A stretch of DNA of 64,000 bases from Polystyrenella longa (GTDB lineage Bacteria > Planctomycetota > Planctomycetia > Planctomycetales > Planctomycetaceae), in NCBI RefSeq assembly GCF_007750395.1, contig NZ_CP036281.1:967211-1031210 (forward strand), written 5' to 3'. A model generated the notes under the pieces. The model was given only the letters and a program-made list of their open reading frames with translations, ran no database searches and was not told the origin of the DNA. This document shows, one piece after another, positions 1 through 64,000 of the stretch (within the stretch, counting starts at the first letter, position 1; the number at the start of each line of letters is the position of its first letter). The position numbers were made by a program, and so were the translations under genes.

Positions 1-1001
1 GTCTTTAATGATTTGCTGAACCAGTAGGCGAGACCGATTTCGCCATCATGTGGATGATAATCGCAGAAGAGATAATAGTACTCGCCCACTTTGATCAGGG
101 TGTAGTCGCCAAACGCGTCCTGAGGTCCGTCATGGATTTCGTATTCGTACGGAATCTCGCTGGTGGGGTGCAGGTAGTGACCAATCTTCCCCGTCGGTTT
201 CGCGCGGACATCAATTGGGGCTGGGTATTCATGGGGAGTAAAACCGTGGATTCCATCCAGACTTTCAGTATGCCCCGCTAACGGAGAATCCCAACTGTGC
301 GTCCGCGCGTTGAGTGGGCTCCAGTCTTCGTAAAAGAGATGGAAGCTTCCGTCCTCATCACGAATAATTCCGGAGTCCGAACCATGAGAAGGATCGGCGA
401 AGACTTTCCCCAGGTCCTGATGTTCGGGAGTGGTTAGGTCGTTATCGAGAATCAGGTGCGGGTCTTCATCGTTCGGGGCATCGTAGTAAATATAAAATGT
501 TCCATTCGCATACTCGGCAGTGGTCACCCAGTCACGACCGATTACATCCGGGTAGTGGGTCCAATTTTGCATGTCCGTGCTGTGCCATGCGCCATAGACG
601 CCACCCCCTCGGGTGGCATTCAGGTACCAGTAATTCTTATCACCTGCAGGAATGAATATGGCCGCGTCTTTTCCTCCGGCAGGGCCCAGATTGGATTCGC
701 TCTTCCAGCCTGTCCATCCAGGTGGTTGAGTGAACTCGATGCGGTCGAGTTGCCGAGGAGATTCACTCTGTTTCAGTTGACTCCGGAAAAGTGTTTTCTC
801 TCCGGTAGGCACCAGTTGCCCCTGATTCACTTCCAGACCCTCGGCACTCTCCGTGGCGGCTTTCCATTCGTCAGTGCTTTTCACAGTCCATTTCGGAGTC
901 TCCCTGGGTGGATTCGCGTGACTAACCGTCATTTTGAGCCCCCACCAACAGAGTGGGACGAGAATGCAAATGCACCGGGTTGAATTCAGGAGAGTGATCA
1001 T
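1..1001 (-). CDS. GH43-like five-bladed propeller protein, secreted, C-terminus off window
   Basis: The reverse strand is open from an ATG at 1001 to the window edge, giving at least 333 codons, so the gene is cut at its C-terminus. The N-terminus has a short hydrophobic stretch (LNSTRCICILVPLCWWGL) that looks like a signal peptide. The body has features of family-43/DUF-type glycosidase propellers: GGKDAAIFIP, YWYLNATRGGGVYGAWHS, a 'STDMQNW' blade motif, 'GSDSGIIRDEDGSFHLFYED' and 'GEYYYLFCDYHP'. Proteins of this type usually act outside the cytoplasm on plant or algal polysaccharides. Substrate cannot be read from the sequence, and the catalytic acids cannot be assigned with certainty. It is divergent from the gene at 1267. 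Confidence 0.75.
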   Translation of the reverse strand, partial: MITLLNSTRCICILVPLCWWGLKMTVSHANPPRETPKWTVKSTDEWKAATESAEGLEVNQGQLVPTGEKTLFRSQLKQSESPRQLDRIEFTQPPGWTGWKSESNLGPAGGKDAAIFIPAGDKNYWYLNATRGGGVYGAWHSTDMQNWTHYPDVIGRDWVTTAEYANGTFYIYYDAPNDEDPHLILDNDLTTPEHQDLGKVFADPSHGSDSGIIRDEDGSFHLFYEDWSPLNARTHSWDSPLAGHTESLDGIHGFTPHEYPAPIDVRAKPTGKIGHYLHPTSEIPYEYEIHDGPQDAFGDYTLIKVGEYYYLFCDYHPHDGEIGLAYWFSKSLK

Positions 1002-1266
1002 GTTTGGGGACTTTGAGAGAAGTTTTCGCCTTAATAAACAGTGCCGGAGAGATGCCGGCAAATATCTATCATAAGAGGAAACATTTAAGAAAATCCAGAA
1101 TCAATCCGAAATCTCTCCGTTTGGCCAGTTTGTGGAGAGAATAGCTCGACAGCAGTTGGGGCTCTGGGTAGAGTGAACGGAAATCAGCAGGATGGACTGG
1201 TTCGATTTGCAGCCGCAGGATTAAACAACTCAGCCAACCCGATTATTTAGAAACTGGTCAGACAGT

Positions 1267-3411
1267 ATGTTTCTCTCCGTTTGGTTACCGTTTATTTCGC
1301 CTCGTAAATCCCGTCTCGGTACGCAGCGCCGTTCGCAGCAGCTATACCGGAATGCTCCCTCAATCGGGACGGTTGAGCATCTGGAAGATCGTACGCTTCT
1401 GACGAACTTCTTCGGACTGGAAGGAGGATTCCTCGCCGATGTGTACGATCACATTTCCACCGTCGAACGGGGCAATGAAACCACCGAACAACAAGCATCT
1501 CATCAGAGCCTGATTGAAACCGCTAGCGGTCTGACCGGCTTCTCCCATTCCGAAGTGGGAAGCGTTCTGGATGATCTCGAAAAATACTACTCCAAAATTG
1601 AAGCCCGCTACGGCGACGTCCTTCGCACCATCTTCGGTGAAAGACCCGACGATGACGATGGCTCATCTGAGTCTCCTGAAAACACTGCTCCTGAAGCAAT
1701 CGACATTTCTGATCAGGTTGTGACGATTCAGACTGACTTCAGTCTGGATACTTCCACCGCATTTGAAGATGCCGATGAAGACGACACATTAACTTTCGAA
1801 GTGACTTGGGATGACGCCCCCACTTTACCCAACTGGGCTAACTTCGATACCGATACCGGCATCTTAAGCGGAACCCCCGGAACCGCTGACCTAGGACAGT
1901 TTACCGTGGGAGTCACCGCCACGGATGAAGCAGGCGAATCCGCTTCTACTTCCTTCTCCTTAACTGTTCAGGTTTCTCCGAACGTCGTCATTGGTGACGC
2001 CACTTACAATGAAGAAGATGGCGCTGGAAACATGACCTTCGACGTCTCGCTTGATTCTGCTGCGAGCGAGCGAATCACGCTGACGTTGAGCACTGTTGAC
2101 GGAACTGCCGTAGCGGGATCGGACTACACCTCAACGACAACTCAGGTGACATTCGAAGCGGGAGAAGTCTCGAAAACCTTTTCCGTTCCCGTTCTATCCG
2201 ATGATGTTCCTGAACTGAGTGAATCATTCACCGTCGTTGTCGACTCTGTTGACGAAGGTACTGTTGCCGACTCCAGCGACACTGGCACGGGCACCATCAC
2301 TAATGATGATCCTGTTGCCTTGAGCATTGAAGTCGATGACGATTCGGTTATTGAATCGAACAATATCCTTGTGACCAACAAACCGACCGTGACGATACGG
2401 GGAAACACGCAGCCTGGTTCAACGGTAACAGTCGCAAAAGACAATGATGGTGTTTTTAATGATGGCACCACCAACGCTGATGCGGATGGAAACTTTCAGT
2501 TGGAAGTGCCACTCTCGCATACTGATGCCAACCTGGGTGTAAACAACTTATTTGTTCGAAGTACGCTTGGTGAGGTTTCCAAAACCGAATCGCTAGATAT
2601 CCACTATTCGATCGGGACAGTCGTTCGAATCGAATCCAATCTGGGTGACTTTGACATCGAACTCCTGGATGATGATGCTCCTAAATCAGTGGAAAACTTC
2701 AAAAGCTACTTCGCCGCCTACGCCGGTTCGACCATCCATCGAGCCATTGACGGGTTTATCATTCAGGGAGGCGGATTCGATTTCGATGCGACTACTCAAG
2801 GGCTGGTTTCAATTCCGACCAACGACCCTGTTGAAAACGAGTTCATTGCCAAAAACTCCAACGTTCGCGGTACTTTGTCCACGGCATTGCAGTCGGGTAA
2901 CATCGACAGCTTCAGCAGCGGTTGGTTCATCAACACGGTTGATAACCTCTTCCTGGATAATGTCCCGCACACGGTGTTCGGTCGTGTGATTGGTGATGGC
3001 ATGGACGTCGTGGATGCCATTTCTAACGCAGACTCGATTAACTTGAACGGAGTTTACGACGGCACTGCTTTTGCGACAGTCCCGCTCGTTAATTACACTC
3101 CCTTCACCGACAGCATCGACGGACTGGTTTCCATTGTCGCCGGGTCAACCACATTGACCGGAGTGAACACTCAGTTCCTCACGCAATTACAGAATAGCTT
3201 TGGTTCGATCCCCGGATCAGCGATTCGAATTGCGGGTGAAGAATTTGTTGTCGCTTCAGTTGTGAGTGATACGGAGCTGCGACTCAACCAAGCCCACACA
3301 GCCGGAGCTACGAATGTTGAAGCCGATATTCACGCACTCCCTTCTGAAGAGAATCTCGTGCTGATCAGCCAGTTCGATATCCTCCTCGCAAGTGCTGCGA
3401 ACCAAGCTTGA
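1267..3411 (+). CDS. Secreted LEDR-type surface protein with Calx-beta and cyclophilin-like domains
   Basis: This 714-aa protein opens with a basic N-terminus followed by 'VEHLEDRTLLT', the signature at the start of many exported planctomycete proteins. In order it shows: a variable region (about 40-125); a cadherin/putative-Ig domain (about 140-235, 'FEDADEDDTLTF', 'TGILSGTPGTADLG'); a Calx-beta domain (about 240-345, 'TYNEEDGAGNMTFDVSL', 'DGTAVAGSDYTS'); an Ig-like linker (about 350-445); and a cyclophilin-type peptidyl-prolyl isomerase domain (about 450-590, 'IESNLGDFDIELLDDDAP', 'IHRAIDGFIIQGGGF', 'PHTVFGRVIGDGMDVVDAI'). The catalytic Arg of the 'HR' motif is kept, but the usual SQFFI is SGWFI, so activity may be reduced. 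It is probably a cell-surface protein; the folding substrate is unknown. Confidence 0.8.
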   Translation: MFLSVWLPFISPRKSRLGTQRRSQQLYRNAPSIGTVEHLEDRTLLTNFFGLEGGFLADVYDHISTVERGNETTEQQASHQSLIETASGLTGFSHSEVGSVLDDLEKYYSKIEARYGDVLRTIFGERPDDDDGSSESPENTAPEAIDISDQVVTIQTDFSLDTSTAFEDADEDDTLTFEVTWDDAPTLPNWANFDTDTGILSGTPGTADLGQFTVGVTATDEAGESASTSFSLTVQVSPNVVIGDATYNEEDGAGNMTFDVSLDSAASERITLTLSTVDGTAVAGSDYTSTTTQVTFEAGEVSKTFSVPVLSDDVPELSESFTVVVDSVDEGTVADSSDTGTGTITNDDPVALSIEVDDDSVIESNNILVTNKPTVTIRGNTQPGSTVTVAKDNDGVFNDGTTNADADGNFQLEVPLSHTDANLGVNNLFVRSTLGEVSKTESLDIHYSIGTVVRIESNLGDFDIELLDDDAPKSVENFKSYFAAYAGSTIHRAIDGFIIQGGGFDFDATTQGLVSIPTNDPVENEFIAKNSNVRGTLSTALQSGNIDSFSSGWFINTVDNLFLDNVPHTVFGRVIGDGMDVVDAISNADSINLNGVYDGTAFATVPLVNYTPFTDSIDGLVSIVAGSTTLTGVNTQFLTQLQNSFGSIPGSAIRIAGEEFVVASVVSDTELRLNQAHTAGATNVEADIHALPSEENLVLISQFDILLASAANQA

Positions 3412-3456
3412 TCGAGCGTTCGTTTTCGATGATGTACAGAAAAGGGCTGGGCTCAG

Positions 3457-4236
3457 ATGCTGTTTTATCCGTATCTGCATCCTGTTCGGAAACTGGTACG
3501 AAGCGGAATCGATCTCTGTTTCCCACCAATTTGTCCCAGTTGCTACGAAGCCCCCGCACCGCGTAGAGCAACGGACAAGGTGTCGACGCCGGCGCAGCTT
3601 TGTCAGAAGTGCCAACGGGAATTGGCTCCTGCTCTACCTTATCGTTGCCCTTGCTGTTCCGCTCCAGTTGGCCCCCATGCGCAGCATAAAGATGGCTGTC
3701 CTTTCTGTCGGAAAGAGAACTTTCGGTTTCAGGAAGTTCTGTCGCTGGGAGTCTACGAAGGAAAACTTCGGTCCGCTGTGCTTGCAGGCAAAGAATCAAA
3801 TGGGCAACCACTCGTTACAGCACTCTCGACTTTACTCTGGGAGCGCGAACAACAGCGGCTGGCGAGTTTTGATCCCCAAGCGATTTGCATCGTGCCCAGA
3901 CACTGGACGAAAGATCTGCAGCATCTCGACTACGCACCCCTCAATATCGCGAAGCAATTGAGTTCGTGCCTGCGGATCCCCATTTGTTCAGGCTGGCTCA
4001 AGCGGACGTCGCGTCGACAGGATCAGGCACGTTTGAAAAGGACGGCCCGTTTAAAGAACTTGAAAGGGGCCTTCCGGGCGAAAATCCCCAGACGACGACA
4101 ACCCATTTCCCGAGTTTTGTTGGTCGACGACGTAATGACAACCGGAGCCACCGCCAACGAATCGACTGCCGCTCTCAAGCAGGCCGGTGTCGACGAAGTC
4201 ATGGTGGCCGTGCTGGCCCGTGGACTTGGGAAATAG
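3457..4236 (+). CDS. comF: ComF family phosphoribosyltransferase-like protein
   Basis: The 259-aa protein has the ComF layout. An N-terminal double zinc-ribbon has paired cysteines (CFPPICPSC, CQKC, CPCC and CPFC between residues 20 and 90). The C-terminal type-I phosphoribosyltransferase fold has the PRPP-binding loop 'VLLVDDVMTTGATANE' near residue 220. ComF proteins are needed for DNA uptake in competent bacteria, and relatives occur in bacteria with no known competence; the biochemical reaction is unsettled. It starts 45 bp after the stop of the upstream surface-protein gene. Identification of the family is firm; a role in DNA uptake here is inference. Confidence 0.88.
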   Translation: MLFYPYLHPVRKLVRSGIDLCFPPICPSCYEAPAPRRATDKVSTPAQLCQKCQRELAPALPYRCPCCSAPVGPHAQHKDGCPFCRKENFRFQEVLSLGVYEGKLRSAVLAGKESNGQPLVTALSTLLWEREQQRLASFDPQAICIVPRHWTKDLQHLDYAPLNIAKQLSSCLRIPICSGWLKRTSRRQDQARLKRTARLKNLKGAFRAKIPRRRQPISRVLLVDDVMTTGATANESTAALKQAGVDEVMVAVLARGLGK

Positions 4237-4421
4237 TTCACAAAGTAAACTCACGCAGAAAATTCACCAAGTCAAAAACTCCCAATCCGCAGTAAGTTTG
4301 GAAAAGGGAGAACAGGCCGGAACCAGGCTGCAGGTTCTCGCAACTGGTAGTCGACCTCTATATTCTGTATAACTTGATTCTATAATGCCTCAGTATTACT
4401 CAACTTAACAACCGCGCTCAG

Positions 4422-4466
4422 TGTTGTTTCAAACCCTGTTGTTTCAAGCTGTATTGTTTCAAACTG
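4422..4466 (+). repeat. Three tandem 15-bp direct repeats upstream of the DUF502 gene
   Basis: Three adjacent 15-bp copies share TGTTTCAA and differ only at a few positions: TGTTGTTTCAAACCC, TGTTGTTTCAAGCTG and TATTGTTTCAAACTG. They end 31 bp before the ATG at 4498. The rest of the comF-DUF502 spacer (4237-4421) holds nothing I can name. Confidence 0.6.
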
Positions 4467-4497
4467 TGGGGAATTCATCCCCGGGATACCTAAACTC

Positions 4498-5760
4498 ATG
4501 TCGGAAACCGATTCGGATACTTCTCCTGAAGAGCCCGAAGAGAAGAAAAAATGGTCGATTCGCAAAGAACCGGCTGTTCAGTTTCTGCTGCGCGGCTTGG
4601 CGATCAGTCTCCCGTCCATCCTGACGATTGTCATTCTGATCTGGGTCTTGAATGGGATTAACACTTACATCATCCAGCCAACTAGCTACGCTGTGCAGTG
4701 GTCGCTGGCTCAGTTCGTCGACAATTCCGTCAAGACCGATAACCTGCTGATGGTGACCGGCCAACCTGAAATTGACTACTGCGGAGATAATTATCTATGG
4801 GAAGCCGATGCCGCCAAGAGATTGAATGAATGGTTTCATAAAACTCTGCCTGACTCCAAAAACGCATTGAACTTGCGTCCGCAAATTTACCAGACTCAAC
4901 TGAATGCGATCTTTGGTCGAGAGAACTGGCAAAAAGCGATTTTTGTTCCTGTTGGCAAGCGGGAATGGGCTGTTCCCTATACCGATTATCAACTCGCTGC
5001 GCAGACGGTTCCTCTGCGGGACATGCCCGTAACGACGTCCGGGATTTATGCACTCGTCGTGGCAGACCAATACTTCGGTGGGTGGGCAAACCTAACTTTC
5101 GTGATGGTGGTTTTACTGGTTGTGGCGCTCTACTTCCTTGGGCGTCTCGTTACGGCTCAACTTGGAAACTGGGCGGTACGCAAAGTCGAAACATCCATCT
5201 TGGGACGGGTTCCGATCATCAGCAACGTCTACTCCTCCGTTAAACAGATCACCGACTTTCTCTTCACGGAACGATCTGTGGAATACAGCCGGGTCGTGGC
5301 GATTGAATACCCACGTAAGGGGATCTGGTCGATCGCGCTCGTCACGGGCGAAGGGATGCTTAAAGTGACTGCCGCAACCAGTGAACCGATGGTAAGTGTT
5401 CTTGTCCCCAGTTCTCCGATGCCGGTGACTGGTTACACCATGATGGTCCCTCGCAGTACGCTGGTCGATTTGAATATCAGCATCGATCAGGCATTTCAGT
5501 TCTGTATTTCCTGTGGCGTGCTGGTTCCCGAAACTCAAAAAGTAACCCCCGAGGCGCTCCAGCGCGAAATGAACCGACGATTTACGAACACCAGCCATCA
5601 CATAACCATTTCGCCTCCTCCCGCGAGCCAAACCACCCCGGTCGACTCCGATGCCGTTCCTCAACCGAACCTGATACAATCAGGGGATGAGGAAACGCCC
5701 CCAAATCCAGAGGCTGAATCACCTCAGGACAAACCGGCCGATCCTACCTCTCCCGAATAG
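4498..5760 (+). CDS. DUF502 domain-containing membrane protein
   Basis: This 420-aa protein has a charged cytoplasmic N-terminus (1-28), a transmembrane helix about 37-57 ('LLRGLAISLPSILTIVILIW'), a long extracytoplasmic loop, and a second hydrophobic helix about 200-222 ('LTFVMVVLLVVALYFLGRL'). After it comes the DUF502 core, with 'RVPIISNVYSSVKQITDFL' and 'VPSSPMPVTGYTMMVPRS', and an acidic proline-rich tail. DUF502 proteins are widespread membrane proteins of unknown function. The copy is longer than typical (about 200-250 aa), because of the loop of about 130 residues between the two helices and the C-terminal tail. It is followed closely by hemC, so the two may be co-transcribed. Confidence 0.85.
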   Translation: MSETDSDTSPEEPEEKKKWSIRKEPAVQFLLRGLAISLPSILTIVILIWVLNGINTYIIQPTSYAVQWSLAQFVDNSVKTDNLLMVTGQPEIDYCGDNYLWEADAAKRLNEWFHKTLPDSKNALNLRPQIYQTQLNAIFGRENWQKAIFVPVGKREWAVPYTDYQLAAQTVPLRDMPVTTSGIYALVVADQYFGGWANLTFVMVVLLVVALYFLGRLVTAQLGNWAVRKVETSILGRVPIISNVYSSVKQITDFLFTERSVEYSRVVAIEYPRKGIWSIALVTGEGMLKVTAATSEPMVSVLVPSSPMPVTGYTMMVPRSTLVDLNISIDQAFQFCISCGVLVPETQKVTPEALQREMNRRFTNTSHHITISPPPASQTTPVDSDAVPQPNLIQSGDEETPPNPEAESPQDKPADPTSPE

Positions 5761-5793
5761 CCTTGCTCTCTTTTGCTCAGGACCATCGACACT

Positions 5794-6732
5794 GTGACTG
5801 CCTCCACTATTCGCATCGCCACTCGCGCCAGTCAACTCGCGCTTTGGCAGGCCGAGCATGTCGCCGCACTACTTCGCGCTGCTCATCCCGATCTGAATGT
5901 TGAAATTGTCCATATCAGTACCATTGGCGACCGCGATCAGACAGAACCCCTGGCCAACATGGGAGGGCAGGGAGTCTTCACGCGGGAAGTTCAACATGCT
6001 TTGCTCGATAACCGGGCCGATGTCGCCGTTCACAGTCTGAAAGATCTTCCCACCCAGTCGGCAACCGACGAATTGTTCCTTGCCGCAATTCCCGCTCGCG
6101 AAGAAGTTGCTGACGTCCTTGTCTTACCTGCAGACTCCGATCAACAAGCCGATCTGGATTCGCTTCCCGAAGGGGCGCGAATCGGCACTGGTTCCATGCG
6201 GCGTCAGGCGCAATTGCTGCATTATCGTCCTGATTTTCAGGTCAGTTCGATTCGCGGTAACGTTGAAACTCGTCTTCGTAAACTGGACGAAGGTGAATAC
6301 GATGCCATCGTCCTGGCTGCCGCCGGTTTGAAACGACTCAAACTGGAAAACCGCATCTCCCTCAAACTTGGTCCGCCACTGATGCTGGCCGCTGTCGGAC
6401 AAGGGGCGTTGGGACTGGAATGTCGCACCAGCGATCAGGCGACTCGCGATTATCTTGCCGCGCTCAACGAACCCTATACCTCAGCCGCCGCAACCGCCGA
6501 ACGGGCGTTGCTCAATGAACTGAAAGCAGGTTGCCACGCGCCAGTCGGAACTAACAGTCACCTTGCCGAAGACTCGGGCCAACTGATGCTCGAAGGAGTT
6601 GTCCTCAGCACCGACGGCAAACAACGCTTATACGGTAAAGCGACAGCCTCTATGACCGATGCCGAGCAACTCGGTCGCCAACTCGCCCAGGGACTTCTCG
6701 ACCAGGGTGCCGCTCCGCTCATTGATGTGTGA
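5794..6732 (+). CDS. hemC: Hydroxymethylbilane synthase (porphobilinogen deaminase)
   Basis: The enzyme joins four porphobilinogen units into hydroxymethylbilane in the cytoplasmic haem/tetrapyrrole pathway. Seen motifs: 'IRIATRASQLALWQAEHV' at the N-terminus, 'VHSLKDLPTQ' (substrate binding) near residue 80, 'IGTGSMRRQAQLL', 'SIRGNVETRLRKLDEGEYDAI', and 'LKAGCHAPVG' with the Cys that carries the dipyrromethane cofactor near residue 240. I chose the GTG at 5794 (312 aa), which places the first strand correctly; an in-frame TTG at 5773 would add seven residues. It begins 33 bp after the DUF502 stop. Other haem genes are not adjacent. Confidence 0.95.
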   Translation: MTASTIRIATRASQLALWQAEHVAALLRAAHPDLNVEIVHISTIGDRDQTEPLANMGGQGVFTREVQHALLDNRADVAVHSLKDLPTQSATDELFLAAIPAREEVADVLVLPADSDQQADLDSLPEGARIGTGSMRRQAQLLHYRPDFQVSSIRGNVETRLRKLDEGEYDAIVLAAAGLKRLKLENRISLKLGPPLMLAAVGQGALGLECRTSDQATRDYLAALNEPYTSAAATAERALLNELKAGCHAPVGTNSHLAEDSGQLMLEGVVLSTDGKQRLYGKATASMTDAEQLGRQLAQGLLDQGAAPLIDV

Positions 6733-6849
6733 GCCAGTTTTCAACTTGTATCAGTGTTTCAATAAACACTCCCCAAGGGTGTCACACAAAGCGGGGAATG
6801 CTCTATCGTTGAGAATAGTTCACTACGATTCGTAAGCGGGTAAGCTGAA

Positions 6850-8496
6850 TTAATTTGCTTCTGCTTCCTCTTCAATACGATTTCTCTCAAAGAACCAGAT
6901 CACGCCAAACAAGACAGCCAGCGACACGTACCCAATCAGGATTCCATACCCGCGAAAAACATAAATACCCTCAGGCGGGGTTTGATGAATCAACAGATAG
7001 TCGATGATGTTCCCACTCAGTTGATATGTGTGAATCAAACCGATCCCTGTTAACAACGCTGCCAGTGTGCTCCATATGGTAGCGGCCCCGAACTGGCGTT
7101 TGATCAGGCAGGCGGCCATCGCCGAGAGAATCATGCATGTGAAAATATATCCTCGTTCCATGACGAGCAAGCCGTTCAAAAGGAACCCGTTCACATCGAA
7201 GTCCCGGTTCTGTTCCAGAACCTCCTGCATGGTGGCGACGCCTTCTCCCGTAAAACTAAGAGCAAAGAATGTTCCCATGACAGCGGTCGCGCCCCAGGCG
7301 GCTATCGCTGGAAACAGGCCCATGGCAACGGCGGGGGCGTCTTCCAGAGGAGTGGCCTGAAATGCCTGAGCCGTAATAATGATGCCGATCCACAGCACAA
7401 TCGCAATTCCCGCTTCAAGCGGTATGATGTTTTGAATAAGGCTTGCCACGCCAGTCAGGCAGATCACAGTGAAGACGATTCCATTCAGGACCGAATAACC
7501 TGCCCGGGCTCCCAGCGCTTTCCAACCCGGATGACCGATGTAAATTGTCGTGGGAAAACAACTACCGAAACAGGCACCGACGATACTGCCGAGTCCATTC
7601 ACGGCCATTGATGAACCCGTCGAATAACTGTCGCCCGCCGCTTCGGCCGATTCAACATTCTGCATGCTTCCCAGAACATTGAACAAGCCCATCGGGACGA
7701 TGACAGAAAGGTAACCGACCCAGTTATTGTTTTTCGATAGTAATTCCCAAATCTCCTGTCCGTAAAACTGAGGCAGATAAAAGCCGACTTTCTCAATCGA
7801 GTTTGAAATCGCCCCCGAATCCATCGCTGGTCCTGCGAGAGCAGTAGGTAATACATTGGGGAGGACCCACGCGGTGATAGTTCCGATTAAGACCGCCAGT
7901 AATCCCGCCGGCAGACCGAATGGAAATCGATAATGGCTGAAGTAACCCAGCATGATGATTCCCAGTGGGAGCATGGCGACGAGAGGGCGTTGATAAATCT
8001 GGAGAGCAAAGGTCATCGCAATGAATCCAATTGCAATACCGGCCAATGTCGACAGAAGCGCAGCACGAGGGGTGGTCTTGCGGATTTTTGAACCGACGAA
8101 GCTTCCAAAGAATTCGATGATGCCACTTCCCAAACAGGCAACCAGCCCCATCTTCCAGGCCAGGTCGGCATCCAGCGTACTGTCGTAAACGGGCTTCATG
8201 ACAAACAGCACGTAGATAATCACCGACGGAGTATTGATTCCATACGGTAATGCAGTGACATCATCTCGGCCAGTTTGCTTTGCCAGTCGCCACGCCTGCC
8301 ACGCATAGAACAAATTCCCCACCAGCAAACTCATTGCGATTCCGGGAAGAATGGCGTGGGTCAGTAATTCGGAATCTGGGGTGATTCCACACAGGCCAAG
8401 CAGCGAGAAGATCAGAATCAACTGCACCAGGTTGTCGATGAACAGACCGAAAAAACCGTCGAGGTCACCTTTGCAGAAGAGGGGCAGGCGTTTCAT
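6850..8496 (-). CDS. NCS2-type (AzgA-like) purine/uracil permease family protein
   Basis: The 548-aa protein is almost entirely hydrophobic, with about 12-14 predicted membrane helices. The features '[18 protein letters not shown]' near residue 85 and '[20 protein letters not shown]' near 275 match the xanthine/uracil/adenine permease superfamily, in which these loops line the substrate site. It ends with a charged cytoplasmic tail. The exact nucleobase or other substrate cannot be told from the sequence. The 148 bp between its start and the divergent tadA gene must hold both promoters. The gene is convergent with hemC. Confidence 0.82.
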
Positions 8497-8644
8497 GAAG
8501 GGGGCCGATCAGGATAAGATATGGGAAACACGCGGCGAGACCGTTTCCTCAGGAGTTTTAGATCTCGATAATACTCTGCAGACGACGTAAACTCAAAGGG
8601 ACGCGTAGTCGATCTGTCCGCACCTCCGTCACGATATCTCGAAC

Positions 8645-9154
8645 TTGAAATCAGGAACCCATTCGTTGCTTGAATCGACGCCCAATTTATTACAACCCCA
8701 CGACCGCTGGATGCAGTTGGCCCTCAATCAGGCACGCATGGCCTTCGAACAAAAAGAAGTTCCGGTTGGCGCCGTGATTGTGTACAACGAACAAGTCGTC
8801 GGAGAAGGGCACAATATGCGGGAGACTTTGCAGGACCCCACGGCCCACGCCGAGATGATTGCCATCACCCAGGCAGCGGAGACGCTTGGTTCATGGCGTC
8901 TGCTTGACTGCACTCTCTATGTCACGCTCGAACCTTGTCCGATGTGTGCGGGAGCGCTGGTGCAATCCCGGATCCCCACGATCGTCTATGGTGCCACCGA
9001 TCCCAAAGGAGGCGCCTGTCACACGCTCTACCAGATCACCGACGACAGCCGGCTCAATCATCGAGCGAGCGTTCTCGGTGGAGTGCTGCAGGAAGAATGC
9101 CGGTTCCTGTTACAGGACTTTTTTGCGCAACAGCGGGCGCTGGGAAAGAAGTAA
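8645..9154 (+). CDS. tadA: tRNA-specific adenosine deaminase
   Basis: TadA converts the wobble adenosine of tRNA-Arg(ACG) to inosine. The 169-aa protein carries the zinc-dependent deaminase motifs '[11 protein letters not shown]' (His ligand and catalytic Glu) and '[17 protein letters not shown]' (two Cys ligands), followed by the typical '[11 protein letters not shown]'. The start is uncertain: a TTG at 8645 keeps the expected first helix ('[13 protein letters not shown]'), while the first ATG (8711) would cut into it. No strong ribosome-binding site precedes the TTG. It is followed seven bases later by a small membrane-protein gene. Confidence 0.93.
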
Positions 9155-9161
9155 GGCGACT

Positions 9162-9653
9162 ATGTCCAGCAACCGCCAGCTTCCATTTCACCGGCATCTC
9201 TTTTTTGCCTGGCACATCACAATCGCCGTTTTGTGGATGCTCTTCAGCGTGGCATATATTTGGAACGGAGCGGAAACGAAATACACGCCCGGTCGGTTGT
9301 TCGGCTACGCGCTAGTGGTGGCCTGCCACTATGTCTTCGTTTCAGCCTTCTTGAACTTTCGCTACTTGCAATCTGCCGATCCTGAGATCGAGGACATGCT
9401 CCGTCGCACCCAACATCGGCAGCTGAACTATCGACGACTCTATCTACGAGTGGGGCTGCTGGCGGCAGGCACGTTTTTCTCCCTGCTGCTAATCGTATGG
9501 GGACTGTTGCAGCTGGCTGATACCAAACCGGACGGCGGTATCTTAACCCTCCTAGTTCTGGGAACGATCGGGTTGCAGTTTCTGGCATTCAAGGTCGTTC
9601 GCATAAAAACGGCTATTCGTTTTCTGCAGGAGAAACTGGAGCAAGCTGAATAG
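9162..9653 (+). CDS. Small integral membrane protein, unknown function
   Basis: This 163-aa protein begins at an ATG seven bases after the tadA stop codon. It has four hydrophobic segments (about 14-35, 45-68, 95-118, 124-142), with a charged stretch between the second and third ('DPEIEDMLRRTQHRQLNYRR') that is probably cytoplasmic. I do not recognise the family. Its 3' end overlaps the 3' end of the convergent gene at 9613-9978 by 41 bp. A longer reading of the same frame starting at 8859 runs through tadA and is not credible. Confidence 0.6.
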   Translation: MSSNRQLPFHRHLFFAWHITIAVLWMLFSVAYIWNGAETKYTPGRLFGYALVVACHYVFVSAFLNFRYLQSADPEIEDMLRRTQHRQLNYRRLYLRVGLLAAGTFFSLLLIVWGLLQLADTKPDGGILTLLVLGTIGLQFLAFKVVRIKTAIRFLQEKLEQAE

Positions 9654-9978
9654 GAACACTGGCCGGATTGGAAATGCCATCCTCCGTCAAGAGGTGGTAA
9701 AAGGTCAATCCATTAATTTCTCGTTGCTGCGAATTCGGTGGCGCCAATTGCACCGGGCCCTGGACAGGGGCTTGCACTGGGATCGCTCGAGAAGTGATTA
9801 ACTTCTCCAGCTCTGCCACGCGTGCTTCTAATTTCTGAACTCGTTTTTTCAAATCCTGTTCTTGCTGCTGCGGTGATTTATCTTGCCCCCAGGTCGGCAT
9901 CGCCACAGCGAGGCCCAGAAACATTGTTCCGATGACGACAGCACCAATAGCATTAGACCGGTTGGATGACAGAGCCAT
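9613..9978 (-). CDS. Small secreted protein with coiled coil
   Basis: The 121-aa product starts at the ATG at 9978, preceded by a GGAG-like site; an in-frame upstream start at 10062 would put 28 unlikely residues before the signal peptide. Residues 1-32 form a signal peptide ending near 'AMPTWGQ'. Residues 35-62 are a short coiled coil ('DLKKRVQKLEARVAELEKLI'), followed by a Pro/Gln-rich tail ('VQAPVQGPVQLAPP') and a polar C-terminus. No known domain is visible. It follows the two-TM protein gene at 10063-10287 on the same strand and may be in its operon. Confidence 0.55.
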   Translation of the reverse strand: MALSSNRSNAIGAVVIGTMFLGLAVAMPTWGQDKSPQQQEQDLKKRVQKLEARVAELEKLITSRAIPVQAPVQGPVQLAPPNSQQREINGLTFYHLLTEDGISNPASVPIQLAPVSPAENE

Positions 9979-10062
9979 GCGAGAATTCTCCAGAAGGAAA
10001 AAGTGCAGTTGAGATAGCACCAGTTTCGCATTGATCACAGAATAGATCAATAGAAATCCCAA

Positions 10063-10287
10063 TCACTCCTCTGCCTTCTCGTGCAGTCGCTGTTGTCGTT
10101 TCCAAGTCTTGAAGCAGACGATCAATACCACCCAGAACCCGAGTAACCCCCACAGCCAAGGGGCAACTTCGTCATTCCACCATTCAGAGAAGATTGCAGG
10201 AATCAGCAGAAAAATGCATAAAATGGGAACGCCATACAGAGCGGTGTGTTTGAGTTGTTTCCGGGAGGGTTCGGGAGTCGAGTTCAT
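10063..10287 (-). CDS. Two-helix membrane protein, unknown function
   Basis: The 74-aa product has two hydrophobic helices (about 18-36 and 45-63) separated by a Trp-rich turn 'SEWWNDEVAPWLWG', and a basic C-terminus 'KTWKRQQRLHEKAEE'. I chose ATG 10287, preceded at good spacing by GAGGAAG; the alternative start at 10311 lies inside the upstream metallophosphoesterase gene. It begins one base after the stop of that gene, so the two are probably translationally coupled. Family not recognised. Confidence 0.55.
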   Translation of the reverse strand: MNSTPEPSRKQLKHTALYGVPILCIFLLIPAIFSEWWNDEVAPWLWGLLGFWVVLIVCFKTWKRQQRLHEKAEE

Positions 10288-10288
10288 C

Positions 10289-11506
10289 TTATTCGCTTCC
10301 TCTCTGATCATTCACCGTTTGTGCACACAACATCAGCTTGGTCACTTCCGGTTTGCAGTGGAAGCGTAGGGGGTGTTGGCCCGAAACTCCTCGGGAGACA
10401 TGCATGACTGTCTTGCCGGAGGAAAAGGTGCCCGCCGCGTAACGCGTCCCTGTTTTAGATGGGGAATAGACGGGACCAATCAGCGGGATTCGGATTTGAC
10501 CACCATGATTGTGACCAGCGAGCACCAGGTCGGCGGAGTGCTTGACGCCCCACTGGTAATAATCGGGGGTGTGCGTCAGGAAAATACGGAGCGTTTTCGG
10601 ATCTCGTTTCTCTGTAGGCCAGTCGGGGTGCCCGTTCATCCAGGGGACTTCGCTTCCACCCAGTTCCACATCGCAATCTCGCCATTGAGTGATCAGCGTG
10701 TGACCACCGAGATCGATCCAACCGGCGTTTTGCATGGTGCTGCGGATCGTCTGCTCGTCGAGTTCATCGTCATGGTTGCCAAGAATGAAATAACGACCAA
10801 GGGGAGCGGATAGTTGGTTGAGTGTCGAGTCAAACCAGCTGAGGGCCTCCATCTGGTCGAGCAGGTCTCCCGTAAAAATGACGACGTCCGGGTTGAGCTC
10901 CTGCGATAGCCGGCAGACTTCTTCGAAGTATTCCTGTGCTACCGTACCGCACATGTGCGTGTCCGAGATGTGCAAGATTGAAAGTTGGTCGAGTTCTTGA
11001 GGAAGTTCAGGGATCAACAGTTTTTTAGTATTCAATTCAATCTGGAATTGCTCATTGAAGGGCAGCCAGGCGAGGCTCTGGTAGGGGCCGGCGCCAATTG
11101 GTTTTTGTCCCAGCTTTTTTGCGATGTCCTGCACAGTGGAATCAAGCTTGAGCAGTTTGGGGGTAAGACGTTCCAGATAATGCCGAGTGACGGAAAAGAC
11201 GAAACCGAGGAATCCTAAGGCACAGAGAGCGCAAAAGAGAATCCAGCCGGGTGACAGCGACCGCCAATGGTCGTTCCACAGAAGTTGCGGGCCGGTCAGC
11301 CCCAGCCCGTACAGCATCCACAGGGGCACCAGCGGAATGGCAACATCGTGCAGAATGCGGTAGCGTCGCAGGGTTTTATGCCCCAGCGGCAGGGCGTGCA
11401 GCCTGTTCATTAATGCGACCCACAACTGCGTGTGACCGATCACCAGGCAGGCGAGCCAGAAGAGATTTCCGTAATTCATGAACTGTCCCAGCGGGGAAGT
11501 AAACAC
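10289..11506 (-). CDS. Membrane-anchored metallophosphoesterase (YaeI-like)
   Basis: The 405-aa protein has several N-terminal membrane helices (about 1-140), then a calcineurin-like phosphoesterase domain: 'LHISDTHMCG' (metal ligands Asp, His), 'VIFTGDLLD' (Asp), 'FILGNHDDELD' (Asn, His), 'IFLTHTPDYY' (His) and 'LVLAGHNHGGQIRIP' (His pair). 'GHTHGGQ'-type motifs with this topology are typical of the YaeI/YkuE subfamily, thought to be membrane-bound phosphodiesterases. The substrate is not known. It heads an apparent three-gene unit with the two small proteins downstream. Confidence 0.85.
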   Translation of the reverse strand: MFTSPLGQFMNYGNLFWLACLVIGHTQLWVALMNRLHALPLGHKTLRRYRILHDVAIPLVPLWMLYGLGLTGPQLLWNDHWRSLSPGWILFCALCALGFLGFVFSVTRHYLERLTPKLLKLDSTVQDIAKKLGQKPIGAGPYQSLAWLPFNEQFQIELNTKKLLIPELPQELDQLSILHISDTHMCGTVAQEYFEEVCRLSQELNPDVVIFTGDLLDQMEALSWFDSTLNQLSAPLGRYFILGNHDDELDEQTIRSTMQNAGWIDLGGHTLITQWRDCDVELGGSEVPWMNGHPDWPTEKRDPKTLRIFLTHTPDYYQWGVKHSADLVLAGHNHGGQIRIPLIGPVYSPSKTGTRYAAGTFSSGKTVMHVSRGVSGQHPLRFHCKPEVTKLMLCAQTVNDQRGSE

Positions 11507-11682
11507 AAAGCGAGTTCCGTCCCTGTCATCGTAGTCAATCTGGAGAGGAAGGGGTACTGACCAGGGCCGTCACAACTCTTGAAATGAGGGCAACTTACTT
11601 GCTCTCAGAGCGAAGTGGTCTCAACAGAACAGCACAAATTGCCTAAACTGTGGGAGAATAGAAAGTCTCGAAGGGAATCGTT

Positions 11683-14600
11683 ATGACTTATCGACCGATC
11701 ATTTTGCTTGTTTGCTTGCTCACTCTGGGATGTTTTTGCGCAGGGACGACCTGCTCGACCAGTCGCGCAGACGAACCCGCGCTGCTGCCGCAGAACGAGG
11801 ATGCCCAACCGCTGACTCCGGGCGCCGCCGTCATTCCCATTCAGGAAGATGCCCATTTTCGGGATGTCTGTCTGATCGACGCCGAAGTCGGTTTCGCCGT
11901 AGGGGATCAGGGGGCGATCTGGAAAACAACAGACGGGGGAGAAAGCTGGAAGTGGCAACCGACTGGGTTCGCTTTCAGTTTGACCGACGTTTGTTTTCTC
12001 ACTCGCAAGGTGGGATGGATTGCTGCTCGCGGCGTTCATCCCTACGGTCAGGAAGGATGGGGTCTCATCCTGCATACGCGCGATGGTGGAGCTACCTGGA
12101 ACCGTCTACCCCAGAATCAACTTCCGCCGCTCAACTCGGTTCAATTCTTTGATCTGGAAAACGGTGTCGCCATTGGCGAAGCCTCTCCTCAATACCCCAG
12201 CGGTGTGATGGTCACCAGTGATGGTGGGCAAACATGGATTGCCCGTCCGGGTGAGTCGGACAAAAACTGGCTTGCTGGTCACTTTGCCAATATCCAGGAA
12301 GGAGTGGTAACCGGAGCACTCGGACAGATTGCCCAAGCCACACCCGACCAGTTCTCCCCCGTTACTTTCAGTCAATTCGACTTGCGTGCGCTGCGGGATG
12401 TTCATTATTCCCGGAGTGGAGCCTGTTGGATTGCCGGGGAAGGGGGCAGCCTTTTTTATTCAAAGAATCAGGGAACCAGCTGGTCAGAACCTCCCAGTAA
12501 ACTACCCGACCCCCTGGCGCTGATGCAGGATTTTCAATCCGTCACTCAAGCAGGTTCGCATGTCTGGGTTGCCGGTTCGCCCGGTTCAGTGATCTGGCAT
12601 TCGCCCGATGAAGGACAAACCTGGGAACCACAATACACGGGACAAACTGTCCCCATTGAAAAGATCACGTTCAACTCGGACTCACACGGATGCGCCGTCG
12701 GTGCCCTGGGCACCATTCTCCTGACACAGGATGGAGGACGAACCTGGCGCAATGTGAAAGGGGGCGACCGGCATGTGGCCCTGATGCAGGTTGCCATTGA
12801 TCGCGAGAATATCGACGTCCCACTTCTGGCCCAACAATCGGCGGAGCAGGGGTATCGTTCGTTCGTCTATCTGCCTGTTCGAGATGATGTTCCCCAATCA
12901 CATTATCGAGGTAGCGCTTCCGGACCCCTTCTTTCGAACTCCTCCGTGCTGGCCGTTCATGGTTCTCACTCCGTCACTGCCTGGCAGTTTCCATTAGTCA
13001 GTCCCGATCTGGAATATGACCGGATGGGATTGATTGAAGAACTGAACCGCTGGTCGGACGGTAACCTCGGTCCGGTGATGCTGGAGGCATTCGTCTGTCA
13101 ACTCCGGACATGGCGACCGGAAGTACTTGTCTTGCCGCAAGCGGATACCAAAAACGAAATCAACAAACTATTCCAGCAGGCCTTCCATGAAGCGATTGCC
13201 GCCGCAGCCGATCCGACACGTTTTCTCAAGCAGCAAGAACTCTTGGGATTGAAACCCTGGCAAGTCAAACGAGTCTTTTATCAGGCGGCCGATGGGCGAG
13301 TTGGCGATGTGGAAGTCGATCCGTATGATTTACTGGCTCGTAAATCTCAGACAATCATTGAGTTCGCGGCAAGTGGTTTACATCAGACCGGTCGGGGCAA
13401 TCTCGACTCGATTAGTCCTGTTCATTATCAATTCGTTCCGCCCACGGATCCTAATATTCGCCAGCCATCGAGTAGTTTCTTTGGCGGGATTGTCCTCGCT
13501 CCCGGTGGGGCTGCTCGGCGGCAACTTGAACCCTTGAATGAAGAAGCACTGGAGAAAGCGAAGAAGCTGGCTCAGCGACGCAAGCATCTGACGGCGATCA
13601 GTGAATATTCTCTCGATGAACAGGGGCATTCCGGACAAATGCTCTCGGAATTGCATCAGAGCTTGCGCGGATTCACCCCTCGTCAGGCATCCGAGCACCT
13701 GGCGCAGCTTGCCAGACAGTATCGTGAACAAGGTTACGCTGAACTGGAAGAGTTGGTCCTGGTCGAATTGATCAATCTTTATCCCCACGAATCGATCACA
13801 TCGCATGCGGTTACTCGGCTCTACCACATCTGGTCGAGCACGGAACTTGCCTGGATCCGTTCCCGAGAATCGGTGGTTCAGCAGGAAACAGGCCGATTAA
13901 ACCGTCAGGCCCAAGGGGACCTCATTCGACAGGCGGAAGCTCTTCGTGGACAGCGGAGCGCCGATGCTCCTCCACTTCTCTTGAAAGGGGAACAGGATCC
14001 ATTCGAACAGACTCAACGGGAAGGTGATTTCAAAGTCGGACCACAAAAGGACTGGCGAAACGCACGGGTGAAACTGTGGCGAACACAAGCGGTCCAACTG
14101 GCCGAATATTTTCAGACAGCCGACGAATACCAATTCCATACGCCTGCGATCCAATTTCCTCTGGCCGGTTTAATTCGAGAACTGGAGCCGGCCGATCGTC
14201 GGCAGTTCGCCTCGGCGGAAGCCAACGACCCCGTGGCACTCTTCCAACTGATTGGGGCTAACTCACGTCCCTCCGTTGCCAGTAAGAAAACCAAAACCCC
14301 ACCCCACCTGGATGGCCTGCTGTCCGATCCCTGCTGGGAAAAAGCGGGAGAAATCCGCCTCTCTTCAGAACGTTCCCAGCCAACCGGGACAGACAATCGA
14401 CCAATTCTGTTTCTCGCACACGACGACAAGTTCCTGTACGTCGCCGGTTCCTTCCCGAAACTCGACATACCTTACGCCGAGACGATAACAGCGGGCCGGC
14501 AACATGACGAAGCGGCGGCTGGGTTTGATCGGTTGCAGATGGTGATCGACCTCGATGCGGACTACCACAGCGCGTATGAATTCACATTTGATCAACGCGG

Positions 14601-14859
14601 CCAGATCAGTGAATCCTGTGTAGGTGATAGCCGTTGGGATCCGCAGCTTTATCTGGCCGTCGTGCAGGACGAAACACACTGGCGATTGGAAGGAGCTATT
14701 CCCATGGAAGAGCTTTGCCCCCACGCGCCCGAACCGGGCCAGCGCTGGGCCGTCTGTCTGCAACGCATTGTTCCTTCGGTTGCGGTGCAGGGCTGGGCAT
14801 TACCCACCGGGCAAGAGGTGACTCCCAGTTCCTTCGGAACAGTGATGTTTGAAGAGTAG
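11683..14859 (+). CDS. Large secreted Ycf48/BNR-propeller protein with C-terminal carbohydrate-binding-like domain
   Basis: The 1058-aa protein starts with a signal peptide ('ILLVCLLTLGCFCAGTTC'; a lipobox-like Cys is possible). Residues about 50-365 are a Ycf48/BNR-type propeller, with repeated blades such as 'TTDGGESWKW', 'TRDGGATWNRL', 'TSDGGQTWI', 'SPDEGQTWEP' and 'TQDGGRTWRN'. Residues about 365-560 resemble a PIG-L/LmbE deacetylase fold ('CQLRTWRPEVLVLP', 'LLGLKPWQVKRVFYQ') but lack the metal motifs. A helical region follows (about 600-830), and residues about 870-1058 resemble a family-9 carbohydrate-binding module ('HLDGLLSDPCWEKA', 'LFLAHDDKFLYVAG'). The protein is probably extracytoplasmic; its function is unknown. 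The PIG-L assignment is inference from pattern only. Confidence 0.75.
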   Translation: MTYRPIILLVCLLTLGCFCAGTTCSTSRADEPALLPQNEDAQPLTPGAAVIPIQEDAHFRDVCLIDAEVGFAVGDQGAIWKTTDGGESWKWQPTGFAFSLTDVCFLTRKVGWIAARGVHPYGQEGWGLILHTRDGGATWNRLPQNQLPPLNSVQFFDLENGVAIGEASPQYPSGVMVTSDGGQTWIARPGESDKNWLAGHFANIQEGVVTGALGQIAQATPDQFSPVTFSQFDLRALRDVHYSRSGACWIAGEGGSLFYSKNQGTSWSEPPSKLPDPLALMQDFQSVTQAGSHVWVAGSPGSVIWHSPDEGQTWEPQYTGQTVPIEKITFNSDSHGCAVGALGTILLTQDGGRTWRNVKGGDRHVALMQVAIDRENIDVPLLAQQSAEQGYRSFVYLPVRDDVPQSHYRGSASGPLLSNSSVLAVHGSHSVTAWQFPLVSPDLEYDRMGLIEELNRWSDGNLGPVMLEAFVCQLRTWRPEVLVLPQADTKNEINKLFQQAFHEAIAAAADPTRFLKQQELLGLKPWQVKRVFYQAADGRVGDVEVDPYDLLARKSQTIIEFAASGLHQTGRGNLDSISPVHYQFVPPTDPNIRQPSSSFFGGIVLAPGGAARRQLEPLNEEALEKAKKLAQRRKHLTAISEYSLDEQGHSGQMLSELHQSLRGFTPRQASEHLAQLARQYREQGYAELEELVLVELINLYPHESITSHAVTRLYHIWSSTELAWIRSRESVVQQETGRLNRQAQGDLIRQAEALRGQRSADAPPLLLKGEQDPFEQTQREGDFKVGPQKDWRNARVKLWRTQAVQLAEYFQTADEYQFHTPAIQFPLAGLIRELEPADRRQFASAEANDPVALFQLIGANSRPSVASKKTKTPPHLDGLLSDPCWEKAGEIRLSSERSQPTGTDNRPILFLAHDDKFLYVAGSFPKLDIPYAETITAGRQHDEAAAGFDRLQMVIDLDADYHSAYEFTFDQRGQISESCVGDSRWDPQLYLAVVQDETHWRLEGAIPMEELCPHAPEPGQRWAVCLQRIVPSVAVQGWALPTGQEVTPSSFGTVMFEE

Positions 14860-14928
14860 TGATGTCCGAGGAAATGGCCAATCGTCTGGACGCCAGTTAC
14901 GGTTCCAATTGAACGTACGTCGCAAACA

Positions 14929-14969
14929 AAAACAGCCTCTGGAAATGATTCACTTCCGGAGGCTGTTTT
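14929..14969. terminator. Bidirectional intrinsic terminator between convergent genes
   Basis: An inverted repeat pairs AAAACAGCCTCTGGAA (14929-14944) with TTCCGGAGGCTGTTTT (14954-14969), with one G-T type mismatch and a nine-base loop. There are A and T runs on both sides, so it can end transcription of the Ycf48-like gene (+) and of the IscA-type gene (-). Confidence 0.85.
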
Positions 14970-14990
14970 GTATTTGGTCGTCACAGGAAA

Positions 14991-15326
14991 CTAGCTGGAG
15001 AAGCTGCTTCCACATCCGCAAGAGCGGACGGCATTCGGGTTGTTGAAGACGAAACCGCGTTGGTGCAGTTCGTCTTTGAAATCAACGACGGTGCCATCAA
15101 GGTGCAGTGAGAATTGCTTGTTCACGGCAACGTTCACACCATGTTGTGCCGAGACTTCATCTGCGGCGGCGTCGGGATTTTCATCGAATCCGAAGGTGTA
15201 CTGCATTCCGCTACAGCCACCACCACTCACACCGATGCGAACACTGGTTGTTTCGGGCATTTGCTGTTCAGACATGACTCGCTTGATTTCAGAAGCAGCT
15301 TTTTCAGTAATGGTCACAGCAGTCAT
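14991..15326 (-). CDS. Iron-sulfur cluster assembly protein, IscA/ErpA/HesB family
   Basis: This A-type carrier accepts or delivers Fe-S clusters to apo-proteins in the cytoplasm. The 111-aa protein has the family core, with '[20 protein letters not shown]' (first Cys) and the C-terminal '[11 protein letters not shown]' (the two other cluster Cys). The start is ATG 15326, which has GAGGAG at 11-base spacing. The in-frame GTG at 15338 sits on top of that ribosome-binding site, so it is not used. It stands alone, with no other isc or suf gene in the window, so the choice between iscA and erpA is left open. Confidence 0.92.
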
Positions 15327-15962
15327 AATGGATTTCACTCCTCGGTATACTTTTAAAAGTCACGTTCAAAGCGTAGTTGTTTACGATGGAACGCTTTGAA
15401 TACGGTAATCGCCGTAGAAAATGGGGGAACTTTATCTGGATGCCGATCTTTATATCGGTATCGAACCGACTCCTGCGTTATCTTGATGACAATTGGCTCA
15501 AGGCTAGCACGTTCAGGAGAGGTTCTCTCCCTGGGGAGTCGCTCAGATATTCCCTCAAGGACCAGAATTATAACCACAAACTGGGTGGGGAGGTAGGGGA
15601 AACCTGACCAGATTACCAATCTTCGGACTCAGAACTTACTAAATAAACTGGACGAAGTTATCGAGTTAATGTGTTGTCGGTTTCACTGTATTATAGGCCA
15701 AGCGTGGAGACGAGGTAATTCGCAGACCTCCTATCGCTTGAAAATGAGCTTCGAATTGTTACACTGGCCCTCTTCGAATCAATACGCGCCCTCGATATAG
15801 GGTGAGTTTTGTTCGTAAATCATTGTATGAATTCAACTTACAGATAATGCTCCATGGGGAGCACTACTGGTCCAGGCGGTCCTCCGACCGCGCCGAACGG
15901 TTCGACCCTGTGAAAAACGGGGCCAGAGAGATCGTTCGGACAACGTAGTAAAAGGAAAATTG
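15327..15962. other. Long divergent intergenic region with hairpins before rpsR
   Basis: These 636 bp separate the IscA-type gene (-) and rpsR (+). No convincing gene is present. Just upstream of rpsR are two perfect hairpins: TGCTCC/GGAGCA (15848-15863) and GCGGTC/GACCGC (15876-15891). They could be part of a ribosomal-protein leader, but I cannot match them to a known leader class. The ribosome-binding site AAAGGAAAA lies at 15951-15959. Confidence 0.45.
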
Positions 15963-16238
15963 ATGGCGATTAATCGTGCCGAAGTCCGCAAAATGCGGCG
16001 GAAACGAGCCAAGCTCAAGAAGAAGATGAAATGCCGGTTCTGTCCCAGTGGTGTCATTCCACGTCCCGTCTATGTGGACTACAAGGACCTCAAAACCTTG
16101 CGGACCCTGGTTGACCGCGAAGGCCGCATTCTGCCGCGTCGCCGTACCGGCACCAGCCCCGTCTACCAGCGAGCCGTCCGCAAAGCCGTCATGCGAGCCC
16201 GATTCATCGGTCTGCTCGCCTTCGTCTCGGACGAATAA
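15963..16238 (+). CDS. rpsR: 30S ribosomal protein S18
   Basis: S18 binds 16S rRNA in the platform of the small subunit, next to S6. The 91-aa protein has a very basic N-terminus, a 'CRFC' pair, and the conserved core '[20 protein letters not shown]' followed by '[19 protein letters not shown]'. The ATG at 15963 follows AAAGGAAAA closely; a TTG just before it (15960) is not needed. Unlike the common rpsF-ssb-rpsR-rplI operon, here it is a single gene ending in its own terminator. Confidence 0.95.
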
Positions 16239-16281
16239 ATCGCCGCAGCAAAACGAACCGCTGCAGATTGACCCACAAAGA

Positions 16282-16315
16282 AAACAGCCTCCGCTGGAAA
16301 CACCGGAGGCTGTTT
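16282..16315 (+). terminator. Intrinsic terminator of rpsR
   Basis: AAACAGCCTCCG (16282-16293) pairs perfectly with CGGAGGCTGTTT (16304-16315), followed by a run of T to 16320. A closely related copy lies at 21644-21677. Confidence 0.9.
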
Positions 16316-16462
16316 TTTTTATGCGCCGAATTTTTCTGTATAGTGACCGTGATTTGCACGTCACTTTGAATTAGAGCGTGAACTTGAAAGTCACTTGGGA
16401 TTGGGACGCGAACGGACTGAGAACGATTTTGTAGAAATTAAGGTGTCTATTGTGCGCGACAG

Positions 16463-17959
16463 TCAATCAGTGGTTGATCCCACTTGGTAGACATCATTAG
16501 TCTCCTGGTCCGGAAATACATTAACCATTCCATCTTCTGAGACGACCACGATCACACAATCTGGATGAGTGTTGATGTAACGCGTGACCGAATTGAACCT
16601 CGCTCCCCGGGACGGATCTTCGTTCGGTGCTAAGTTACCGTCGAGAATTAAACCTACCCCATGACAGACTCCTTGCGGGTCCACCATGATTGCTCCATCG
16701 ATTGACATTGCTCCGCAAAGGGCGTTCTCATCAAAATCAAAAGGACGAATTCCGAACATCCCCGCAATTCGCTCGCATTCGTTTGCCGCGTTTTTTGAGA
16801 TGACTACGACAGCCCCATGATGAGATTGGGCTGCAATTTTTACGATTTCGCAAAGGATATCTGAGTTAGATACGACTCCAAACTGCTTGGCGAGAGCAGA
16901 CCGAACAATATCCAATTTTACTGGAGGTTGAGGAAGGCCCGGGTTACCATATCGTACGTCCATGAGCGTCGTACCTAGATGTGACATCTGCCAATGGTGA
17001 TGTCCTTTAAATTCGACCGTGCAAATTTCCATTTTTGATGGATCGTATTTTGTCTTGTCGAACCTACCGAGTCCCCATGCATATCGCGAATCACACAAAA
17101 TCGACAAGCCACCGCTGCACATCTCAAGCATCTTTCGAACACGTCGGTGGTGATTGAGCAACATTGGGAGCTTATATTTGAGTACAGTATCGATCGCCGG
17201 GTGAGCGGGATCGGCAATAATCATCCCTCCCAATCCTTCCCGCTTCTCGTAGGGGAATGAGGCGATGATGTTGCATGCGTCGAACAACTTCAATGCGCCA
17301 CGATAATGGATGTCCAGGCCCGGTACGAGATTTCCGGAACGACTATGCATTCGCATAAAAAAATCACCAGCCACTCGAAGCGTTTGTTGAGAATCGAGCG
17401 GTTCGTAGCCTTTCTCTCTGCCAGGATTTCGCTTATCCAATTCCTCAGCGAACTGGTTAAGTACAGCCTCAATCACTCCGAACTGCAGCGATGGCCACCT
17501 ACCATGATTGGTGAATACGTCCATCGTGACTGTGGGATACTTCATGAGATCGGTCTCACTAAAGATGGCCACCAGCGCGACCACTTTACCATTCACCTCC
17601 ACCGTCGGCGAGACGGAGCTCAGCAGTCCCTGCCCATTAATCGCATGCTTGACCGCGTCTTGGATCTCTCCCCACCACTCCCCGCATTGCATGTCATAAG
17701 CCTGATAACCTCGGTACCATTCGACTTCTTCAAGATCATCGGATGGATGCAGTGGGAACTGCTGTGGATGCGAGAAGTGTTTTTCGATTTCAAAATTCGC
17801 AGCATATCCGTCTTCTGCCAACACGGACATGGAGCCGGCGTCTACTCCCACCAGAATGACGTGGCATTCGATTTTGCAGCTCAAAAGGTCGAGCACGTCC
17901 CTGAGATGCTTTTCGCAGGCTGCGAGAATTTGTTTTTCGAAGCGAAGAATCTGATGCAT
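16463..17959 (-). CDS. Diadenylate cyclase (DisA-N/DAC) domain protein with long N-terminal sensor region
   Basis: The C-terminal part (about 365-480) of this 498-aa protein matches the DAC domain that makes c-di-AMP from ATP. It has 'HHGAVVVISKNAANE', the DGA motif at residues 421-423 ('MSIDGAIMVDPQG'), 'GLILDG', 'SRGARFNSV' and 'CVIVVVSEDGMV'. In DisA/CdaA enzymes the second ATP motif reads RHR; here it is R454-F-N, so the first Arg is kept and the next two differ. The 360 residues before it match no fold I can name with certainty; the stretch 'VEFKGHHHWQMSHLGTTLM' is like the linker sheets of DAC proteins with sensor domains (DACNV/DACNH type). No membrane helix is seen, so it is probably cytosolic. 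The gene is isolated, with about 220 bp and 560 bp of non-coding DNA on its sides. Confidence 0.75.
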   Translation of the reverse strand: MHQILRFEKQILAACEKHLRDVLDLLSCKIECHVILVGVDAGSMSVLAEDGYAANFEIEKHFSHPQQFPLHPSDDLEEVEWYRGYQAYDMQCGEWWGEIQDAVKHAINGQGLLSSVSPTVEVNGKVVALVAIFSETDLMKYPTVTMDVFTNHGRWPSLQFGVIEAVLNQFAEELDKRNPGREKGYEPLDSQQTLRVAGDFFMRMHSRSGNLVPGLDIHYRGALKLFDACNIIASFPYEKREGLGGMIIADPAHPAIDTVLKYKLPMLLNHHRRVRKMLEMCSGGLSILCDSRYAWGLGRFDKTKYDPSKMEICTVEFKGHHHWQMSHLGTTLMDVRYGNPGLPQPPVKLDIVRSALAKQFGVVSNSDILCEIVKIAAQSHHGAVVVISKNAANECERIAGMFGIRPFDFDENALCGAMSIDGAIMVDPQGVCHGVGLILDGNLAPNEDPSRGARFNSVTRYINTHPDCVIVVVSEDGMVNVFPDQETNDVYQVGSTTD

Positions 17960-18518
17960 GAAGTGTCCAGGCCAAAGTGAGAACCGCGATTTTAATAATA
18001 AACTCTCAGACAGTGATCCTCTGACGAAAAATTAGCCATTTTGGCCCAATGGACTCACACAAGTGAATGGAGTAAAGAGTGTTGGTACTAACACGCCGAT
18101 ACATTTTAGGCTTTGTCCAACTCAAAGTCATTAATTGCCTTTTACCTAAGGTGAACTTGGTGCCGGAATTGGAACTCAATGTCATGCACTCTGGCAACTG
18201 TTGAAAAGCCGTACCACACTCTCACTGAGATCGCTGATCGCTGCTATTAAACAAAAAATGACTCGTCACGAGCTATCGAGACGAGCCGTTTAAGTTCTAC
18301 TTCGGGATGACAGTACAGGGGTTGATCTTTTCTTGGAATCAATTGGCGACTTAACAAGGGCGTTTGCCGTGAGCGTTCACACCCTTTAATAGCAACTCTT
18401 ATTTGACTGACGAGTGTCGTTTATGATTATAGAAACCTCACTTGCTCGACAGGGGTGTTCCTGTAGCGGTAGGAGTTGCGAGACGTTGAGTTTTGATTGG
18501 TACAAATTCCGCTAAGGG
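17960..18518. other. Intergenic region, 559 bp, no gene seen
   Basis: No coding potential was found on either strand. One hairpin, CTCGTC/GACGAG, lies near 18263-18286. It must hold the promoter of the DAC-domain gene (-) and any terminator of the 18519-20788 unit. Confidence 0.4.
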
Positions 18519-19277
18519 CTATTCCGAACTACGAATATAGATCTGGTCAAACTCATCTTGTACCGAGGGGATTGGTGCATTGGGAGTCAAGTTCATGACC
18601 AAATCTTTCTCCAAGATTCGCACTCGATATCTCCAACCCGCTGGTAGCTCCTTAAAACGCTCTCCCAGATTTTCGAGCTGTGGTTGAGGCACTTTGTGGC
18701 CTTGCAGAATATAAACATGACCGTCCGTGTCCACGAGTTGATAAACGGGTTTGCCAGCCTTCCAAGTAAGGTTCTGAAACTTAGCCGGATTGAAGACGGT
18801 ATATTTCGCAATCTTTAAAGTGCCGGGAGGGAGATGTGCGCCGAAGACCATGTTGATCTTTGCGACCTGCACGGGTTGGGACGCCATCACGCCGACTTCA
18901 TCCATCGACCACCACTGCGGCCCGTTCTTGTAGACTGATTTGGCACCAAACTCCTTCGCCAGCGCTGTCGTATCAAGGTTCTCCCACCATTCCAGGTCTG
19001 CCTTCGCCAAAGGTGACGTGCTGTAGATGTCGGACCCTTTGTCGCTGTAATTGAATACGAGCTCACAGTACTGATACCCGCGCGACTCGGGTAGCGTCTG
19101 CAGGGTGAGCGTCATCGTTTTTCCTTGCCCGGTCATCATCGTGACAGCTGGAATCGCCGAAGCAGCATTTTTAGTGGTCTGTTCCTGAGCCAAACTGGGG
19201 TCCAGAATAATTAATACTATGATCGCACTTAAAACGATTTTAATCGTGATTCGTTGTTTTGTTTTATTCATGGTCAC
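18519..19277 (-). CDS. Secreted protein of unknown function, paired with the gene at 19274-20788
   Basis: The 252-aa product has a signal peptide (about 1-30, 'KIVLSAIIVLIILDPSLAQ') and a mostly beta-rich mature part, with 'YQYCELVFNYSDKGSDIY', 'PQWWSMDEVGVM' and 'VYQLVDTDGHVYILQGHK'. I do not recognise the family. Its start codon overlaps the stop of the upstream gene by four bases (ATGA), so the two are translationally coupled and probably work together outside the cytoplasm. Confidence 0.65.
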   Translation of the reverse strand: MTMNKTKQRITIKIVLSAIIVLIILDPSLAQEQTTKNAASAIPAVTMMTGQGKTMTLTLQTLPESRGYQYCELVFNYSDKGSDIYSTSPLAKADLEWWENLDTTALAKEFGAKSVYKNGPQWWSMDEVGVMASQPVQVAKINMVFGAHLPPGTLKIAKYTVFNPAKFQNLTWKAGKPVYQLVDTDGHVYILQGHKVPQPQLENLGERFKELPAGWRYRVRILEKDLVMNLTPNAPIPSVQDEFDQIYIRSSE

Positions 19278-20788
19278 TGGGCTCCAGTTTTCTCAAATTC
19301 CGCTTTATTGGTGTAGTAGCCTCTGGGAAAGTACGGTCCCATCACTTCTTCGCCGGTCCCGGGTTTGGTAATTTTGTCAGGGCGTTCATTCCACGTGGGA
19401 TTGTTGGCCATGATTCGCATGATCAGCATGCCGAAGTCTGGCCGGTTCCTGTCATCTTCAAGCCCTTCTCCGCGGGAACTCCATTCCAGCCAGGCGACAC
19501 CGTTCTCAACAGTCGCGTTTCGGGGCCGATCTTCGGGGCGACTGACGACAATTGTATAGTTTCGATCTGCATCTAGCGGAACCTGGAAGTCGGAGATTCC
19601 ATCGACGACTTGCCCACTGGGAACTGATTCGCAGCTTACCAAAGACCAGTATTGCGTCTGAGTTTCCGGCATTGTGAAATGGGCTTGCCCATCCTTTTCA
19701 GAAAAGGTATCAGGAAATGTGGGCATCTTTCCCTTCAAGACATAGACCGGGCCGAATTTTCGCGACAGAAAAGTTAAAAGATAAGGCCCCTCGCCTCCTC
19801 CCTCCATGGCACCTTCAAAAGTAATCTTCGAGCGTTCTGCCGGCGACTTGAAAGCACCTACCAGTGTATAGGCGTTGGTCCAGTACTTTTCCCAGCGGTT
19901 CGGATTACGAGCGGGCGCCGTTTGTGGTGTCAGGGTTGGATCATTATTGTTATTGTTCACCAAAGACACCCACTCGTCAGTGCTCATTGGTTGTTTGGTT
20001 GCTTCGGAGAACGGCTTACCAAACTGTCGCACGACATCCTCTGCAGTGAGTTTGGTGCCATCAGCCAGTGTTGCTTCATAACTGGGCAGGCCGGTATTTG
20101 CGTAGGGTTCTTCGGCTGGGCCCCAGCCTGCCCCGTCCTTATGCTGGTTGGCAAGATAAATCCGGATTACTGCTTGAAGCACGGCGCCCTCTCGGCCTAC
20201 ATAAAGTGTATTCTTCTCTCGCGCTGATGGGTTGAGGGGAGTCGGTTCGGCGACTATGCGGAGAGTGTAATCGCGTCGGGGAGATAAACGATCGGCACCA
20301 ACACGAAATGGATTAATAGAACCTGGATCAGGTTCTATATCAGGACCGCGAAAGGATTCACCAATCGCTACGAACGTCTCCCGCTCAAATTTATAAAGCG
20401 CGAACTGGAAAAAGCGAGCGTACGGAAATTGACCACGAAGATATAGAGTACTACCTGCTGGCATGGAGAGTCGGCCAATGAAATAGGTCGATTGCATGTC
20501 CGGCCACAAATTAGGGTTTTGAATTGGCTTAGGTCGTTCCAGAAAATTCCAGTAGACCCATCCCCGAGGACCCTGGAAGAGCGGATCGTGACCGTACCGT
20601 TCGTCGGTGCGGATGACATTGCCGAGTGACTTCTCGGCATGCAGGCTCACATTGGAGGCAGAACTTCGGAGTTCAGAGCCAAGCTGATCGTCTGCCAGTA
20701 AGGTAGATAATAATCCGAGAGTAAAGGCCATCGAGGTGAGCAAGGTTGCTCTTGTGATTCCGAAATGGAGGGGAAAAGCCAGATTCAT
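19274..20788 (-). CDS. Secreted protein of unknown function (504 aa)
   Basis: The product has a signal peptide (about 1-32, ending near 'LLADDQ') and a long mature region with no membrane helix. Notable stretches are 'GPRGWVYWNFLERP', 'YFIGRLSMPAGSTLYLRGQF', a run of five Asn near residue 280, and 'DADRNYTIVVSRPEDRP'. The general pattern (a beta-rich protein whose first domain describes a 'fragrance-free' sheet rather than a known enzyme signature) does not let me name a function. It is followed by the 252-aa secreted protein with a 4-bp overlap and preceded by a small uncertain ORF. Confidence 0.65.
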   Translation of the reverse strand: MNLAFPLHFGITRATLLTSMAFTLGLLSTLLADDQLGSELRSSASNVSLHAEKSLGNVIRTDERYGHDPLFQGPRGWVYWNFLERPKPIQNPNLWPDMQSTYFIGRLSMPAGSTLYLRGQFPYARFFQFALYKFERETFVAIGESFRGPDIEPDPGSINPFRVGADRLSPRRDYTLRIVAEPTPLNPSAREKNTLYVGREGAVLQAVIRIYLANQHKDGAGWGPAEEPYANTGLPSYEATLADGTKLTAEDVVRQFGKPFSEATKQPMSTDEWVSLVNNNNNDPTLTPQTAPARNPNRWEKYWTNAYTLVGAFKSPAERSKITFEGAMEGGGEGPYLLTFLSRKFGPVYVLKGKMPTFPDTFSEKDGQAHFTMPETQTQYWSLVSCESVPSGQVVDGISDFQVPLDADRNYTIVVSRPEDRPRNATVENGVAWLEWSSRGEGLEDDRNRPDFGMLIMRIMANNPTWNERPDKITKPGTGEEVMGPYFPRGYYTNKAEFEKTGAQ

Positions 20789-20817
20789 GTCTTCGACTCT
20801 CGCTGGTTATTGGTTCG

Positions 20818-21075
20818 CTAATTGGGGGCTATTAATTTTAAGTAGATTGGGATGTCAACTCCTATGGTCAGTAGGGAGATAGACTGAAGAGGATGAGGTT
20901 CAAGTGGCATCCAGTTGCCCTCAGTGATTTGCCAACCCGGAAGATACCAGCGGACAACGTCGCTGCATCCGTCAATAATCGGGTGGAACTTGTCCGACTT
21001 TGGGTTTCCATTAAAGAGAATCGTGACGGTGTCGTTGGAGTAACGATATGAAGCGATGTTACTGATATCCACCAT
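20818..21075 (-). CDS. Possible small protein, unknown
   Basis: The 85-residue reading frame from ATG 21075 (an upstream TTG at 21141 would give 107) ends 29 bp before the start of the 504-aa secreted protein gene on the same strand, which is the spacing of an operon. The sequence ('YRYSNDTVTILFNGNPKSD', 'VVRWYLPGWQITEGNW') looks protein-like, but there is no clear ribosome-binding site and no known domain. Confidence 0.35.
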   Translation of the reverse strand: MVDISNIASYRYSNDTVTILFNGNPKSDKFHPIIDGCSDVVRWYLPGWQITEGNWMPLEPHPLQSISLLTIGVDIPIYLKLIAPN

Positions 21076-21141
21076 CTTGAATATACGGTGCCTTGGAGGA
21101 GATCGCAATAACTTGACTTGAAAATCCAACCACCCTGTCAA

Positions 21142-21446
21142 CCATTGCCACGTGAGTGTCCACTGAGTGGAGACAGGCTCCTATCGATAAATGAAATACA
21201 GAACATGTTGAACGGTGATAATCTAAGGTCACTCGAGGTCAGTAATTTGAAAGGGCTTGGTGTGAGTTGCCTTAAGTGGCCTGTTGCGAGGGGGAAGCTT
21301 GATTCCGCTGCCAGCGCGTTTCCCAAAGATCTCGCCATGCCCCTTATCACCATGGTTAAGGTCGTCTCGTATTGATGAATTGAGCGTTGAACGCGCAAAC
21401 AAAAACAGCCCGTCGACATGACAAGATTTGAACTCCGCGCTCTGCC
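21142..21446. other. Non-coding stretch leading into a mosaic of gene-end copies
   Basis: No gene was seen. At 21394-21410 the 17-mer CGCAAACAAAAACAGCC is identical to 14921-14937, the left arm side of the terminator after the Ycf48-like gene, but the right arm is missing here. It may be a broken terminator copy. Confidence 0.4.
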
Positions 21447-21600
21447 CCTACGCAGACAACGATTCTACTGAGCATTCGTGTTGGCGGTACCAGTCGTAGG
21501 CGATGGGGAGACCGGCTTCGAGTGGGGTTGTGGGTTGCCAACCCAGATTGGTCAGCTTGCTCACGTCGAGAAGTTTGCGAGGGGTTCCCTCGGGCATCGT
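21447..21600 (-). pseudogene. Truncated copy of the 3' end of fcl
   Basis: About 154 bp here align with 23263-23416, the last part of the GDP-L-fucose synthase gene, with only a handful of differences. The copied frame still encodes '[18 protein letters not shown]' through 'CSVESLSA' and its stop. The upstream nine-tenths of the gene is absent: homology stops abruptly at 21600, where a copy of the rpsR 3' flank begins. It cannot encode a working enzyme. Confidence 0.85.
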
Positions 21601-21688
21601 ATCGCCGCAGCAAAACGAACTGCTACAGATTGACTTACCAAGAAAACAGCCTCCGTTGGAGACACCGGAGGCTGTTTTTTTGCGCGGA
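21601..21688. repeat. Copy of the rpsR downstream region including its terminator
   Basis: This stretch aligns with 16239 to about 16330, starting exactly one base after the rpsR stop codon: ATCGCCGCAGCAAAACGAA is shared, then a few substitutions, then the same hairpin AAACAGCCTCCG/CGGAGGCTGTTT (21644-21655 and 21666-21677) and T run. It probably still works as a terminator, and on the minus strand it lies just downstream of the gene ending at 21692. Confidence 0.8.
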
Positions 21689-21691
21689 AGC

Positions 21692-22417
21692 TCAATATTC
21701 GGCGAGTGAATCACTCTGCAGGAAGTTCGAAAGTTTCTCGTTGGATAATCCCTGGTCGGTATTAATTGGGAAAGAACCGATCAATGTCGAGTTGATTACT
21801 CTACGCTGAGATAAATCAGGTTCATTGATCGTTGCCGAATGCAGGAGGCCTTGCCAGGCAGGGCGTGAACTTGAAAAAGTCGCAGTCGAATTATTGATAC
21901 AGAAAACCTGATTTTTGTCCTCCGCAAAGCTGGACACTTTCGTTGTGTAGGGAGCAAGTATTTCCGCTCCATTGGCATACATTGGGTTGAACTGGTGAAG
22001 CAAGTCGTTTGGAGTCAGGTCGCGCTCGAATGCGCATCGAGTATAATCAATCAACTGCATCTGCGATTTGATGCTTGTTGGTTCATAGCCAAGCATCAGG
22101 AAGCATTCCTCCGGCCCGCCGTCGACGTGAGGTTTCGTCGTGTTCTGTTGATCAAAGCGAGTTGCGGAAAGGTATCGTAGCTGTTCTCCCCGTTTTGATA
22201 GATGCAATTGGGACATCGCGTCTTTCAACTGCAGCATGAATTGTCGAAGAGTACGAGAATCGTAACTTCTGTCGAGTTGAATGAGACAGAAACCGGGTTC
22301 CGAATAATCAGTGCGACAAGTCCGCTCGTAAGCGGTTTCTGCTATTTGTGATGCATGGCATCCCTCTAACCAAATCGTATAGGCTTCTTCCGGCCATGGT
22401 GAGAAACTGTCCAGCAT
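21692..22417 (-). CDS. Probable Fe(II)/2-oxoglutarate-type dioxygenase-like protein
   Basis: The 241-aa reading starts at ATG 22417, which has AGGA at good spacing; the frame stays open to a TTG at 22597, so a longer form is possible. The pattern '[19 protein letters not shown]' gives an HxD pair. About 105 residues later '[10 protein letters not shown]' gives a His, followed 12-13 residues on by the Arg of '[10 protein letters not shown]'. HxD...H plus Arg is the metal and co-substrate layout of double-stranded beta-helix oxygenases. This is inference from spacing; I recognise no specific family. The gene is flanked by the fcl/terminator mosaic. Confidence 0.5.
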
Positions 22418-22767
22418 TAATTCATCCTGACAAGTAGTTTGTGGTTTACACAACGAGCGTTTCGGCTCATTCAGGGAACTGATGTCTGTGGGTTCGAAAT
22501 TAAGGCGACATTTCTTATTCTCAACCAGTATGGAACTACGCGGACAACGGTTCTGTGGGAGAGACGTGTTGTCGATGCCAGTCGCAGCATCGGCCAAATG
22601 TAGTTTACGATATATAGATCTGGAAAACAGAACGCCTACATCGACCTTCTATTCCTCTGATCTCCTTCTCTTCGCGGAGGGTTGTTCTATCAACCGACTG
22701 GCTTACGAACTCCTAATGTATCGCCTGTTTTCTACAGTGACTCTACCCGGGTCTTTAGTTTCCTTTT
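22418..22767. other. Intergenic stretch, 350 bp
   Basis: It may include an N-terminal extension of the gene ending at 21692 (open to 22597), but that part has no convincing start. The remainder, 22598-22767, shows nothing I can name. Confidence 0.35.
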
Positions 22768-23166
22768 CTACTCCTCGTTTACATAATCGCAGTCGATACA
22801 ACTATCGTTCTCCTCGCGGAACTTACGATCACACTCTGGTGACGTGCAACAGTACATTAAGATTTCCGTCATGTGGCCGTCACCAATATCCTCAATTTCA
22901 GTTTCATCAAGTGACAGATACCAATTACCGCGTTTATGTTGTCCTTCAGGATAAAAGGTGAAGACATAGGGGCGTCGTTCCTCACCGCGGCGGCGGCCAC
23001 CGCAAACCGCTTCTGTTTGAATGGCATCATCGTAGTCGAGGAGGCTGTCAGGGTCGTTCTTCGCCTCTTCGATCAGTTCGAAAACTTCTCTCAGGGAATC
23101 GTGCAGTTCCTGAGGGATCGTCACCTTACGACGTTCTTTTGGTTTGGGAACAAACTTTCGCGACAT
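22768..23166 (-). CDS. Small Cys-rich protein, possible zinc binder
   Basis: The 132-aa product starts at 23166 with a basic segment 'SRKFVPKPKERRKVTIP', then a helical acidic part ('LREVFELIEEAKNDPDSLL'), a central basic loop, and a C-terminal cluster with paired cysteines 'YCCTSPECDRKF' and 'SCIDCDY'. The CxxxxC/CxxC spacing would suit a zinc ribbon. No family recognised. No partner gene lies within operon distance. Confidence 0.6.
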   Translation of the reverse strand: MSRKFVPKPKERRKVTIPQELHDSLREVFELIEEAKNDPDSLLDYDDAIQTEAVCGGRRRGEERRPYVFTFYPEGQHKRGNWYLSLDETEIEDIGDGHMTEILMYCCTSPECDRKFREENDSCIDCDYVNEE

Positions 23167-23263
23167 TGGGGGATCCAGACCAGAGAGAATCTAAGCGGAC
23201 TTACATAATCACTCGGATTATATTGCCCTGAAATAGTCCATTCAACCTAAAAATCTTCATGTC

Positions 23264-24262
23264 CTACGCAGATAAAGACTCTACTGAGCATTCGTGTTGG
23301 CGGTACCAGTCGTAGGCGATGGGGAGACCGGCTTCGAGTGGGGTTGTGGGTTGCCAACCCAGATTGGTCAGCTTGCTTACGTCGAGAAGTTTGCGAGGGG
23401 TGCCCTCGAGCATGGTGGGGTCGAATTTCAGTTGGCCTTCGTAACCGACAACCGACTGGACTGTCTCGGCCAGTTCGCGAATGGTGATGTCGATTCCCGA
23501 ACCGACGTTGACCGGTTCGGCAGCGGAATAATGTTTGACGAGATGAATCAGTGCTCGCGCACAGTCGTCGACATACAGGAATTCCCGCCGGACATTGCCC
23601 GTTCCCCAGATGGGGACTTCGGGTGCCCGCTCGGTTTTGGCGATGTGCATCTTCTGGATCAACGCGGGAATGACATGCCCCGCTTTTTCATCGTAGCGAT
23701 CCCCCGGGCCGTACAGGTTGGTCGGCATGGCGGTGATCATGTCGAGACCGTATTGCTTGCGGTACGCCTGACACAATTTGATTCCGGCGATCTTAGCGAT
23801 GGCGTACCATTGATTCGTCGGTTCCAGCGGTCGAGAGAGCAGGGCTGATTCCTGAATGGGCTGCTCTGCCTCGCGCGGGTAAATGCAGGAAGAGCCCAGC
23901 AGCAGCAACTTGGCGACACCCGCCTTACGGGCCGCTTCGATGATGTTGGTCTCGATTGTCAGGTTCTGATAGATGAACTCGGCCGGGTAATGATCGTTCG
24001 CCCAGATGCCGCCGACTTTGGCGGCGGCGATGATGATCACATCGGGTTGATGCTCGGCGACCCAGGCTTCGGTTTTTGCCTGACGTAACAGATCGAGTTC
24101 AGCGCGCGAAGCGGTGAGCAGTTTGCAATCTTCCTGTTGCAAATGTCGGCAAATCGCGGAACCGACGAGTCCCGTATGCCCGGCAACCCAGATCTTGCGA
24201 CCGGTCAGGGGAAAAGCAAGCTCCGTCTGCGATGCGAACGCCAGGGAAGAATGTTCCGACAT
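23264..24262 (-). CDS. fcl: GDP-L-fucose synthase
   Basis: The enzyme (also called WcaG) epimerises and reduces GDP-4-keto-6-deoxy-mannose to GDP-L-fucose with NADPH. The 332-aa protein is a short-chain-dehydrogenase type: 'KIWVAGHTGLVGSAICRHL' (nucleotide-binding glycine loop), 'LLLLGSSCIYP' (catalytic Ser), 'YAIAKIAG' (catalytic Tyr-x3-Lys), 'NLYGPGDRYD' and 'FLYVDDCARAL'. It lies 113 bp after gmd on the same strand, so the two genes make the complete two-step pathway from GDP-mannose. A truncated copy of its last 150 bp is at 21447-21600. Confidence 0.95.
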   Translation of the reverse strand: MSEHSSLAFASQTELAFPLTGRKIWVAGHTGLVGSAICRHLQQEDCKLLTASRAELDLLRQAKTEAWVAEHQPDVIIIAAAKVGGIWANDHYPAEFIYQNLTIETNIIEAARKAGVAKLLLLGSSCIYPREAEQPIQESALLSRPLEPTNQWYAIAKIAGIKLCQAYRKQYGLDMITAMPTNLYGPGDRYDEKAGHVIPALIQKMHIAKTERAPEVPIWGTGNVRREFLYVDDCARALIHLVKHYSAAEPVNVGSGIDITIRELAETVQSVVGYEGQLKFDPTMLEGTPRKLLDVSKLTNLGWQPTTPLEAGLPIAYDWYRQHECSVESLSA

Positions 24263-24375
24263 GACTCCCAGTCCTTTATATGGAGATATTGATCGGTGTC
24301 TTGGAATCTGTGTCTTATATTCAGAGCCTTGAACTCAGTCGATTGAATTAAGTAAGACGCAAGAATCTGATGGGA

Positions 24376-25431
24376 TTAAGAGTCCGTCTTTCCCGATCCC
24401 TCCTGCAGGGCCTGTCGATCGGCGGCGACCATCTCTGTAACCAATTGATCAAAATTCGTGTGATGTTTCCAGTCTAAAACCTGAAACGCGCGGGACGGGT
24501 CGCCTAATAAGTGATGCACTTCCGCTGGTCGATAGAACCGGGGATCGACGGCTACCAATGTTTTTCCTGTCTTCGCATCGATGCCGGTTTCCTGCTCCCC
24601 TTTGCCCTGCCAGGTGATTTCCACATCAATTTCACGGAAGGCGGCCTCGACAAATTCGCGAACGGAACGAGCGACACCGGTTGCCAGAACGAAGTCCTGG
24701 GGCTCGTCCAATTGCAGCATTCGCCACATTCCTTCAACATAGTCGCGGGCATGTCCCCAGTCTCGTTTGGCGTCCATGTTTCCCAGAAAGAGTGTGTCCT
24801 GTTTTCCCGCTTCGATAGCGGCGACTGCCCGACTGATCTTACGTGTGACAAAGTTCTCACCCCGCAGCGGGCTTTCATGATTGAACAGAATCCCGTTGGA
24901 CGCATGCATACCGTATGCTTCGCGATAGTTGACCGTAATCCAATAGGCATACAGCTTTGCGGCGGCATAGGGGCTTTGTGGCTGAAAGGGAGTTGTCTCA
25001 CTTTGCGGAGGAGGCGAACTACCGAATAGCTCCGAAGTAGAAGCCTGGTAGAACCGGGTCTTTTCGGTCAGCCCGAGAATGCGAATCGCTTCGAGCAGTC
25101 GCAACGGACCAAGGGCGTCGGTGTTTGCCGTGTATTCGGCGGTTTCAAAACTGACCTGCACATGGCTTTGTGCGGCCAGGTTGTAGACTTCATCAGGTTG
25201 CGTTTCCTGAACAATCCGCATCATGTTCGACGAGTCCGTAAGGTCGCCATAATGCAACTGGAACTGATCCGGATACTCCTTCAGCAGGGCATCGATCCGG
25301 TCCGTATTCGACGAAGATGCCCGCCGCTGCACTCCATGCACGGCGTATCCTTTGCCCAGGAGCAACTCAGCGAGATACGCTCCATCCTGACCCGTAATTC
25401 CCGTAACAAGCGCAACTTTGGAAGTAGACAT
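24376..25431 (-). CDS. gmd: GDP-mannose 4,6-dehydratase
   Basis: Gmd removes water from GDP-D-mannose to give GDP-4-keto-6-deoxy-D-mannose, the first step toward GDP-L-fucose and related sugars. The 351-aa protein has the NADP-binding loop '[19 protein letters not shown]', '[15 protein letters not shown]', '[14 protein letters not shown]', '[10 protein letters not shown]', the catalytic '[20 protein letters not shown]' and '[16 protein letters not shown]', all diagnostic for Gmd. fcl follows directly. The product is likely used for surface polysaccharide or glycan, but no glycosyltransferase is nearby. Confidence 0.96.
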
Positions 25432-25711
25432 ATCAGGAATCTATTTGGGGTGAGAGCACAAAGGAGCGAATGAAGGTGGCGCATCGCCAGGAACCTGATC
25501 ATAAATGCAATCTTCACCGGGGTCCAGTAACTGCAGGGGAGAATCGAAGAGGGGGGAACCACAGATCACATCGTCGGAGTGACGGGGAATCTTCCGATGG
25601 AGAGTTGGAATAGACTAATGAAAGTATCTACTATCCAAAATTAGAATATGTGTTAAAATGTCAACACGTTCGGTGGTTCGTGTGTCGATCTGTGTGTCAG
25701 GTGGTCAAATC

Positions 25712-26848
25712 ATGTTTCTCAGTAAAATCTTTTGGGTGTCGATATTGCTATTGGTTGGGATCGTGGGGTGGAAGGTCTTCGATGCTTTTCAGAGTCGGGA
25801 TTACGTACAAGAGGGTTACGCTGTCATCGACCTTCATTGCACCGAAGAAAGCGTGCAAATAGTCATCCGTTTTTCGTCAAAACATATATATGAACGCTCT
25901 TTGGCAGAGGATGGATTTCGATCATTGAAGTCTTCAAGTGCCGAACTGATTTCTGGCTCTGGAAAAACCTGGTTGGTGACGTGGCCGCTTTCTGACGAAG
26001 CTGAATATGGAAAACCGGTTATCTCATACATCGGATCGTATCAGGAAGCGGGTTCCAAGGATCTCTTTGGAAAAATAACCGGGATTGACCCAATCTCAAT
26101 CAGAGCGTTTGGCAGTGAAAACCAGGTTCTGCTGATTGGTGACCAGATTCAATTGTGCGATATTGCGGACGATAAAAGAGTCACCTTGCCCGGTACAATA
26201 AAGACCTGCAGTTTGTCGCAGGATCGTCGGCATCTGTTGGTATGGGAAGGGGGCCTCAAAGTCTATTCCGTTCCTGACTTCAAAGACCAGAAACTACTCG
26301 ACATGGGGGAGGAAGTCGACAAGTTCCGGAAGGTGATTACGAAAACAGCTCGTGAAAAAATATTTGTTACGGATGATCTTTCCTATCTCGTAATAGTGCC
26401 CACGGAAAAAGGCCGTGATATGAGCCAACAGTCGATCGCTCATCTCTTTGATATTCGAAGTCAGACTACATCGATCTATAAACTGAAAGGGATGTGGAAA
26501 GCAAATATCCTGGATGCCCAAGCAGAAAATGGGGAATTGATATGGTTGGTTAAATCATTTTTTGCTTCCAACTGGTATTTCTATAATGCACAGGGAGTAA
26601 AGAAACAGCAAATTCCTGTTCCAGATTCCAAGCATAAAGAACCATATCCGCAATGGTACGAGCAGGAACAGCATTATCTCGATACCGAACAGAGGCGTTT
26701 CTGGTTGGCCAGAACGGATTTTAATCTTAAAATTGAATCCGACCAATCATTCACAGTCTCCGTATTTCGATACGACATCGAGACTGAGAATGCCTTTAAC
26801 TATGAGTTAACCGTTCCGATTGATCTGTTGGTGGACGGGGCGAATTGA
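25712..26848 (+). CDS. Membrane-anchored protein with propeller-like repeats, unknown function
   Basis: The 378-aa reading from ATG 25712 has AGGTGG at eight-base spacing; the longer start at 25658 has no ribosome-binding site. A single N-terminal helix ('IFWVSILLLVGIVGWKVF') anchors it, or serves as a signal. The rest is beta-rich with WD-like pieces ('LSQDRRHLLVWEGGLKVYSV', 'DDLSYLVIVPTEKG'), so a degenerate propeller outside the membrane is plausible. No family is recognised. AT-richer wording and codon use differ a little from gmd upstream. Confidence 0.55.
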   Translation: MFLSKIFWVSILLLVGIVGWKVFDAFQSRDYVQEGYAVIDLHCTEESVQIVIRFSSKHIYERSLAEDGFRSLKSSSAELISGSGKTWLVTWPLSDEAEYGKPVISYIGSYQEAGSKDLFGKITGIDPISIRAFGSENQVLLIGDQIQLCDIADDKRVTLPGTIKTCSLSQDRRHLLVWEGGLKVYSVPDFKDQKLLDMGEEVDKFRKVITKTAREKIFVTDDLSYLVIVPTEKGRDMSQQSIAHLFDIRSQTTSIYKLKGMWKANILDAQAENGELIWLVKSFFASNWYFYNAQGVKKQQIPVPDSKHKEPYPQWYEQEQHYLDTEQRRFWLARTDFNLKIESDQSFTVSVFRYDIETENAFNYELTVPIDLLVDGAN

Positions 26849-26880
26849 GTGTTCGTGTCCATCTGTGGTTCCAACCCGAA

Positions 26881-28200
26881 TCACTTCAGTGGGTTTTCGT
26901 ACCAGATTACGCCGAGGTTGTCGCGTTCTTCGCAGGTGAGCAGGTCGAAGTCGCCGTCCTGATCGAGGTCGATTGCTTCGACGAGGTCGTATTTGATTCC
27001 TTCTTCCATGCCGCTCACGTTGTAGGGGGTAAGCTGGCCGACGGTTCCCTCTCGGTTCAGGTTGATGCTCATCCAGAAGAGCCCCATTTTGTTTTCGGCG
27101 TTCTCGCAGGAGACGACCAGATCAAGTTGCCGGTCGAGATTGATATCGGCCAGTTGTACCGCTTTGGCGGTACCGGCGGTGGGGGGGATCGGGATTCGAA
27201 TCGTATCGTAGGTAACGGGTGACCCGGGTTTGCCGCGCAGGAATAGAATTTCCTGTGCACGCGTCGCCACAAAAAAGTCCCAGACGCCGTTGGAATCGAA
27301 GTCGGTCGGTTGCATGAACATCACTTCGTCGCGCTCTCCACCGATGGGGTGCGATTTCCATTGTTCGACCTGATCGCGACGGTTCCCTGGATTTTCCAAC
27401 CAGCGAACACCTCGCAGGCGAACGGCACGGGCATCTGTCCGGTCTTCGGCTCTGTTCTCGTTCGGACCAAGTTCCTGATTGCCGGTGACACCGCGGCGGT
27501 CGCTGAGGACGATATCCAAGTCGCCGTCGACGTCCATGTCGAGTGAATGCAGAGACATCAACCAACCGACGGGAGAGATGGGATGCCAGACCCAGTCTCC
27601 CTTTCGAAGTGTGCGTCGCGGAGCTTCAAACCAACCGACCGAGGCATTGGGGCCTTTTCCACCGGCGACGAGGTCGACGCCGTTCTCGTGGTCGACATGC
27701 ATGGGCAGACAGTACATCCAGCGTTGTTTGCGAACGGAAGCGACCAGAGGTTCGGTTGTCCAGAGTTTGCTGTTTTCGTATCCGGTTCGCAGAGGGGGGG
27801 CGAGGTGCATGTAGATCGTGCGGGTGTCCCCTTCGCAACAACTGACAACATCGACGCGACGGTCGTTATTGAAGTCACAGAAGACGGCGTCCTCCGGTGA
27901 CGAGACCTTCCCCACGTTGATCATTGGCCAGGGGGACTTCACATCGTCCCGCCCTGGATTGAGGCAGACGTGAATTTCTCCCCCTTCTTCCCAACCCGTT
28001 GCAATGTCCTGTAAACCATCCAGATTAACATCCATCAACCGGATTCCATCGGCTCCCTGGGAACTGTTATCGATCGTATGCCGGACCCAGGGTTCCCCCA
28101 CCCATTCCTGAGCGGATGCAGTCTGTGGTGCGAAAAGTAATGGGACAAGTAAGGATAGGTAGAATAGGTTTGGTGGGGTTATTTGTAGACGCTGTTTCAT
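26881..28200 (-). CDS. Secreted FG-GAP/VCBS repeat protein
   Basis: The 439-aa product starts at ATG 28200 and has a clear signal peptide ('LFYLSLLVPLLFAPQTASA'). The mature part holds repeated FG-GAP/VCBS blades with Asp-rich calcium-like loops: 'DVNLDGLQDIATG', 'DFNNDRRVDVVSC', 'DMDVDGDLDIVLSD', 'DFDSNGVWDFFVA', 'DINLDRQLDLVVSC' and 'DLDQDGDFDLLTCEE'. Such propellers are common extracellular proteins in planctomycetes, with binding roles often assumed; no enzyme domain is visible. An in-frame start at 28239 would place residues before the signal peptide and is unlikely. Confidence 0.82.
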   Translation of the reverse strand: MKQRLQITPPNLFYLSLLVPLLFAPQTASAQEWVGEPWVRHTIDNSSQGADGIRLMDVNLDGLQDIATGWEEGGEIHVCLNPGRDDVKSPWPMINVGKVSSPEDAVFCDFNNDRRVDVVSCCEGDTRTIYMHLAPPLRTGYENSKLWTTEPLVASVRKQRWMYCLPMHVDHENGVDLVAGGKGPNASVGWFEAPRRTLRKGDWVWHPISPVGWLMSLHSLDMDVDGDLDIVLSDRRGVTGNQELGPNENRAEDRTDARAVRLRGVRWLENPGNRRDQVEQWKSHPIGGERDEVMFMQPTDFDSNGVWDFFVATRAQEILFLRGKPGSPVTYDTIRIPIPPTAGTAKAVQLADINLDRQLDLVVSCENAENKMGLFWMSINLNREGTVGQLTPYNVSGMEEGIKYDLVEAIDLDQDGDFDLLTCEERDNLGVIWYENPLK

Positions 28201-28379
28201 GGTGAGTTGAAGTCCGTTTCTCAAAAAAACTTCGCGCATTGAGGATTTTGTTTCATTCCGTCGTCGGGCGAGGTCGATAACCCATTAAGGATTAATGTCC
28301 CAAGTAAAGTTGCGTCCGTACAGAGTAACCTGAATCTGGCCGGAAGCAAACCACCTGAAAATCAACCAGGAGAGTTTCG

Positions 28380-30467
28380 ATGGCAATGGATCTGCCGCGA
28401 TCACTCGGTTTCGGAATGCTCTGTATTCTCTGCTGTGTCAGTCTGATGGCTCAAGAGCAGGAAGAATACACGGTTAGCCGTTCCGAAAGTTCTTTTCGAC
28501 AATCGAATGGAATCATCGCCGTTCCAACGGAAGAGGCACTGGATGCCTACGAAGAGGATGTGGACCTCTATGTTACGCCGGAAGAAGAAGGCGAAATAGA
28601 GTACGATCTCGCCGAAGCCCAGGATGCCTGGGATGCGCGTTATCCGGAGCCAAACTACGGTTTGCCTATGGCGCCACCGGTCGATCAGCAGTTTCGTCCT
28701 CGACAGAATCGCGCATTGAAACAGGCACCGGTCAATCAGGCGGCCTGGTTCAGTGATGAGCCACTGAAGCGAACCGCACCGCGCGAATTGCCTCAGTCAC
28801 ATTTGAATGCTCAGCCCGTCGCCCAAGACATTCGTCCGCTGGCACCCGCAGTTCCACAGGAACAGGTTCGACGTCAGGCTGTTCCCGAACAGCGAACTGC
28901 TCAAAGCCGATCGAGCTATGCTCGAAATCAACCGGCTGCGGCTAAAGCGAACGCTTCTTATTATCACGCTCAACAACAGCCAACTCGGTCGGCAAACGCA
29001 TCGCAGGGGTTCGTCGCTCCCGTCGCCGTGAAAGCGGGGCTCAATCCCAAATCATTGCAACAGCAGGCACGTCAGCCCGTCCGTCAAGCACAGGCACAAC
29101 AGCACCGAACAGCGCAGACTCGAACACAGCAGCATTCAGCATCGCAACCTCGGGCACAGCACCAACACAGTCACGCTCATTACGAACAACAACAGTATCA
29201 ACAGCAGCATGCTCAGAGTGGTTACCTCGCTCGTCAGAACCGTCGAGTGAAACAACCCGTTCGACGCGAACAGCATCAACAAACGCAGCATCAACAAACG
29301 CAGCATCAACAAACGCAGCATCAACAAACGCAGTATCAACAAGCTCAGTATCAACAGGTGCAGCAGCAGTACGAAATGGGACCGGTCATGATGTCATCGG
29401 ATCCAAATATGGTCTATATGAGAGAAGGCGAAGTGTTCGAAGCTCCCGAGATGGTGATGGATTCAGGGTATGACTCGTTCATCATTCCAGAATACTACGG
29501 CGCTCAGGAGATGGTGCCCTACGATAACGCCTGCTGTTCTGACTGTGGTGACCTGAACTGTTATGGCTCGTGCGGCACTGGTGGGTGTGCTTATGGAAGT
29601 GATGACCCCTTATGCAACTGTAACGACTGTACGACTCGCCGTTTCTGTGGACGCCACCCGCAAAGCCGATTTAAAAGTGACTACGCGTTTGCGGACTTCA
29701 TTGAACCAATCACGAATCCGTATTGGTTTATCGATCCCCGTTCCATGACGCGTGCCCGGTTGGTGGTGATGAACCAGGACATTCCTCGAAACAATGTCAC
29801 ACCGGCGGGAAGCACCACGGTCACCAGTTTACAGGGTTCGCTTGCCGTGGGTGAGCGGATGTCGTTTCTCGCCGCCAAAACAGGCCGGGCCACTTTTGAC
29901 CTGGACGGGCAGTCAGAGTTGGATGGCTGGCTCGATATGGCGTTTGGTTTCAAGACCGTTCTGGTTCGTGATGAATACAATCGATTCCTGTTGAGTGCCG
30001 GTAGTCTCTATGAACGCTCCAATGGAACAAGCGAAATCTTTCAGGGGAATGGTCATGGCATGTGGCACATTTTCCTGACAGGGGGTAAAGGTTGGGGACG
30101 CAGCCACTTCGTCTCAACCGTCGGTTGGCACCTTCCCAATAACCACGATGAAGAAAACGAATCGCTTTACTACAGTTTCCACTACGACCTGGAACTTTTC
30201 GAAGACAAGTTTCTCGTTCTGGAAATGAACGGACAGCATTACACGGAAAGTGGTTCCCGCACTCCGAACTCAAACCTCGAAGGGGGCGACCTCTTCAGCC
30301 TGGGTTCAGATAACGTCACGGGCAACGATGTCATCACAGGAGCAATCGGTACCACGATTCGTTTGAGGGACGATATCCATCTCACCGCCGCCTATGAAGT
30401 TCCTCTTACCAGCAGAGAAGACTTCCTGGATGATCGCTTTACCGCGACTTTGGCATATTACTATTAG
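28380..30467 (+). CDS. Secreted Gln-rich protein with Cys cluster and beta-barrel-like C-terminal domain
   Basis: The 695-aa protein has a signal peptide (about 1-24), an acidic segment, a long Gln/Ala/Arg-rich region (about 80-330) that is probably disordered, a Cys cluster (about 380-425, 'CCSDCGDLNCYGSCG', 'CNCNDC'), then a beta-rich C-terminal domain (about 450-695) ending in 'FTATLAYYY'. Alternating strands and a terminal aromatic residue are typical of outer-membrane barrels. The Gln region contains five near-identical five-residue units encoded by a 15-bp minisatellite. The function is unknown; a surface or spore-coat-like structural role is only a guess. Confidence 0.7.
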   Translation: MAMDLPRSLGFGMLCILCCVSLMAQEQEEYTVSRSESSFRQSNGIIAVPTEEALDAYEEDVDLYVTPEEEGEIEYDLAEAQDAWDARYPEPNYGLPMAPPVDQQFRPRQNRALKQAPVNQAAWFSDEPLKRTAPRELPQSHLNAQPVAQDIRPLAPAVPQEQVRRQAVPEQRTAQSRSSYARNQPAAAKANASYYHAQQQPTRSANASQGFVAPVAVKAGLNPKSLQQQARQPVRQAQAQQHRTAQTRTQQHSASQPRAQHQHSHAHYEQQQYQQQHAQSGYLARQNRRVKQPVRREQHQQTQHQQTQHQQTQHQQTQYQQAQYQQVQQQYEMGPVMMSSDPNMVYMREGEVFEAPEMVMDSGYDSFIIPEYYGAQEMVPYDNACCSDCGDLNCYGSCGTGGCAYGSDDPLCNCNDCTTRRFCGRHPQSRFKSDYAFADFIEPITNPYWFIDPRSMTRARLVVMNQDIPRNNVTPAGSTTVTSLQGSLAVGERMSFLAAKTGRATFDLDGQSELDGWLDMAFGFKTVLVRDEYNRFLLSAGSLYERSNGTSEIFQGNGHGMWHIFLTGGKGWGRSHFVSTVGWHLPNNHDEENESLYYSFHYDLELFEDKFLVLEMNGQHYTESGSRTPNSNLEGGDLFSLGSDNVTGNDVITGAIGTTIRLRDDIHLTAAYEVPLTSREDFLDDRFTATLAYYY
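29271..29360 (+). repeat. 15-bp minisatellite inside the Gln-rich gene
   Basis: The unit CAGCATCAACAAACG occurs four times without change (29271-29330), then twice in degenerate form (29331-29360). It encodes QHQQT repeats. Being a multiple of three, copy-number change would keep the frame. Confidence 0.9.
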
Positions 30468-30536
30468 GACTCTGTTTGATCTATTTGATTGAGCGGTAAC
30501 GGTTTCGTTTCGAAAAATACGAAAGGCTTTAAAAAA

Positions 30537-30707
30537 GGGTGCCACGGTTAGCTCGTCTAACCGTGCGAGAGCAGTTGAATCTCTCGCTTGCCTTCTGAGG
30601 AGTATCATTCCCCGGATAGCTCGAAAGACTTTGCTCCACATTTGTTGACGAAGCACTCGAAATCACTCTTAGCAATCACACTGCTGGGCAAGCCAGCAGT
30701 GGCACCC
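30537..30707. repeat. REP/MITE-like element bounded by a 9-bp inverted repeat
   Basis: The ends are exact complements, GGGTGCCAC (30537-30545) and GTGGCACCC (30699-30707). Inside are three hairpins: CACGGTTAG/CTAACCGTG (30543-30565), GCGAGAG/CTCTCGC (30565-30587) and CACTGCTGG/CCAGCAGTG (30679-30701). It encodes nothing. No second copy was seen in the window. Confidence 0.65.
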
Positions 30708-30775
30708 AGCACAGAGCCATTTAGAATCAGGTTGCTCTAAAGGAAGACGTACGATCCTTTAAAGCAAAAAAGAAA

Positions 30776-30813
30776 ACGCCCATCCCGGGACCATACGGGG
30801 TGGGCGTTTTTTG
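30776..30813. terminator. Bidirectional intrinsic terminator
   Basis: AAAACGCCCA (from about 30774) pairs with TGGGCGTTTT (to about 30812) across a loop that contains a further CCCG/CGGG-type pairing. A runs and T runs on both sides fit the convergent genes at 30467 and 30953. Confidence 0.8.
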
Positions 30814-30952
30814 TTTATTCTTATCAGGCGAACATCCGACAGTTGCCTCCAGATGAGAAAGCCGTCAGGTGACATAACCCGGGTGAGATCACTTTTCTAA
30901 CACAGGGTTCAGAATGACCTGGCTGCGGACTATCGAATTCACTATCAGGGAC

Positions 30953-31786
30953 TTAACCCGCGACGGCGACCAGTTCCGGAAGCAAGCCCGGGCTGGGGCA
31001 GGGGGTATGCCATTCGCTTTCTTCCAGCAGTTGGGTGTACTCGGCCAACGAATCGACGATGACGTCGGGTCGATAAGCATACTCCTGCAAGTCTTCTTTT
31101 TTTGTACCGCCACTGAGAACAAGAACAGTATTAAACCCGAGTTGTACACCTCCCAGAATGTCGGTCTCCATCGTGTCACCGATCATGGTTGTCTCTGCCG
31201 TGGTCAGACCAAGCTCTTTGCGGGCGGCCCGCATCATGATAGGGCTCGGTTTGCCGACGCTGAACGCTTCGACTCCCGTGGCTTTTTCGACCATGGAAAC
31301 CATCGCTCCGCAACCGGGACGTATTCCATTTTGTGTCGGGCAGTTGGGGTCCATGTTGGTCGCAATCAGTTTGGCTCCTTCCTGCACCATATTGACGGCG
31401 GCTTCTACCTGTTCCAGGTTGAACGTTCTTCCTTCGCCGATCACCACGTAATCTGGTTTGTGATCGACGACGGCGTAACCATTCCGGTGCAGCGCCGCGA
31501 GGAGCCCTCCTTCGCCAATGACAAAAGCGGTTCCTCCCGGTTTTTGATGGGCGAGAAAACGGGCCGTGGCCATGGCGCAGGTGAAGATATGTTTTTCTTC
31601 GACCTGAATGCCCATGCGCCCCAGTTTGGCAACCATGTCCCGGCGGGTCCGTTGGCTGTTATTGGTGAGGAACATAAACGGAATGTCCCTTGCCAGGAGC
31701 TGTTTCACAAAATGATCCGCACCTGGAATCAACTTCGATCCGCGATACAAAACACCATCCATGTCAATTAAATAACCATGCTTCAT
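30953..31786 (-). CDS. HAD-IIA family phosphatase (NagD-like)
   Basis: A haloacid-dehalogenase-superfamily hydrolase of 277 aa, most like NagD/AraL-type phosphatases that dephosphorylate sugar or nucleotide phosphates. Motif I is 'YLIDMDGVLYRG' (nucleophile Asp and general-acid Asp), motif II is 'MFLTNNSQRTR', the lysine motif is 'VGKPSPIMMRAA', and motif III is 'TTMIGDTMETDILGG'. The C2-type cap lies between residues about 75 and 185. The physiological substrate cannot be inferred. It is a single gene, convergent with the Gln-rich protein gene. Confidence 0.9.
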   Translation of the reverse strand: MKHGYLIDMDGVLYRGSKLIPGADHFVKQLLARDIPFMFLTNNSQRTRRDMVAKLGRMGIQVEEKHIFTCAMATARFLAHQKPGGTAFVIGEGGLLAALHRNGYAVVDHKPDYVVIGEGRTFNLEQVEAAVNMVQEGAKLIATNMDPNCPTQNGIRPGCGAMVSMVEKATGVEAFSVGKPSPIMMRAARKELGLTTAETTMIGDTMETDILGGVQLGFNTVLVLSGGTKKEDLQEYAYRPDVIVDSLAEYTQLLEESEWHTPCPSPGLLPELVAVAG

Positions 31787-32259
31787 AGAGGTTCCTTATA
31801 ATGAACAAGTGGAGGCTTCCTTGAATGGATACACCATCTCGCCTCCCGTAATACGAACTATGCCGAAGGTCTTCGATGACGAAGATGTTCAGAAGAACCG
31901 GTGTGAGTCAAAACCGGGTCTTCCCAGTTACGCGTCCGCAAATTCCTTTTCACATGCGGTGGTCGAAACTGATCATCGAGAGGACATGCCGCAGAGTAGG
32001 ATTTCCCAGTAAATCTAGAGGGAACAGCTCACCCGTCAGTGGCGCGTCGGCACACATTGCGGAATCTAAAGATGGCAACTCCTGTGCCACTACCGACAGC
32101 TTTCATGAAAGTAGCGGCAAATAGCCTGATGCAGGCCTTTTTCGGATATGCAGCAGCATAAAGAGGAGACGAAGCAGGGAAGCGTATGCGCGCAAGATCA
32201 GCAGGATCGCACGACTTTTGAGAGAAAACGGAGGGATTCCGGCGAAAGGGGACCGGGCC
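31787..32259. other. Intergenic region, 473 bp, no gene
   Basis: Short open frames on the plus strand here have no coding character. A perfect palindrome CTTTCATGAAAG lies at 32100-32111, and a small hairpin GCCTG/CAGGC followed by TTTTT lies at 32124-32141, possibly a weak plus-strand terminator. Confidence 0.4.
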
Positions 32260-32679
32260 TTATTTCGATTCGAACAGCGGAATGATCGAGGTCGCTGAGT
32301 CGAGTATTTCTTTGATGGTCACGCGTTTGAAGGCTTCTTCGTTGGCCGCGTAGGCACGGTCGAGCTCGGCGTGCAGAGGGCAGAGAGAGGTGTGCGATTT
32401 CAGCCCGAGCGGGCACGATTTGAGCCGTTCCAGGGGGGAAACTGCATTGACGACGTCCAGTATGGTCAATTTGTCCGGATCAGCCGCCAGTTCGTACCCA
32501 CCACCCGGGCCGGATCGAGATTGAACAAGATTGGCGCTGGCCAGGTCCTGCATGACCCGCGTGAGGTAGCGGCGCGGCACCTTTGTATGCTCTGCGAGGG
32601 TATCGGCCGACGCTGGACCAGACTGGTCGACGAGGTAGGCGATTGCCCTCAGTGCGTATTCAGCGGTTTTCGGCAACAT
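32260..32679 (-). CDS. Rrf2 family transcriptional regulator (NsrR-like)
   Basis: The 139-aa protein has an N-terminal winged helix-turn-helix ('[11 protein letters not shown]', '[13 protein letters not shown]', '[10 protein letters not shown]') and a cysteine region '[18 protein letters not shown]' near residue 95. Rrf2 proteins such as NsrR use three Cys, sometimes with another residue, to hold an Fe-S cluster that reacts with NO. Only two Cys are present in this loop, with His residues nearby. It is divergent from hmp, and a palindrome lies between the two genes, so it is likely the repressor of hmp. Calling it NsrR rather than another Rrf2 member is inference from context. Confidence 0.85.
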
Positions 32680-32732
32680 GGGTATAACCGGGGCTTTCTT
32701 ACAAACTGGACACGAAAATCTAATTAAACACC

Positions 32733-32761
32733 TTGACGTGTAGAATGCTATTCTATACCTT
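32733..32761 (+). promoter_or_regulatory. Candidate hmp promoter with palindromic operator
   Basis: A perfect inverted repeat, TAGAAT-GCT-ATTCTA (32741-32755), lies between a TTGACG -35-like element (32733-32738) and the TATACC/ATACCT region. The hmp ATG follows at 32830. The AT-rich dyad with AATGC resembles Rrf2/NsrR sites in general form. Confidence 0.5.
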
Positions 32762-32829
32762 TTGGTGTAGTATTGGGTCGGGAAAGTCCATTACAATTAC
32801 AAAACACAGGTTTTTAGAGGGTTTATCGA

Positions 32830-34062
32830 ATGTTGAGCGCGAAGACAATTCAGATTGTAAAAGAGATCACACCCGCTGTCGCCGCCAATGCGGAAACGAT
32901 CACGACTTGTTTTTATAAACGGATGTTCGCCGGAAATCCGGAAGTGAAAGCGTATTTCAACGCCGCCCACCAACACAGTGGAGGTCAGCAGCGTGCATTG
33001 GCGGGAGCGATATGTGCCTATTTCACTCATATCGATAACCCGGCAGTGCTGGGGCCCGCCGTCGAGCTGATCGCCCAAAAGCATTGTTCCCTCGGAATTC
33101 AGGAAGACCAGTACCCCATCGTTGGAAAGCATCTGCTGGATGCCATCAAAGAAGTCATGGGAGACGCCGCCACGCCCGAGATCATCGACGCCGTTGCCGA
33201 AGCGTACGGTTTTCTGGCGGAAGTTTGTGTCGGTCGTGAAGCAGCGATCTATCAGGAACTACGCGAGCAGCCAGGTGGCTGGAATGGTTACCGGAAATTT
33301 GAAGTCGCCAGAAAAGAAACAGAAAGCAGCGAGGTTGTCTCTCTGTACCTCAAAGCAGCCGACGGAAATCCGATTGCTGATTACCTGCCCGGTCAATACC
33401 TCACCGTGCGAGTCGATCACCCAACTACACCCACTTCTCCCCGAAACTACAGCATCTCGGATAAGCCCAATGGCGAATATTACCGTATCAGCGTCAAACG
33501 CGAGAGTGCCCTGACGGAAAATGCTCCGGGAGGCGTAATTTCTAATTACCTGCACGACGTCGTGCAAGTGGGCGACCAGCTTGAAATCGGACCACCCTGT
33601 GGTGAATTCACACTCGATCCCGAACAGCAGGATGGACGATCCGTTGTATTCCTGGCGGGGGGCATTGGAGTCACACCTTTGCTCGCCATGGCAAAAGCAC
33701 TGGTTGCAAAGAAAAGTTCAACTCCTGTCTATTTTCTACAGGCTGCTCGCAACAGCGACGTTCTCGCCTTGCGAGGGGAAGTCCAGCAGTTAGTCGAACA
33801 GAATCCACTAGTGAAATCGCTCGTGATGTTTGATCAGGCAATGGCGGATGAACTTTCCTGCGGTCACTGCGATGCCGAAGGATTTCTGACTCTGGAAACT
33901 TTGCAGAACTGGGCACCGTTGACGGAGGCTGAATTTTACTTCTGTGGACCGAAACCGTTCATGGAGAACGTCATGTCGATTCTGAATCTAGCCGGTGTGC
34001 CCGAGTCGCGAATCCACTTTGAATTCTTCGGCCCCAAACAGGAATTAGTAACCGCGGGCTGA
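32830..34062 (+). CDS. hmp: Flavohemoglobin (nitric oxide dioxygenase)
   Basis: Hmp oxidises NO to nitrate with O2 and NADH in the cytoplasm. The 410-aa protein has the full three-domain layout: globin (about 1-138, '[12 protein letters not shown]', proximal His in '[11 protein letters not shown]' at about residue 85); FAD domain (about 150-260, '[20 protein letters not shown]'); and NAD domain (about 265-405, '[19 protein letters not shown]', '[11 protein letters not shown]'). Length matches the family. The gene is divergent from the Rrf2 regulator and ends in a strong terminator. A c-type haem protein, a DinB-family protein and a RIC-type protein follow. Confidence 0.95.
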
Positions 34063-34078
34063 TCTACAAATTGACAGA

Positions 34079-34113
34079 AGATGTCGAGCAATTCCGTTGC
34101 TCGGCATCTTTTT
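34079..34113 (+). terminator. Intrinsic terminator of hmp
   Basis: AGATGTCGAGCAA (34079-34091) pairs over 13 positions with TTGCTCGGCATCT (34097-34109), with one G-T pair, a five-base loop and a following T run. Confidence 0.9.
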
Positions 34114-34261
34114 ATTTAAAACCTATCCTGAAACCGGTTGTGATTGATAGCCTGTAAGATTGAAGGCGAACTTGACCCGTTCATGAGCCATTAGTGGGTT
34201 TCGAAACGCCTGCATAATACAACAAACAACCTGAGGCACGGCCTCTTTGAAAGCAGACCTG

Positions 34262-34843
34262 ATGAAGAAACTACTGGCCGTGTCTCTGTTGTTATTATTG
34301 CTTGCCTTCTCGGTCAATGGAATAGGGGAGGAGCCTGCGGCGGACGTTGCCGAGGAGAGCGTGAGTCTTCCCGCTACAGTGGAAGAAGCGCGTGGACGCG
34401 CAAAGTTGCTGCATGAAATGGCTCACGGGGCGCTCCAAGTGATGCACCGCGATTTCTTTCTCGAAGACGAGTCCCGAGTAATCCCGTCGGCGTCTCTGGA
34501 GGATGTCTTTGAAGCGATTAATGAGTCGTATCAAGTGCGAATGAAATGGTTGATCGTAGAGACGGATATTGTCAACGTTGATCATGAACCAGCAACCGAC
34601 TATGAACGTACTGCCGCCAAAGCACTGGCCGAGGGTAAAGGCTTTTTTGAACAGGCGGATGCGAATCAGTATTCCTATACAGGTTCCATTCGGTTGGCTT
34701 CACAATGTTTAAAATGCCACGTTCAGGATCGTAAAGATACAGAACCACGGACGGCAGGTCTGGTGATCCAGATGCCTCTGAATCAGATGGCAGTGAAAGC
34801 GGTGTCCAAATCCGAACTAACAACCGAAGCGGCTTCTGAATAA
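34262..34843 (+). CDS. Exported c-type haem protein (DUF3365/Tll0287-like)
   Basis: The 193-aa reading from ATG 34262 has a signal peptide ('LLAVSLLLLLLAFSVNG') and one covalent-haem motif 'CLKCH' near residue 155, followed by a short tail. The central helical region ('YQVRMKWLIVETDIVN', 'YSYTGSIRLASQCLKCH') resembles the DUF3365 haem-sensor fold, where the haem sits at the end of a PAS-like domain. A TTG at 34247 would add five residues and is less likely. Its position 200 bp after hmp could mean an NO- or redox-related role; this is inference. Confidence 0.75.
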   Translation: MKKLLAVSLLLLLLAFSVNGIGEEPAADVAEESVSLPATVEEARGRAKLLHEMAHGALQVMHRDFFLEDESRVIPSASLEDVFEAINESYQVRMKWLIVETDIVNVDHEPATDYERTAAKALAEGKGFFEQADANQYSYTGSIRLASQCLKCHVQDRKDTEPRTAGLVIQMPLNQMAVKAVSKSELTTEAASE

Positions 34844-34849
34844 AATCGC

Positions 34850-35326
34850 ATGGATGATCAACAAACAAAAGAACTGATAGACACTTATGCTGCCGGTCCT
34901 CAGCTGTTGAAAACTGCTGTGGAGGGAATGACCGCTTCCGACCTGAAAGCTCGACCGATTGAAAATCAGTGGTCGACATTAGGCGTCGTCTGTCATATCG
35001 CCGATTTTGAGATTGTTTATGCCGATCGGATCAAGCGGATTCTGGCGGAAGACAAGCCGACCTTCTTTGGTGGTGAACCAGATGAGTTCGCGGCCGCACT
35101 CGCCTACGATCAGCGAGACTTGGCGACAGAGTTGGCGTTAATAGAATCGATACGTGCGCATCTGGTCGTCATTCTAAGTCAACTCGATCCGGAGCAATTC
35201 ATGCGGACAGGATTGCACAGCGAAGCAGGAGAGATGACGTTAAAGCAACTGCTGATCAACATCACTGCGCACGTACCGCACCACGTCGGAAAAATCAAAG
35301 AGAAGCGAACGCGGCTTGGCCAATAG
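34850..35326 (+). CDS. DinB-family four-helix protein
   Basis: The 158-aa product begins six bases after the upstream stop and is probably co-transcribed with the haem protein. 'NQWSTLGVVCHIADFEIVYADRI' with a His near residue 50, and 'TLKQLLINITAHVPHHVGKI' with two more His near the C-terminus, give the three-His metal site of DinB_2 proteins. These are often thiol-linked S-transferases or metal-dependent hydrolases; the substrate is unknown here. Confidence 0.82.
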   Translation: MDDQQTKELIDTYAAGPQLLKTAVEGMTASDLKARPIENQWSTLGVVCHIADFEIVYADRIKRILAEDKPTFFGGEPDEFAAALAYDQRDLATELALIESIRAHLVVILSQLDPEQFMRTGLHSEAGEMTLKQLLINITAHVPHHVGKIKEKRTRLGQ

Positions 35327-35366
35327 TAGAGGGTAGTTACCTCGATACCGTGCTGCCAGACGGTCT

Positions 35367-35570
35367 TTATTTAGTTTCGCCGGGAGCGGACTGTATCGCT
35401 TGTTCCAACTGGTGGAGCACATCTACAGGACTGAAGCCCTGTTGTTGGCACAGGTACTCCAGTGACTTGCCGCCACAGCTTTCATCGAAGCCGAGTGCTT
35501 GAAAGACGGTTCGCGATTCCGGATGTTCAATGAGCCACTCCGGAATGCTATTGTCGAGATCGCAGTTCAT
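35367..35570 (-). CDS. Stand-alone ScdA-N (DUF542, RIC-type) domain protein
   Basis: The 67-aa protein matches the DUF542 domain at the N-terminus of ScdA/YtfE proteins, which repair iron centres damaged by NO and oxidation. Seen pattern: 'PEWLIEHPESRTVFQALGFD', then 'ESCGGKSLEYLCQQQGFS'. The usual CCGG is SCGG, so one Cys of the pair is replaced. The hemerythrin domain that completes ScdA is absent. It is a neighbour of hmp and the Rrf2 regulator. It is convergent with the DinB gene and follows the DUF2156 gene on the same strand. Confidence 0.8.
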   Translation of the reverse strand: MNCDLDNSIPEWLIEHPESRTVFQALGFDESCGGKSLEYLCQQQGFSPVDVLHQLEQAIQSAPGETK

Positions 35571-35606
35571 GATGGTGGGTCGATCCGAGCAGGCTGAGGT
35601 ATCTCT

Positions 35607-36644
35607 TTAAAACATGCGACAGACTTTTCCGAGCGTCAACAGTCTCAATACGTTAAAGCGGGCGGGGGAGGCGTAGTAGACTTTGAAGCTGTCACCTCGA
35701 TAGCGACGTTTGTGGGCTGCCATGCCTTCAAAGTTCAGCATGGTGCGTTTGCTGTGTTGATAGATCTTCCGCAGGCAGTAGCTGGTCACTTTATTGGGCT
35801 GGAATTCCGGGTTGGTGTCTTCCAGTTCATAAAAGGGAGCCATGCCCAGTGAGAGGATCTGTTTACCTTCCTGCTGAAACTGCTGAATGGCGTGCCAGGT
35901 CATCGCAAAGTCGAAGTCGCGCGGAGCATCTTCCCGATGCCGTTTAATGTTCGACAGGTAACCGATGACCTCATCGTCCTGATAGATAGGATCAAAATAG
36001 ATGTAGGCAACGATCGAACCATCAGAATCCAGAAGATAGAATTTTCGGACGTCTTCTTCGTCTTCCAGAACGATGCCACGGGAAAGAAACCGTGTTTCGT
36101 TTTCCTTCACGACTTTACCATCGCGCCAAGTATCGGAGACCGCTTCAACTTCGGACCGGTCCAGTTCTGAAATCGAGCGTTCGACCACCTGCATTCCCAA
36201 GTTTCGCAGTCGGTTCGTGGCTTCTTTGATATGTCGTTTCTTTTTTCCTGAGATCGTGTAGTCTGACAGATCGATTTCGAATTCGGTGCCGAACTCATTA
36301 ATCAGGAAACCACGATCCTGCAGTAACCGGGCCATCGGTGCGCTGACCTGACAGAAGGAGGGCTTCTTATGATGCGCGAGGAAGTCGTCGAGTGCTTCTT
36401 CAGTGTAGTTTGGATCGACGACCGGATCGGCCAGGACGAAGGTGTATCCCCATTTCTTTTCGTAGGCGATGTATCCCCAGTCGGAGTGGTGGTATTTCAA
36501 ACCCTCCTGCAGGGTGTGGTACGAAAGGGAGAAGTTGCCATTACGGCGTAATTGTTCCCGCCGTTCTTCTTTGACGTCGTGAACGACGCGCAAGGAGGGC
36601 GCGGGTAGACTGGGAGCGAGATAAGCGCTGGGGACGGTACTCAC
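35607..36644 (-). CDS. DUF2156 (MprF C-terminal-like) acyltransferase-fold protein
   Basis: The 345-aa protein has no membrane helix and resembles the soluble catalytic half of MprF/phosphatidylglycerol lysyltransferase, a double-GNAT fold: 'FSLSYHTLQEGLKYHH', 'GYIAYEKKWGYTFVLADPV', 'KKKRHIKEATNRLRNLGM', 'VIGYLSNIKRHREDAPRDFDF', 'LSLGMAPFYELED'. MprF-type domains transfer an aminoacyl group to lipid. Free-standing DUF2156 proteins have other or unknown acceptors. The start is ATG 36644. The stop lies 36 bp before the RIC gene, so the two may be co-transcribed. Confidence 0.82.
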   Translation of the reverse strand: MSTVPSAYLAPSLPAPSLRVVHDVKEERREQLRRNGNFSLSYHTLQEGLKYHHSDWGYIAYEKKWGYTFVLADPVVDPNYTEEALDDFLAHHKKPSFCQVSAPMARLLQDRGFLINEFGTEFEIDLSDYTISGKKKRHIKEATNRLRNLGMQVVERSISELDRSEVEAVSDTWRDGKVVKENETRFLSRGIVLEDEEDVRKFYLLDSDGSIVAYIYFDPIYQDDEVIGYLSNIKRHREDAPRDFDFAMTWHAIQQFQQEGKQILSLGMAPFYELEDTNPEFQPNKVTSYCLRKIYQHSKRTMLNFEGMAAHKRRYRGDSFKVYYASPARFNVLRLLTLGKVCRMF

Positions 36645-37429
36645 AGATGAATTCTCTCAGTGCTCGCGGAGAGCGGTGGGGTGGAAGGATGGCTGTATAA
36701 AACAGCCATGCGAGGAGATTCCGGAGTGAGCGATTTCACCGGGTGAGGCTCGCTCGTTGTAGTCGATTCCGTGGGGACTTTTCCAGTCCCGTTTTCTCCT
36801 CACGTCCTGAAATCATATTCTGGCTGATATCGCCACTGATATTAAAATCGTCAAACCTTCCGGAGGAGCTTGGACCTAGCTGTCTACACCCGGTCATTTC
36901 CACCGATTGTCCGGTCGTGGGGTCGTGTTCCCTCTACAATCGGGAATTTTTGTGTTCTCGTTGAGATTGGAATGAAAGTCTCAAATGGGACACTTTCTCC
37001 CCAGTCCCCAGGGTGACTATTCCGCAAAGTTTGCCCTTCATTCCTAAGTTGGGGGTGATTTGTTCAGGTTTTAAAAGCCAGTCAAAAGTCATCGACACCT
37101 GTTATGAGTCTGCCCGAAAAAGCAAAATCAGACCGAATTTTCCCTTAAGTCTGCGACCACTTTCGTGATATCCTCTTATTTATCCTACCTGTTCACTCCC
37201 CCCTGAATTTCTTCCCCCCTTGTTATCTTCTCCTGTTGGCTAATTGCGTTTGGTCAGCGAGATATTAAGATTGAGGGAACAACGCCTCCTTTCGTCGTTT
37301 GCGATCGTCGGGTCTAATGCTTTCTCTATTTACCAATAAGAGATTCCAGAGCATGTCCATCGTTCTAACGGCGCCTTCCTGCTAGAGCACCTCTGGCCAT
37401 TTAATTAACATCACAAAAGGATCCCGTTC
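36645..37429. other. Long intergenic region, 785 bp, no gene
   Basis: No coding potential was seen on either strand. A perfect hairpin, ATGGCTGT/ACAGCCAT, lies around 36689-36709, near the promoter side of the DUF2156 gene. The rest presumably includes a long 5' leader for the DUF1080 gene, but I cannot match it to a known RNA. Confidence 0.45.
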
Positions 37430-38098
37430 ATGAAACGTGTGCATCTCGTTCTCACCAGTTTGTCACTTCTGGTCCTCAGTGCGCTTGCTAGCGCCGGAGA
37501 AGAGGATTTCGTCAAACTGTTTGATGGTGGGGACTTATCCGCCTGGCATCATGAAGGTGCCGATGGAATCCAGACTGAAAATATCACAGGGTATGTCGTT
37601 GAAGACGGCATCCTTCGCTGCGGTCCAGGAGGGAAGTACCTCTTAACACCGGACAAATATGAGGACTTCGTATTCCGTCTTGATTATCGCCTGCCCGAAG
37701 GTGGCAACAACGGCGTTGGTATTCGCACCACCATTCCTGGTAATCCTGCATTCGATGGTATGGAAATTCAGCTGCTGGACGACACCGCTGAGAAATACAA
37801 CGCCCTCGCTGATTACCAGTACAACGGTTCGGTTTACGGAATTCTTCCTGCGAAACGTGGGCACCTGAAACCACTGGGCGAATGGAACGAAATGGAAATT
37901 ACTGCCATCGGTTCCAAGGTTAAAGTCGTACTGAATGGTACCACCATCGTGGATGGTGATATTGTCGAAGCGACTAAAAATGGTCCTCTCGATAAACGCG
38001 AGCATCCCGGTCTACTCAATGAAACGGGACATATCGTTCTCTGCGGCCACGGCGATCCGGTTGAGTTCCGTAATATCCGTGTGAAACGAATCAAATAA
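37430..38098 (+). CDS. Secreted DUF1080 protein (3-keto-disaccharide hydrolase family)
   Basis: The 222-aa protein has a signal peptide (about 1-22, 'TSLSLLVLSALASAGE') and a concanavalin-type domain with the family signature 'VKLFDGGDLSAWHHEG' and 'GVGIRTTIPGNPAFDGMEIQ', ending 'GDPVEFRNIRVKRIK'. DUF1080 proteins are very abundant in planctomycetes; some hydrolyse 3-keto-glycosides. The adjacent Gfo/Idh/MocA oxidoreductase, the class that makes 3-keto sugars, supports that role. Confidence 0.88.
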   Translation: MKRVHLVLTSLSLLVLSALASAGEEDFVKLFDGGDLSAWHHEGADGIQTENITGYVVEDGILRCGPGGKYLLTPDKYEDFVFRLDYRLPEGGNNGVGIRTTIPGNPAFDGMEIQLLDDTAEKYNALADYQYNGSVYGILPAKRGHLKPLGEWNEMEITAIGSKVKVVLNGTTIVDGDIVEATKNGPLDKREHPGLLNETGHIVLCGHGDPVEFRNIRVKRIK

Positions 38099-38186
38099 AA
38101 CTCCGTCTGCCTGAATACTGGCGACATTTAAAATCATCACCACTCATCTACTGAAACGAGCAATTGACTCAAATTGGAGATTTGAT

Positions 38187-39484
38187 ATGACGAATCAAGG
38201 CAACGGGAATAACCTCAACCGTCGCTCCTTCCTGGAAACGACGGGCACGGCTGCAGTGGCTGCTTCGGCACTCACCTGGTCCGCGAAAAGTTATGCCGCG
38301 ATCAAAGGGGCCAACGAGCGGATCAACATTGGTCTGATCGGTGCCGGCGTAATCGGCAACGCCCACATGAAGGTTTACAACAAACTGAAAGAGCCGAACA
38401 ACATTGCTGTAGAGGCGATCGTTGATTGTTGGAAATCTCGTGCTGATGCCGGCCAGAAGTTTACTGACGCCAAATATTCGCTGACCGACTACCGCGAACT
38501 GCTCGACATGAAAGATGTCGATCAGGTGACCGTCGCCGTTCCCGAACATACTCATGCCGATATGGTGATTGACGCGTTTGATGCTGGCAAAGCCGTTTAC
38601 TGTGAAAAACCGATGACCCACGATATCGAACAGGCTCAACGAGTCTGGGCGAAACAGAAAGAAACTGGCCTGCCTTTGCAGGTGGGTGTTCAGGGCATGT
38701 CGGACGACAGTTATATCGCTGCTCGTAAAGCGATTGACGGAGGCATGATTGGTCAGGTCGTTCAGGCTCAGATTGAGTATGTTCGCCACTATCCTGACAA
38801 CGCTGGCCCCTGGCGTGTGCCGGAACAGGTTAATAAATATCAGGACAAACCTTCCGACCTCGACTGGGATGCCTGGTTGGGACACGCGGAAAAAATCGAC
38901 TGGAATCCGCACCACTACTTCGAGTGGCGTAATTACCGTCGTTACTCTGGCGGTATCTGCACCGACTTGTTCATTCACCGGATTTCCCGCATCATGAAAG
39001 CTTGCAACCTGCTGTATCCACGGCGTGTGGTTGGCATGGGCGGTATCTGGCAGTGGGATGATGGTCGCGATCTGCCCGATAACTTCGAGATGATCTGCGA
39101 ATACCCTCGAGGTATGACCGTCTACGTGCTCGGCACGATGAGCAACCGTCGTAAAATTGACCACATCATTCGCGGAACCGATGGTTACATCGAATTCGGC
39201 GGTGACGGCTGGGTCGCCAAAGACGACAAGAATGAAAAGAGATCGCCAGCCACAAAAAATCGGGTGGCGAAGATATGGGACTGCACGAAACCAACCTGCA
39301 GAACCACATTCGTAACGGCGAAGAACTCAACTGCCCCGTGGAACTCGGTATGGCGGGCGTCGTTGCTGTTAACATGGCCAACGAATCCTGGCGTTCTGGC
39401 CGCATGATGGCCTGGGACAAAGAAAACGAAAAGATGGTCTCCGCCGACTCCATCGAATTGAGCCACAAGCCTGAAGACGTATAG
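38187..39484 (+). CDS. Tat-exported Gfo/Idh/MocA oxidoreductase, frame interrupted near 39235
   Basis: An NAD(P)-dependent sugar oxidoreductase, probably periplasmic. The N-terminus has a twin-arginine signal ('NRRSFLETTGTAAVAASAL'), then the nucleotide-binding fold ('INIGLIGAGVIGNAHMKV') and 'YCEKPMTHDIEQAQ' with the family EKP motif. In the deposited frame the protein stops at 39407 with a tail unlike the family. The normal C-terminus ('HETNLQNHIRNGEELNCP' to 'SHKPEDV') is in another frame and ends at 39484. One missing A in the run 39235-39238 explains the shift. Repaired, the protein is about 432 aa. This may be a sequencing error or a young mutation. The DUF1080 gene precedes it. Confidence 0.85.
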
Positions 39485-39512
39485 TCTTCCAGCTAAAGGC
39501 ATCAATAAATAA

Positions 39513-39557
39513 ACGCACCCCGCGAGAGGATTAGCTTCTCGCGGGGTGTTTTTGTGT
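39513..39557 (+). terminator. Intrinsic terminator after the oxidoreductase gene
   Basis: ACACCCCGCGAGA-type stem: CACCCCGCGAGA (39516-39527) pairs with TCTCGCGGGGTG (39537-39548), followed by TTTTTG. A strong GC stem with a nine-base loop. Confidence 0.85.
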
Positions 39558-39666
39558 TGAGGCTCGATGACGCTGAATCAATCGGTAGAGTCTGCTTCTT
39601 CCCTCGTCTATAATAATTCCAACCCCTGTTCTAAATTATTGACCGCTAGTCAAAGGCGTTGTTCTC

Positions 39667-40380
39667 ATGAAGTTACATTCTGTTGTTACGTTGTCACTGG
39701 TATTTGGTATGGCTGTAATGGGGATTCATTCGGTGAGTCAGGGCGAAGATAAAGAAACGGATCAACCGCAGGTGTTGATTCTCGGTGATTCGATTTCGAT
39801 TGGATATACTCCAACGGTCAAGGAACTGCTCAAAGAGGAAGCAGTGGTAACGCGTCCTATGAAAAATGAGGAAAAGGCCGAAAACTGCGCGGGTACCACC
39901 AATGGGGTCAAGCACATTGATCGTTGGTTAAAAGCTGGGACGGGCGATTGGGATGTGATTCATTTCAACTTCGGTCTGCACGACTTGAAGCGAGTCGATT
40001 TTCAAACAGGAAAAAACTCTAACGATTCGGATGACCCGCATCAGGCGTCTCCAGTAGAGTATGAAAAACAATTGCGAGAGATCGTCGGCAAGTTGAAGGA
40101 GACCGGAGCGAAGCTGATCTTTGCGACGACGACCCCCGTACCTCCGGGTAGTGTGAAACCACATCGTGATGTAGAAGACCCAGTTCTTTATAACGCAATC
40201 GCGCTGAAGGTCATGACCGAGAACGGGATCGCTGTTAACGATTTGTTCGCCTATGCTGAACCTCGCTTGGACGAGATTCAACGGAAGGCGAACGTTCATT
40301 TTACCGGAGAAGGCTACCGGGAACTGGGCGAGCAGGTTGCAGCTAAAATCCGCACTGCGTTGACGGAACCCAGAGAATAG
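39667..40380 (+). CDS. Secreted SGNH/GDSL hydrolase
   Basis: The 237-aa protein has a signal peptide (about 1-26, 'LSLVFGMAVMGIHSVS') and an SGNH-type esterase/lipase domain: block I 'QVLILGDSISIGYTP' (nucleophile Ser), block III 'HFNFGLHDLKR' (Asn and His of the oxyanion site, with the usual GxND changed to GLHD), and block V 'KANVHFTGEGYRELGE' (catalytic His). Such enzymes often remove acetyl groups from polysaccharides or act on esters. The substrate is not evident. Confidence 0.88.
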   Translation: MKLHSVVTLSLVFGMAVMGIHSVSQGEDKETDQPQVLILGDSISIGYTPTVKELLKEEAVVTRPMKNEEKAENCAGTTNGVKHIDRWLKAGTGDWDVIHFNFGLHDLKRVDFQTGKNSNDSDDPHQASPVEYEKQLREIVGKLKETGAKLIFATTTPVPPGSVKPHRDVEDPVLYNAIALKVMTENGIAVNDLFAYAEPRLDEIQRKANVHFTGEGYRELGEQVAAKIRTALTEPRE

Positions 40381-40395
40381 CTTCTGAGCTGCCCG

Positions 40396-40902
40396 CTACG
40401 ATTCCGTGATCAGTTGGTAATGTTTGATTTCCTGACTCGGGAGTTCGATGATCGCGTAGGAATGTGGATCTGCGCGGTATAGTGCGCCCGGATTCAATAA
40501 CTGGATATCGTTCTGCACTTCCAGTTTGGCGACGTGCGTATGTCCGGAACAGACGATGTCAAATGCGCCCGACGTGCTGAGCCGTTCGAGCAGGACTGAA
40601 TCGTGCCCGTGAGTAAAGGCAATCCGGCAGTCTCCGATTTGCAACTCGCCGAATTCTCCCCACGATGTCTGTCCGTTTCCTTCGATCGTCGACTGAAGAT
40701 GACTTTTCTCCCGATCGACGTTTCCGAAAACGAAATGGGTCGGCCACTCTGCGAAGAGAGGAACGACGGCACCCGTTCCGATGTCTCCACAATGGATGAC
40801 ATGCGAAACCTCGTGTTCGCGAAGTTGCTTAACGGCTTGTTCGGTATTGGGGACGTGCCCATGCGTGTCACTCACAACACCGATTCTAATGATCTGCGAC
40901 AT
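40396..40902 (-). CDS. YfcE-type metallophosphoesterase
   Basis: The 168-aa protein starts at ATG 40902 ('MSQIIRIGVVSDTHGHVPN'). The frame is open further upstream, to 41085, but that extension is not protein-like for the family. Motifs are complete: 'GVVSDTHG' (Asp, His), 'HVIHCGDIG' (Asp), 'FVFGNVDRE' (Asn), 'IAFTHGHD' (His) and 'IVCSGHTHVAKLE' (His pair). YfcE relatives are manganese-dependent phosphodiesterases with broad in vitro activity. The true substrate is unknown. It is convergent with the SGNH gene. Confidence 0.9.
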   Translation of the reverse strand: MSQIIRIGVVSDTHGHVPNTEQAVKQLREHEVSHVIHCGDIGTGAVVPLFAEWPTHFVFGNVDREKSHLQSTIEGNGQTSWGEFGELQIGDCRIAFTHGHDSVLLERLSTSGAFDIVCSGHTHVAKLEVQNDIQLLNPGALYRADPHSYAIIELPSQEIKHYQLITES

Positions 40903-41438
40903 ACGTTTGGCCCTAATGTCTAAGTAAGAGAAAAGTGATGAAGAAACTTGATGTGATTTGCGACCAGAATTTGAATGCTGAACTCCCGATGCATTTATCG
41001 ACTGATATGGATAACTGAATGAAAACAGTGGATGTGCGTTACCATTCCAGGTTGGGAAGGTTCGGCTGACGGAAGGGAAGTGCACGAGCCCGGGTGCGCG
41101 TTTGCTCGGTAGCGTACTCCATGAGGGGATCGTCTGGTCTCGACGGGACTGAAGCCGAAATGACGTGGCTCAGTATGTCCTCCAGGAGGGGGAGGGGACG
41201 CAGACCGTTGGGAAGAAACCGGTCGCCTGCGGATAAGCGTTGTAAAGAATCAGTAAACGGAGACTGATCTAAATGAGTACTGCTTTAACTGGTACTAAGA
41301 GAATAGTTTAGTCTAAATGTTAGCTAACGGAGGAATCAACCACTGTTTTGTGAATCATTTGCTGTTGCAGCAAGTGAGTAATGCTTTATTAATCAATGTT
41401 GGTCAACGGAATGTCTCGACCAATACTTTATTGATCGA
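40903..41438. other. Intergenic region with a GC-rich structured stretch
   Basis: Between about 41060 and 41235 lie three hairpins: CGAGC/GCTCG (41085-41108), GTCCTCC/GGAGGGGAC (41177-41199) and GCAGACCG/CGGTCGCCTGC with a bulge (41200-41230). No gene covers them. It could be a small RNA. It does not match tmRNA, SRP RNA or RNase P RNA motifs as far as I can see. Confidence 0.4.
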
Positions 41439-41747
41439 TCAATAATTCACCTCAACATTAGTAGTAATTGAAAATCTCGGTGCAAAGCAGTGAGTCTCCC
41501 GACGCGCCCCGTGAAAAACGTTGCGTCGTGAAAATATCTCAATCAGTTCAGGAGGGTTCATGTTTGGGGGAAATGTGAGGTAACCAGAAATTCCAATTTT
41601 CTGAAGATCCCCTGAGTGATTGTTTTCGTTTTCGAATTCATCGTCCAGTGGAATTGAATGTTTATCAATGAACTGAATCAGAAGTTCGAATACTGGTCTG
41701 ATTTTCAGCGTTAGGACGCCGAAAATCAACTGATATTTACTTACCAT
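41439..41747 (-). CDS. Hypothetical protein, low confidence
   Basis: A 102-residue frame from ATG 41747 with plausible amino-acid make-up ('IRPVFELLIQFIDKHSIPLD', 'ISGYLTFPPNMNPPELIEIF'), in an otherwise empty region. The start has no clear ribosome-binding site. No family recognised. Confidence 0.4.
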   Translation of the reverse strand: MVSKYQLIFGVLTLKIRPVFELLIQFIDKHSIPLDDEFENENNHSGDLQKIGISGYLTFPPNMNPPELIEIFSRRNVFHGARRETHCFAPRFSITTNVEVNY

Positions 41748-41994
41748 GTCATTCCCGCGAGTAGACAGTCCGTCTAACCCTGGCCTGAACAGAATTCGAT
41801 ATATAGGTTTATAGGTTGGTTAAATCGGGCGTGCATGGAGGGAGGTTGGTCGTGTAGATAGGTGTTCAGGATACTGAACTTGATTCGGTTGTCAAATATT
41901 CAGACAATCCAAAGCGACGGTGGAATGGTAGAGCAGGCGACGGGGACTCTTTCCATTGGTAAAAGGATAGACATCCCGTCGGCATCAGAAAGGA

Positions 41995-42990
41995 ATGAAT
42001 ATTCAAATGGAAGCCAAACGATTAGATTTTGAGCAACGGATGATGGTCCCCATGTTTCTGTTGGGGGTTGTCTTTCTCCTCTTTCTGGCTGGCTTCCTGC
42101 ATGGGACCAACCTGCACATCTTGCAGGGGGAGGAAGAGATGTCCCCCATCGAGCATTTCGAGGGTTTCTGGAGCAACCCGCTGGTCGTAGTTTGTCGCTG
42201 GGGAATGCTGCTGTTGTGGCCCTGCTTTCTATTTGAAGCGATCATGCACTACCGCTACAAAAGTCCCCGCTGGAAAAAAGCATTCTATTCAGTCCTTTTT
42301 CCGCCCGCTCGTATTGGGGCTGCCGATTTTCAAACAGGTAAAACGGTCTGGCTCCCTTTCCTCGGCAAGACCAAAATCAATGCGGGCCTTCGTCATCGTG
42401 TCTCTAGAGGAGCGACCTTTCCGATGATCATCATCGCGTTGATGGTGCTCCCTCTTCTGGCTGTCGAACACACTTGGAAAGGGCAAATCGCGGAGCACCC
42501 CATACTCTCATACCTGCTACGCGGTGGGGAAGGCTTCATATGGTTCGCCTTCACATTCGAGTTTATTGTGATGCTTCACATCGTCGAGAAAAAATTTCAG
42601 TACTGTAAATCGAACTGGCTCGATATCGCCATTATTCTATTGCCCGTTCTAGGTTTCCTGCGGATTTTGCGACTGGGTCGCCTGGTGCAACTGACCAGTC
42701 GGATCCCGCAGTTGGGACGGATGGTTCAGCTGTATAATATGCGTGGACTGATTATGAGGTTGTGGCGGGCCGTGCTGGTCTTCGAACTTCTCGATCGGTT
42801 ACTGCGGGGGACACCCGAAAAACAGCTCACCCGATGCCAGTTACAGCTACAGGAAAAAGAGGCCGAACTCAAATCGCTCCAGGAAAAAATGGCCGCGCTT
42901 CAGGAGTTGGTCAATTCAACCGCAATACCGGTAACGGAAGTTGTGGTGAGCGATGATTCTTCCGACGAGGGCGATCTACGGGTCGCCTGA
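41995..42990 (+). CDS. Voltage-sensor-like membrane protein with C-terminal coiled coil, no pore
   Basis: The 331-aa protein has four to five membrane helices (about 16-37, 62-86, 136-156, 175-198, 208-225). The last leads into an arginine ladder 'LRILRLGRLVQLTSR', with Arg every third residue, as in S4 segments of voltage-gated channels. 'NWLDIAIILLPVLGF' resembles the S3 helix start of such channels. No pore helix or TVGYG-like filter follows; instead there is an amphipathic helix and a coiled coil about 280-308 ('QLQEKEAELKSLQEKMAALQ'). Automatic annotation would likely call it a potassium channel. Start ATG 41995 or 42007; both are possible. Confidence 0.65.
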   Translation: MNIQMEAKRLDFEQRMMVPMFLLGVVFLLFLAGFLHGTNLHILQGEEEMSPIEHFEGFWSNPLVVVCRWGMLLLWPCFLFEAIMHYRYKSPRWKKAFYSVLFPPARIGAADFQTGKTVWLPFLGKTKINAGLRHRVSRGATFPMIIIALMVLPLLAVEHTWKGQIAEHPILSYLLRGGEGFIWFAFTFEFIVMLHIVEKKFQYCKSNWLDIAIILLPVLGFLRILRLGRLVQLTSRIPQLGRMVQLYNMRGLIMRLWRAVLVFELLDRLLRGTPEKQLTRCQLQLQEKEAELKSLQEKMAALQELVNSTAIPVTEVVVSDDSSDEGDLRVA

Positions 42991-43232
42991 TATTATCCCT
43001 CGGAATTGATTCAAAATGTTCGCCGGCTGGATATATTTCCTACGCCCGCCCGCCCAAGTCCTATCTGGTCATTACCGGGGTGGAGGTGATAGAATTGAGA
43101 GGCGTCATTCTCGCGACTATCCGACTACCTCTGTTAGTGGTAATCTACCAGACAGGTTTTACCATCGCTGTTTGAAATTGACGGGTCACTTTCGTTAATG
43201 AACGCGAAAGCAGACGTCTCAAAGGGATCCGA

Positions 43233-44156
43233 GTGAAAAAGAAAAGTACATTCAGCCTGCGATATCGCAAGGGAAGCACGCTGCATCTGCCGATCACGCT
43301 GAACGTGGTTCTGATCTCTCTGAATATCTTGTTGATGGTTTTCTGGATTGTCATTCTGGCCCGTGAAAGCGCAATTACGTCACTCACTTTGGGGACGGTG
43401 CTGTTCGCTCTGATTCTCGTCGGCCTCTCGTTTTATCTGTTTCTCACCATCAAGGAAGTCCGGTTACGGAAACAGCAATCCAACTTCGTCGATTCCGTCA
43501 CCCACGAATTAAAAACGCCGATTGCCTCGCTGCGACTTTATCTGGAAACGCTGCAGATGCGAGAATTGGAGCCCGAACGTCGGGACGAATTCTACAAGAC
43601 GATGGGCTCCGAGCTGGAGCGTCTAGACCATCTGATCAACCAATTGCTCGAAGTCGCCGGACTCGACGCCATCGGTCAACATTACGAACCGGAGGAGATC
43701 GAACTATTGCCCTTCCTCCAAAAATCCGCCGGTATCGCCGCCGCGCATCATAAACAGAATCTGGAAGAAGTCTTCAGCTTCGAAGGTCCGTCAGTAGTCC
43801 TGAATACGAGACGGTTGATTCTGGAAATGATCTTCGGCAACCTGCTGGATAACGCCATTAAGTACGGTGGAGATCCACCGCGCGTCAAAGTCGAAATTCT
43901 CATTCGTCCCCGAGGGCGGATCGTGACGCGAGTGATCGACAACGGACCTGGAGTTCCGCACGAACTGCGTGCGAAGATTTTTCGGATCTTCTTTCGAGGG
44001 GGGGACGAACTGACACGCAAGCAGAAGGGAACCGGTCTCGGATTGTACATCGTAAAAACGTTGGTCAACCTGCTCAAAGGACGGGTGACGGTCCATCATC
44101 ACTTGCCGACAGGCGGATCAGTCTTTGAAGTCGATTTACCGGGAAGAGCGGGCTGA
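43233..44156 (+). CDS. Membrane sensor histidine kinase
   Basis: The 307-aa kinase starts at GTG 43233. Two membrane helices (about 25-46 and 52-74) enclose almost no extracytoplasmic loop. No HAMP domain separates them from the catalytic part. The H-box is 'FVDSVTHELKTPIASL', the N-box 'NLLDNAIKYGG', the G1 box 'RVIDNGPGVP' and the G2 box 'GTGLGLYIVKTLV'. With so little outside, the signal is probably sensed in or near the membrane. The stop overlaps the start of the response regulator gene (TGATG), so the pair is translationally coupled. Confidence 0.92.
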   Translation: MKKKSTFSLRYRKGSTLHLPITLNVVLISLNILLMVFWIVILARESAITSLTLGTVLFALILVGLSFYLFLTIKEVRLRKQQSNFVDSVTHELKTPIASLRLYLETLQMRELEPERRDEFYKTMGSELERLDHLINQLLEVAGLDAIGQHYEPEEIELLPFLQKSAGIAAAHHKQNLEEVFSFEGPSVVLNTRRLILEMIFGNLLDNAIKYGGDPPRVKVEILIRPRGRIVTRVIDNGPGVPHELRAKIFRIFFRGGDELTRKQKGTGLGLYIVKTLVNLLKGRVTVHHHLPTGGSVFEVDLPGRAG

Positions 44157-44887
44157 TGAATATACTCATTGTCGAAGACGAAAGTGTGATCGCCGAAGGA
44201 CTCAAATTTAACTTTGAGCAGGAAGGTTATACTCCCTTCGTTGCGGGCGACGGTCAAACCGCTCTGGATATTCTGCGAGATCCTCAGAACAGTATTGATG
44301 TCATTCTTCTGGATCTCATGTTGCCCGGCATGAGTGGCTACGACGTCTGTAAGGAAATCCGTGAGCTCGACCCTCAGGTCCCTGTGCTGGTTCTGTCTGC
44401 CCGGACACTGAGTGAAGATAAAACACAGGCTTTCGACCTGGGTGCTGATCAGTACATGACTAAACCGTTCGCGCTCCCCGAACTGCTGAGCCGCGTGCGG
44501 AACCTGGTGGGAAGACGTCCGAAGAGCGACCCCGGCCTCAAACCACATGGACGTTCGGAAACTGTTAAATTGCTACCGGACCAATATGAGTTGGGAAAAT
44601 CGATCATCGATTTCTCCAAGTTTCAGATCCATCATGAGGGAGAAGTCGAAAGTCTGACGACGATGGAGATCCAGCTGTTGAAGTATTTCATCCAGAACGA
44701 GGATCGAGTTCTCTCCCGAACTCAGATATTAGAAGACGTTTGGAATCAAAATGCCGAGATCAGCACGCGGACGATCGACAACTTCGTTTTACGTCTCCGA
44801 AAAATGATCGAAGAAAATCCCGCAAACCCGCAACATATTGTCTCCGTTCGCGGGACTGGATATCAGTTTTTTAAAACACCGAAATGA
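44156..44887 (+). CDS. OmpR-type response regulator
   Basis: The 243-aa protein has a receiver domain (about 1-118: 'ILIVEDESVIAEGL', phospho-acceptor Asp in 'DVILLDLMLPGMSGYD', 'TKPFALPELLSRV') and a winged-helix DNA-binding domain (about 150-240: 'LTTMEIQLLKYFIQ', 'SRTQILEDVWNQ', 'STRTIDNFVLRLRKMIE', 'IVSVRGTGYQF'). It is coupled to the histidine kinase upstream. Regulated genes are unknown. Confidence 0.94.
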   Translation: MNILIVEDESVIAEGLKFNFEQEGYTPFVAGDGQTALDILRDPQNSIDVILLDLMLPGMSGYDVCKEIRELDPQVPVLVLSARTLSEDKTQAFDLGADQYMTKPFALPELLSRVRNLVGRRPKSDPGLKPHGRSETVKLLPDQYELGKSIIDFSKFQIHHEGEVESLTTMEIQLLKYFIQNEDRVLSRTQILEDVWNQNAEISTRTIDNFVLRLRKMIEENPANPQHIVSVRGTGYQFFKTPK

Positions 44888-45209
44888 CATAAGTCATTGC
44901 TGTTGAAGTGGATACGTCTGTGACATTGTTTTGACAAAACTTTGACCACGGCATGACAGACGCGCTCCTGCTTTTTCGCTAGAATTCCCTCGAAATTGGA
45001 GGAGCAGCATTCTGATTGTAACCGTTGCTCCCATTGATCATTCTAAACCCGTTTGATTTCAAATTCTCCCCCTTTGTCCGGTCTGGGATTTTTCCGACTC
45101 GCCTCACTGTTGATAGAGGCAGTTGATAGAAGCTGTGGTCAGAAACAGAACTGGTGCTGACCACGACCGACTTTGAGTTTGAAATCGTAATGTAGGAAAT
45201 GGCGAATTC
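44888..45209. other. Intergenic region, 322 bp
   Basis: It holds the promoter region of the desaturase gene. TTGACA (44931-44936) and TAGAAT (44980-44985) are promoter-like hexamers but not at standard spacing from each other. No gene or clear terminator was seen. Confidence 0.4.
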
Positions 45210-46199
45210 ATGGCTACTGAATTAGTAGAACCCGGAGTTCCGGTTGAAGAAACTGAGTCGGTGAATGGCAACCAGGCTGTTGCCATGGCTGGCGGTAGTG
45301 GCGAAGCCTTACCCATTTGGGATTCATTTCTTCCCACGCATCTGAGTTGGGCCAACGTTGACTGGGCTGTCTTTATGTGGATGTCAGCAATGCACATCGG
45401 ATTTCTGGCAGCTCCCTTCTTCTTCACCTGGGAAGCGGGAGTGGTTGCTCTGGTGATGCACTTCCTTTGCTCCAGTTGTGGAATCTGTATCGGTTTTCAC
45501 CGTTACCTGTCACACCGCTCTTTCCAATTGAAAAAGCCGGCCGAAGCTTTCATGCTGACCTGTGCCGTACTTGCCGGACAGGGATCACCTTTGAAGTGGG
45601 CCGCCACCCATCGCCTGCACCACCAGCGTTCCGACAAAGAAGGGGACCCACATTCACCACAGGATGGTAAATGGTGGTCTCACTTGACTTGGTTGTTCAT
45701 GTCTCAGCCTCCTGAGGCAATTGAGGCGCTCTACAAAAAATACATTCCAGATTTGCTCAAAAAACCGATCATGCGGTTTCTGGAAAAAACATACGGTCCT
45801 ATCCTGTTGTTGACCGCTCCGGCCTTCTTCGCCGCGGGTTATGTTTATGGTGGCGTGACTCAGGGACTCGCCTTCATGCTGTGGGGCCTCTGCTTCCGAA
45901 TTGTGGTTTCGTACCATAGCACTTGGTGCGTGAACTCGGCGACACACTTGTGGGGATACATCTCCTACAAGACAACCGACACTTCCAAAAACAACTGGTG
46001 GGTTGCCCTGCTGACTTACGGTGAAGGCTGGCACAACAATCACCATGCCCATCCCCGTCTGGCTCGCGCCGGTCACCGCTGGTGGGAAATTGACATTTCC
46101 TTCTGGGTCATCCGTCTGATGCAAATGATGGGTCAGGCAACTCAGGTTGTCGACAAAATCCCTACCCAGGGAGCCCAGTCGACAGAGCATGAACTGTAA
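45210..46199 (+). CDS. Acyl-CoA/fatty acid delta-9-type desaturase
   Basis: The 329-aa membrane protein is a di-iron desaturase that adds a cis double bond to acyl chains. The three histidine boxes are present: 'HRYLSHRSF', 'HRLHHQRSDKEGDPHS' and 'GEGWHNNHHAHPRLAR'. Hydrophobic pairs lie about 50-100 and 210-250. Length fits bacterial stearoyl-CoA-desaturase-like proteins. No redox partner gene is adjacent. It starts at ATG 45210. Confidence 0.93.
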   Translation: MATELVEPGVPVEETESVNGNQAVAMAGGSGEALPIWDSFLPTHLSWANVDWAVFMWMSAMHIGFLAAPFFFTWEAGVVALVMHFLCSSCGICIGFHRYLSHRSFQLKKPAEAFMLTCAVLAGQGSPLKWAATHRLHHQRSDKEGDPHSPQDGKWWSHLTWLFMSQPPEAIEALYKKYIPDLLKKPIMRFLEKTYGPILLLTAPAFFAAGYVYGGVTQGLAFMLWGLCFRIVVSYHSTWCVNSATHLWGYISYKTTDTSKNNWWVALLTYGEGWHNNHHAHPRLARAGHRWWEIDISFWVIRLMQMMGQATQVVDKIPTQGAQSTEHEL

Positions 46200-46424
46200 G
46201 CACTTCTGAATTGACTGCTCTCAAATACAGCTGCAAAACGCACTTTGTTTCCTTTGGAAATAAAGTGCGTTTCTTTTTGCGCCGGCGGCTATTTACCGAA
46301 GCATTTCCCCGTTGCGAAGATAATTCGAGTAAAATTCAGGAATCGCCGCAAAAAGTCACAGCCACTTTACCGGCTGGAAGCGACTCACCTTTATTAAACG
46401 AAATATTCCTGTTTCAGGTGCCCG

Positions 46425-48224
46425 ATGAGTTCCTCAGAGTCAACTCCTCAATTGATAACCGACGCCGAACTGCTCCATTCGATCCGAGAGCAGCAGGATC
46501 AGGTCGCTTTACAGACGTTAGTCGAGAAGCATTCGACGCTATTAATGTCCGTATGCGCACAGATTCTGCATGATCAAAACGATGCGGAAGATGCGTTTCA
46601 GAACATAGTGATTACTTTCGTCAAAGATGCGAGCAAGATTAAGGAACCGCAATATGTCTCTTCCTGGCTCTACCGGGTGGCACAGCGGGAGTCGTTCAAC
46701 ATTCTCAGGAAACGCAAACGCATGCGGACCGAGCCATTAAGAGATCAACCTGTTGAAACTAACGCGATTGTCCCTGTTCCTGAAAAGCGGGAGGAATTAA
46801 TCGCACTCCATGAAGAGATGGATCAGATACCAGAAAAGTTTCGCAGCCCGTTAATTCTCTGTTATCTGGAAGGGAAATCTCGACAGGAAGCGGCGTTCGA
46901 GTTAAACGTCACCGTCAGTTCGATCAAAGCGAGTCTGGCCTCTGGACGAGATCTATTGAGAAAACGATTGCTGCAACGGGGGATTGTTCTCGCCTGGGTC
47001 CTCTCGGCCTGGAATTCTTCTCAGGTGTCGGCAGGAGTAACCGTCTCGGCAGCTTTAGCACAACAGGCAATGAGTAGCGGAGTAGCTTCGTCAACGGGCT
47101 CCTCTTCCTTGGTGACTTCCATGAATAGTTCCGGTGGAACTGTAGTCAAAGGGGCGACGTACATGACGATGGGATCGACATATAAAATACTTGCGTGGTT
47201 GGTGTTTTCGGCTCTTATATTAGGAGGAGCAGCAGCCGTAATCAACTTCGACGACCCTCTGGACGATCCCGAAGTCGCAGGAGAAGTGCCGGTCAAGGTC
47301 GAAGAAATCGAATCTGAAGAGCTCGGGCCTGAAGTCCTGGAATTGATTGAAAAGCTGAAAGAGAAGGAGCCGTTGTACCGCAACTTTGATGTGACGATGC
47401 ATTTCACTGGCGATCAGGCCGTGATGAGAAATACCGGTAATCGCTCGGATGGGATGGAGCAGCGGCAACTTGTTCAACATATCCATCAGCAGCTTCGCAA
47501 AGTTATCCAGGGAGAGATGATCCGAACTGAGTTTGACGAAGAGGTCGTTTCTTTCTTCACAGAATCGTTCGATGGGGGCCAGGAAAATATACGCAACCAA
47601 ACACAACACAAACTTCAGATCGAAACTTTCGACGGCGAGTCGACGACTTCCGTGGCGGTTACTCCTGAGGATCCGATGGTTAAAATGATTCCGAACCCCT
47701 ATCAAGTCTGTTTAGGAGAGCGTCCTGACAGAAACGTTCCCTTGTCCGACTTGTTTCAGGGGGGCGAACACGCCACTAAAATGATTCAGGCAAAATCAGA
47801 AAAACCCTATCCAGCGAGTGCCCGTTTTATGACCTCATTTGTGGAATATACGGAACTCGCTGGCGAACCAGTGATTGTCGTTCATTTTGATTTCTACTTG
47901 AAGCGTGCAGCGTCTAATCGGGTGATTCAAAAAGATCGCATCTATCTGGCCATCAATAAAAACTATATCCCGATGAGATGGGAGCTGGATTCGAAAGTAG
48001 ATCCTACTAAGAAGAATTACTATCAAGTACTCACCTGGTCAGAGCCGGAAGAGGGAGTCTGGTTTCCTGAAACGGCGGAATCGATAAGATATGAAAAGCA
48101 GGGTCGCCGAGAGGTCAATTATAGTTATGACGTCACGACCTTGAACCCGGAGTACCCGAAGGCCTTCTTTCAAGTTGAAGAGTCAGCGAATTCAGACGAA
48201 GTCGATGAACGTCCTGTTCCTTAG
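46425..48224 (+). CDS. ECF RNA polymerase sigma factor fused to a membrane helix and extracytoplasmic domain
   Basis: The 599-aa protein starts as an ECF sigma factor: region 2 about 15-100 ('LLMSVCAQILHDQNDAEDAF', 'YVSSWLYRVAQRESFNIL') and region 4 about 125-182 ('KFRSPLILCYLEGKSRQEAA', 'NVTVSSIKASLASGRDLL'). A Ser/Ala-rich linker (195-250) leads to a single membrane helix about 254-273 ('ILAWLVFSALILGGAAAVI'). Then comes a domain of about 310 residues resembling lipoprotein-sorting (LolA-like) sheets. The layout suggests a membrane-held sigma factor with its own sensor, possibly freed by proteolysis. No separate anti-sigma gene is adjacent. Confidence 0.85.
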   Translation: MSSSESTPQLITDAELLHSIREQQDQVALQTLVEKHSTLLMSVCAQILHDQNDAEDAFQNIVITFVKDASKIKEPQYVSSWLYRVAQRESFNILRKRKRMRTEPLRDQPVETNAIVPVPEKREELIALHEEMDQIPEKFRSPLILCYLEGKSRQEAAFELNVTVSSIKASLASGRDLLRKRLLQRGIVLAWVLSAWNSSQVSAGVTVSAALAQQAMSSGVASSTGSSSLVTSMNSSGGTVVKGATYMTMGSTYKILAWLVFSALILGGAAAVINFDDPLDDPEVAGEVPVKVEEIESEELGPEVLELIEKLKEKEPLYRNFDVTMHFTGDQAVMRNTGNRSDGMEQRQLVQHIHQQLRKVIQGEMIRTEFDEEVVSFFTESFDGGQENIRNQTQHKLQIETFDGESTTSVAVTPEDPMVKMIPNPYQVCLGERPDRNVPLSDLFQGGEHATKMIQAKSEKPYPASARFMTSFVEYTELAGEPVIVVHFDFYLKRAASNRVIQKDRIYLAINKNYIPMRWELDSKVDPTKKNYYQVLTWSEPEEGVWFPETAESIRYEKQGRREVNYSYDVTTLNPEYPKAFFQVEESANSDEVDERPVP

Positions 48225-48355
48225 CACTCACTCTATATCGCATTCCAGATATCTGTAGCGTGTTCAGTCGGCGTAGCCTGCTGTGTGTAAGGGCTTTTTG
48301 GGACCGATAGCCGCCACACTTATCCTGGACAAGATCTAAATCGCGATTGGAATCC

Positions 48356-48808
48356 TCAGTTGAAGTCAGAACCTCTTCCCGTCGGTACCGACAGAGTGCC
48401 CAGCAGGAATGCCGCGGCCGAGGCGGTCCAAACTGAATAAGTGAAAGGGCCTTCGGCACCTGTTGCCACGGACATCGATAAGGCGAATGTGAGCAGCATC
48501 AGACTACTCCCATAGGCGAAAATTCGAAGCTGGTAGCCCACCAGTAAACCAATCGCCAGAACTATTTCTATCACGGTTGCCATCCAGGCAAACAGCGGGA
48601 CCAGCCCCTGCGGGAGAAACCAGAGCAGCATCGCCGTGTAGTCGGTGAAGGCAGTGAAGTTTCCCCAGGCAACTTCTCCCGTACCCGGTTCACCCCAGAG
48701 GCCAAAGCGGTCTGCGACTGCTGAGAGAAAAGAGAACGCCAACGCAACTCGAACTGCAATCATGGCGATCTTGAGAAGAAGGGAGTGTTGAACAGAATGA
48801 CTATTCAT
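48356..48808 (-). CDS. DoxX-family membrane protein
   Basis: The 150-aa protein has four membrane helices (about 12-30, 50-68, 75-98, 105-140) and the DoxX-type features 'RVALAFSFLSAVADRFGLWG' and 'FAWMATVIEIVLAIGLLVGY'. DoxX relatives take part in quinone or sulfur redox reactions in some species; the role of this member is unknown. Confidence 0.8.
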   Translation of the reverse strand: MNSHSVQHSLLLKIAMIAVRVALAFSFLSAVADRFGLWGEPGTGEVAWGNFTAFTDYTAMLLWFLPQGLVPLFAWMATVIEIVLAIGLLVGYQLRIFAYGSSLMLLTFALSMSVATGAEGPFTYSVWTASAAAFLLGTLSVPTGRGSDFN

Positions 48809-48992
48809 ATTGAAGGCTTCTTTTTCGCATTAGGGGCTGGTTCGGAAAAAGTTCGGGGGATGATTCTTAGTTTCGCTGCTTTCGACCAGAAAGAGAAACG
48901 GATGGATGTGGAACGGTGGCGGGATGAGCTTGTCTGTTCCCATTAAATGAGTCGCAGTAAAGCAATCGATCACTCCAACGAATCCTGCAAAA

Positions 48993-49024
48993 AAACGGCT
49001 GGCCCGTTTCCAGACCAGCCGTTT
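48993..49024 (-). terminator. Intrinsic terminator of the HGSNAT-like gene
   Basis: On the minus strand AAACGGCTGG pairs with CCAGCCGTTT (plus-strand arms 48993-49002 and 49015-49024), followed by a run of T. It lies 33 bp after the stop at 49057. Confidence 0.9.
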
Positions 49025-49056
49025 AGAGTTTAGCATTCATCGGAGATGTAGAAGGC

Positions 49057-51027
49057 TTACATTCTCACGTAAATATTCTGTTTCTCCAGGCTGCGGACCA
49101 TGGCCCAGACAATGACGAGGAACAGCATCATACTCCAGAAAATGAACCAGGGGCCTGCATCATCGGGCAGGATTTCCGGGAGAAATGCATGCATGATTAC
49201 TTCGTGGATGGCGTAGGCGGCTAGTGGGTTCATGCCGAAGGTACGGAAGACCGGCACCACAACTCCACCAATGTCGCACAGCACGACAAAGAGTGCGAGT
49301 ACGACGAAGGCAAAACCGGTCGCGAACATGATGAAGGGCAGGGTGACCACTCGTTTCCAGAGCAACCAGTAGTTTGCCATCTGCGTTTCCGCTCCGCCAA
49401 TCAGATAGTCTTCTTCCTGGGTGAAGGGCGTATTGGGGATATACGAACTCCAAGAGCGATTGCCCAGTTGAGACAGAGGAGGAATCACCGGTGAGGCAGG
49501 TTGGTTATACGCTCGGTTACTTCGGACCTGTGAGGCTTCGGCAGGCTCAATCAACAACGCTCGAATCTCTTCCTGTACCTCATCGTTCTTGCTGCTGATG
49601 AATTCTTCGACTGACATTTCCCGATCAGCATCGTCTTCGTAGTAACCGTTATCTGCAAGAATCTGTTTATTTTCCTGTTCGATAACGCGAGGAGAATCAT
49701 AGAAGTTGGCGAGACCAGACAGGAGGTATGCGATTACCATGAATCCGGCTCCCCAGCCCAGTAGGTTGACCACATTCTTTTCAGCCTTTTCACCGTTCAT
49801 AATGTCGAAACTGAGCGAGCCAGCAAACATCGCGACAGCCCAAGCAAAGACGCCGAAGCAGCCACCATCCCAGCCACGGTTATTTCCTGTGCCCCACAGT
49901 TGGCCCATCCAGTTGTTCAAGCCGTGTTCAGGGTTGATATAAATAGCACCTTCGGTGTATCCGAAGAAAAACTGCCAGTTGAATATATAGGTGATGAACA
50001 TATGCCCGAGACCGAACAGGACCATCACTCCGAACCGACTCCAGAAGGGAAGATGAATGAAAGGAAGCACGACGAGTTGTGTCACGCCAATTACGGCGAG
50101 CGTTTCCCACAGGTCTGACTTTAAAACTAACGCAAATGTTTTGCCCATGTGAGACCAGAAATAGGGTGCCCCTGTATATTCAGGATTCCAAATATCAGAA
50201 TCGATCAGTTCCTGTTCCTGCACACTCAGGTCGGCTTCCTGGATTTCGCCAGAAAATAGTTTTTGTTCCAGTTCCGCTTTTTCTGCTTCCAGCGATTTAT
50301 AATAAGTGTATCGTTGATAATCACGATCGCGAGAAAGTTCATTTTCAGTATATAAACCCTCTTCAACCAATTCATAAGCGGCTGCACCTTTCTTGGCGTT
50401 TTGTGCCTGCTCGTGTTTCATGTATTCCTGATAATACTCGTGGTTGGTCAGGAACAGCTCGTAATTTTGATCGACCCCCCTTTGGATTCTCGCATTAAGA
50501 GCTTGTTCTTCTGACCCTGCCAGTGGTTCATCGGTCGAAACCAAAGCCATTTCTTTGGCGGCCACCTGCTTGCGAATTTCGTTGCGGACTGCTTCTTCGT
50601 TTAACTGATCCTCGGGGGTTCTAAGAAAACCTTCCAACTCTCTTTCATTCATTTCGATGTCCGGATCAACATAGAAATCGCTGTAACTTCCCCAGTCGTG
50701 TCCGATTCCGAAGATCGCGACTGAAACCAGGATGAGCGCCAGAGATCGTCGAACGTAACTGAGATACGTTTTCGTTTTGCCCAGTTGCGGCAGGCGTTTC
50801 AGGATGGTGAGCCGAAAAGAAAATCCGACTGCAAAAATAAATGCCGGCATGATGGTGTCGGCGTAACTGAAGAAATAATCGTTGTGCAGCAACGTTGTGT
50901 AGACATTGTCGAAATGTCCCAGGTAGTTGACGATGAACATCCCCAGAACGGTATAGCCCCGGAACTGGTCCATGGAGACGATACGGCCCGTATTGGTGGC
51001 GGGGGGGACCAATGCTGCTTCTGTCAT
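49057..51027 (-). CDS. HGSNAT/NagX-like membrane acyltransferase (DUF5009 type) with charged insertions
   Basis: The 656-aa protein opens with 'RIVSMDQFRGYTVLGMFIVNY', the signature of heparan-alpha-glucosaminide acetyltransferase relatives that move acetyl groups across the membrane to sugars. About 10 membrane helices are seen. Two long hydrophilic insertions set it apart: about residues 120-285, rich in Glu, Lys and Gln and probably coiled coil ('EAEKAELEQKLFSGEIQEAD'), and about 445-535. Start ATG 51027. A terminator follows. The glycan acceptor is unknown. Confidence 0.8.
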   Translation of the reverse strand: MTEAALVPPATNTGRIVSMDQFRGYTVLGMFIVNYLGHFDNVYTTLLHNDYFFSYADTIMPAFIFAVGFSFRLTILKRLPQLGKTKTYLSYVRRSLALILVSVAIFGIGHDWGSYSDFYVDPDIEMNERELEGFLRTPEDQLNEEAVRNEIRKQVAAKEMALVSTDEPLAGSEEQALNARIQRGVDQNYELFLTNHEYYQEYMKHEQAQNAKKGAAAYELVEEGLYTENELSRDRDYQRYTYYKSLEAEKAELEQKLFSGEIQEADLSVQEQELIDSDIWNPEYTGAPYFWSHMGKTFALVLKSDLWETLAVIGVTQLVVLPFIHLPFWSRFGVMVLFGLGHMFITYIFNWQFFFGYTEGAIYINPEHGLNNWMGQLWGTGNNRGWDGGCFGVFAWAVAMFAGSLSFDIMNGEKAEKNVVNLLGWGAGFMVIAYLLSGLANFYDSPRVIEQENKQILADNGYYEDDADREMSVEEFISSKNDEVQEEIRALLIEPAEASQVRSNRAYNQPASPVIPPLSQLGNRSWSSYIPNTPFTQEEDYLIGGAETQMANYWLLWKRVVTLPFIMFATGFAFVVLALFVVLCDIGGVVVPVFRTFGMNPLAAYAIHEVIMHAFLPEILPDDAGPWFIFWSMMLFLVIVWAMVRSLEKQNIYVRM

Positions 51028-51264
51028 AATAAAAAAGAACCTCTGTATGATCGTTGGCGAAACGGAGGGGAGTAACTACGGAGTGTGAGTGATAGCAGGT
51101 AGAGAAAATACTTCGAATGTGAGTGCGTGAAACGCAAGAAGCGGTTGAATGAATGTTGCTTCGAGAGCTTCTAACATAACACCAACGCTTCGTTACCTCA
51201 ACTATCAACCGAGTCGGAAAGAGGTGACGTGCTGATAGATTTTCACGTTCGGCGAAGTTTTGAA

Positions 51265-51870
51265 TCAGCTTTTCGGGTCGTTTTCGAAGGCTTTGTACAG
51301 TACACCACAGTTGACATAATGTTGATAAGCATGGGAGAGGCGGCCTTGCTGTTCCGCGGTCAGTGAACTGATCTCCCGCGCGGGCACGCCCGCCCAGAGT
51401 GTGTGAGGTGGAACGACAGTTCCTTCCCGCACGACGGCCCCTGCGGCAATTAACGCTCCTTTTCCAATCTTACAACCCGTTAACAGGGTGGCGCCCATGC
51501 CGATCATCGCTTCATCTTCAATATGACAGGCATGCACGATGGCGCGATGACCAATCGTTACCCGGTTTCCAATTTCGCAAGGATAACCACGATCGGTGTG
51601 TAAGACGGAAAGGTCCTGAATATTTGTCTCGTCACCGACGGTAATCGATTCGCCATCCCCTCGCAGGATAGCACCGTAGAAAACAGAGGACCGGCGACCC
51701 AGTTTGACTCGACCGAGAACCGTTGCGTTGGAGGCGATCCAGGCGGTTGGGTCGATCTCCGGTTTCGCGTTGAGTGCCTTCCATATATCGGGGACGTCCG
51801 GATAGGGGAGTTCCGGTATATCGGAAGACCCTGCATTGTTGATTCCGGTATCATCGGCGGGCTGATTCAT
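51265..51870 (-). CDS. Gamma-carbonic-anhydrase-like left-handed beta-helix protein
   Basis: The 201-aa protein is built of hexapeptide repeats ('ATVLGRVKLGRRSSVFYGAI', 'HRAIVHACHIEDEAMIGMGA') and has 'ILRGDGESITVGDETNIQDL' and His residues of the trimer-interface metal site in 'GHRAIVHACHI'. Family members are gamma-carbonic anhydrases or acyltransferase-like proteins (PaaY, YrdA). Which activity applies is not clear. The start has a very good ribosome-binding site (AGGAGGAG). It follows the transporter gene by 56 bp on the same strand. Confidence 0.88.
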   Translation of the reverse strand: MNQPADDTGINNAGSSDIPELPYPDVPDIWKALNAKPEIDPTAWIASNATVLGRVKLGRRSSVFYGAILRGDGESITVGDETNIQDLSVLHTDRGYPCEIGNRVTIGHRAIVHACHIEDEAMIGMGATLLTGCKIGKGALIAAGAVVREGTVVPPHTLWAGVPAREISSLTAEQQGRLSHAYQHYVNCGVLYKAFENDPKS

Positions 51871-51925
51871 GGGGGGAACTCCTCCTGGGGCTGCTCAACT
51901 ACGCGTGTTTTATCTATCAGGTCGA

Positions 51926-53071
51926 TCAACTCGGTTCGGAAGAACTCGAGTAAGGTTGCTCGTGGTCTTGTGTGGTTCCCGGAGTAAGCTGGGCGACTCC
52001 TCCCAGAGGTAAAGGAGATCCTGTTTCCGGTTCGGGAATTAGATTCGGCGACTCTTCTGATTGCTTCAGTGCTTCCCCCTTCTGGTTTTTCGGTCTTGGA
52101 GGTCGCAATATGAACAATGCTATCATGGTGAGGAGCGTGCCGCAGCAAAGCCAGAATGTCATCGGTTCCCCGAACAGGAAAACGGCGATCATCCCACACA
52201 TGGCAATCTGTGACGTATTCACCAGATTCGCTTGAACGACGGTGATGTATTTCATCGCAGCACCGATCGCAAAGAAGGCAATTGCGTTAAAAATGCCAGC
52301 GTATGCCATCATCCGCCATTCGGAAGGGGTAGCGGCCAACATCTCCGCTGTTTCCATTCGCAGCACGCAGTAAATACCAAGAGCAACGACACCCACTGTG
52401 CTTAACCAGACGAGGGTTCCCGCGAGAGAAACCTGCTTTTTTAAACAGTGTCGGATGGCGACGCCACTGGTTCCATAAGAAATTCCCGCAACCGTCGCTG
52501 CTCCAATTGCGATGATCGTTGTCCAGATACTCGATTGATCAAGGTAAGTGTTCGCCGCCGTCGCTTCTTGTGTCGCCATACCCAAGAGGACCACAGCAGT
52601 CAGCAGCAGCACGATGGAAACGACGGTCCGCATCTGGAGCGTTTCTTTCAGCCAGAACCAACTTAACCAGGCACTACTTAATATGATGCTGGCAAAACAG
52701 AGGGGCACAGACAGGGCCAAACCACCGTAGCTGAGGGAATACTGGAAGCATACATTTCCACCAAATTGCATGATCAATCCGAAACCAATCATTGGCCAGA
52801 ACAGTTCTTTCGGCGGAAGCGCGCTCAGCCCTTTAAATCGGCGATGAGCGAGAACCACCCAACTGAGGATCGTGGCGGGAACGGCTTTAATACAGGTGAC
52901 CCAGACTGCCCAGTCGAAGTCGCTGGTGTCCGCCAGGTTGTTCAGCATTGAATTGGCGATGGAATAGCAAATCGCCGAAAGAAAACCGAGTGCAATGCCC
53001 AGCGGTGCGAGATTACGAGAGGATGTCGCGGAAGTCATCAGGGACGAGGGCTCATTTCTCGTGGAAGGCAA
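51926..53071 (-). CDS. DMT/EamA family transporter
   Basis: The 381-aa protein has ten hydrophobic helices in two EamA halves (about 20-160 and 175-320), e.g. 'LGIALGFLSAICYSIANSML', 'GLALSVPLCFASIILSS' and 'QANLVNTSQIAMCGMIAVFL'. The C-terminal 60 residues are hydrophilic and Pro/Ser-rich. The frame begins at TTG 53071; ATG 53038 is an alternative 11 codons later. The transported metabolite is unknown. It is upstream of the beta-helix protein gene on the same strand. Confidence 0.82.
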   Translation of the reverse strand: MPSTRNEPSSLMTSATSSRNLAPLGIALGFLSAICYSIANSMLNNLADTSDFDWAVWVTCIKAVPATILSWVVLAHRRFKGLSALPPKELFWPMIGFGLIMQFGGNVCFQYSLSYGGLALSVPLCFASIILSSAWLSWFWLKETLQMRTVVSIVLLLTAVVLLGMATQEATAANTYLDQSSIWTTIIAIGAATVAGISYGTSGVAIRHCLKKQVSLAGTLVWLSTVGVVALGIYCVLRMETAEMLAATPSEWRMMAYAGIFNAIAFFAIGAAMKYITVVQANLVNTSQIAMCGMIAVFLFGEPMTFWLCCGTLLTMIALFILRPPRPKNQKGEALKQSEESPNLIPEPETGSPLPLGGVAQLTPGTTQDHEQPYSSSSEPS

Positions 53072-53274
53072 TTCTCGTGCGAAGTAATGAGAGCGAACCG
53101 GGTTGCTCTCTCCCTAACAAAAAAGTTCCAGGGGCAGTTAAACTTAGTACTGCTGCTGGAACTAGAATGGCATCATTATGCTGGAATTGATTCTGAAAAC
53201 TGATGGTAGCGACCTGCATCCGATAAGGAAGACAGAAGCGGGCCGACAGCCGATTTCAGGATTACCTTAAATAA

Positions 53275-53347
53275 TGGGCGTGGCAGGATTTGAACCTGCG
53301 ACTTCCACCGTGTGAAGATGGCACTCTAGCCCCTGAGTTACACGCCC
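53275..53347 (-). tRNA. tRNA-Val (anticodon CAC)
   Basis: The minus strand folds into a full cloverleaf: acceptor GGGCGTG/CACGCCC with discriminator A, D arm ACTC/GAGT, anticodon stem CCATC/GGTGG with loop TTCACAC, and T arm GCAGG-TTCAAAT-CCTGC. The anticodon CAC reads valine codon GUG. The 3' CCA is not encoded. Confidence 0.93.
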
Positions 53348-53625
53348 CAAAGTTGACCACATCTTAGCCAAACTACAGGAAATCTCAAGTTCCGTTCCCT
53401 GCTTCAGATCGGAAATCCGGAGGCTGTATTCAGAAACAGGCCCAGCAAGCGACAATTTTAAACGGAACTTGCGGTGAAGGTGAACTCTTTTGGCAGGGGC
53501 AGTATGATGGGGCTGCTCAAGATGAGTATACATCATTATTCACATGATACTGATGACCGCCCCAAGACTGACGATTTTCTTCTGCCTTAATCCTCCTTGT
53601 CCGTATTATTTTCGACCACTTGTCC

Positions 53626-55716
53626 ATGACCGACCGCACGTTGCAACAATCTGCTCAATTTATTTCCGGGATTGGACCGGAGATGGCCGCTCTTCTGGCT
53701 CGGATGGGGTTGGAAAGTGTGGAGGACATGTTATGGAATCTGCCGCGCGACGTGTTGGATCTGACTCACGTCAGCCGGGTTGAAGATTTGCAGGCGGACG
53801 AACTACAAACTGTCCGCGGTCAGGTTGTCGATATTGATGGTCGGATGTTGAATCGGGGGCGGGTACTAACGACTTGCCTACTCGATTGCGATGGCGCGTA
53901 TCTGCAAGCCAGCTGGTTCAATCAAGCCTGGGTTCGAAATAAGCTTGTTCCGGGTGGAACTTACCTGTTCTCAGGAAAACCCAAACGGCGTAGCGGTCGT
54001 TGGGAGATGTCCCACCCCAGAATGCAATTTCTGGAAGAGGACGAACAATCGGCACACGGTGGCATTCTGCCCAAGTATGGACTAACCGAGGGACTGAAGA
54101 TGCACACCATGCTTCGTCTCATGCGGACCGCCGTCGAAGAGTATTCCGATCTTCTACCGGAACGATTGCCGGAATCGTTCCGGACTCATTTCGAGTTGAG
54201 CACGCTGCAAGAGGCGATTCGCCAAGTGCATCTTCCCAACACGATGGACGAATACAATGCTGCTCGTCGCCGATTGATCTTTGAAGATCTTTTGGAGTTC
54301 GAAGTCGGTCTCGCTCTGCGCAAACAGCGTTGGCAGAAACAGGGCCAGGCACCTGTGTTGCCTATGTCGGCCAAAATTGATTCTCGTATCCGGCGTCGTT
54401 TTCCGTTTCAATTTACTCCGGGACAGAACGAGGCGATTACCGATGTCGTCGCCGATCTACAACGTGATATCCCAATGCATCGATTGTTGCAGGCGGATGT
54501 CGGTGCCGGTAAAACGGTCATTGCAATCTACGCGATGCTCGTAGCGGTAGCGGCTGGACATCAGGCCGTATTAATGGCACCTACGGAGGTTCTGGCAAAT
54601 CAGCATTGGCAGACACTAAGCAGTTTGTTGTTCGACAGTCAGGTTAATATCCAACTACTGACGAGCGCCCTGACAACCGCGCAGCGACGAGAGGCGTTAA
54701 CACGTATCAAAGAGGGGGCCGTTAATCTTATCGTGGGAACTCAGGCAGTCATCCAGCAAGATGTCTTGTTTCACAAACTGGGAGTGGCGGTGATTGATGA
54801 ACAGCATAAGTTCGGAGTCGAGCAGCGGGCGGTCTTCACCAGCTCCCAAGATTCTCCCCATGTTCTCGTCATGACGGCGACACCAATTCCCCGTAGTTTG
54901 TGTATGACGATGTTCGGTGATCTCGATCTAACATTAATAAATGATAAACCTCCCGGTCGCCAGGCCGTTGTCACCAGCCGAATTATGGGAGTCGGAGCCC
55001 GAAAGAAAGCCTGGCAGTTCATAACCAAACAACTGCAAACGGGCAGACAGGCTTACGTAGTCTGCCCCCGAATTGAAGTGAGTGAACAGGAAGTGGCCGA
55101 TCCGCTGGAGATCCCTGTCAGCGCCGAAACCGTCTTTAAACATCTGTCTCATAACGAATTGAAAGACTTCCGAGTCGAATTGCTGCATGGGCAGATGGAT
55201 CGAGAGCGGAAACAGGCGACGATGGAACGGTTTCGCAATCAAGAAACGGATGTGCTTGTCTCCACAACGGTTATTGAAGTCGGTGTCGATGTTCCCAACG
55301 CGACATTGATGGCCATTATGCAGGCCGAGAGATTCGGGCTGTCTCAGCTCCATCAATTACGGGGCCGCATCGGTCGAGGCAAATACCAAGGGTACTGTTT
55401 CCTCTATTCAGAAGCCGATTCCGAAGAGGCCAGCCAACGCCTAGCTACTTTGGAACAGACGAATGATGGCTTTCAGGTTGCCGAGGCCGATTTTGAATTG
55501 CGAGGTCCGGGGGATGTTCTCGGCACGCGGCAGCACGGAGCGATGCCACTTCGGGTTGCTCACCTGGTCCGCGATGTCAAAGTCCTCGAAGAAGCCAGAG
55601 GAGCCGCCTTTAAACTGGTTGAGAGTGGCCGGTTACACGACCCGGAGTATCAATCGCTCCATCGGCAAGTCGAAGAACGCTTTGGAAGCCTGCTCTCCCT
55701 GACTCCCGGCGGCTGA
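53626..55716 (+). CDS. recG: ATP-dependent DNA helicase RecG
   Basis: RecG remodels stalled replication forks and Holliday junctions. The 696-aa protein has the N-terminal helical and OB 'wedge' parts (about 15-170, 'ISGIGPEMAALLARMGL'), then the two helicase domains: motif I 'QADVGAGKTVIAIYAML', 'MAPTEVLANQH', motif II 'VAVIDEQHKFGVEQR' (DEQH box), motif III 'VLVMTATPIPRSL', motif V 'VSTTVIEVGVDVPNATLMAI' and motif VI 'LHQLRGRIGRGKYQGY'. Length fits the family. ATG 53626 was chosen; a TTG two codons earlier is not needed. A tRNA gene lies upstream on the other strand. Confidence 0.96.
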   Translation: MTDRTLQQSAQFISGIGPEMAALLARMGLESVEDMLWNLPRDVLDLTHVSRVEDLQADELQTVRGQVVDIDGRMLNRGRVLTTCLLDCDGAYLQASWFNQAWVRNKLVPGGTYLFSGKPKRRSGRWEMSHPRMQFLEEDEQSAHGGILPKYGLTEGLKMHTMLRLMRTAVEEYSDLLPERLPESFRTHFELSTLQEAIRQVHLPNTMDEYNAARRRLIFEDLLEFEVGLALRKQRWQKQGQAPVLPMSAKIDSRIRRRFPFQFTPGQNEAITDVVADLQRDIPMHRLLQADVGAGKTVIAIYAMLVAVAAGHQAVLMAPTEVLANQHWQTLSSLLFDSQVNIQLLTSALTTAQRREALTRIKEGAVNLIVGTQAVIQQDVLFHKLGVAVIDEQHKFGVEQRAVFTSSQDSPHVLVMTATPIPRSLCMTMFGDLDLTLINDKPPGRQAVVTSRIMGVGARKKAWQFITKQLQTGRQAYVVCPRIEVSEQEVADPLEIPVSAETVFKHLSHNELKDFRVELLHGQMDRERKQATMERFRNQETDVLVSTTVIEVGVDVPNATLMAIMQAERFGLSQLHQLRGRIGRGKYQGYCFLYSEADSEEASQRLATLEQTNDGFQVAEADFELRGPGDVLGTRQHGAMPLRVAHLVRDVKVLEEARGAAFKLVESGRLHDPEYQSLHRQVEERFGSLLSLTPGG

Positions 55717-56029
55717 TTACAAGGTCGACGGAAGCTCACCACGCCATGTTCTGTTGGAGTCGGAAGACTGGGTAGAACAGGAGGGCTTCGGGCGCGGTCT
55801 CGTGTTGACACGTTTTTGAAATCCGGATAAGACCCGCGTCTCTTTCTCTCTTTCTCTACCCCAAAACCAAAATAGGCTCAAGTTTTCGTCATTCACCGTA
55901 AGGGTGGAACGAAGTCATTTGAGCCGGGACGTTCTATCGTCAGGTCCTTTTCATGCGCTCATTTTGCGTCTGGAAAGCAGCGTGATCGGTACAACGAATA
56001 AATAGCCTGCGTGCGTGCAGGACGGGAAT
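55717..56029. other. Intergenic region before the flagellar block
   Basis: TTGACA (55805-55810), a 17-base spacer and TAAGAC (55828-55833) make a plausible housekeeping promoter for the gene at 56030. Nothing else was recognised. Confidence 0.45.
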
Positions 56030-58804
56030 ATGAAAGCTCTCCTCTCAGATACTAAGGTTCAAGCTGGGTTCGGCATACTATTGCTGATTCTAGGTGGGAT
56101 CAATTTCTGGTTGTGGAACGACCACGAGGAGTTTCATCCCGACGAATACCTCAAGGTCGCGCTGAAGAGACTTGTCCCCCGCAGCCAAATGGATGCCAAT
56201 CTGGTCAATCTGGATTCGGCAGAACTACGACGTCAGGCGTTGCAAGCCACGCGTTGGGCAGAAGCGGTTGCTTACCCAGGTCAGGAACTGATTGTTTCGT
56301 TCGACTATCTCTACGGCATCATCTACTTTGGTGATGCGATGGCAATGGAAGGGGACCCTAGCACTCAAAAACCGATGTTGCGTAAAGCGGCCTGGCACCT
56401 CCGAGAGGCAGATCAGGGAGAAGATCCCCAATACAAACACAGATTGAAATACGCTTATGGTGTCTGTTTGCAAAAACTGGGCAATACCGATGAAGCGATC
56501 AATCAACTGGAACAAATTTTTGATTTCAAAGAGGCCATTAAAGCTCATCGACCGGGAAAATCGAAAGATGACATCGAAATTGAGCCTCTGTCTGCCCGGC
56601 AATTACTAGATGCTTCTTTGCGGCTTCAAAACATGTGGTGGTTGGAAAAAGACGAAATGACCCTGCTGAAAGCGGCTCGTTATTCCAACGCTGTTTACTG
56701 GGTGCTTCAACAGGGTCCCGGAATTCTGCCACTCCACGAAGAACAACCTTACCCGGAAATGTCGCCACAACAACTGGATCAAGTCGATCCGAATAATAAA
56801 CTGGTTTTCACGCATCAGGGCATTACTAAGTTTACAGATGAACAACGTTACGAAGCCTTGATTTTACGAGCACAGGTTTACGCTGCGGTAAACCGCATCA
56901 GCGATCTGCTTGATTCTCATCCTGAACTGACAGGGGTTAGTGTCGATGCCATTATTCATCGAGAACTAACTGACGAAGAACGAAACCTGCAGAGCACAAA
57001 GTTGATTCAGGCACAGCATCTGATGGAGGAAGGTTTGTTCCAACAGGCGAGAAAAGGACTCGAAGAAATCGCCCATTCCAAAGGACTCGACCGGACTTAT
57101 GCTCGTAAAGCCCTGTTCCTCATTGGTGAATGCGATCGTGAGAGTGGGGAATTGTTAATTGATGAAAACGATCAACAGGAACGATTCGACCGGGCAATTG
57201 TCTTTTATGAACGGACCGCAGATGAATTTTCCAATACTCCGGAAGGGGTTGCTGCCAACCTTTGGGCGGCTGTGCTTCATCAAAAAGTGGGTAAGGACGA
57301 ACAGGCCCTGCAACGTTACCGCAAAGCGCTTAAGTCCATTGAAGACGTGGAGGAGTTTCAGAATATCTGGCTCAGTCTCTTAAGATTTCAGGATGAAGTC
57401 CATCGTGGCTGGAGACGGTGGATCGATGAACAGAAATATGACGATGCCATTGCTCTTTCGAAATGGTTGCCTCGACTTTTCAGCGAAGCCCGATCTAAAG
57501 AGTTGGTTGCTGAAACCTATAAACAACACGCTCTCTATCTGGATGAACGCCTTAAATCTGCGAACTATTCCCAGTGGAAGAAACTTAAAACAGAGATGCG
57601 CGCCGTCTGGGTTCAAGCCGGAGCGGCTTCCGAAGAAAAAGCCCAGTATTTGAAAAACGCCTCTGAATATTCCGATGCACTCTGGGAAAGTTCCGACCAG
57701 TATCGTCGTGGACACGACTTCAAGAAATCGATTCGTGTAACGCACCAGTTTATCTCGTGCAAACCGGGAAGAGGCTTGGCCCGCGCCTATGTGCGATTGG
57801 GAGAAAACTATATGGATCTCGATCTGTTAGACGACGCGATCGAGGCGTTCAAACGAGTAATACTAGAATATCCAACGGATGTCTTCGCTTTCGAGGCACA
57901 GCATCTGCTCGGACAATGTTACTTTGAAAAAAGCTATCTTGATGAAAAAAATTCGGACAACCTGGCTAAGGCAGAAGAGGCCTGGGTAAAGGTCTATACA
58001 TCAGAAAAGCTGACCCCCGATGCGTTGGAATGGCGTCGCACTCTTTTCGGATTGGGGAGACTGTATTTCCTGAAAGGATCGATGATCTACAACCAGAACA
58101 TGATCAGCGGTAAAGAATCCAAAGAGAATGATTCGGCGAACGAATCGGATCGACTTAATGAGGCGTTCGATTACTGGTCTCTCGCCATTGATCGCCTAGA
58201 CGAGCTACTGGTTCGCCTCCCGGATGGTGAAAACCAGTTCGAAGCCCGGTACCTGTTAGCGCACGCCTATCGGCGCAGTGCCGAAAAGCCCGCTGCCGAA
58301 TTCGAAATTGCCGAAACCGATACGGCACGAGAAGGTCTCCGTCTGCAGGTTAACGAATTTAATCTGGAAGCGATGGGGCAGTTTGAAATCCTGCGTGACA
58401 AACTGTTGAAACTCAAAAATGCCGATCGTCTGGATGAACTCGGTCAGCGAATTCTTCGAAACAGTTATTTTGAAATCGCACACATTCTGTATGCCCTTGG
58501 CGATATTGACGCGGCGAAAGATGCCTACTTCGCGGCGGTAACTGAATATCCCGATGATGAGATGGTCATTCTTTCCTACATTCAAATCGCCAACTGTTTC
58601 AAACAAAAGGGACAGGATCTGGACGCCAATGCATTCATCGCCACGGCCCGATTTACCTATGAAAAATTTCTGCAGGATGGAACGATCTTCGCGAAGAACA
58701 AAACGAACCTGAGCCAGGATGAGTGGGGCTACTGGTTGGACTGGACCAGAAATGCGTATGGCCTGTCTCAGGCAGACTCGACTGAAGAAGGTGACCTGCA
58801 ATGA
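56030..58804 (+). CDS. Membrane-anchored tetratricopeptide-repeat protein
   Basis: The 924-aa reading from ATG 56030 (ribosome-binding site GGACGGGA; a GTG at 56015 is less good) has one N-terminal membrane helix ('AGFGILLLILGGINFWLW') and then helical TPR-type repeats over nearly its whole length. Examples are 'YAYGVCLQKLGNTDEAINQL', 'AYVRLGENYMDLDLLDDAIE', 'AQHLLGQCYFEKSYLDE' and 'YFEIAHILYALGDIDAAKDA'. It is probably a scaffold on the outer face of the cytoplasmic membrane. It lies directly before the flagellar genes, 81 bp from the FlgN-like gene, so a flagellar or envelope assembly role is possible but not shown. Confidence 0.8.
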   Translation: MKALLSDTKVQAGFGILLLILGGINFWLWNDHEEFHPDEYLKVALKRLVPRSQMDANLVNLDSAELRRQALQATRWAEAVAYPGQELIVSFDYLYGIIYFGDAMAMEGDPSTQKPMLRKAAWHLREADQGEDPQYKHRLKYAYGVCLQKLGNTDEAINQLEQIFDFKEAIKAHRPGKSKDDIEIEPLSARQLLDASLRLQNMWWLEKDEMTLLKAARYSNAVYWVLQQGPGILPLHEEQPYPEMSPQQLDQVDPNNKLVFTHQGITKFTDEQRYEALILRAQVYAAVNRISDLLDSHPELTGVSVDAIIHRELTDEERNLQSTKLIQAQHLMEEGLFQQARKGLEEIAHSKGLDRTYARKALFLIGECDRESGELLIDENDQQERFDRAIVFYERTADEFSNTPEGVAANLWAAVLHQKVGKDEQALQRYRKALKSIEDVEEFQNIWLSLLRFQDEVHRGWRRWIDEQKYDDAIALSKWLPRLFSEARSKELVAETYKQHALYLDERLKSANYSQWKKLKTEMRAVWVQAGAASEEKAQYLKNASEYSDALWESSDQYRRGHDFKKSIRVTHQFISCKPGRGLARAYVRLGENYMDLDLLDDAIEAFKRVILEYPTDVFAFEAQHLLGQCYFEKSYLDEKNSDNLAKAEEAWVKVYTSEKLTPDALEWRRTLFGLGRLYFLKGSMIYNQNMISGKESKENDSANESDRLNEAFDYWSLAIDRLDELLVRLPDGENQFEARYLLAHAYRRSAEKPAAEFEIAETDTAREGLRLQVNEFNLEAMGQFEILRDKLLKLKNADRLDELGQRILRNSYFEIAHILYALGDIDAAKDAYFAAVTEYPDDEMVILSYIQIANCFKQKGQDLDANAFIATARFTYEKFLQDGTIFAKNKTNLSQDEWGYWLDWTRNAYGLSQADSTEEGDLQ

Positions 58805-58885
58805 AACGTCTTATTACCAAACAAACTTGTTTATTTGAGGCTGGGGTAATGATAGCACCTTTTTCAATGAGAGAGGATGCGTAAC

Positions 58886-59338
58886 ATGTCGACACGAAAA
58901 TCGATGAACTATCACTCCTTTTTTAAACACAGATACGAACATTGCCGCATTCTTCTGGCTCTCTCTGAAGAGCAGAATCAGGCGATTGTTGAGAATCGAC
59001 TTGACGATTTATTATCGATCATCGGCCGGAAACAGCGTGTACTGAAGTTGATGGAAGATGAAAAAAGGCAACACCCCGAACTCTGGGAACACTGGCAGTC
59101 GGATCGCGAAACATTTGACGCGAACAGTCGAGAGCAGTGTGAGCAATTGCTATCGGATACCGAAACGGTCATGGCCTCTCTCGTTCAACTTGAACAACAG
59201 GGAACCAGCCAGTTGCAGAAAAACCGGGATGAAACTCAGCAACAGCTACATCTGGTCTCTCAAAGTATGCAGGCGAATGACGCCTACAGCGACCAGACAG
59301 ATGAGAAGACGCACCGCTATTTGAATGTCGGGCGTTAA
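58886..59338 (+). CDS. FlgN-like flagellar export chaperone candidate
   Basis: The 150-aa all-helical protein starts at ATG 58886, with GAGAGGA at nine-base spacing; an ATG nine bases earlier lies too close to that site. The pattern 'ILLALSEEQNQAIVENRLDD' followed by 'LLSIIGRKQRVLKLMEDEKR' matches the first two helices of FlgN/FliT chaperones, which hold hook-associated proteins before export. Position between the TPR gene and the flgBC-fliEF genes supports this. Sequence similarity alone is weak, so the name is tentative. Confidence 0.6.
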   Translation: MSTRKSMNYHSFFKHRYEHCRILLALSEEQNQAIVENRLDDLLSIIGRKQRVLKLMEDEKRQHPELWEHWQSDRETFDANSREQCEQLLSDTETVMASLVQLEQQGTSQLQKNRDETQQQLHLVSQSMQANDAYSDQTDEKTHRYLNVGR

Positions 59339-59419
59339 TTATTGTCGTTCAAACAGATCAAGCCGTCATCAGAATCAGATAACTTATCGAATTAACATCG
59401 ATTTTGCGGAGTTGGAATT

Positions 59420-60817
59420 ATGCATTCGCATTCATTCAGCACGAACAATTCAATCGCCCCCCAGGTCCTGATTTATGCGACCGAAGGGACAACTCGTCAC
59501 CGTCGTTGCGAGCAATTGCAGCGGGCTGGGTTTTTACTTCAGCAGGCCGAAAGCTTTGCAGCAGTGAAGGAAAGCCTGTTGGAAAGCGATGTCGCCGTCT
59601 GCCTGGTGGAAGCGGTCGATGGCAATCGGGCTATTGTTGAGTTCTATTCCTTCATTCAGGAACAGCAGCTCCATACGCAGCTAGTCTGCATGATACCCGA
59701 ATCGGAATCGGTCAGTCGGATGACGATTCCCGCTGCACGGTATGATATTCTGGAATCAAACACTCCGGTTGATCGACTTCGTTCAGTTCTGTTTGCAGCA
59801 ACCGAACGTCATCGCCTGTCGTCGGAAAACCGAAAGCTGCAACAGCAACTCGTTACACAATGTTTTGCCCCACTGGTATGTATCAGCCCGGCGATGCAGC
59901 AGTTGCAGTCTTCCCTGGAGGTCCAGGCTAAACAAGAACTTCCTTTCTGTCTGGTAGGAGAGCAGGGGACCGACTTTGTACGGATGGCGCGTTGCGTTCA
60001 CTCGCTTAGTTCTCGCGGAGTCAATCGTTTTCAGGTCTTTCATGTCGGGCACCATACGCTGGAGCAAATGGAAACCGAACTTTTTTCCAACGCACCAGAA
60101 TCCCGTATCCAGCTAGCCTCCGGTGGTAGCCTGCTGTTGGATCAGGTCGAAGCGATGCCGCTTACCATGCAGCCGGCTCTTGTTCGTTTGATCGAACGAA
60201 CTCAACGACATGACGAACAACTGGGAATGACTACGACTCCCCTGCCAAGATTGATTCTGTCATTAAGCGAAACTATCGAAACGGCATTCCAATCCGAACG
60301 GATTATCCCAGAGCTATATGCGTTGCTGGGTGGCTGCCAGATTTCCGTGCCCCCATTGCGGCAGCGACGGGAAGATCTGACCTGTCTGGCTGAGAACATA
60401 TTGGAAGAGATCGCATTACAAGAAGGGTTGCCTATTCAAGCTCTTGATAGCAGCGCTCTGCATCTGATTCAAACACAATTCTGGTTAGGAAACGAAGCCG
60501 AACTCCGATCGATTCTATACAAGGCATGCTCTTTAAATCCGGGTCACATGCTGACCTCAGAACTGTTGCGAGCCTGGATCGGCACCGATTCAAACTCGGC
60601 AGAACAGGCGGGATTAACGCTTAAAGAGATGGAACGTAAACTCATCGAGACGACATTTACCCGGTTCGGCGGCAATCGAGAAAAGACAGCTCAGGCGTTG
60701 CAAATCGGTTTGCGAACCTTGTCGGGCAAGCTGAGAGAATATGGTTATCCACCCCGGGGCGGCCCAGGCTCGAACATTAAGACTGAAGTCTCTTCTGAAC
60801 TTCGTCGAGCCGCTTGA
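59420..60817 (+). CDS. Degenerate sigma-54-activator homologue with Fis-type DNA-binding domain
   Basis: The 465-aa protein has an N-terminal receiver-like part (about 14-130, with no clear phospho-Asp), an AAA+ domain of the NtrC class (about 150-390), and a Fis-type helix-turn-helix (about 403-442, 'LIETTFTRFGGNREKTAQAL'). The AAA+ domain keeps family landmarks such as 'QLASGGSLLLDQVEAM' and 'SVPPLRQRREDLTCLAENIL', but Walker A reads GEQGTDFV (180-187) without the usual GK(E/T), and the GAFTGA loop that contacts sigma-54 is missing after 'ETELFSNAPES'. It probably binds DNA without ATP-driven activation. It lies just before flgB. Confidence 0.8.
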   Translation: MHSHSFSTNNSIAPQVLIYATEGTTRHRRCEQLQRAGFLLQQAESFAAVKESLLESDVAVCLVEAVDGNRAIVEFYSFIQEQQLHTQLVCMIPESESVSRMTIPAARYDILESNTPVDRLRSVLFAATERHRLSSENRKLQQQLVTQCFAPLVCISPAMQQLQSSLEVQAKQELPFCLVGEQGTDFVRMARCVHSLSSRGVNRFQVFHVGHHTLEQMETELFSNAPESRIQLASGGSLLLDQVEAMPLTMQPALVRLIERTQRHDEQLGMTTTPLPRLILSLSETIETAFQSERIIPELYALLGGCQISVPPLRQRREDLTCLAENILEEIALQEGLPIQALDSSALHLIQTQFWLGNEAELRSILYKACSLNPGHMLTSELLRAWIGTDSNSAEQAGLTLKEMERKLIETTFTRFGGNREKTAQALQIGLRTLSGKLREYGYPPRGGPGSNIKTEVSSELRRAA

Positions 60818-60897
60818 GCCAACCCTGATTGTCTCTTTAGACCGATTTATAGACCTCTTTTGAAAATTGAATTTCTACGCGACCAGGATATCTCGCC

Positions 60898-61338
60898 ATG
60901 ATGCATTCCCTATTCGATCAAACCACGATTCCTCTCCTGGAGAAGGTTGCGCAGTTTGGTCAACGACGTCACGAAGTGCTGGCCGGGAATCTGGCGAACG
61001 TAGATACGCCCGATTATCGTCCTCGCGATTTGCCTGTCGATGATTTTAAACAGGCACTGCAACAGGCGGTAACACAGAGACAGCTGAATGAAACCGGAGG
61101 GAATTCCGCTGCGGACTATTATGCCATCCGCACGTCGCCCCAGACCAAATTTACAGAAGAACTATTTCAGGCAGTTGAGGCGGATCCGGAAAACGTCACC
61201 TTTCATGACAACAATAATCGCAGCGTCGAGACCGAAGTCGCCAAAATGACCAAGAATATGATGATGCAGAACTATGCGGTGCAACTGATGACGGCTCAGT
61301 TTAACCTGATGCAGTCGGTCATCTCGGGTCGTGCGTAA
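60898..61338 (+). CDS. flgB: Flagellar basal-body rod protein FlgB
   Basis: FlgB is a proximal rod subunit of the flagellar basal body, exported by the flagellar type III system. The 146-aa protein has 'RRHEVLAGNLANVDTPDYRP' near the N-terminus (the rod-protein ANVDTPxY signature) and the C-terminal 'KMTKNMMMQNYAVQLMTAQF' helix. Two ATG codons lie side by side (60898, 60901). flgC follows 61 bp later. Confidence 0.93.
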   Translation: MMHSLFDQTTIPLLEKVAQFGQRRHEVLAGNLANVDTPDYRPRDLPVDDFKQALQQAVTQRQLNETGGNSAADYYAIRTSPQTKFTEELFQAVEADPENVTFHDNNNRSVETEVAKMTKNMMMQNYAVQLMTAQFNLMQSVISGRA

Positions 61339-61399
61339 TTTTTGATTAGCCACTGTTTCAGGATCATACCGAACACAGTTTCGTTCGAAGGAGTCGAAT

Positions 61400-61804
61400 A
61401 TGTTTAAAGCAATTGATATCAGTACCAGTGCTCTAGTTGCTCAGCGAATGCGGATGGATACGATTTCCGGCAACATTGCTAATGCCCATACGACACGCGA
61501 TGCCGAAGGAAACTTGAGTCCCTTTCAACGTCGATTCGTTACCTTCGCGGCTGACAATAAGGATGACACCCGTGGAGCGGGTGTCGTTGGAGAAGTGCAG
61601 GTGGATGACGCAACACCTCCTCGACGCAAGTTTGAACCGGGACACCCCGATGCCGATCAGGATGGATTCGTTTCTCTGCCGAACTTTGACATGGTGACCG
61701 AATTCGTCAATGCAATGGAGGCTAACCGTGCGTACGAAGCGAACGTCGCCGCGATGGACATCACCAAACAAATGACCCAGTTAGGGCTGAAAATCCTCGG
61801 TTAG
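61400..61804 (+). CDS. flgC: Flagellar basal-body rod protein FlgC
   Basis: FlgC is the second proximal rod subunit, assembled beside FlgB. The 134-aa protein shows the signature 'RMRMDTISGNIANAHTTRDA' at the N-terminus and 'FVNAMEANRAYEANVAAMDI' near the C-terminus, the two helices that form the rod core. A good ribosome-binding site (GAAGGAG) precedes ATG 61400. It sits between flgB and fliE, the usual order. Confidence 0.95.
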   Translation: MFKAIDISTSALVAQRMRMDTISGNIANAHTTRDAEGNLSPFQRRFVTFAADNKDDTRGAGVVGEVQVDDATPPRRKFEPGHPDADQDGFVSLPNFDMVTEFVNAMEANRAYEANVAAMDITKQMTQLGLKILG

Positions 61805-61892
61805 ATAATCTCGATTAGATAATGTCGTCGTGTTAATTGAAGTTGTACATCTGACGCTCTTACCAGCTCCTGTTCGATGTGGAAAATAGAAA

Positions 61893-62204
61893 ATGACCCA
61901 ACCCATTTCCTCACTGTCTCAATTCCCCCCTTTGATGCAACCTGACTTCCCGAATTCTGCGACCGAATCGGGAGCAGTGGGTGGTGGGTCTTTTCAGGAT
62001 TTGCTCGTGGGAGCAATTTCGGAAACGAACCAGTTGGAATTGAGCGCGAACAATGCGATTGATCGCAGTTTGATCGGAGAGGATATCTCCCAGGTGGAAG
62101 TCATGTCCGCAGTGAAAAAGGCAGACTTGTCGATGCGAATGCTCCTCCAGATGCGTAACAAGGTCATGGAAGCCTACCAGGAACTCCAGCAATTGCGGAT
62201 GTAG
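61893..62204 (+). CDS. fliE: Flagellar hook-basal body protein FliE
   Basis: FliE links the MS ring to the rod. The 103-aa protein has a variable N-terminus and the family C-terminal region: 'SFQDLLVGAISETNQLELSA', 'EVMSAVKKADLSMRMLLQMR' and 'VMEAYQELQQLRM'. Its position after flgC and before fliF is the standard order. Confidence 0.93.
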   Translation: MTQPISSLSQFPPLMQPDFPNSATESGAVGGGSFQDLLVGAISETNQLELSANNAIDRSLIGEDISQVEVMSAVKKADLSMRMLLQMRNKVMEAYQELQQLRM

Positions 62205-62515
62205 ATTCGATCGCCTGTATAACGCGAAAGGGCATTTGAAAACCTGGTTGTGGATGATCTGGATGCTACAAATAGAGAGGCAAGGTCACCCGTTAGAGGG
62301 TTTTGAAACTGCTTGTAAATAGAGAAATGATCTCAGAAGTAGACGAAATAATCAGATAAAAATTCTCCCAAAACTCAGATAGACTCAAGTCGGCAATTCC
62401 TTGTATAACTCCCGCCACTCTCTCCTGCATAAATTGTAAACAAGGCAAATCCTGTGGATCGACCCGTCACTGACGGATGGCTCCCGGTTTGCACAGTTGT
62501 GGTATTGCCCGAGTT
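62205..62515. other. Intergenic region between fliE and fliF
   Basis: It is 311 bp without a gene. Its main feature is the sigma-54-type promoter match listed separately (62478-62493). The AT-rich stretch 62320-62460 shows no structure I can name. Confidence 0.5.
62478..62493 (+). promoter_or_regulatory. Candidate sigma-54 promoter of fliF
   Basis: TGGCTCCCGGTTTGCA matches the -24/-12 consensus TGGCACG-N4-TTGCW at TGGC, at the C of position 6, and at TTGCA, with the required GG-N10-GC spacing. The predicted transcription start is near 62504, only about 12 bases before the fliF ATG. Confidence 0.55.
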
Positions 62516-64000
62516 ATGGAATCTCTCAAAAACACGCTGGCTCAGCTTCAGAAATTGTACCAGACGTTTACGCCCAGTCAGCGCGGAACGCTGGCCTTGG
62601 TGACCTTAATGGTTCCACTCATCTTTTACTTCGTCGTCATGCGGGGTGAGGCGGGCGGAACGACCCCCGTTCTGTATGGTCGTCGATTCAATGTCGAAGA
62701 GATGAATGTCGCTCAGACAGCTTTGTTCGACGCCAACCTGACCGATTTCGATACGAGAAGTGGCCAATTGCTCGTGCCGAGCGTCGACCTCGATCGATAT
62801 AACTCGGCTTTGCTCAGCTCCACCGGCCTGACTGCATTCGGTGGTTCAGTTCAATCGGAAGAGGAAAAAGCATTAGGAAACCTGTCTGCGTTCACTAGCA
62901 ATAAACAGTTCTCTGTCGCGATGGGGAGTGCCAAAGAAAAAGAATTGGCCAAGCTCATTGAAAGTTATGACGGAATCGACGTCGCGACGGTGAAATGGGC
63001 ACCTTCTGTTGGACGCAGCTGGCGGCAAACGGGTCCGGCAGGGACTGCATCTGTGTCCGTACGACCTCGTGCGGGCGTGCATTTGAATCGAGAACAAATC
63101 GATGGCATTCGCCTGATGGTGGCGAATTCACTGCCCGGCATTACCGCGCAGCACGTTTCGGTTCTCGATCTCGCTACCCTCCGCAATTACAGTTCCGATA
63201 ACGATAATGATCCTGCCAGCGATAAATTGCTACGCCTGAAAAACGAACATGAACGCACTATTCACCAGGAATTGCTCTCTGCTTTAAGTTATATCCCCGA
63301 CGTGAACGTGTCGGTTACGGTTGATCTATCGGAAATCAAACGGCAGACCCGTCGGGAACAGACGGTTGATAGCAAGCAAACGGTTGCGATTCAGCAATCG
63401 GTCAAAACTCGTCAGCAACAGTTTCAAAAACGACAGGTTCGACAGGAACCGGGCGTCGTGCCGAACGCCAGTTCGCTGAGCGTCGGTGGCGAACAGTCTC
63501 CGGATAGTAGTAGTACCCTGACCGAGGAAGATACCGAGACCTTAACCGTTCCCCGTTTTGAGATTTTGAACGAAGAGATTTTTGGCGCGACCCCCACGGC
63601 TACGCGGGTCTCAGTGACTATTCCCGAAGATTATCCTCGCACCTTATTGCTGCGCCGAAACCCGGATCTGGCTCAGACGCCGACGTCGGAAGATTTTCTG
63701 CAACAAATGGGAGTGGTCAAACTCGAAGTCGAAAATCAGGTCAAACAGCTGATCGCTACTCGTATCAATGTCGACCTGATCGAGAATCCGAATCCCAGCT
63801 CGATCTCTGTGCAGACGGTGATACCGCAGGAACCCGTCACTCCCGAATTTAACGTTCCCCTCACAGACAAGCTGATCGACTGGATCACGAACTGGGGTGG
63901 GGCCGTCATGCTGGTAGTACTGGCTCTGTGGGCACTGCGATCACTCAATAAAAGCATGCCGGCACTTCCCGACGTGGAAATGGAAGCAGCTACTTTGCAG
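62516..64000 (+). CDS. fliF: Flagellar MS-ring protein FliF, C-terminus off window
   Basis: FliF forms the MS ring in the cytoplasmic membrane, the base on which the flagellum is built. From ATG 62516 the frame is open for 495 codons to the window edge, so the C-terminal FliG-binding tail is missing. A first membrane helix lies about 24-43 ('LALVTLMVPLIFYFVVMRG'). The YscJ/FliF domain follows ('PVLYGRRFNVEEMNVAQTAL', 'SVSVRPRAGVHLNREQIDGI', 'LLSALSYIPDVNVSVTVDLS'), then a charged linker, and a second helix about 465-482 ('GGAVMLVVLALWALRSL'). It has no strong ribosome-binding site. Confidence 0.94.
   Translation, partial: MESLKNTLAQLQKLYQTFTPSQRGTLALVTLMVPLIFYFVVMRGEAGGTTPVLYGRRFNVEEMNVAQTALFDANLTDFDTRSGQLLVPSVDLDRYNSALLSSTGLTAFGGSVQSEEEKALGNLSAFTSNKQFSVAMGSAKEKELAKLIESYDGIDVATVKWAPSVGRSWRQTGPAGTASVSVRPRAGVHLNREQIDGIRLMVANSLPGITAQHVSVLDLATLRNYSSDNDNDPASDKLLRLKNEHERTIHQELLSALSYIPDVNVSVTVDLSEIKRQTRREQTVDSKQTVAIQQSVKTRQQQFQKRQVRQEPGVVPNASSLSVGGEQSPDSSSTLTEEDTETLTVPRFEILNEEIFGATPTATRVSVTIPEDYPRTLLLRRNPDLAQTPTSEDFLQQMGVVKLEVENQVKQLIATRINVDLIENPNPSSISVQTVIPQEPVTPEFNVPLTDKLIDWITNWGGAVMLVVLALWALRSLNKSMPALPDVEMEAATLQ

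What the first reader, a model, noticed from the sequence alone, without database searches (positions are those of the whole stretch)
16463..17959. Isolated diadenylate-cyclase-domain protein with a variant second ATP motif and a long unknown N-terminal region
Seen: a clear DAC core (DGA at 421-423, VVVSEDG) with R-F-N where DisA/CdaA enzymes have R-H-R, after about 360 residues that match no domain I can name. The family knowledge is that DAC domains make c-di-AMP and that the RHR motif contacts ATP. Inference: this is a ligand-gated or divergent cyclase, possibly one of the DAC types with dedicated sensor domains. Planctomycete c-di-AMP signalling is little described, and no c-di-AMP phosphodiesterase or receptor is next to it.
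Basis: partly seen in the sequence, partly recalled or inferred. Interest (0 to 1): 0.65.

Follow-up and report, generated by a model that had tools for sequence, protein, structure and literature searches.

The report
Orphan accessory c-di-AMP-type cyclase with sensors
This gene encodes a real cyclic-dinucleotide-type enzyme of a known but little-studied, patchily spread family whose distant relatives help bacteria fight viruses; its odd active-site motif is normal for that family, so it is a new planctomycete member rather than a new kind of enzyme.

Summary
The ORF at 16463-17959(-) encodes 498 aa with DGA at 421-423, RFN at 454-456 and VVVSEDG at 471-477. Two inferences change. (1) The N-terminus is not unknown: Pfam finds DACNG (98-202, E 9e-9) and DACNH (224-327, E 1e-25) before DAC (375-485, E 5e-8). 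(2) RFN is no personal oddity: R-[YFL]-N is kept in every readable relative, including those found without using the motif. The predicted DAC domain matches CdaA-ATP (Z 12.2). Purifying selection is strong.

Relatives include the DAC of E. coli DS-2, a tested CBASS-linked anti-phage system whose DAC catalytic residues are needed. The window protein is not DS2_3: 300 bits against a cut-off of 630, no CBASS neighbours, no SMODS in its genome. It lies in a planctomycete clade whose nearest members sit beside a TrwC relaxase or a GmrSD-type gene; few genomes carry it (9 of 397 in the class). The genome also has a housekeeping DacZ_P-DAC cyclase and a DHH-DHHA1 protein beside MscS. Most likely this is an accessory, sensor-gated, possibly defence-related cyclase. 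A structural lead: DACNH resembles a degenerate DAC fold.

The parts
16463..17959 (-). DACNG-DACNH-DAC nucleotide cyclase gene, 498 aa
   Evidence: ORF; Pfam; NF053872 300 bits, below cut-off; AF2 model pLDDT 82; dN 0.23 against dS near 2 with L027
17411..17959 (-). N-terminal alpha/beta domain, residues 1-183 (Pfam DACNG matches 98-202); weak GAF/IclR-like fold
   Evidence: DACNG E 9e-9; IclR/GAF rows Z 5-6.6 over residues 1-183
16979..17290 (-). DACNH domain, residues 224-327; predicted structure resembles a degenerate DAC fold
   Evidence: Pfam E 1e-25; VIA-align Z 6.4-8.8 to DAC structures over residues about 207-343; no sequence-profile support
16505..16837 (-). DAC cyclase domain, residues 375-485
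   Evidence: Pfam E 5e-8; Z 12.2 to CdaA-ATP 8c4o, 118 residues, rmsd 2.4
16691..16699 (-). DGA motif, residues 421-423
   Evidence: sequence; D421 and G422 invariant in 32 relatives
16592..16600 (-). RFN, residues 454-456 (position of RHR in CdaA/DisA)
   Evidence: R454 and N456 invariant in 32 relatives; family's RYN aligned with RHR of 2fb5
16529..16543 (-). VSEDG motif, residues 473-477 (S474, D476 invariant)
16239..16319 (.). copy 1 of an 81-nt direct repeat (rpsR terminator region)
   Evidence: its terminator core occurs only twice in the 6.1-Mb genome
21601..21681 (.). copy 2 of the 81-nt direct repeat (91%), 5.36 kb away; the two copies bracket the cyclase gene

Best explanation
The gene encodes an accessory diadenylate-cyclase-type enzyme of the DACNG-DACNH-DAC family. 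Two N-terminal domains (one weakly GAF/IclR-like, one DACNH) most likely sense a ligand or an infection/stress signal and control the C-terminal DAC domain. That domain would join two ATP into c-di-AMP or a close relative, using D421/G422 and R454 as in CdaA/DisA, with the family-typical R-[YF]-N in place of RHR. It is additional to the genome's housekeeping DacZ_P-DAC enzyme and is inherited patchily. The role most in keeping with its relatives is stress or anti-phage signalling. Shown: domain content, predicted fold, conservation, selection, distribution, contexts of relatives. Inferred: catalysis, product, ligand, defence role.
For: Pfam DACNG, DACNH and DAC all above cut-off. DAC fold Z 12.2 to CdaA-ATP. 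D421, G422, R454, N456, S474 invariant across 32 diverse relatives. Strong purifying selection. NF053872 DS2_3_antiphage matches over 470 residues at E 2e-89, though below its equivalog cut-off. The DS-2 DAC needs its predicted catalytic residues for defence (PMC13092281). A CD-NTase lies near the DAC in 10 of about 91 loci, in at least three places on the tree. Patchy: 3 of 130 good-quality genomes in the family, 8 of 339 in the class. Nearest relatives lie beside TrwC relaxase (L027), GmrSD_N and PIN genes (L028), a DNA methylase (L029). The housekeeping route is separate: DacZ_P-DAC (L001) and DHH-DHHA1 beside MscS (L143).
Against: No enzyme of this clade has been assayed here or, in what I could read, elsewhere. 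No effector or receptor lies next to it; SMODS was not found in the genome and SAVED was not either, but the SAVED control was silent, so that is no evidence. In Hymenobacter the family sits in conserved chromosomal neighbourhoods near a chloride channel, which points to a housekeeping role there. Composition of the gene is not strongly foreign.
Confidence: 0.6

Rival explanations
1. Housekeeping or osmotic c-di-AMP synthase: the protein tops up the cellular c-di-AMP pool in response to a metabolite or ion signal, with no role in defence.
For: DAC enzymes elsewhere control K+ and osmolyte transport (established knowledge). In Hymenobacter the gene has a fixed chromosomal setting near a CBS-domain chloride channel. 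The window copy is orphan among housekeeping genes.
Against: The genome already holds a DacZ_P-DAC and a DHH-DHHA1 protein beside MscS. The window clade is rare and found beside mobile or defence genes in its nearest relatives.
Confidence: 0.25
2. Part of a CBASS system (DS-2 type) whose other genes are elsewhere in the genome or were lost.
For: Homology to DS2_3; repeated pairing of relatives with a CD-NTase plus patatin or Cap15 effector.
Against: No CBASS genes in the neighbourhood and no SMODS match in the complete genome, with the control search working. Below the DS2_3 cut-off. The DS2_3-like clade is distinct and carries DGT where this protein has DGA.
Confidence: 0.08
3. The DAC domain is catalytically dead (R-F-N instead of RHR) and acts as a nucleotide sensor.
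For: The His and the second Arg of RHR are replaced, and relatives keep N instead.
Against: D421, G422, R454, S474 and E475 are kept and the protein is under strong constraint; the DS-2 DAC needs its predicted catalytic residues and DS2_3-like homologues carry R-Y-N.
Confidence: 0.07

Closest known systems
E. coli DS-2 DAC / NCBIfam NF053872 DS2_3_antiphage
   Same: Same architecture aligned over residues 15-484 (E 2e-89); R-[YF]-N signature in DS2_3-like homologues
   Different: 300 bits against cut-off 630; no CD-NTase or phospholipase partner; DGA rather than DGT; lacks the roughly 90-residue C-terminal extension of the CBASS-linked forms
Pfam DACNG + DACNH + DAC proteins (PF21752, PF21750, PF02457)
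   Same: All three domains present above cut-off
   Different: No difference in domains; belongs to a planctomycete-only subclade (window, L027, L028)
CdaA / DisA diadenylate cyclases
   Same: DAC fold (Z about 12), DGA, first Arg of RHR, VSE
   Different: R-F-N for R-H-R; different N-terminal domains
DacZ_P-DAC (housekeeping DAC of the same genome, L001)
   Same: DAC domain
   Different: Different sensor domain (PF21755); SRHW motif; higher DAC score (75 against 33 bits)

Membership tests
DAC domain family (PF02457) | profile match above curated cut-off | tested here: met
   33 bits against 27
DAC domain family (PF02457) | DAC fold | tested here: met
   predicted model, Z 12.2, 118 residues, rmsd 2.4 to CdaA-ATP
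DAC domain family (PF02457) | DGA and RHR motifs | tested here: inconclusive
   DGA present; RHR is RFN, but R-[YFL]-N is universal in this subfamily
DAC domain family (PF02457) | c-di-AMP synthesis | not testable with these tools
   needs biochemistry
DACNG-DACNH-DAC proteins | both sensor-domain profiles above cut-off, before DAC | tested here: met
   DACNH 90 bits, DACNG 36 bits, cut-offs 27
DS2_3 anti-phage protein (NF053872) | score above equivalog cut-off | tested here: not met
   300 against 630 bits
DS2_3 anti-phage protein (NF053872) | adjacent CBASS CD-NTase and effector | tested here: not met
   neighbours are rpsR, an Fe-S biosynthesis protein and genes without Pfam match; no SMODS in genome

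The most novel reading that the evidence does not exclude
DACNH is itself a degenerate DAC domain that has lost the catalytic Asp but keeps an invariant Arg, so each polypeptide carries a pseudo-cyclase in tandem with a live cyclase; since DAC enzymes work as face-to-face pairs, the pseudo-domain would act as a nucleotide sensor or as a built-in inhibitory partner that is released on a signal such as infection.
Probability: 0.3. Interest if true: 0.65.

Novelty: new member of a known kind. Interest (0 to 1): 0.4.

Why it matters
It adds an orphan planctomycete branch to a cyclase family recently tied to phage defence and shows that the family is wider than its CBASS-linked forms. If the orphan forms also defend, DAC-made signals would work in immunity without a cGAS-like partner. 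The R-[YF]-N signature gives a simple marker for this class. The possible pseudo-cyclase nature of DACNH would suggest how such enzymes are switched.

Tried and rejected
PADLOC gave no match to the protein. A single-sequence PDB search found nothing relevant. No relative in 50,697 phage records; a single-protein viral-contig scan found none, the alignment scan found 5. Conserved synteny around rpsR was looked for to prove an insertion: the flanking genes were not found beside rpsR in relatives, so it could not be tested this way. Sequence profiles give no support for DACNH being related to DAC (hhalign probability about 1% or less); only the structural match stands. CBASS membership was rejected. 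The c-di-AMP (ydaO) riboswitch and YbbR/CdaR were not found in the genome. Galperin 2023 on DAC architectures is not in the library, so what it says of DACNG/DACNH was not read. Composition of the gene is a little off but not diagnostic.

Full report
Observation. The ORF at 16463-17959 on the minus strand codes for 498 aa. The nearest homologue (66% identity over 484 residues) starts at the same Met; dN is 0.23 and dS near 2 (saturated), with third codon positions changing most, so the protein is under purifying selection.

Fold. An AlphaFold2 model from 32 relatives has mean pLDDT 82 and pTM 0.78. Residues about 360-485 match CdaA and DisA structures, best Z 12.2 over 118 residues to CdaA with ATP (8c4o) (Foldseek E 1e-4). 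Residues 1-183 match IclR-type and GAF ligand-binding domains at Z 5-6.6, which is weak.

The variant motif. In the alignment of 32 relatives, D421, G422, R451, G452, R454, N456, R460, S474 and D476 are invariant. The genome-contig and viral-contig scans used this motif as one of their seeds, so I checked relatives found without it (plasmid tblastn, and genomes searched with DACNH): every one in which the motif could be read has R-[YFL]-N. The profile alignment to the solved DAC 2fb5 puts the family's RYN opposite RHR. R-F-N is therefore the family's own form. The genome's own housekeeping DAC has SRHW at this place, so the last Arg of RHR is not fixed even there.

Family and defence. NCBIfam's DS2_3_antiphage model matches over residues 15-484 at E 2e-89 but at 300 bits against a cut-off of 630. 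DS-2 is an E. coli system of phospholipase, cGAS-like enzyme and DAC; mutation of two predicted catalytic DAC residues removed defence, and 15 of 30 DAC homologues lay beside a CBASS (PMC13092281). In the loci fetched here a CD-NTase lies near the DAC in ten: L008, L009, L036, L043, L059, L069, L086, L088, L108 and L013 (SMODS E 5e-39), out of about 91 loci, of which many are near-identical Hymenobacter and Pedobacter settings. On the tree these fall in at least three places: a Pseudomonadota/plasmid/viral-contig clade, Bacteroidota, and Priestia (L072 was labelled there by clade only, its flank is too short to test; L013 lies among long branches). In L043 the effector is a Cap15-type receptor. 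The Pseudomonadota clade carries DGT where most others carry DGA. A PADLOC scan of near neighbours gives cyclases, 2TM effectors and PtuA, with 299 matching models for 120 proteins against 36 for 81 distant ones; the models are redundant, so this is only a rough sign.

The window clade. The window protein groups with L027 and L028, both planctomycetes. L027 lies beside a TrwC relaxase, L028 beside GmrSD_N and PIN genes, and a further relative, L029, near a DNA methylase. Only 3 of 130 good-quality genomes of the family, and 8 of 339 of the class, have a match. In the window the neighbours are bS18, an Fe-S biosynthesis protein and genes without Pfam match, and no SMODS protein is found in the complete genome (control positive). 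An 81-nt direct repeat brackets a 5.36-kb stretch holding the gene, and its terminator core occurs only twice in the genome; with a duplicated 154-nt fcl end abutting the second copy this suggests an old duplication or insertion, but no empty site could be compared.

Background c-di-AMP in this genome. A DacZ_P-DAC protein (L001) and a DHH-DHHA1 protein directly after an MscS channel (L143) are present. This looks like a separate housekeeping circuit, so the window protein is an extra cyclase.

How it most likely works. Shown: three-domain build, predicted DAC fold, conserved catalytic-type residues, constraint, patchy spread, defence and mobile contexts of relatives. Inferred: the N-terminal domains sense a signal, the DAC domains pair and make c-di-AMP or a related molecule, and the product triggers a response through an unknown receptor. 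I put this at 0.6 overall, with higher belief in cyclase activity (about 0.8) than in the defence role (about 0.5).

A structural lead. When residues 1-350 were modelled alone (pLDDT 83), the DACNH part (about 207-343) matched DAC structures and nothing else among the listed rows: 2fb5 Z 8.8 (over 149-337, rmsd 7.3), DisA 9y4s Z 8.2, DacM 7dfx Z 8.0 with 121 residues, CdaA up to 7.7. Foldseek itself gives no significant hit, Z near 8 is close to the level seen by chance, and sequence profiles show nothing. Reading the order of strands and helices by eye, the invariant R275 would stand where R454 stands in the live domain and the catalytic Asp would be missing. This is a hypothesis only.

Noticed in passing
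16239-16319 and 21601-21681; 21447-21600 and 23263-23416: 81-nt direct repeat (rpsR terminator region; core found only at these two places in the genome) and an abutting 154-nt duplicate of the 3' end of the NAD-dependent epimerase (fcl-like) gene bracket about 5.4 kb with the cyclase; looks like an old duplication or insertion.
   Followed up: partly
L029:7926-9467: The cyclase homologue of a Pirellulales MAG is split into two ORFs (7926-8714, 8808-9467), possibly a frameshift or assembly error.
   Followed up: no
L055, L065, L070, L075 and other Hymenobacter loci: In Hymenobacter the DAC sits in a conserved chromosomal setting with an HI0933-like flavoprotein and a CBS-domain ClC channel, unlike the patchy forms.
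   Followed up: partly
L008, L009, L059, L072, L086, L088, L108: The Pseudomonadota/plasmid/viral-contig clade of the family reads DGT where other members mostly read DGA.
   Followed up: partly
L004 (G000:C1:5801900-5802013): Weak sub-threshold DACNH match (22 bits) in a 767-aa AAA protein of the same genome that by eye looks McrB-like with an EVE-like region.
   Followed up: no
L143:435-2454: MscS channel directly followed by a DHH-DHHA1 phosphoesterase in the same genome, a possible c-di-AMP/osmotic pair.
   Followed up: partly
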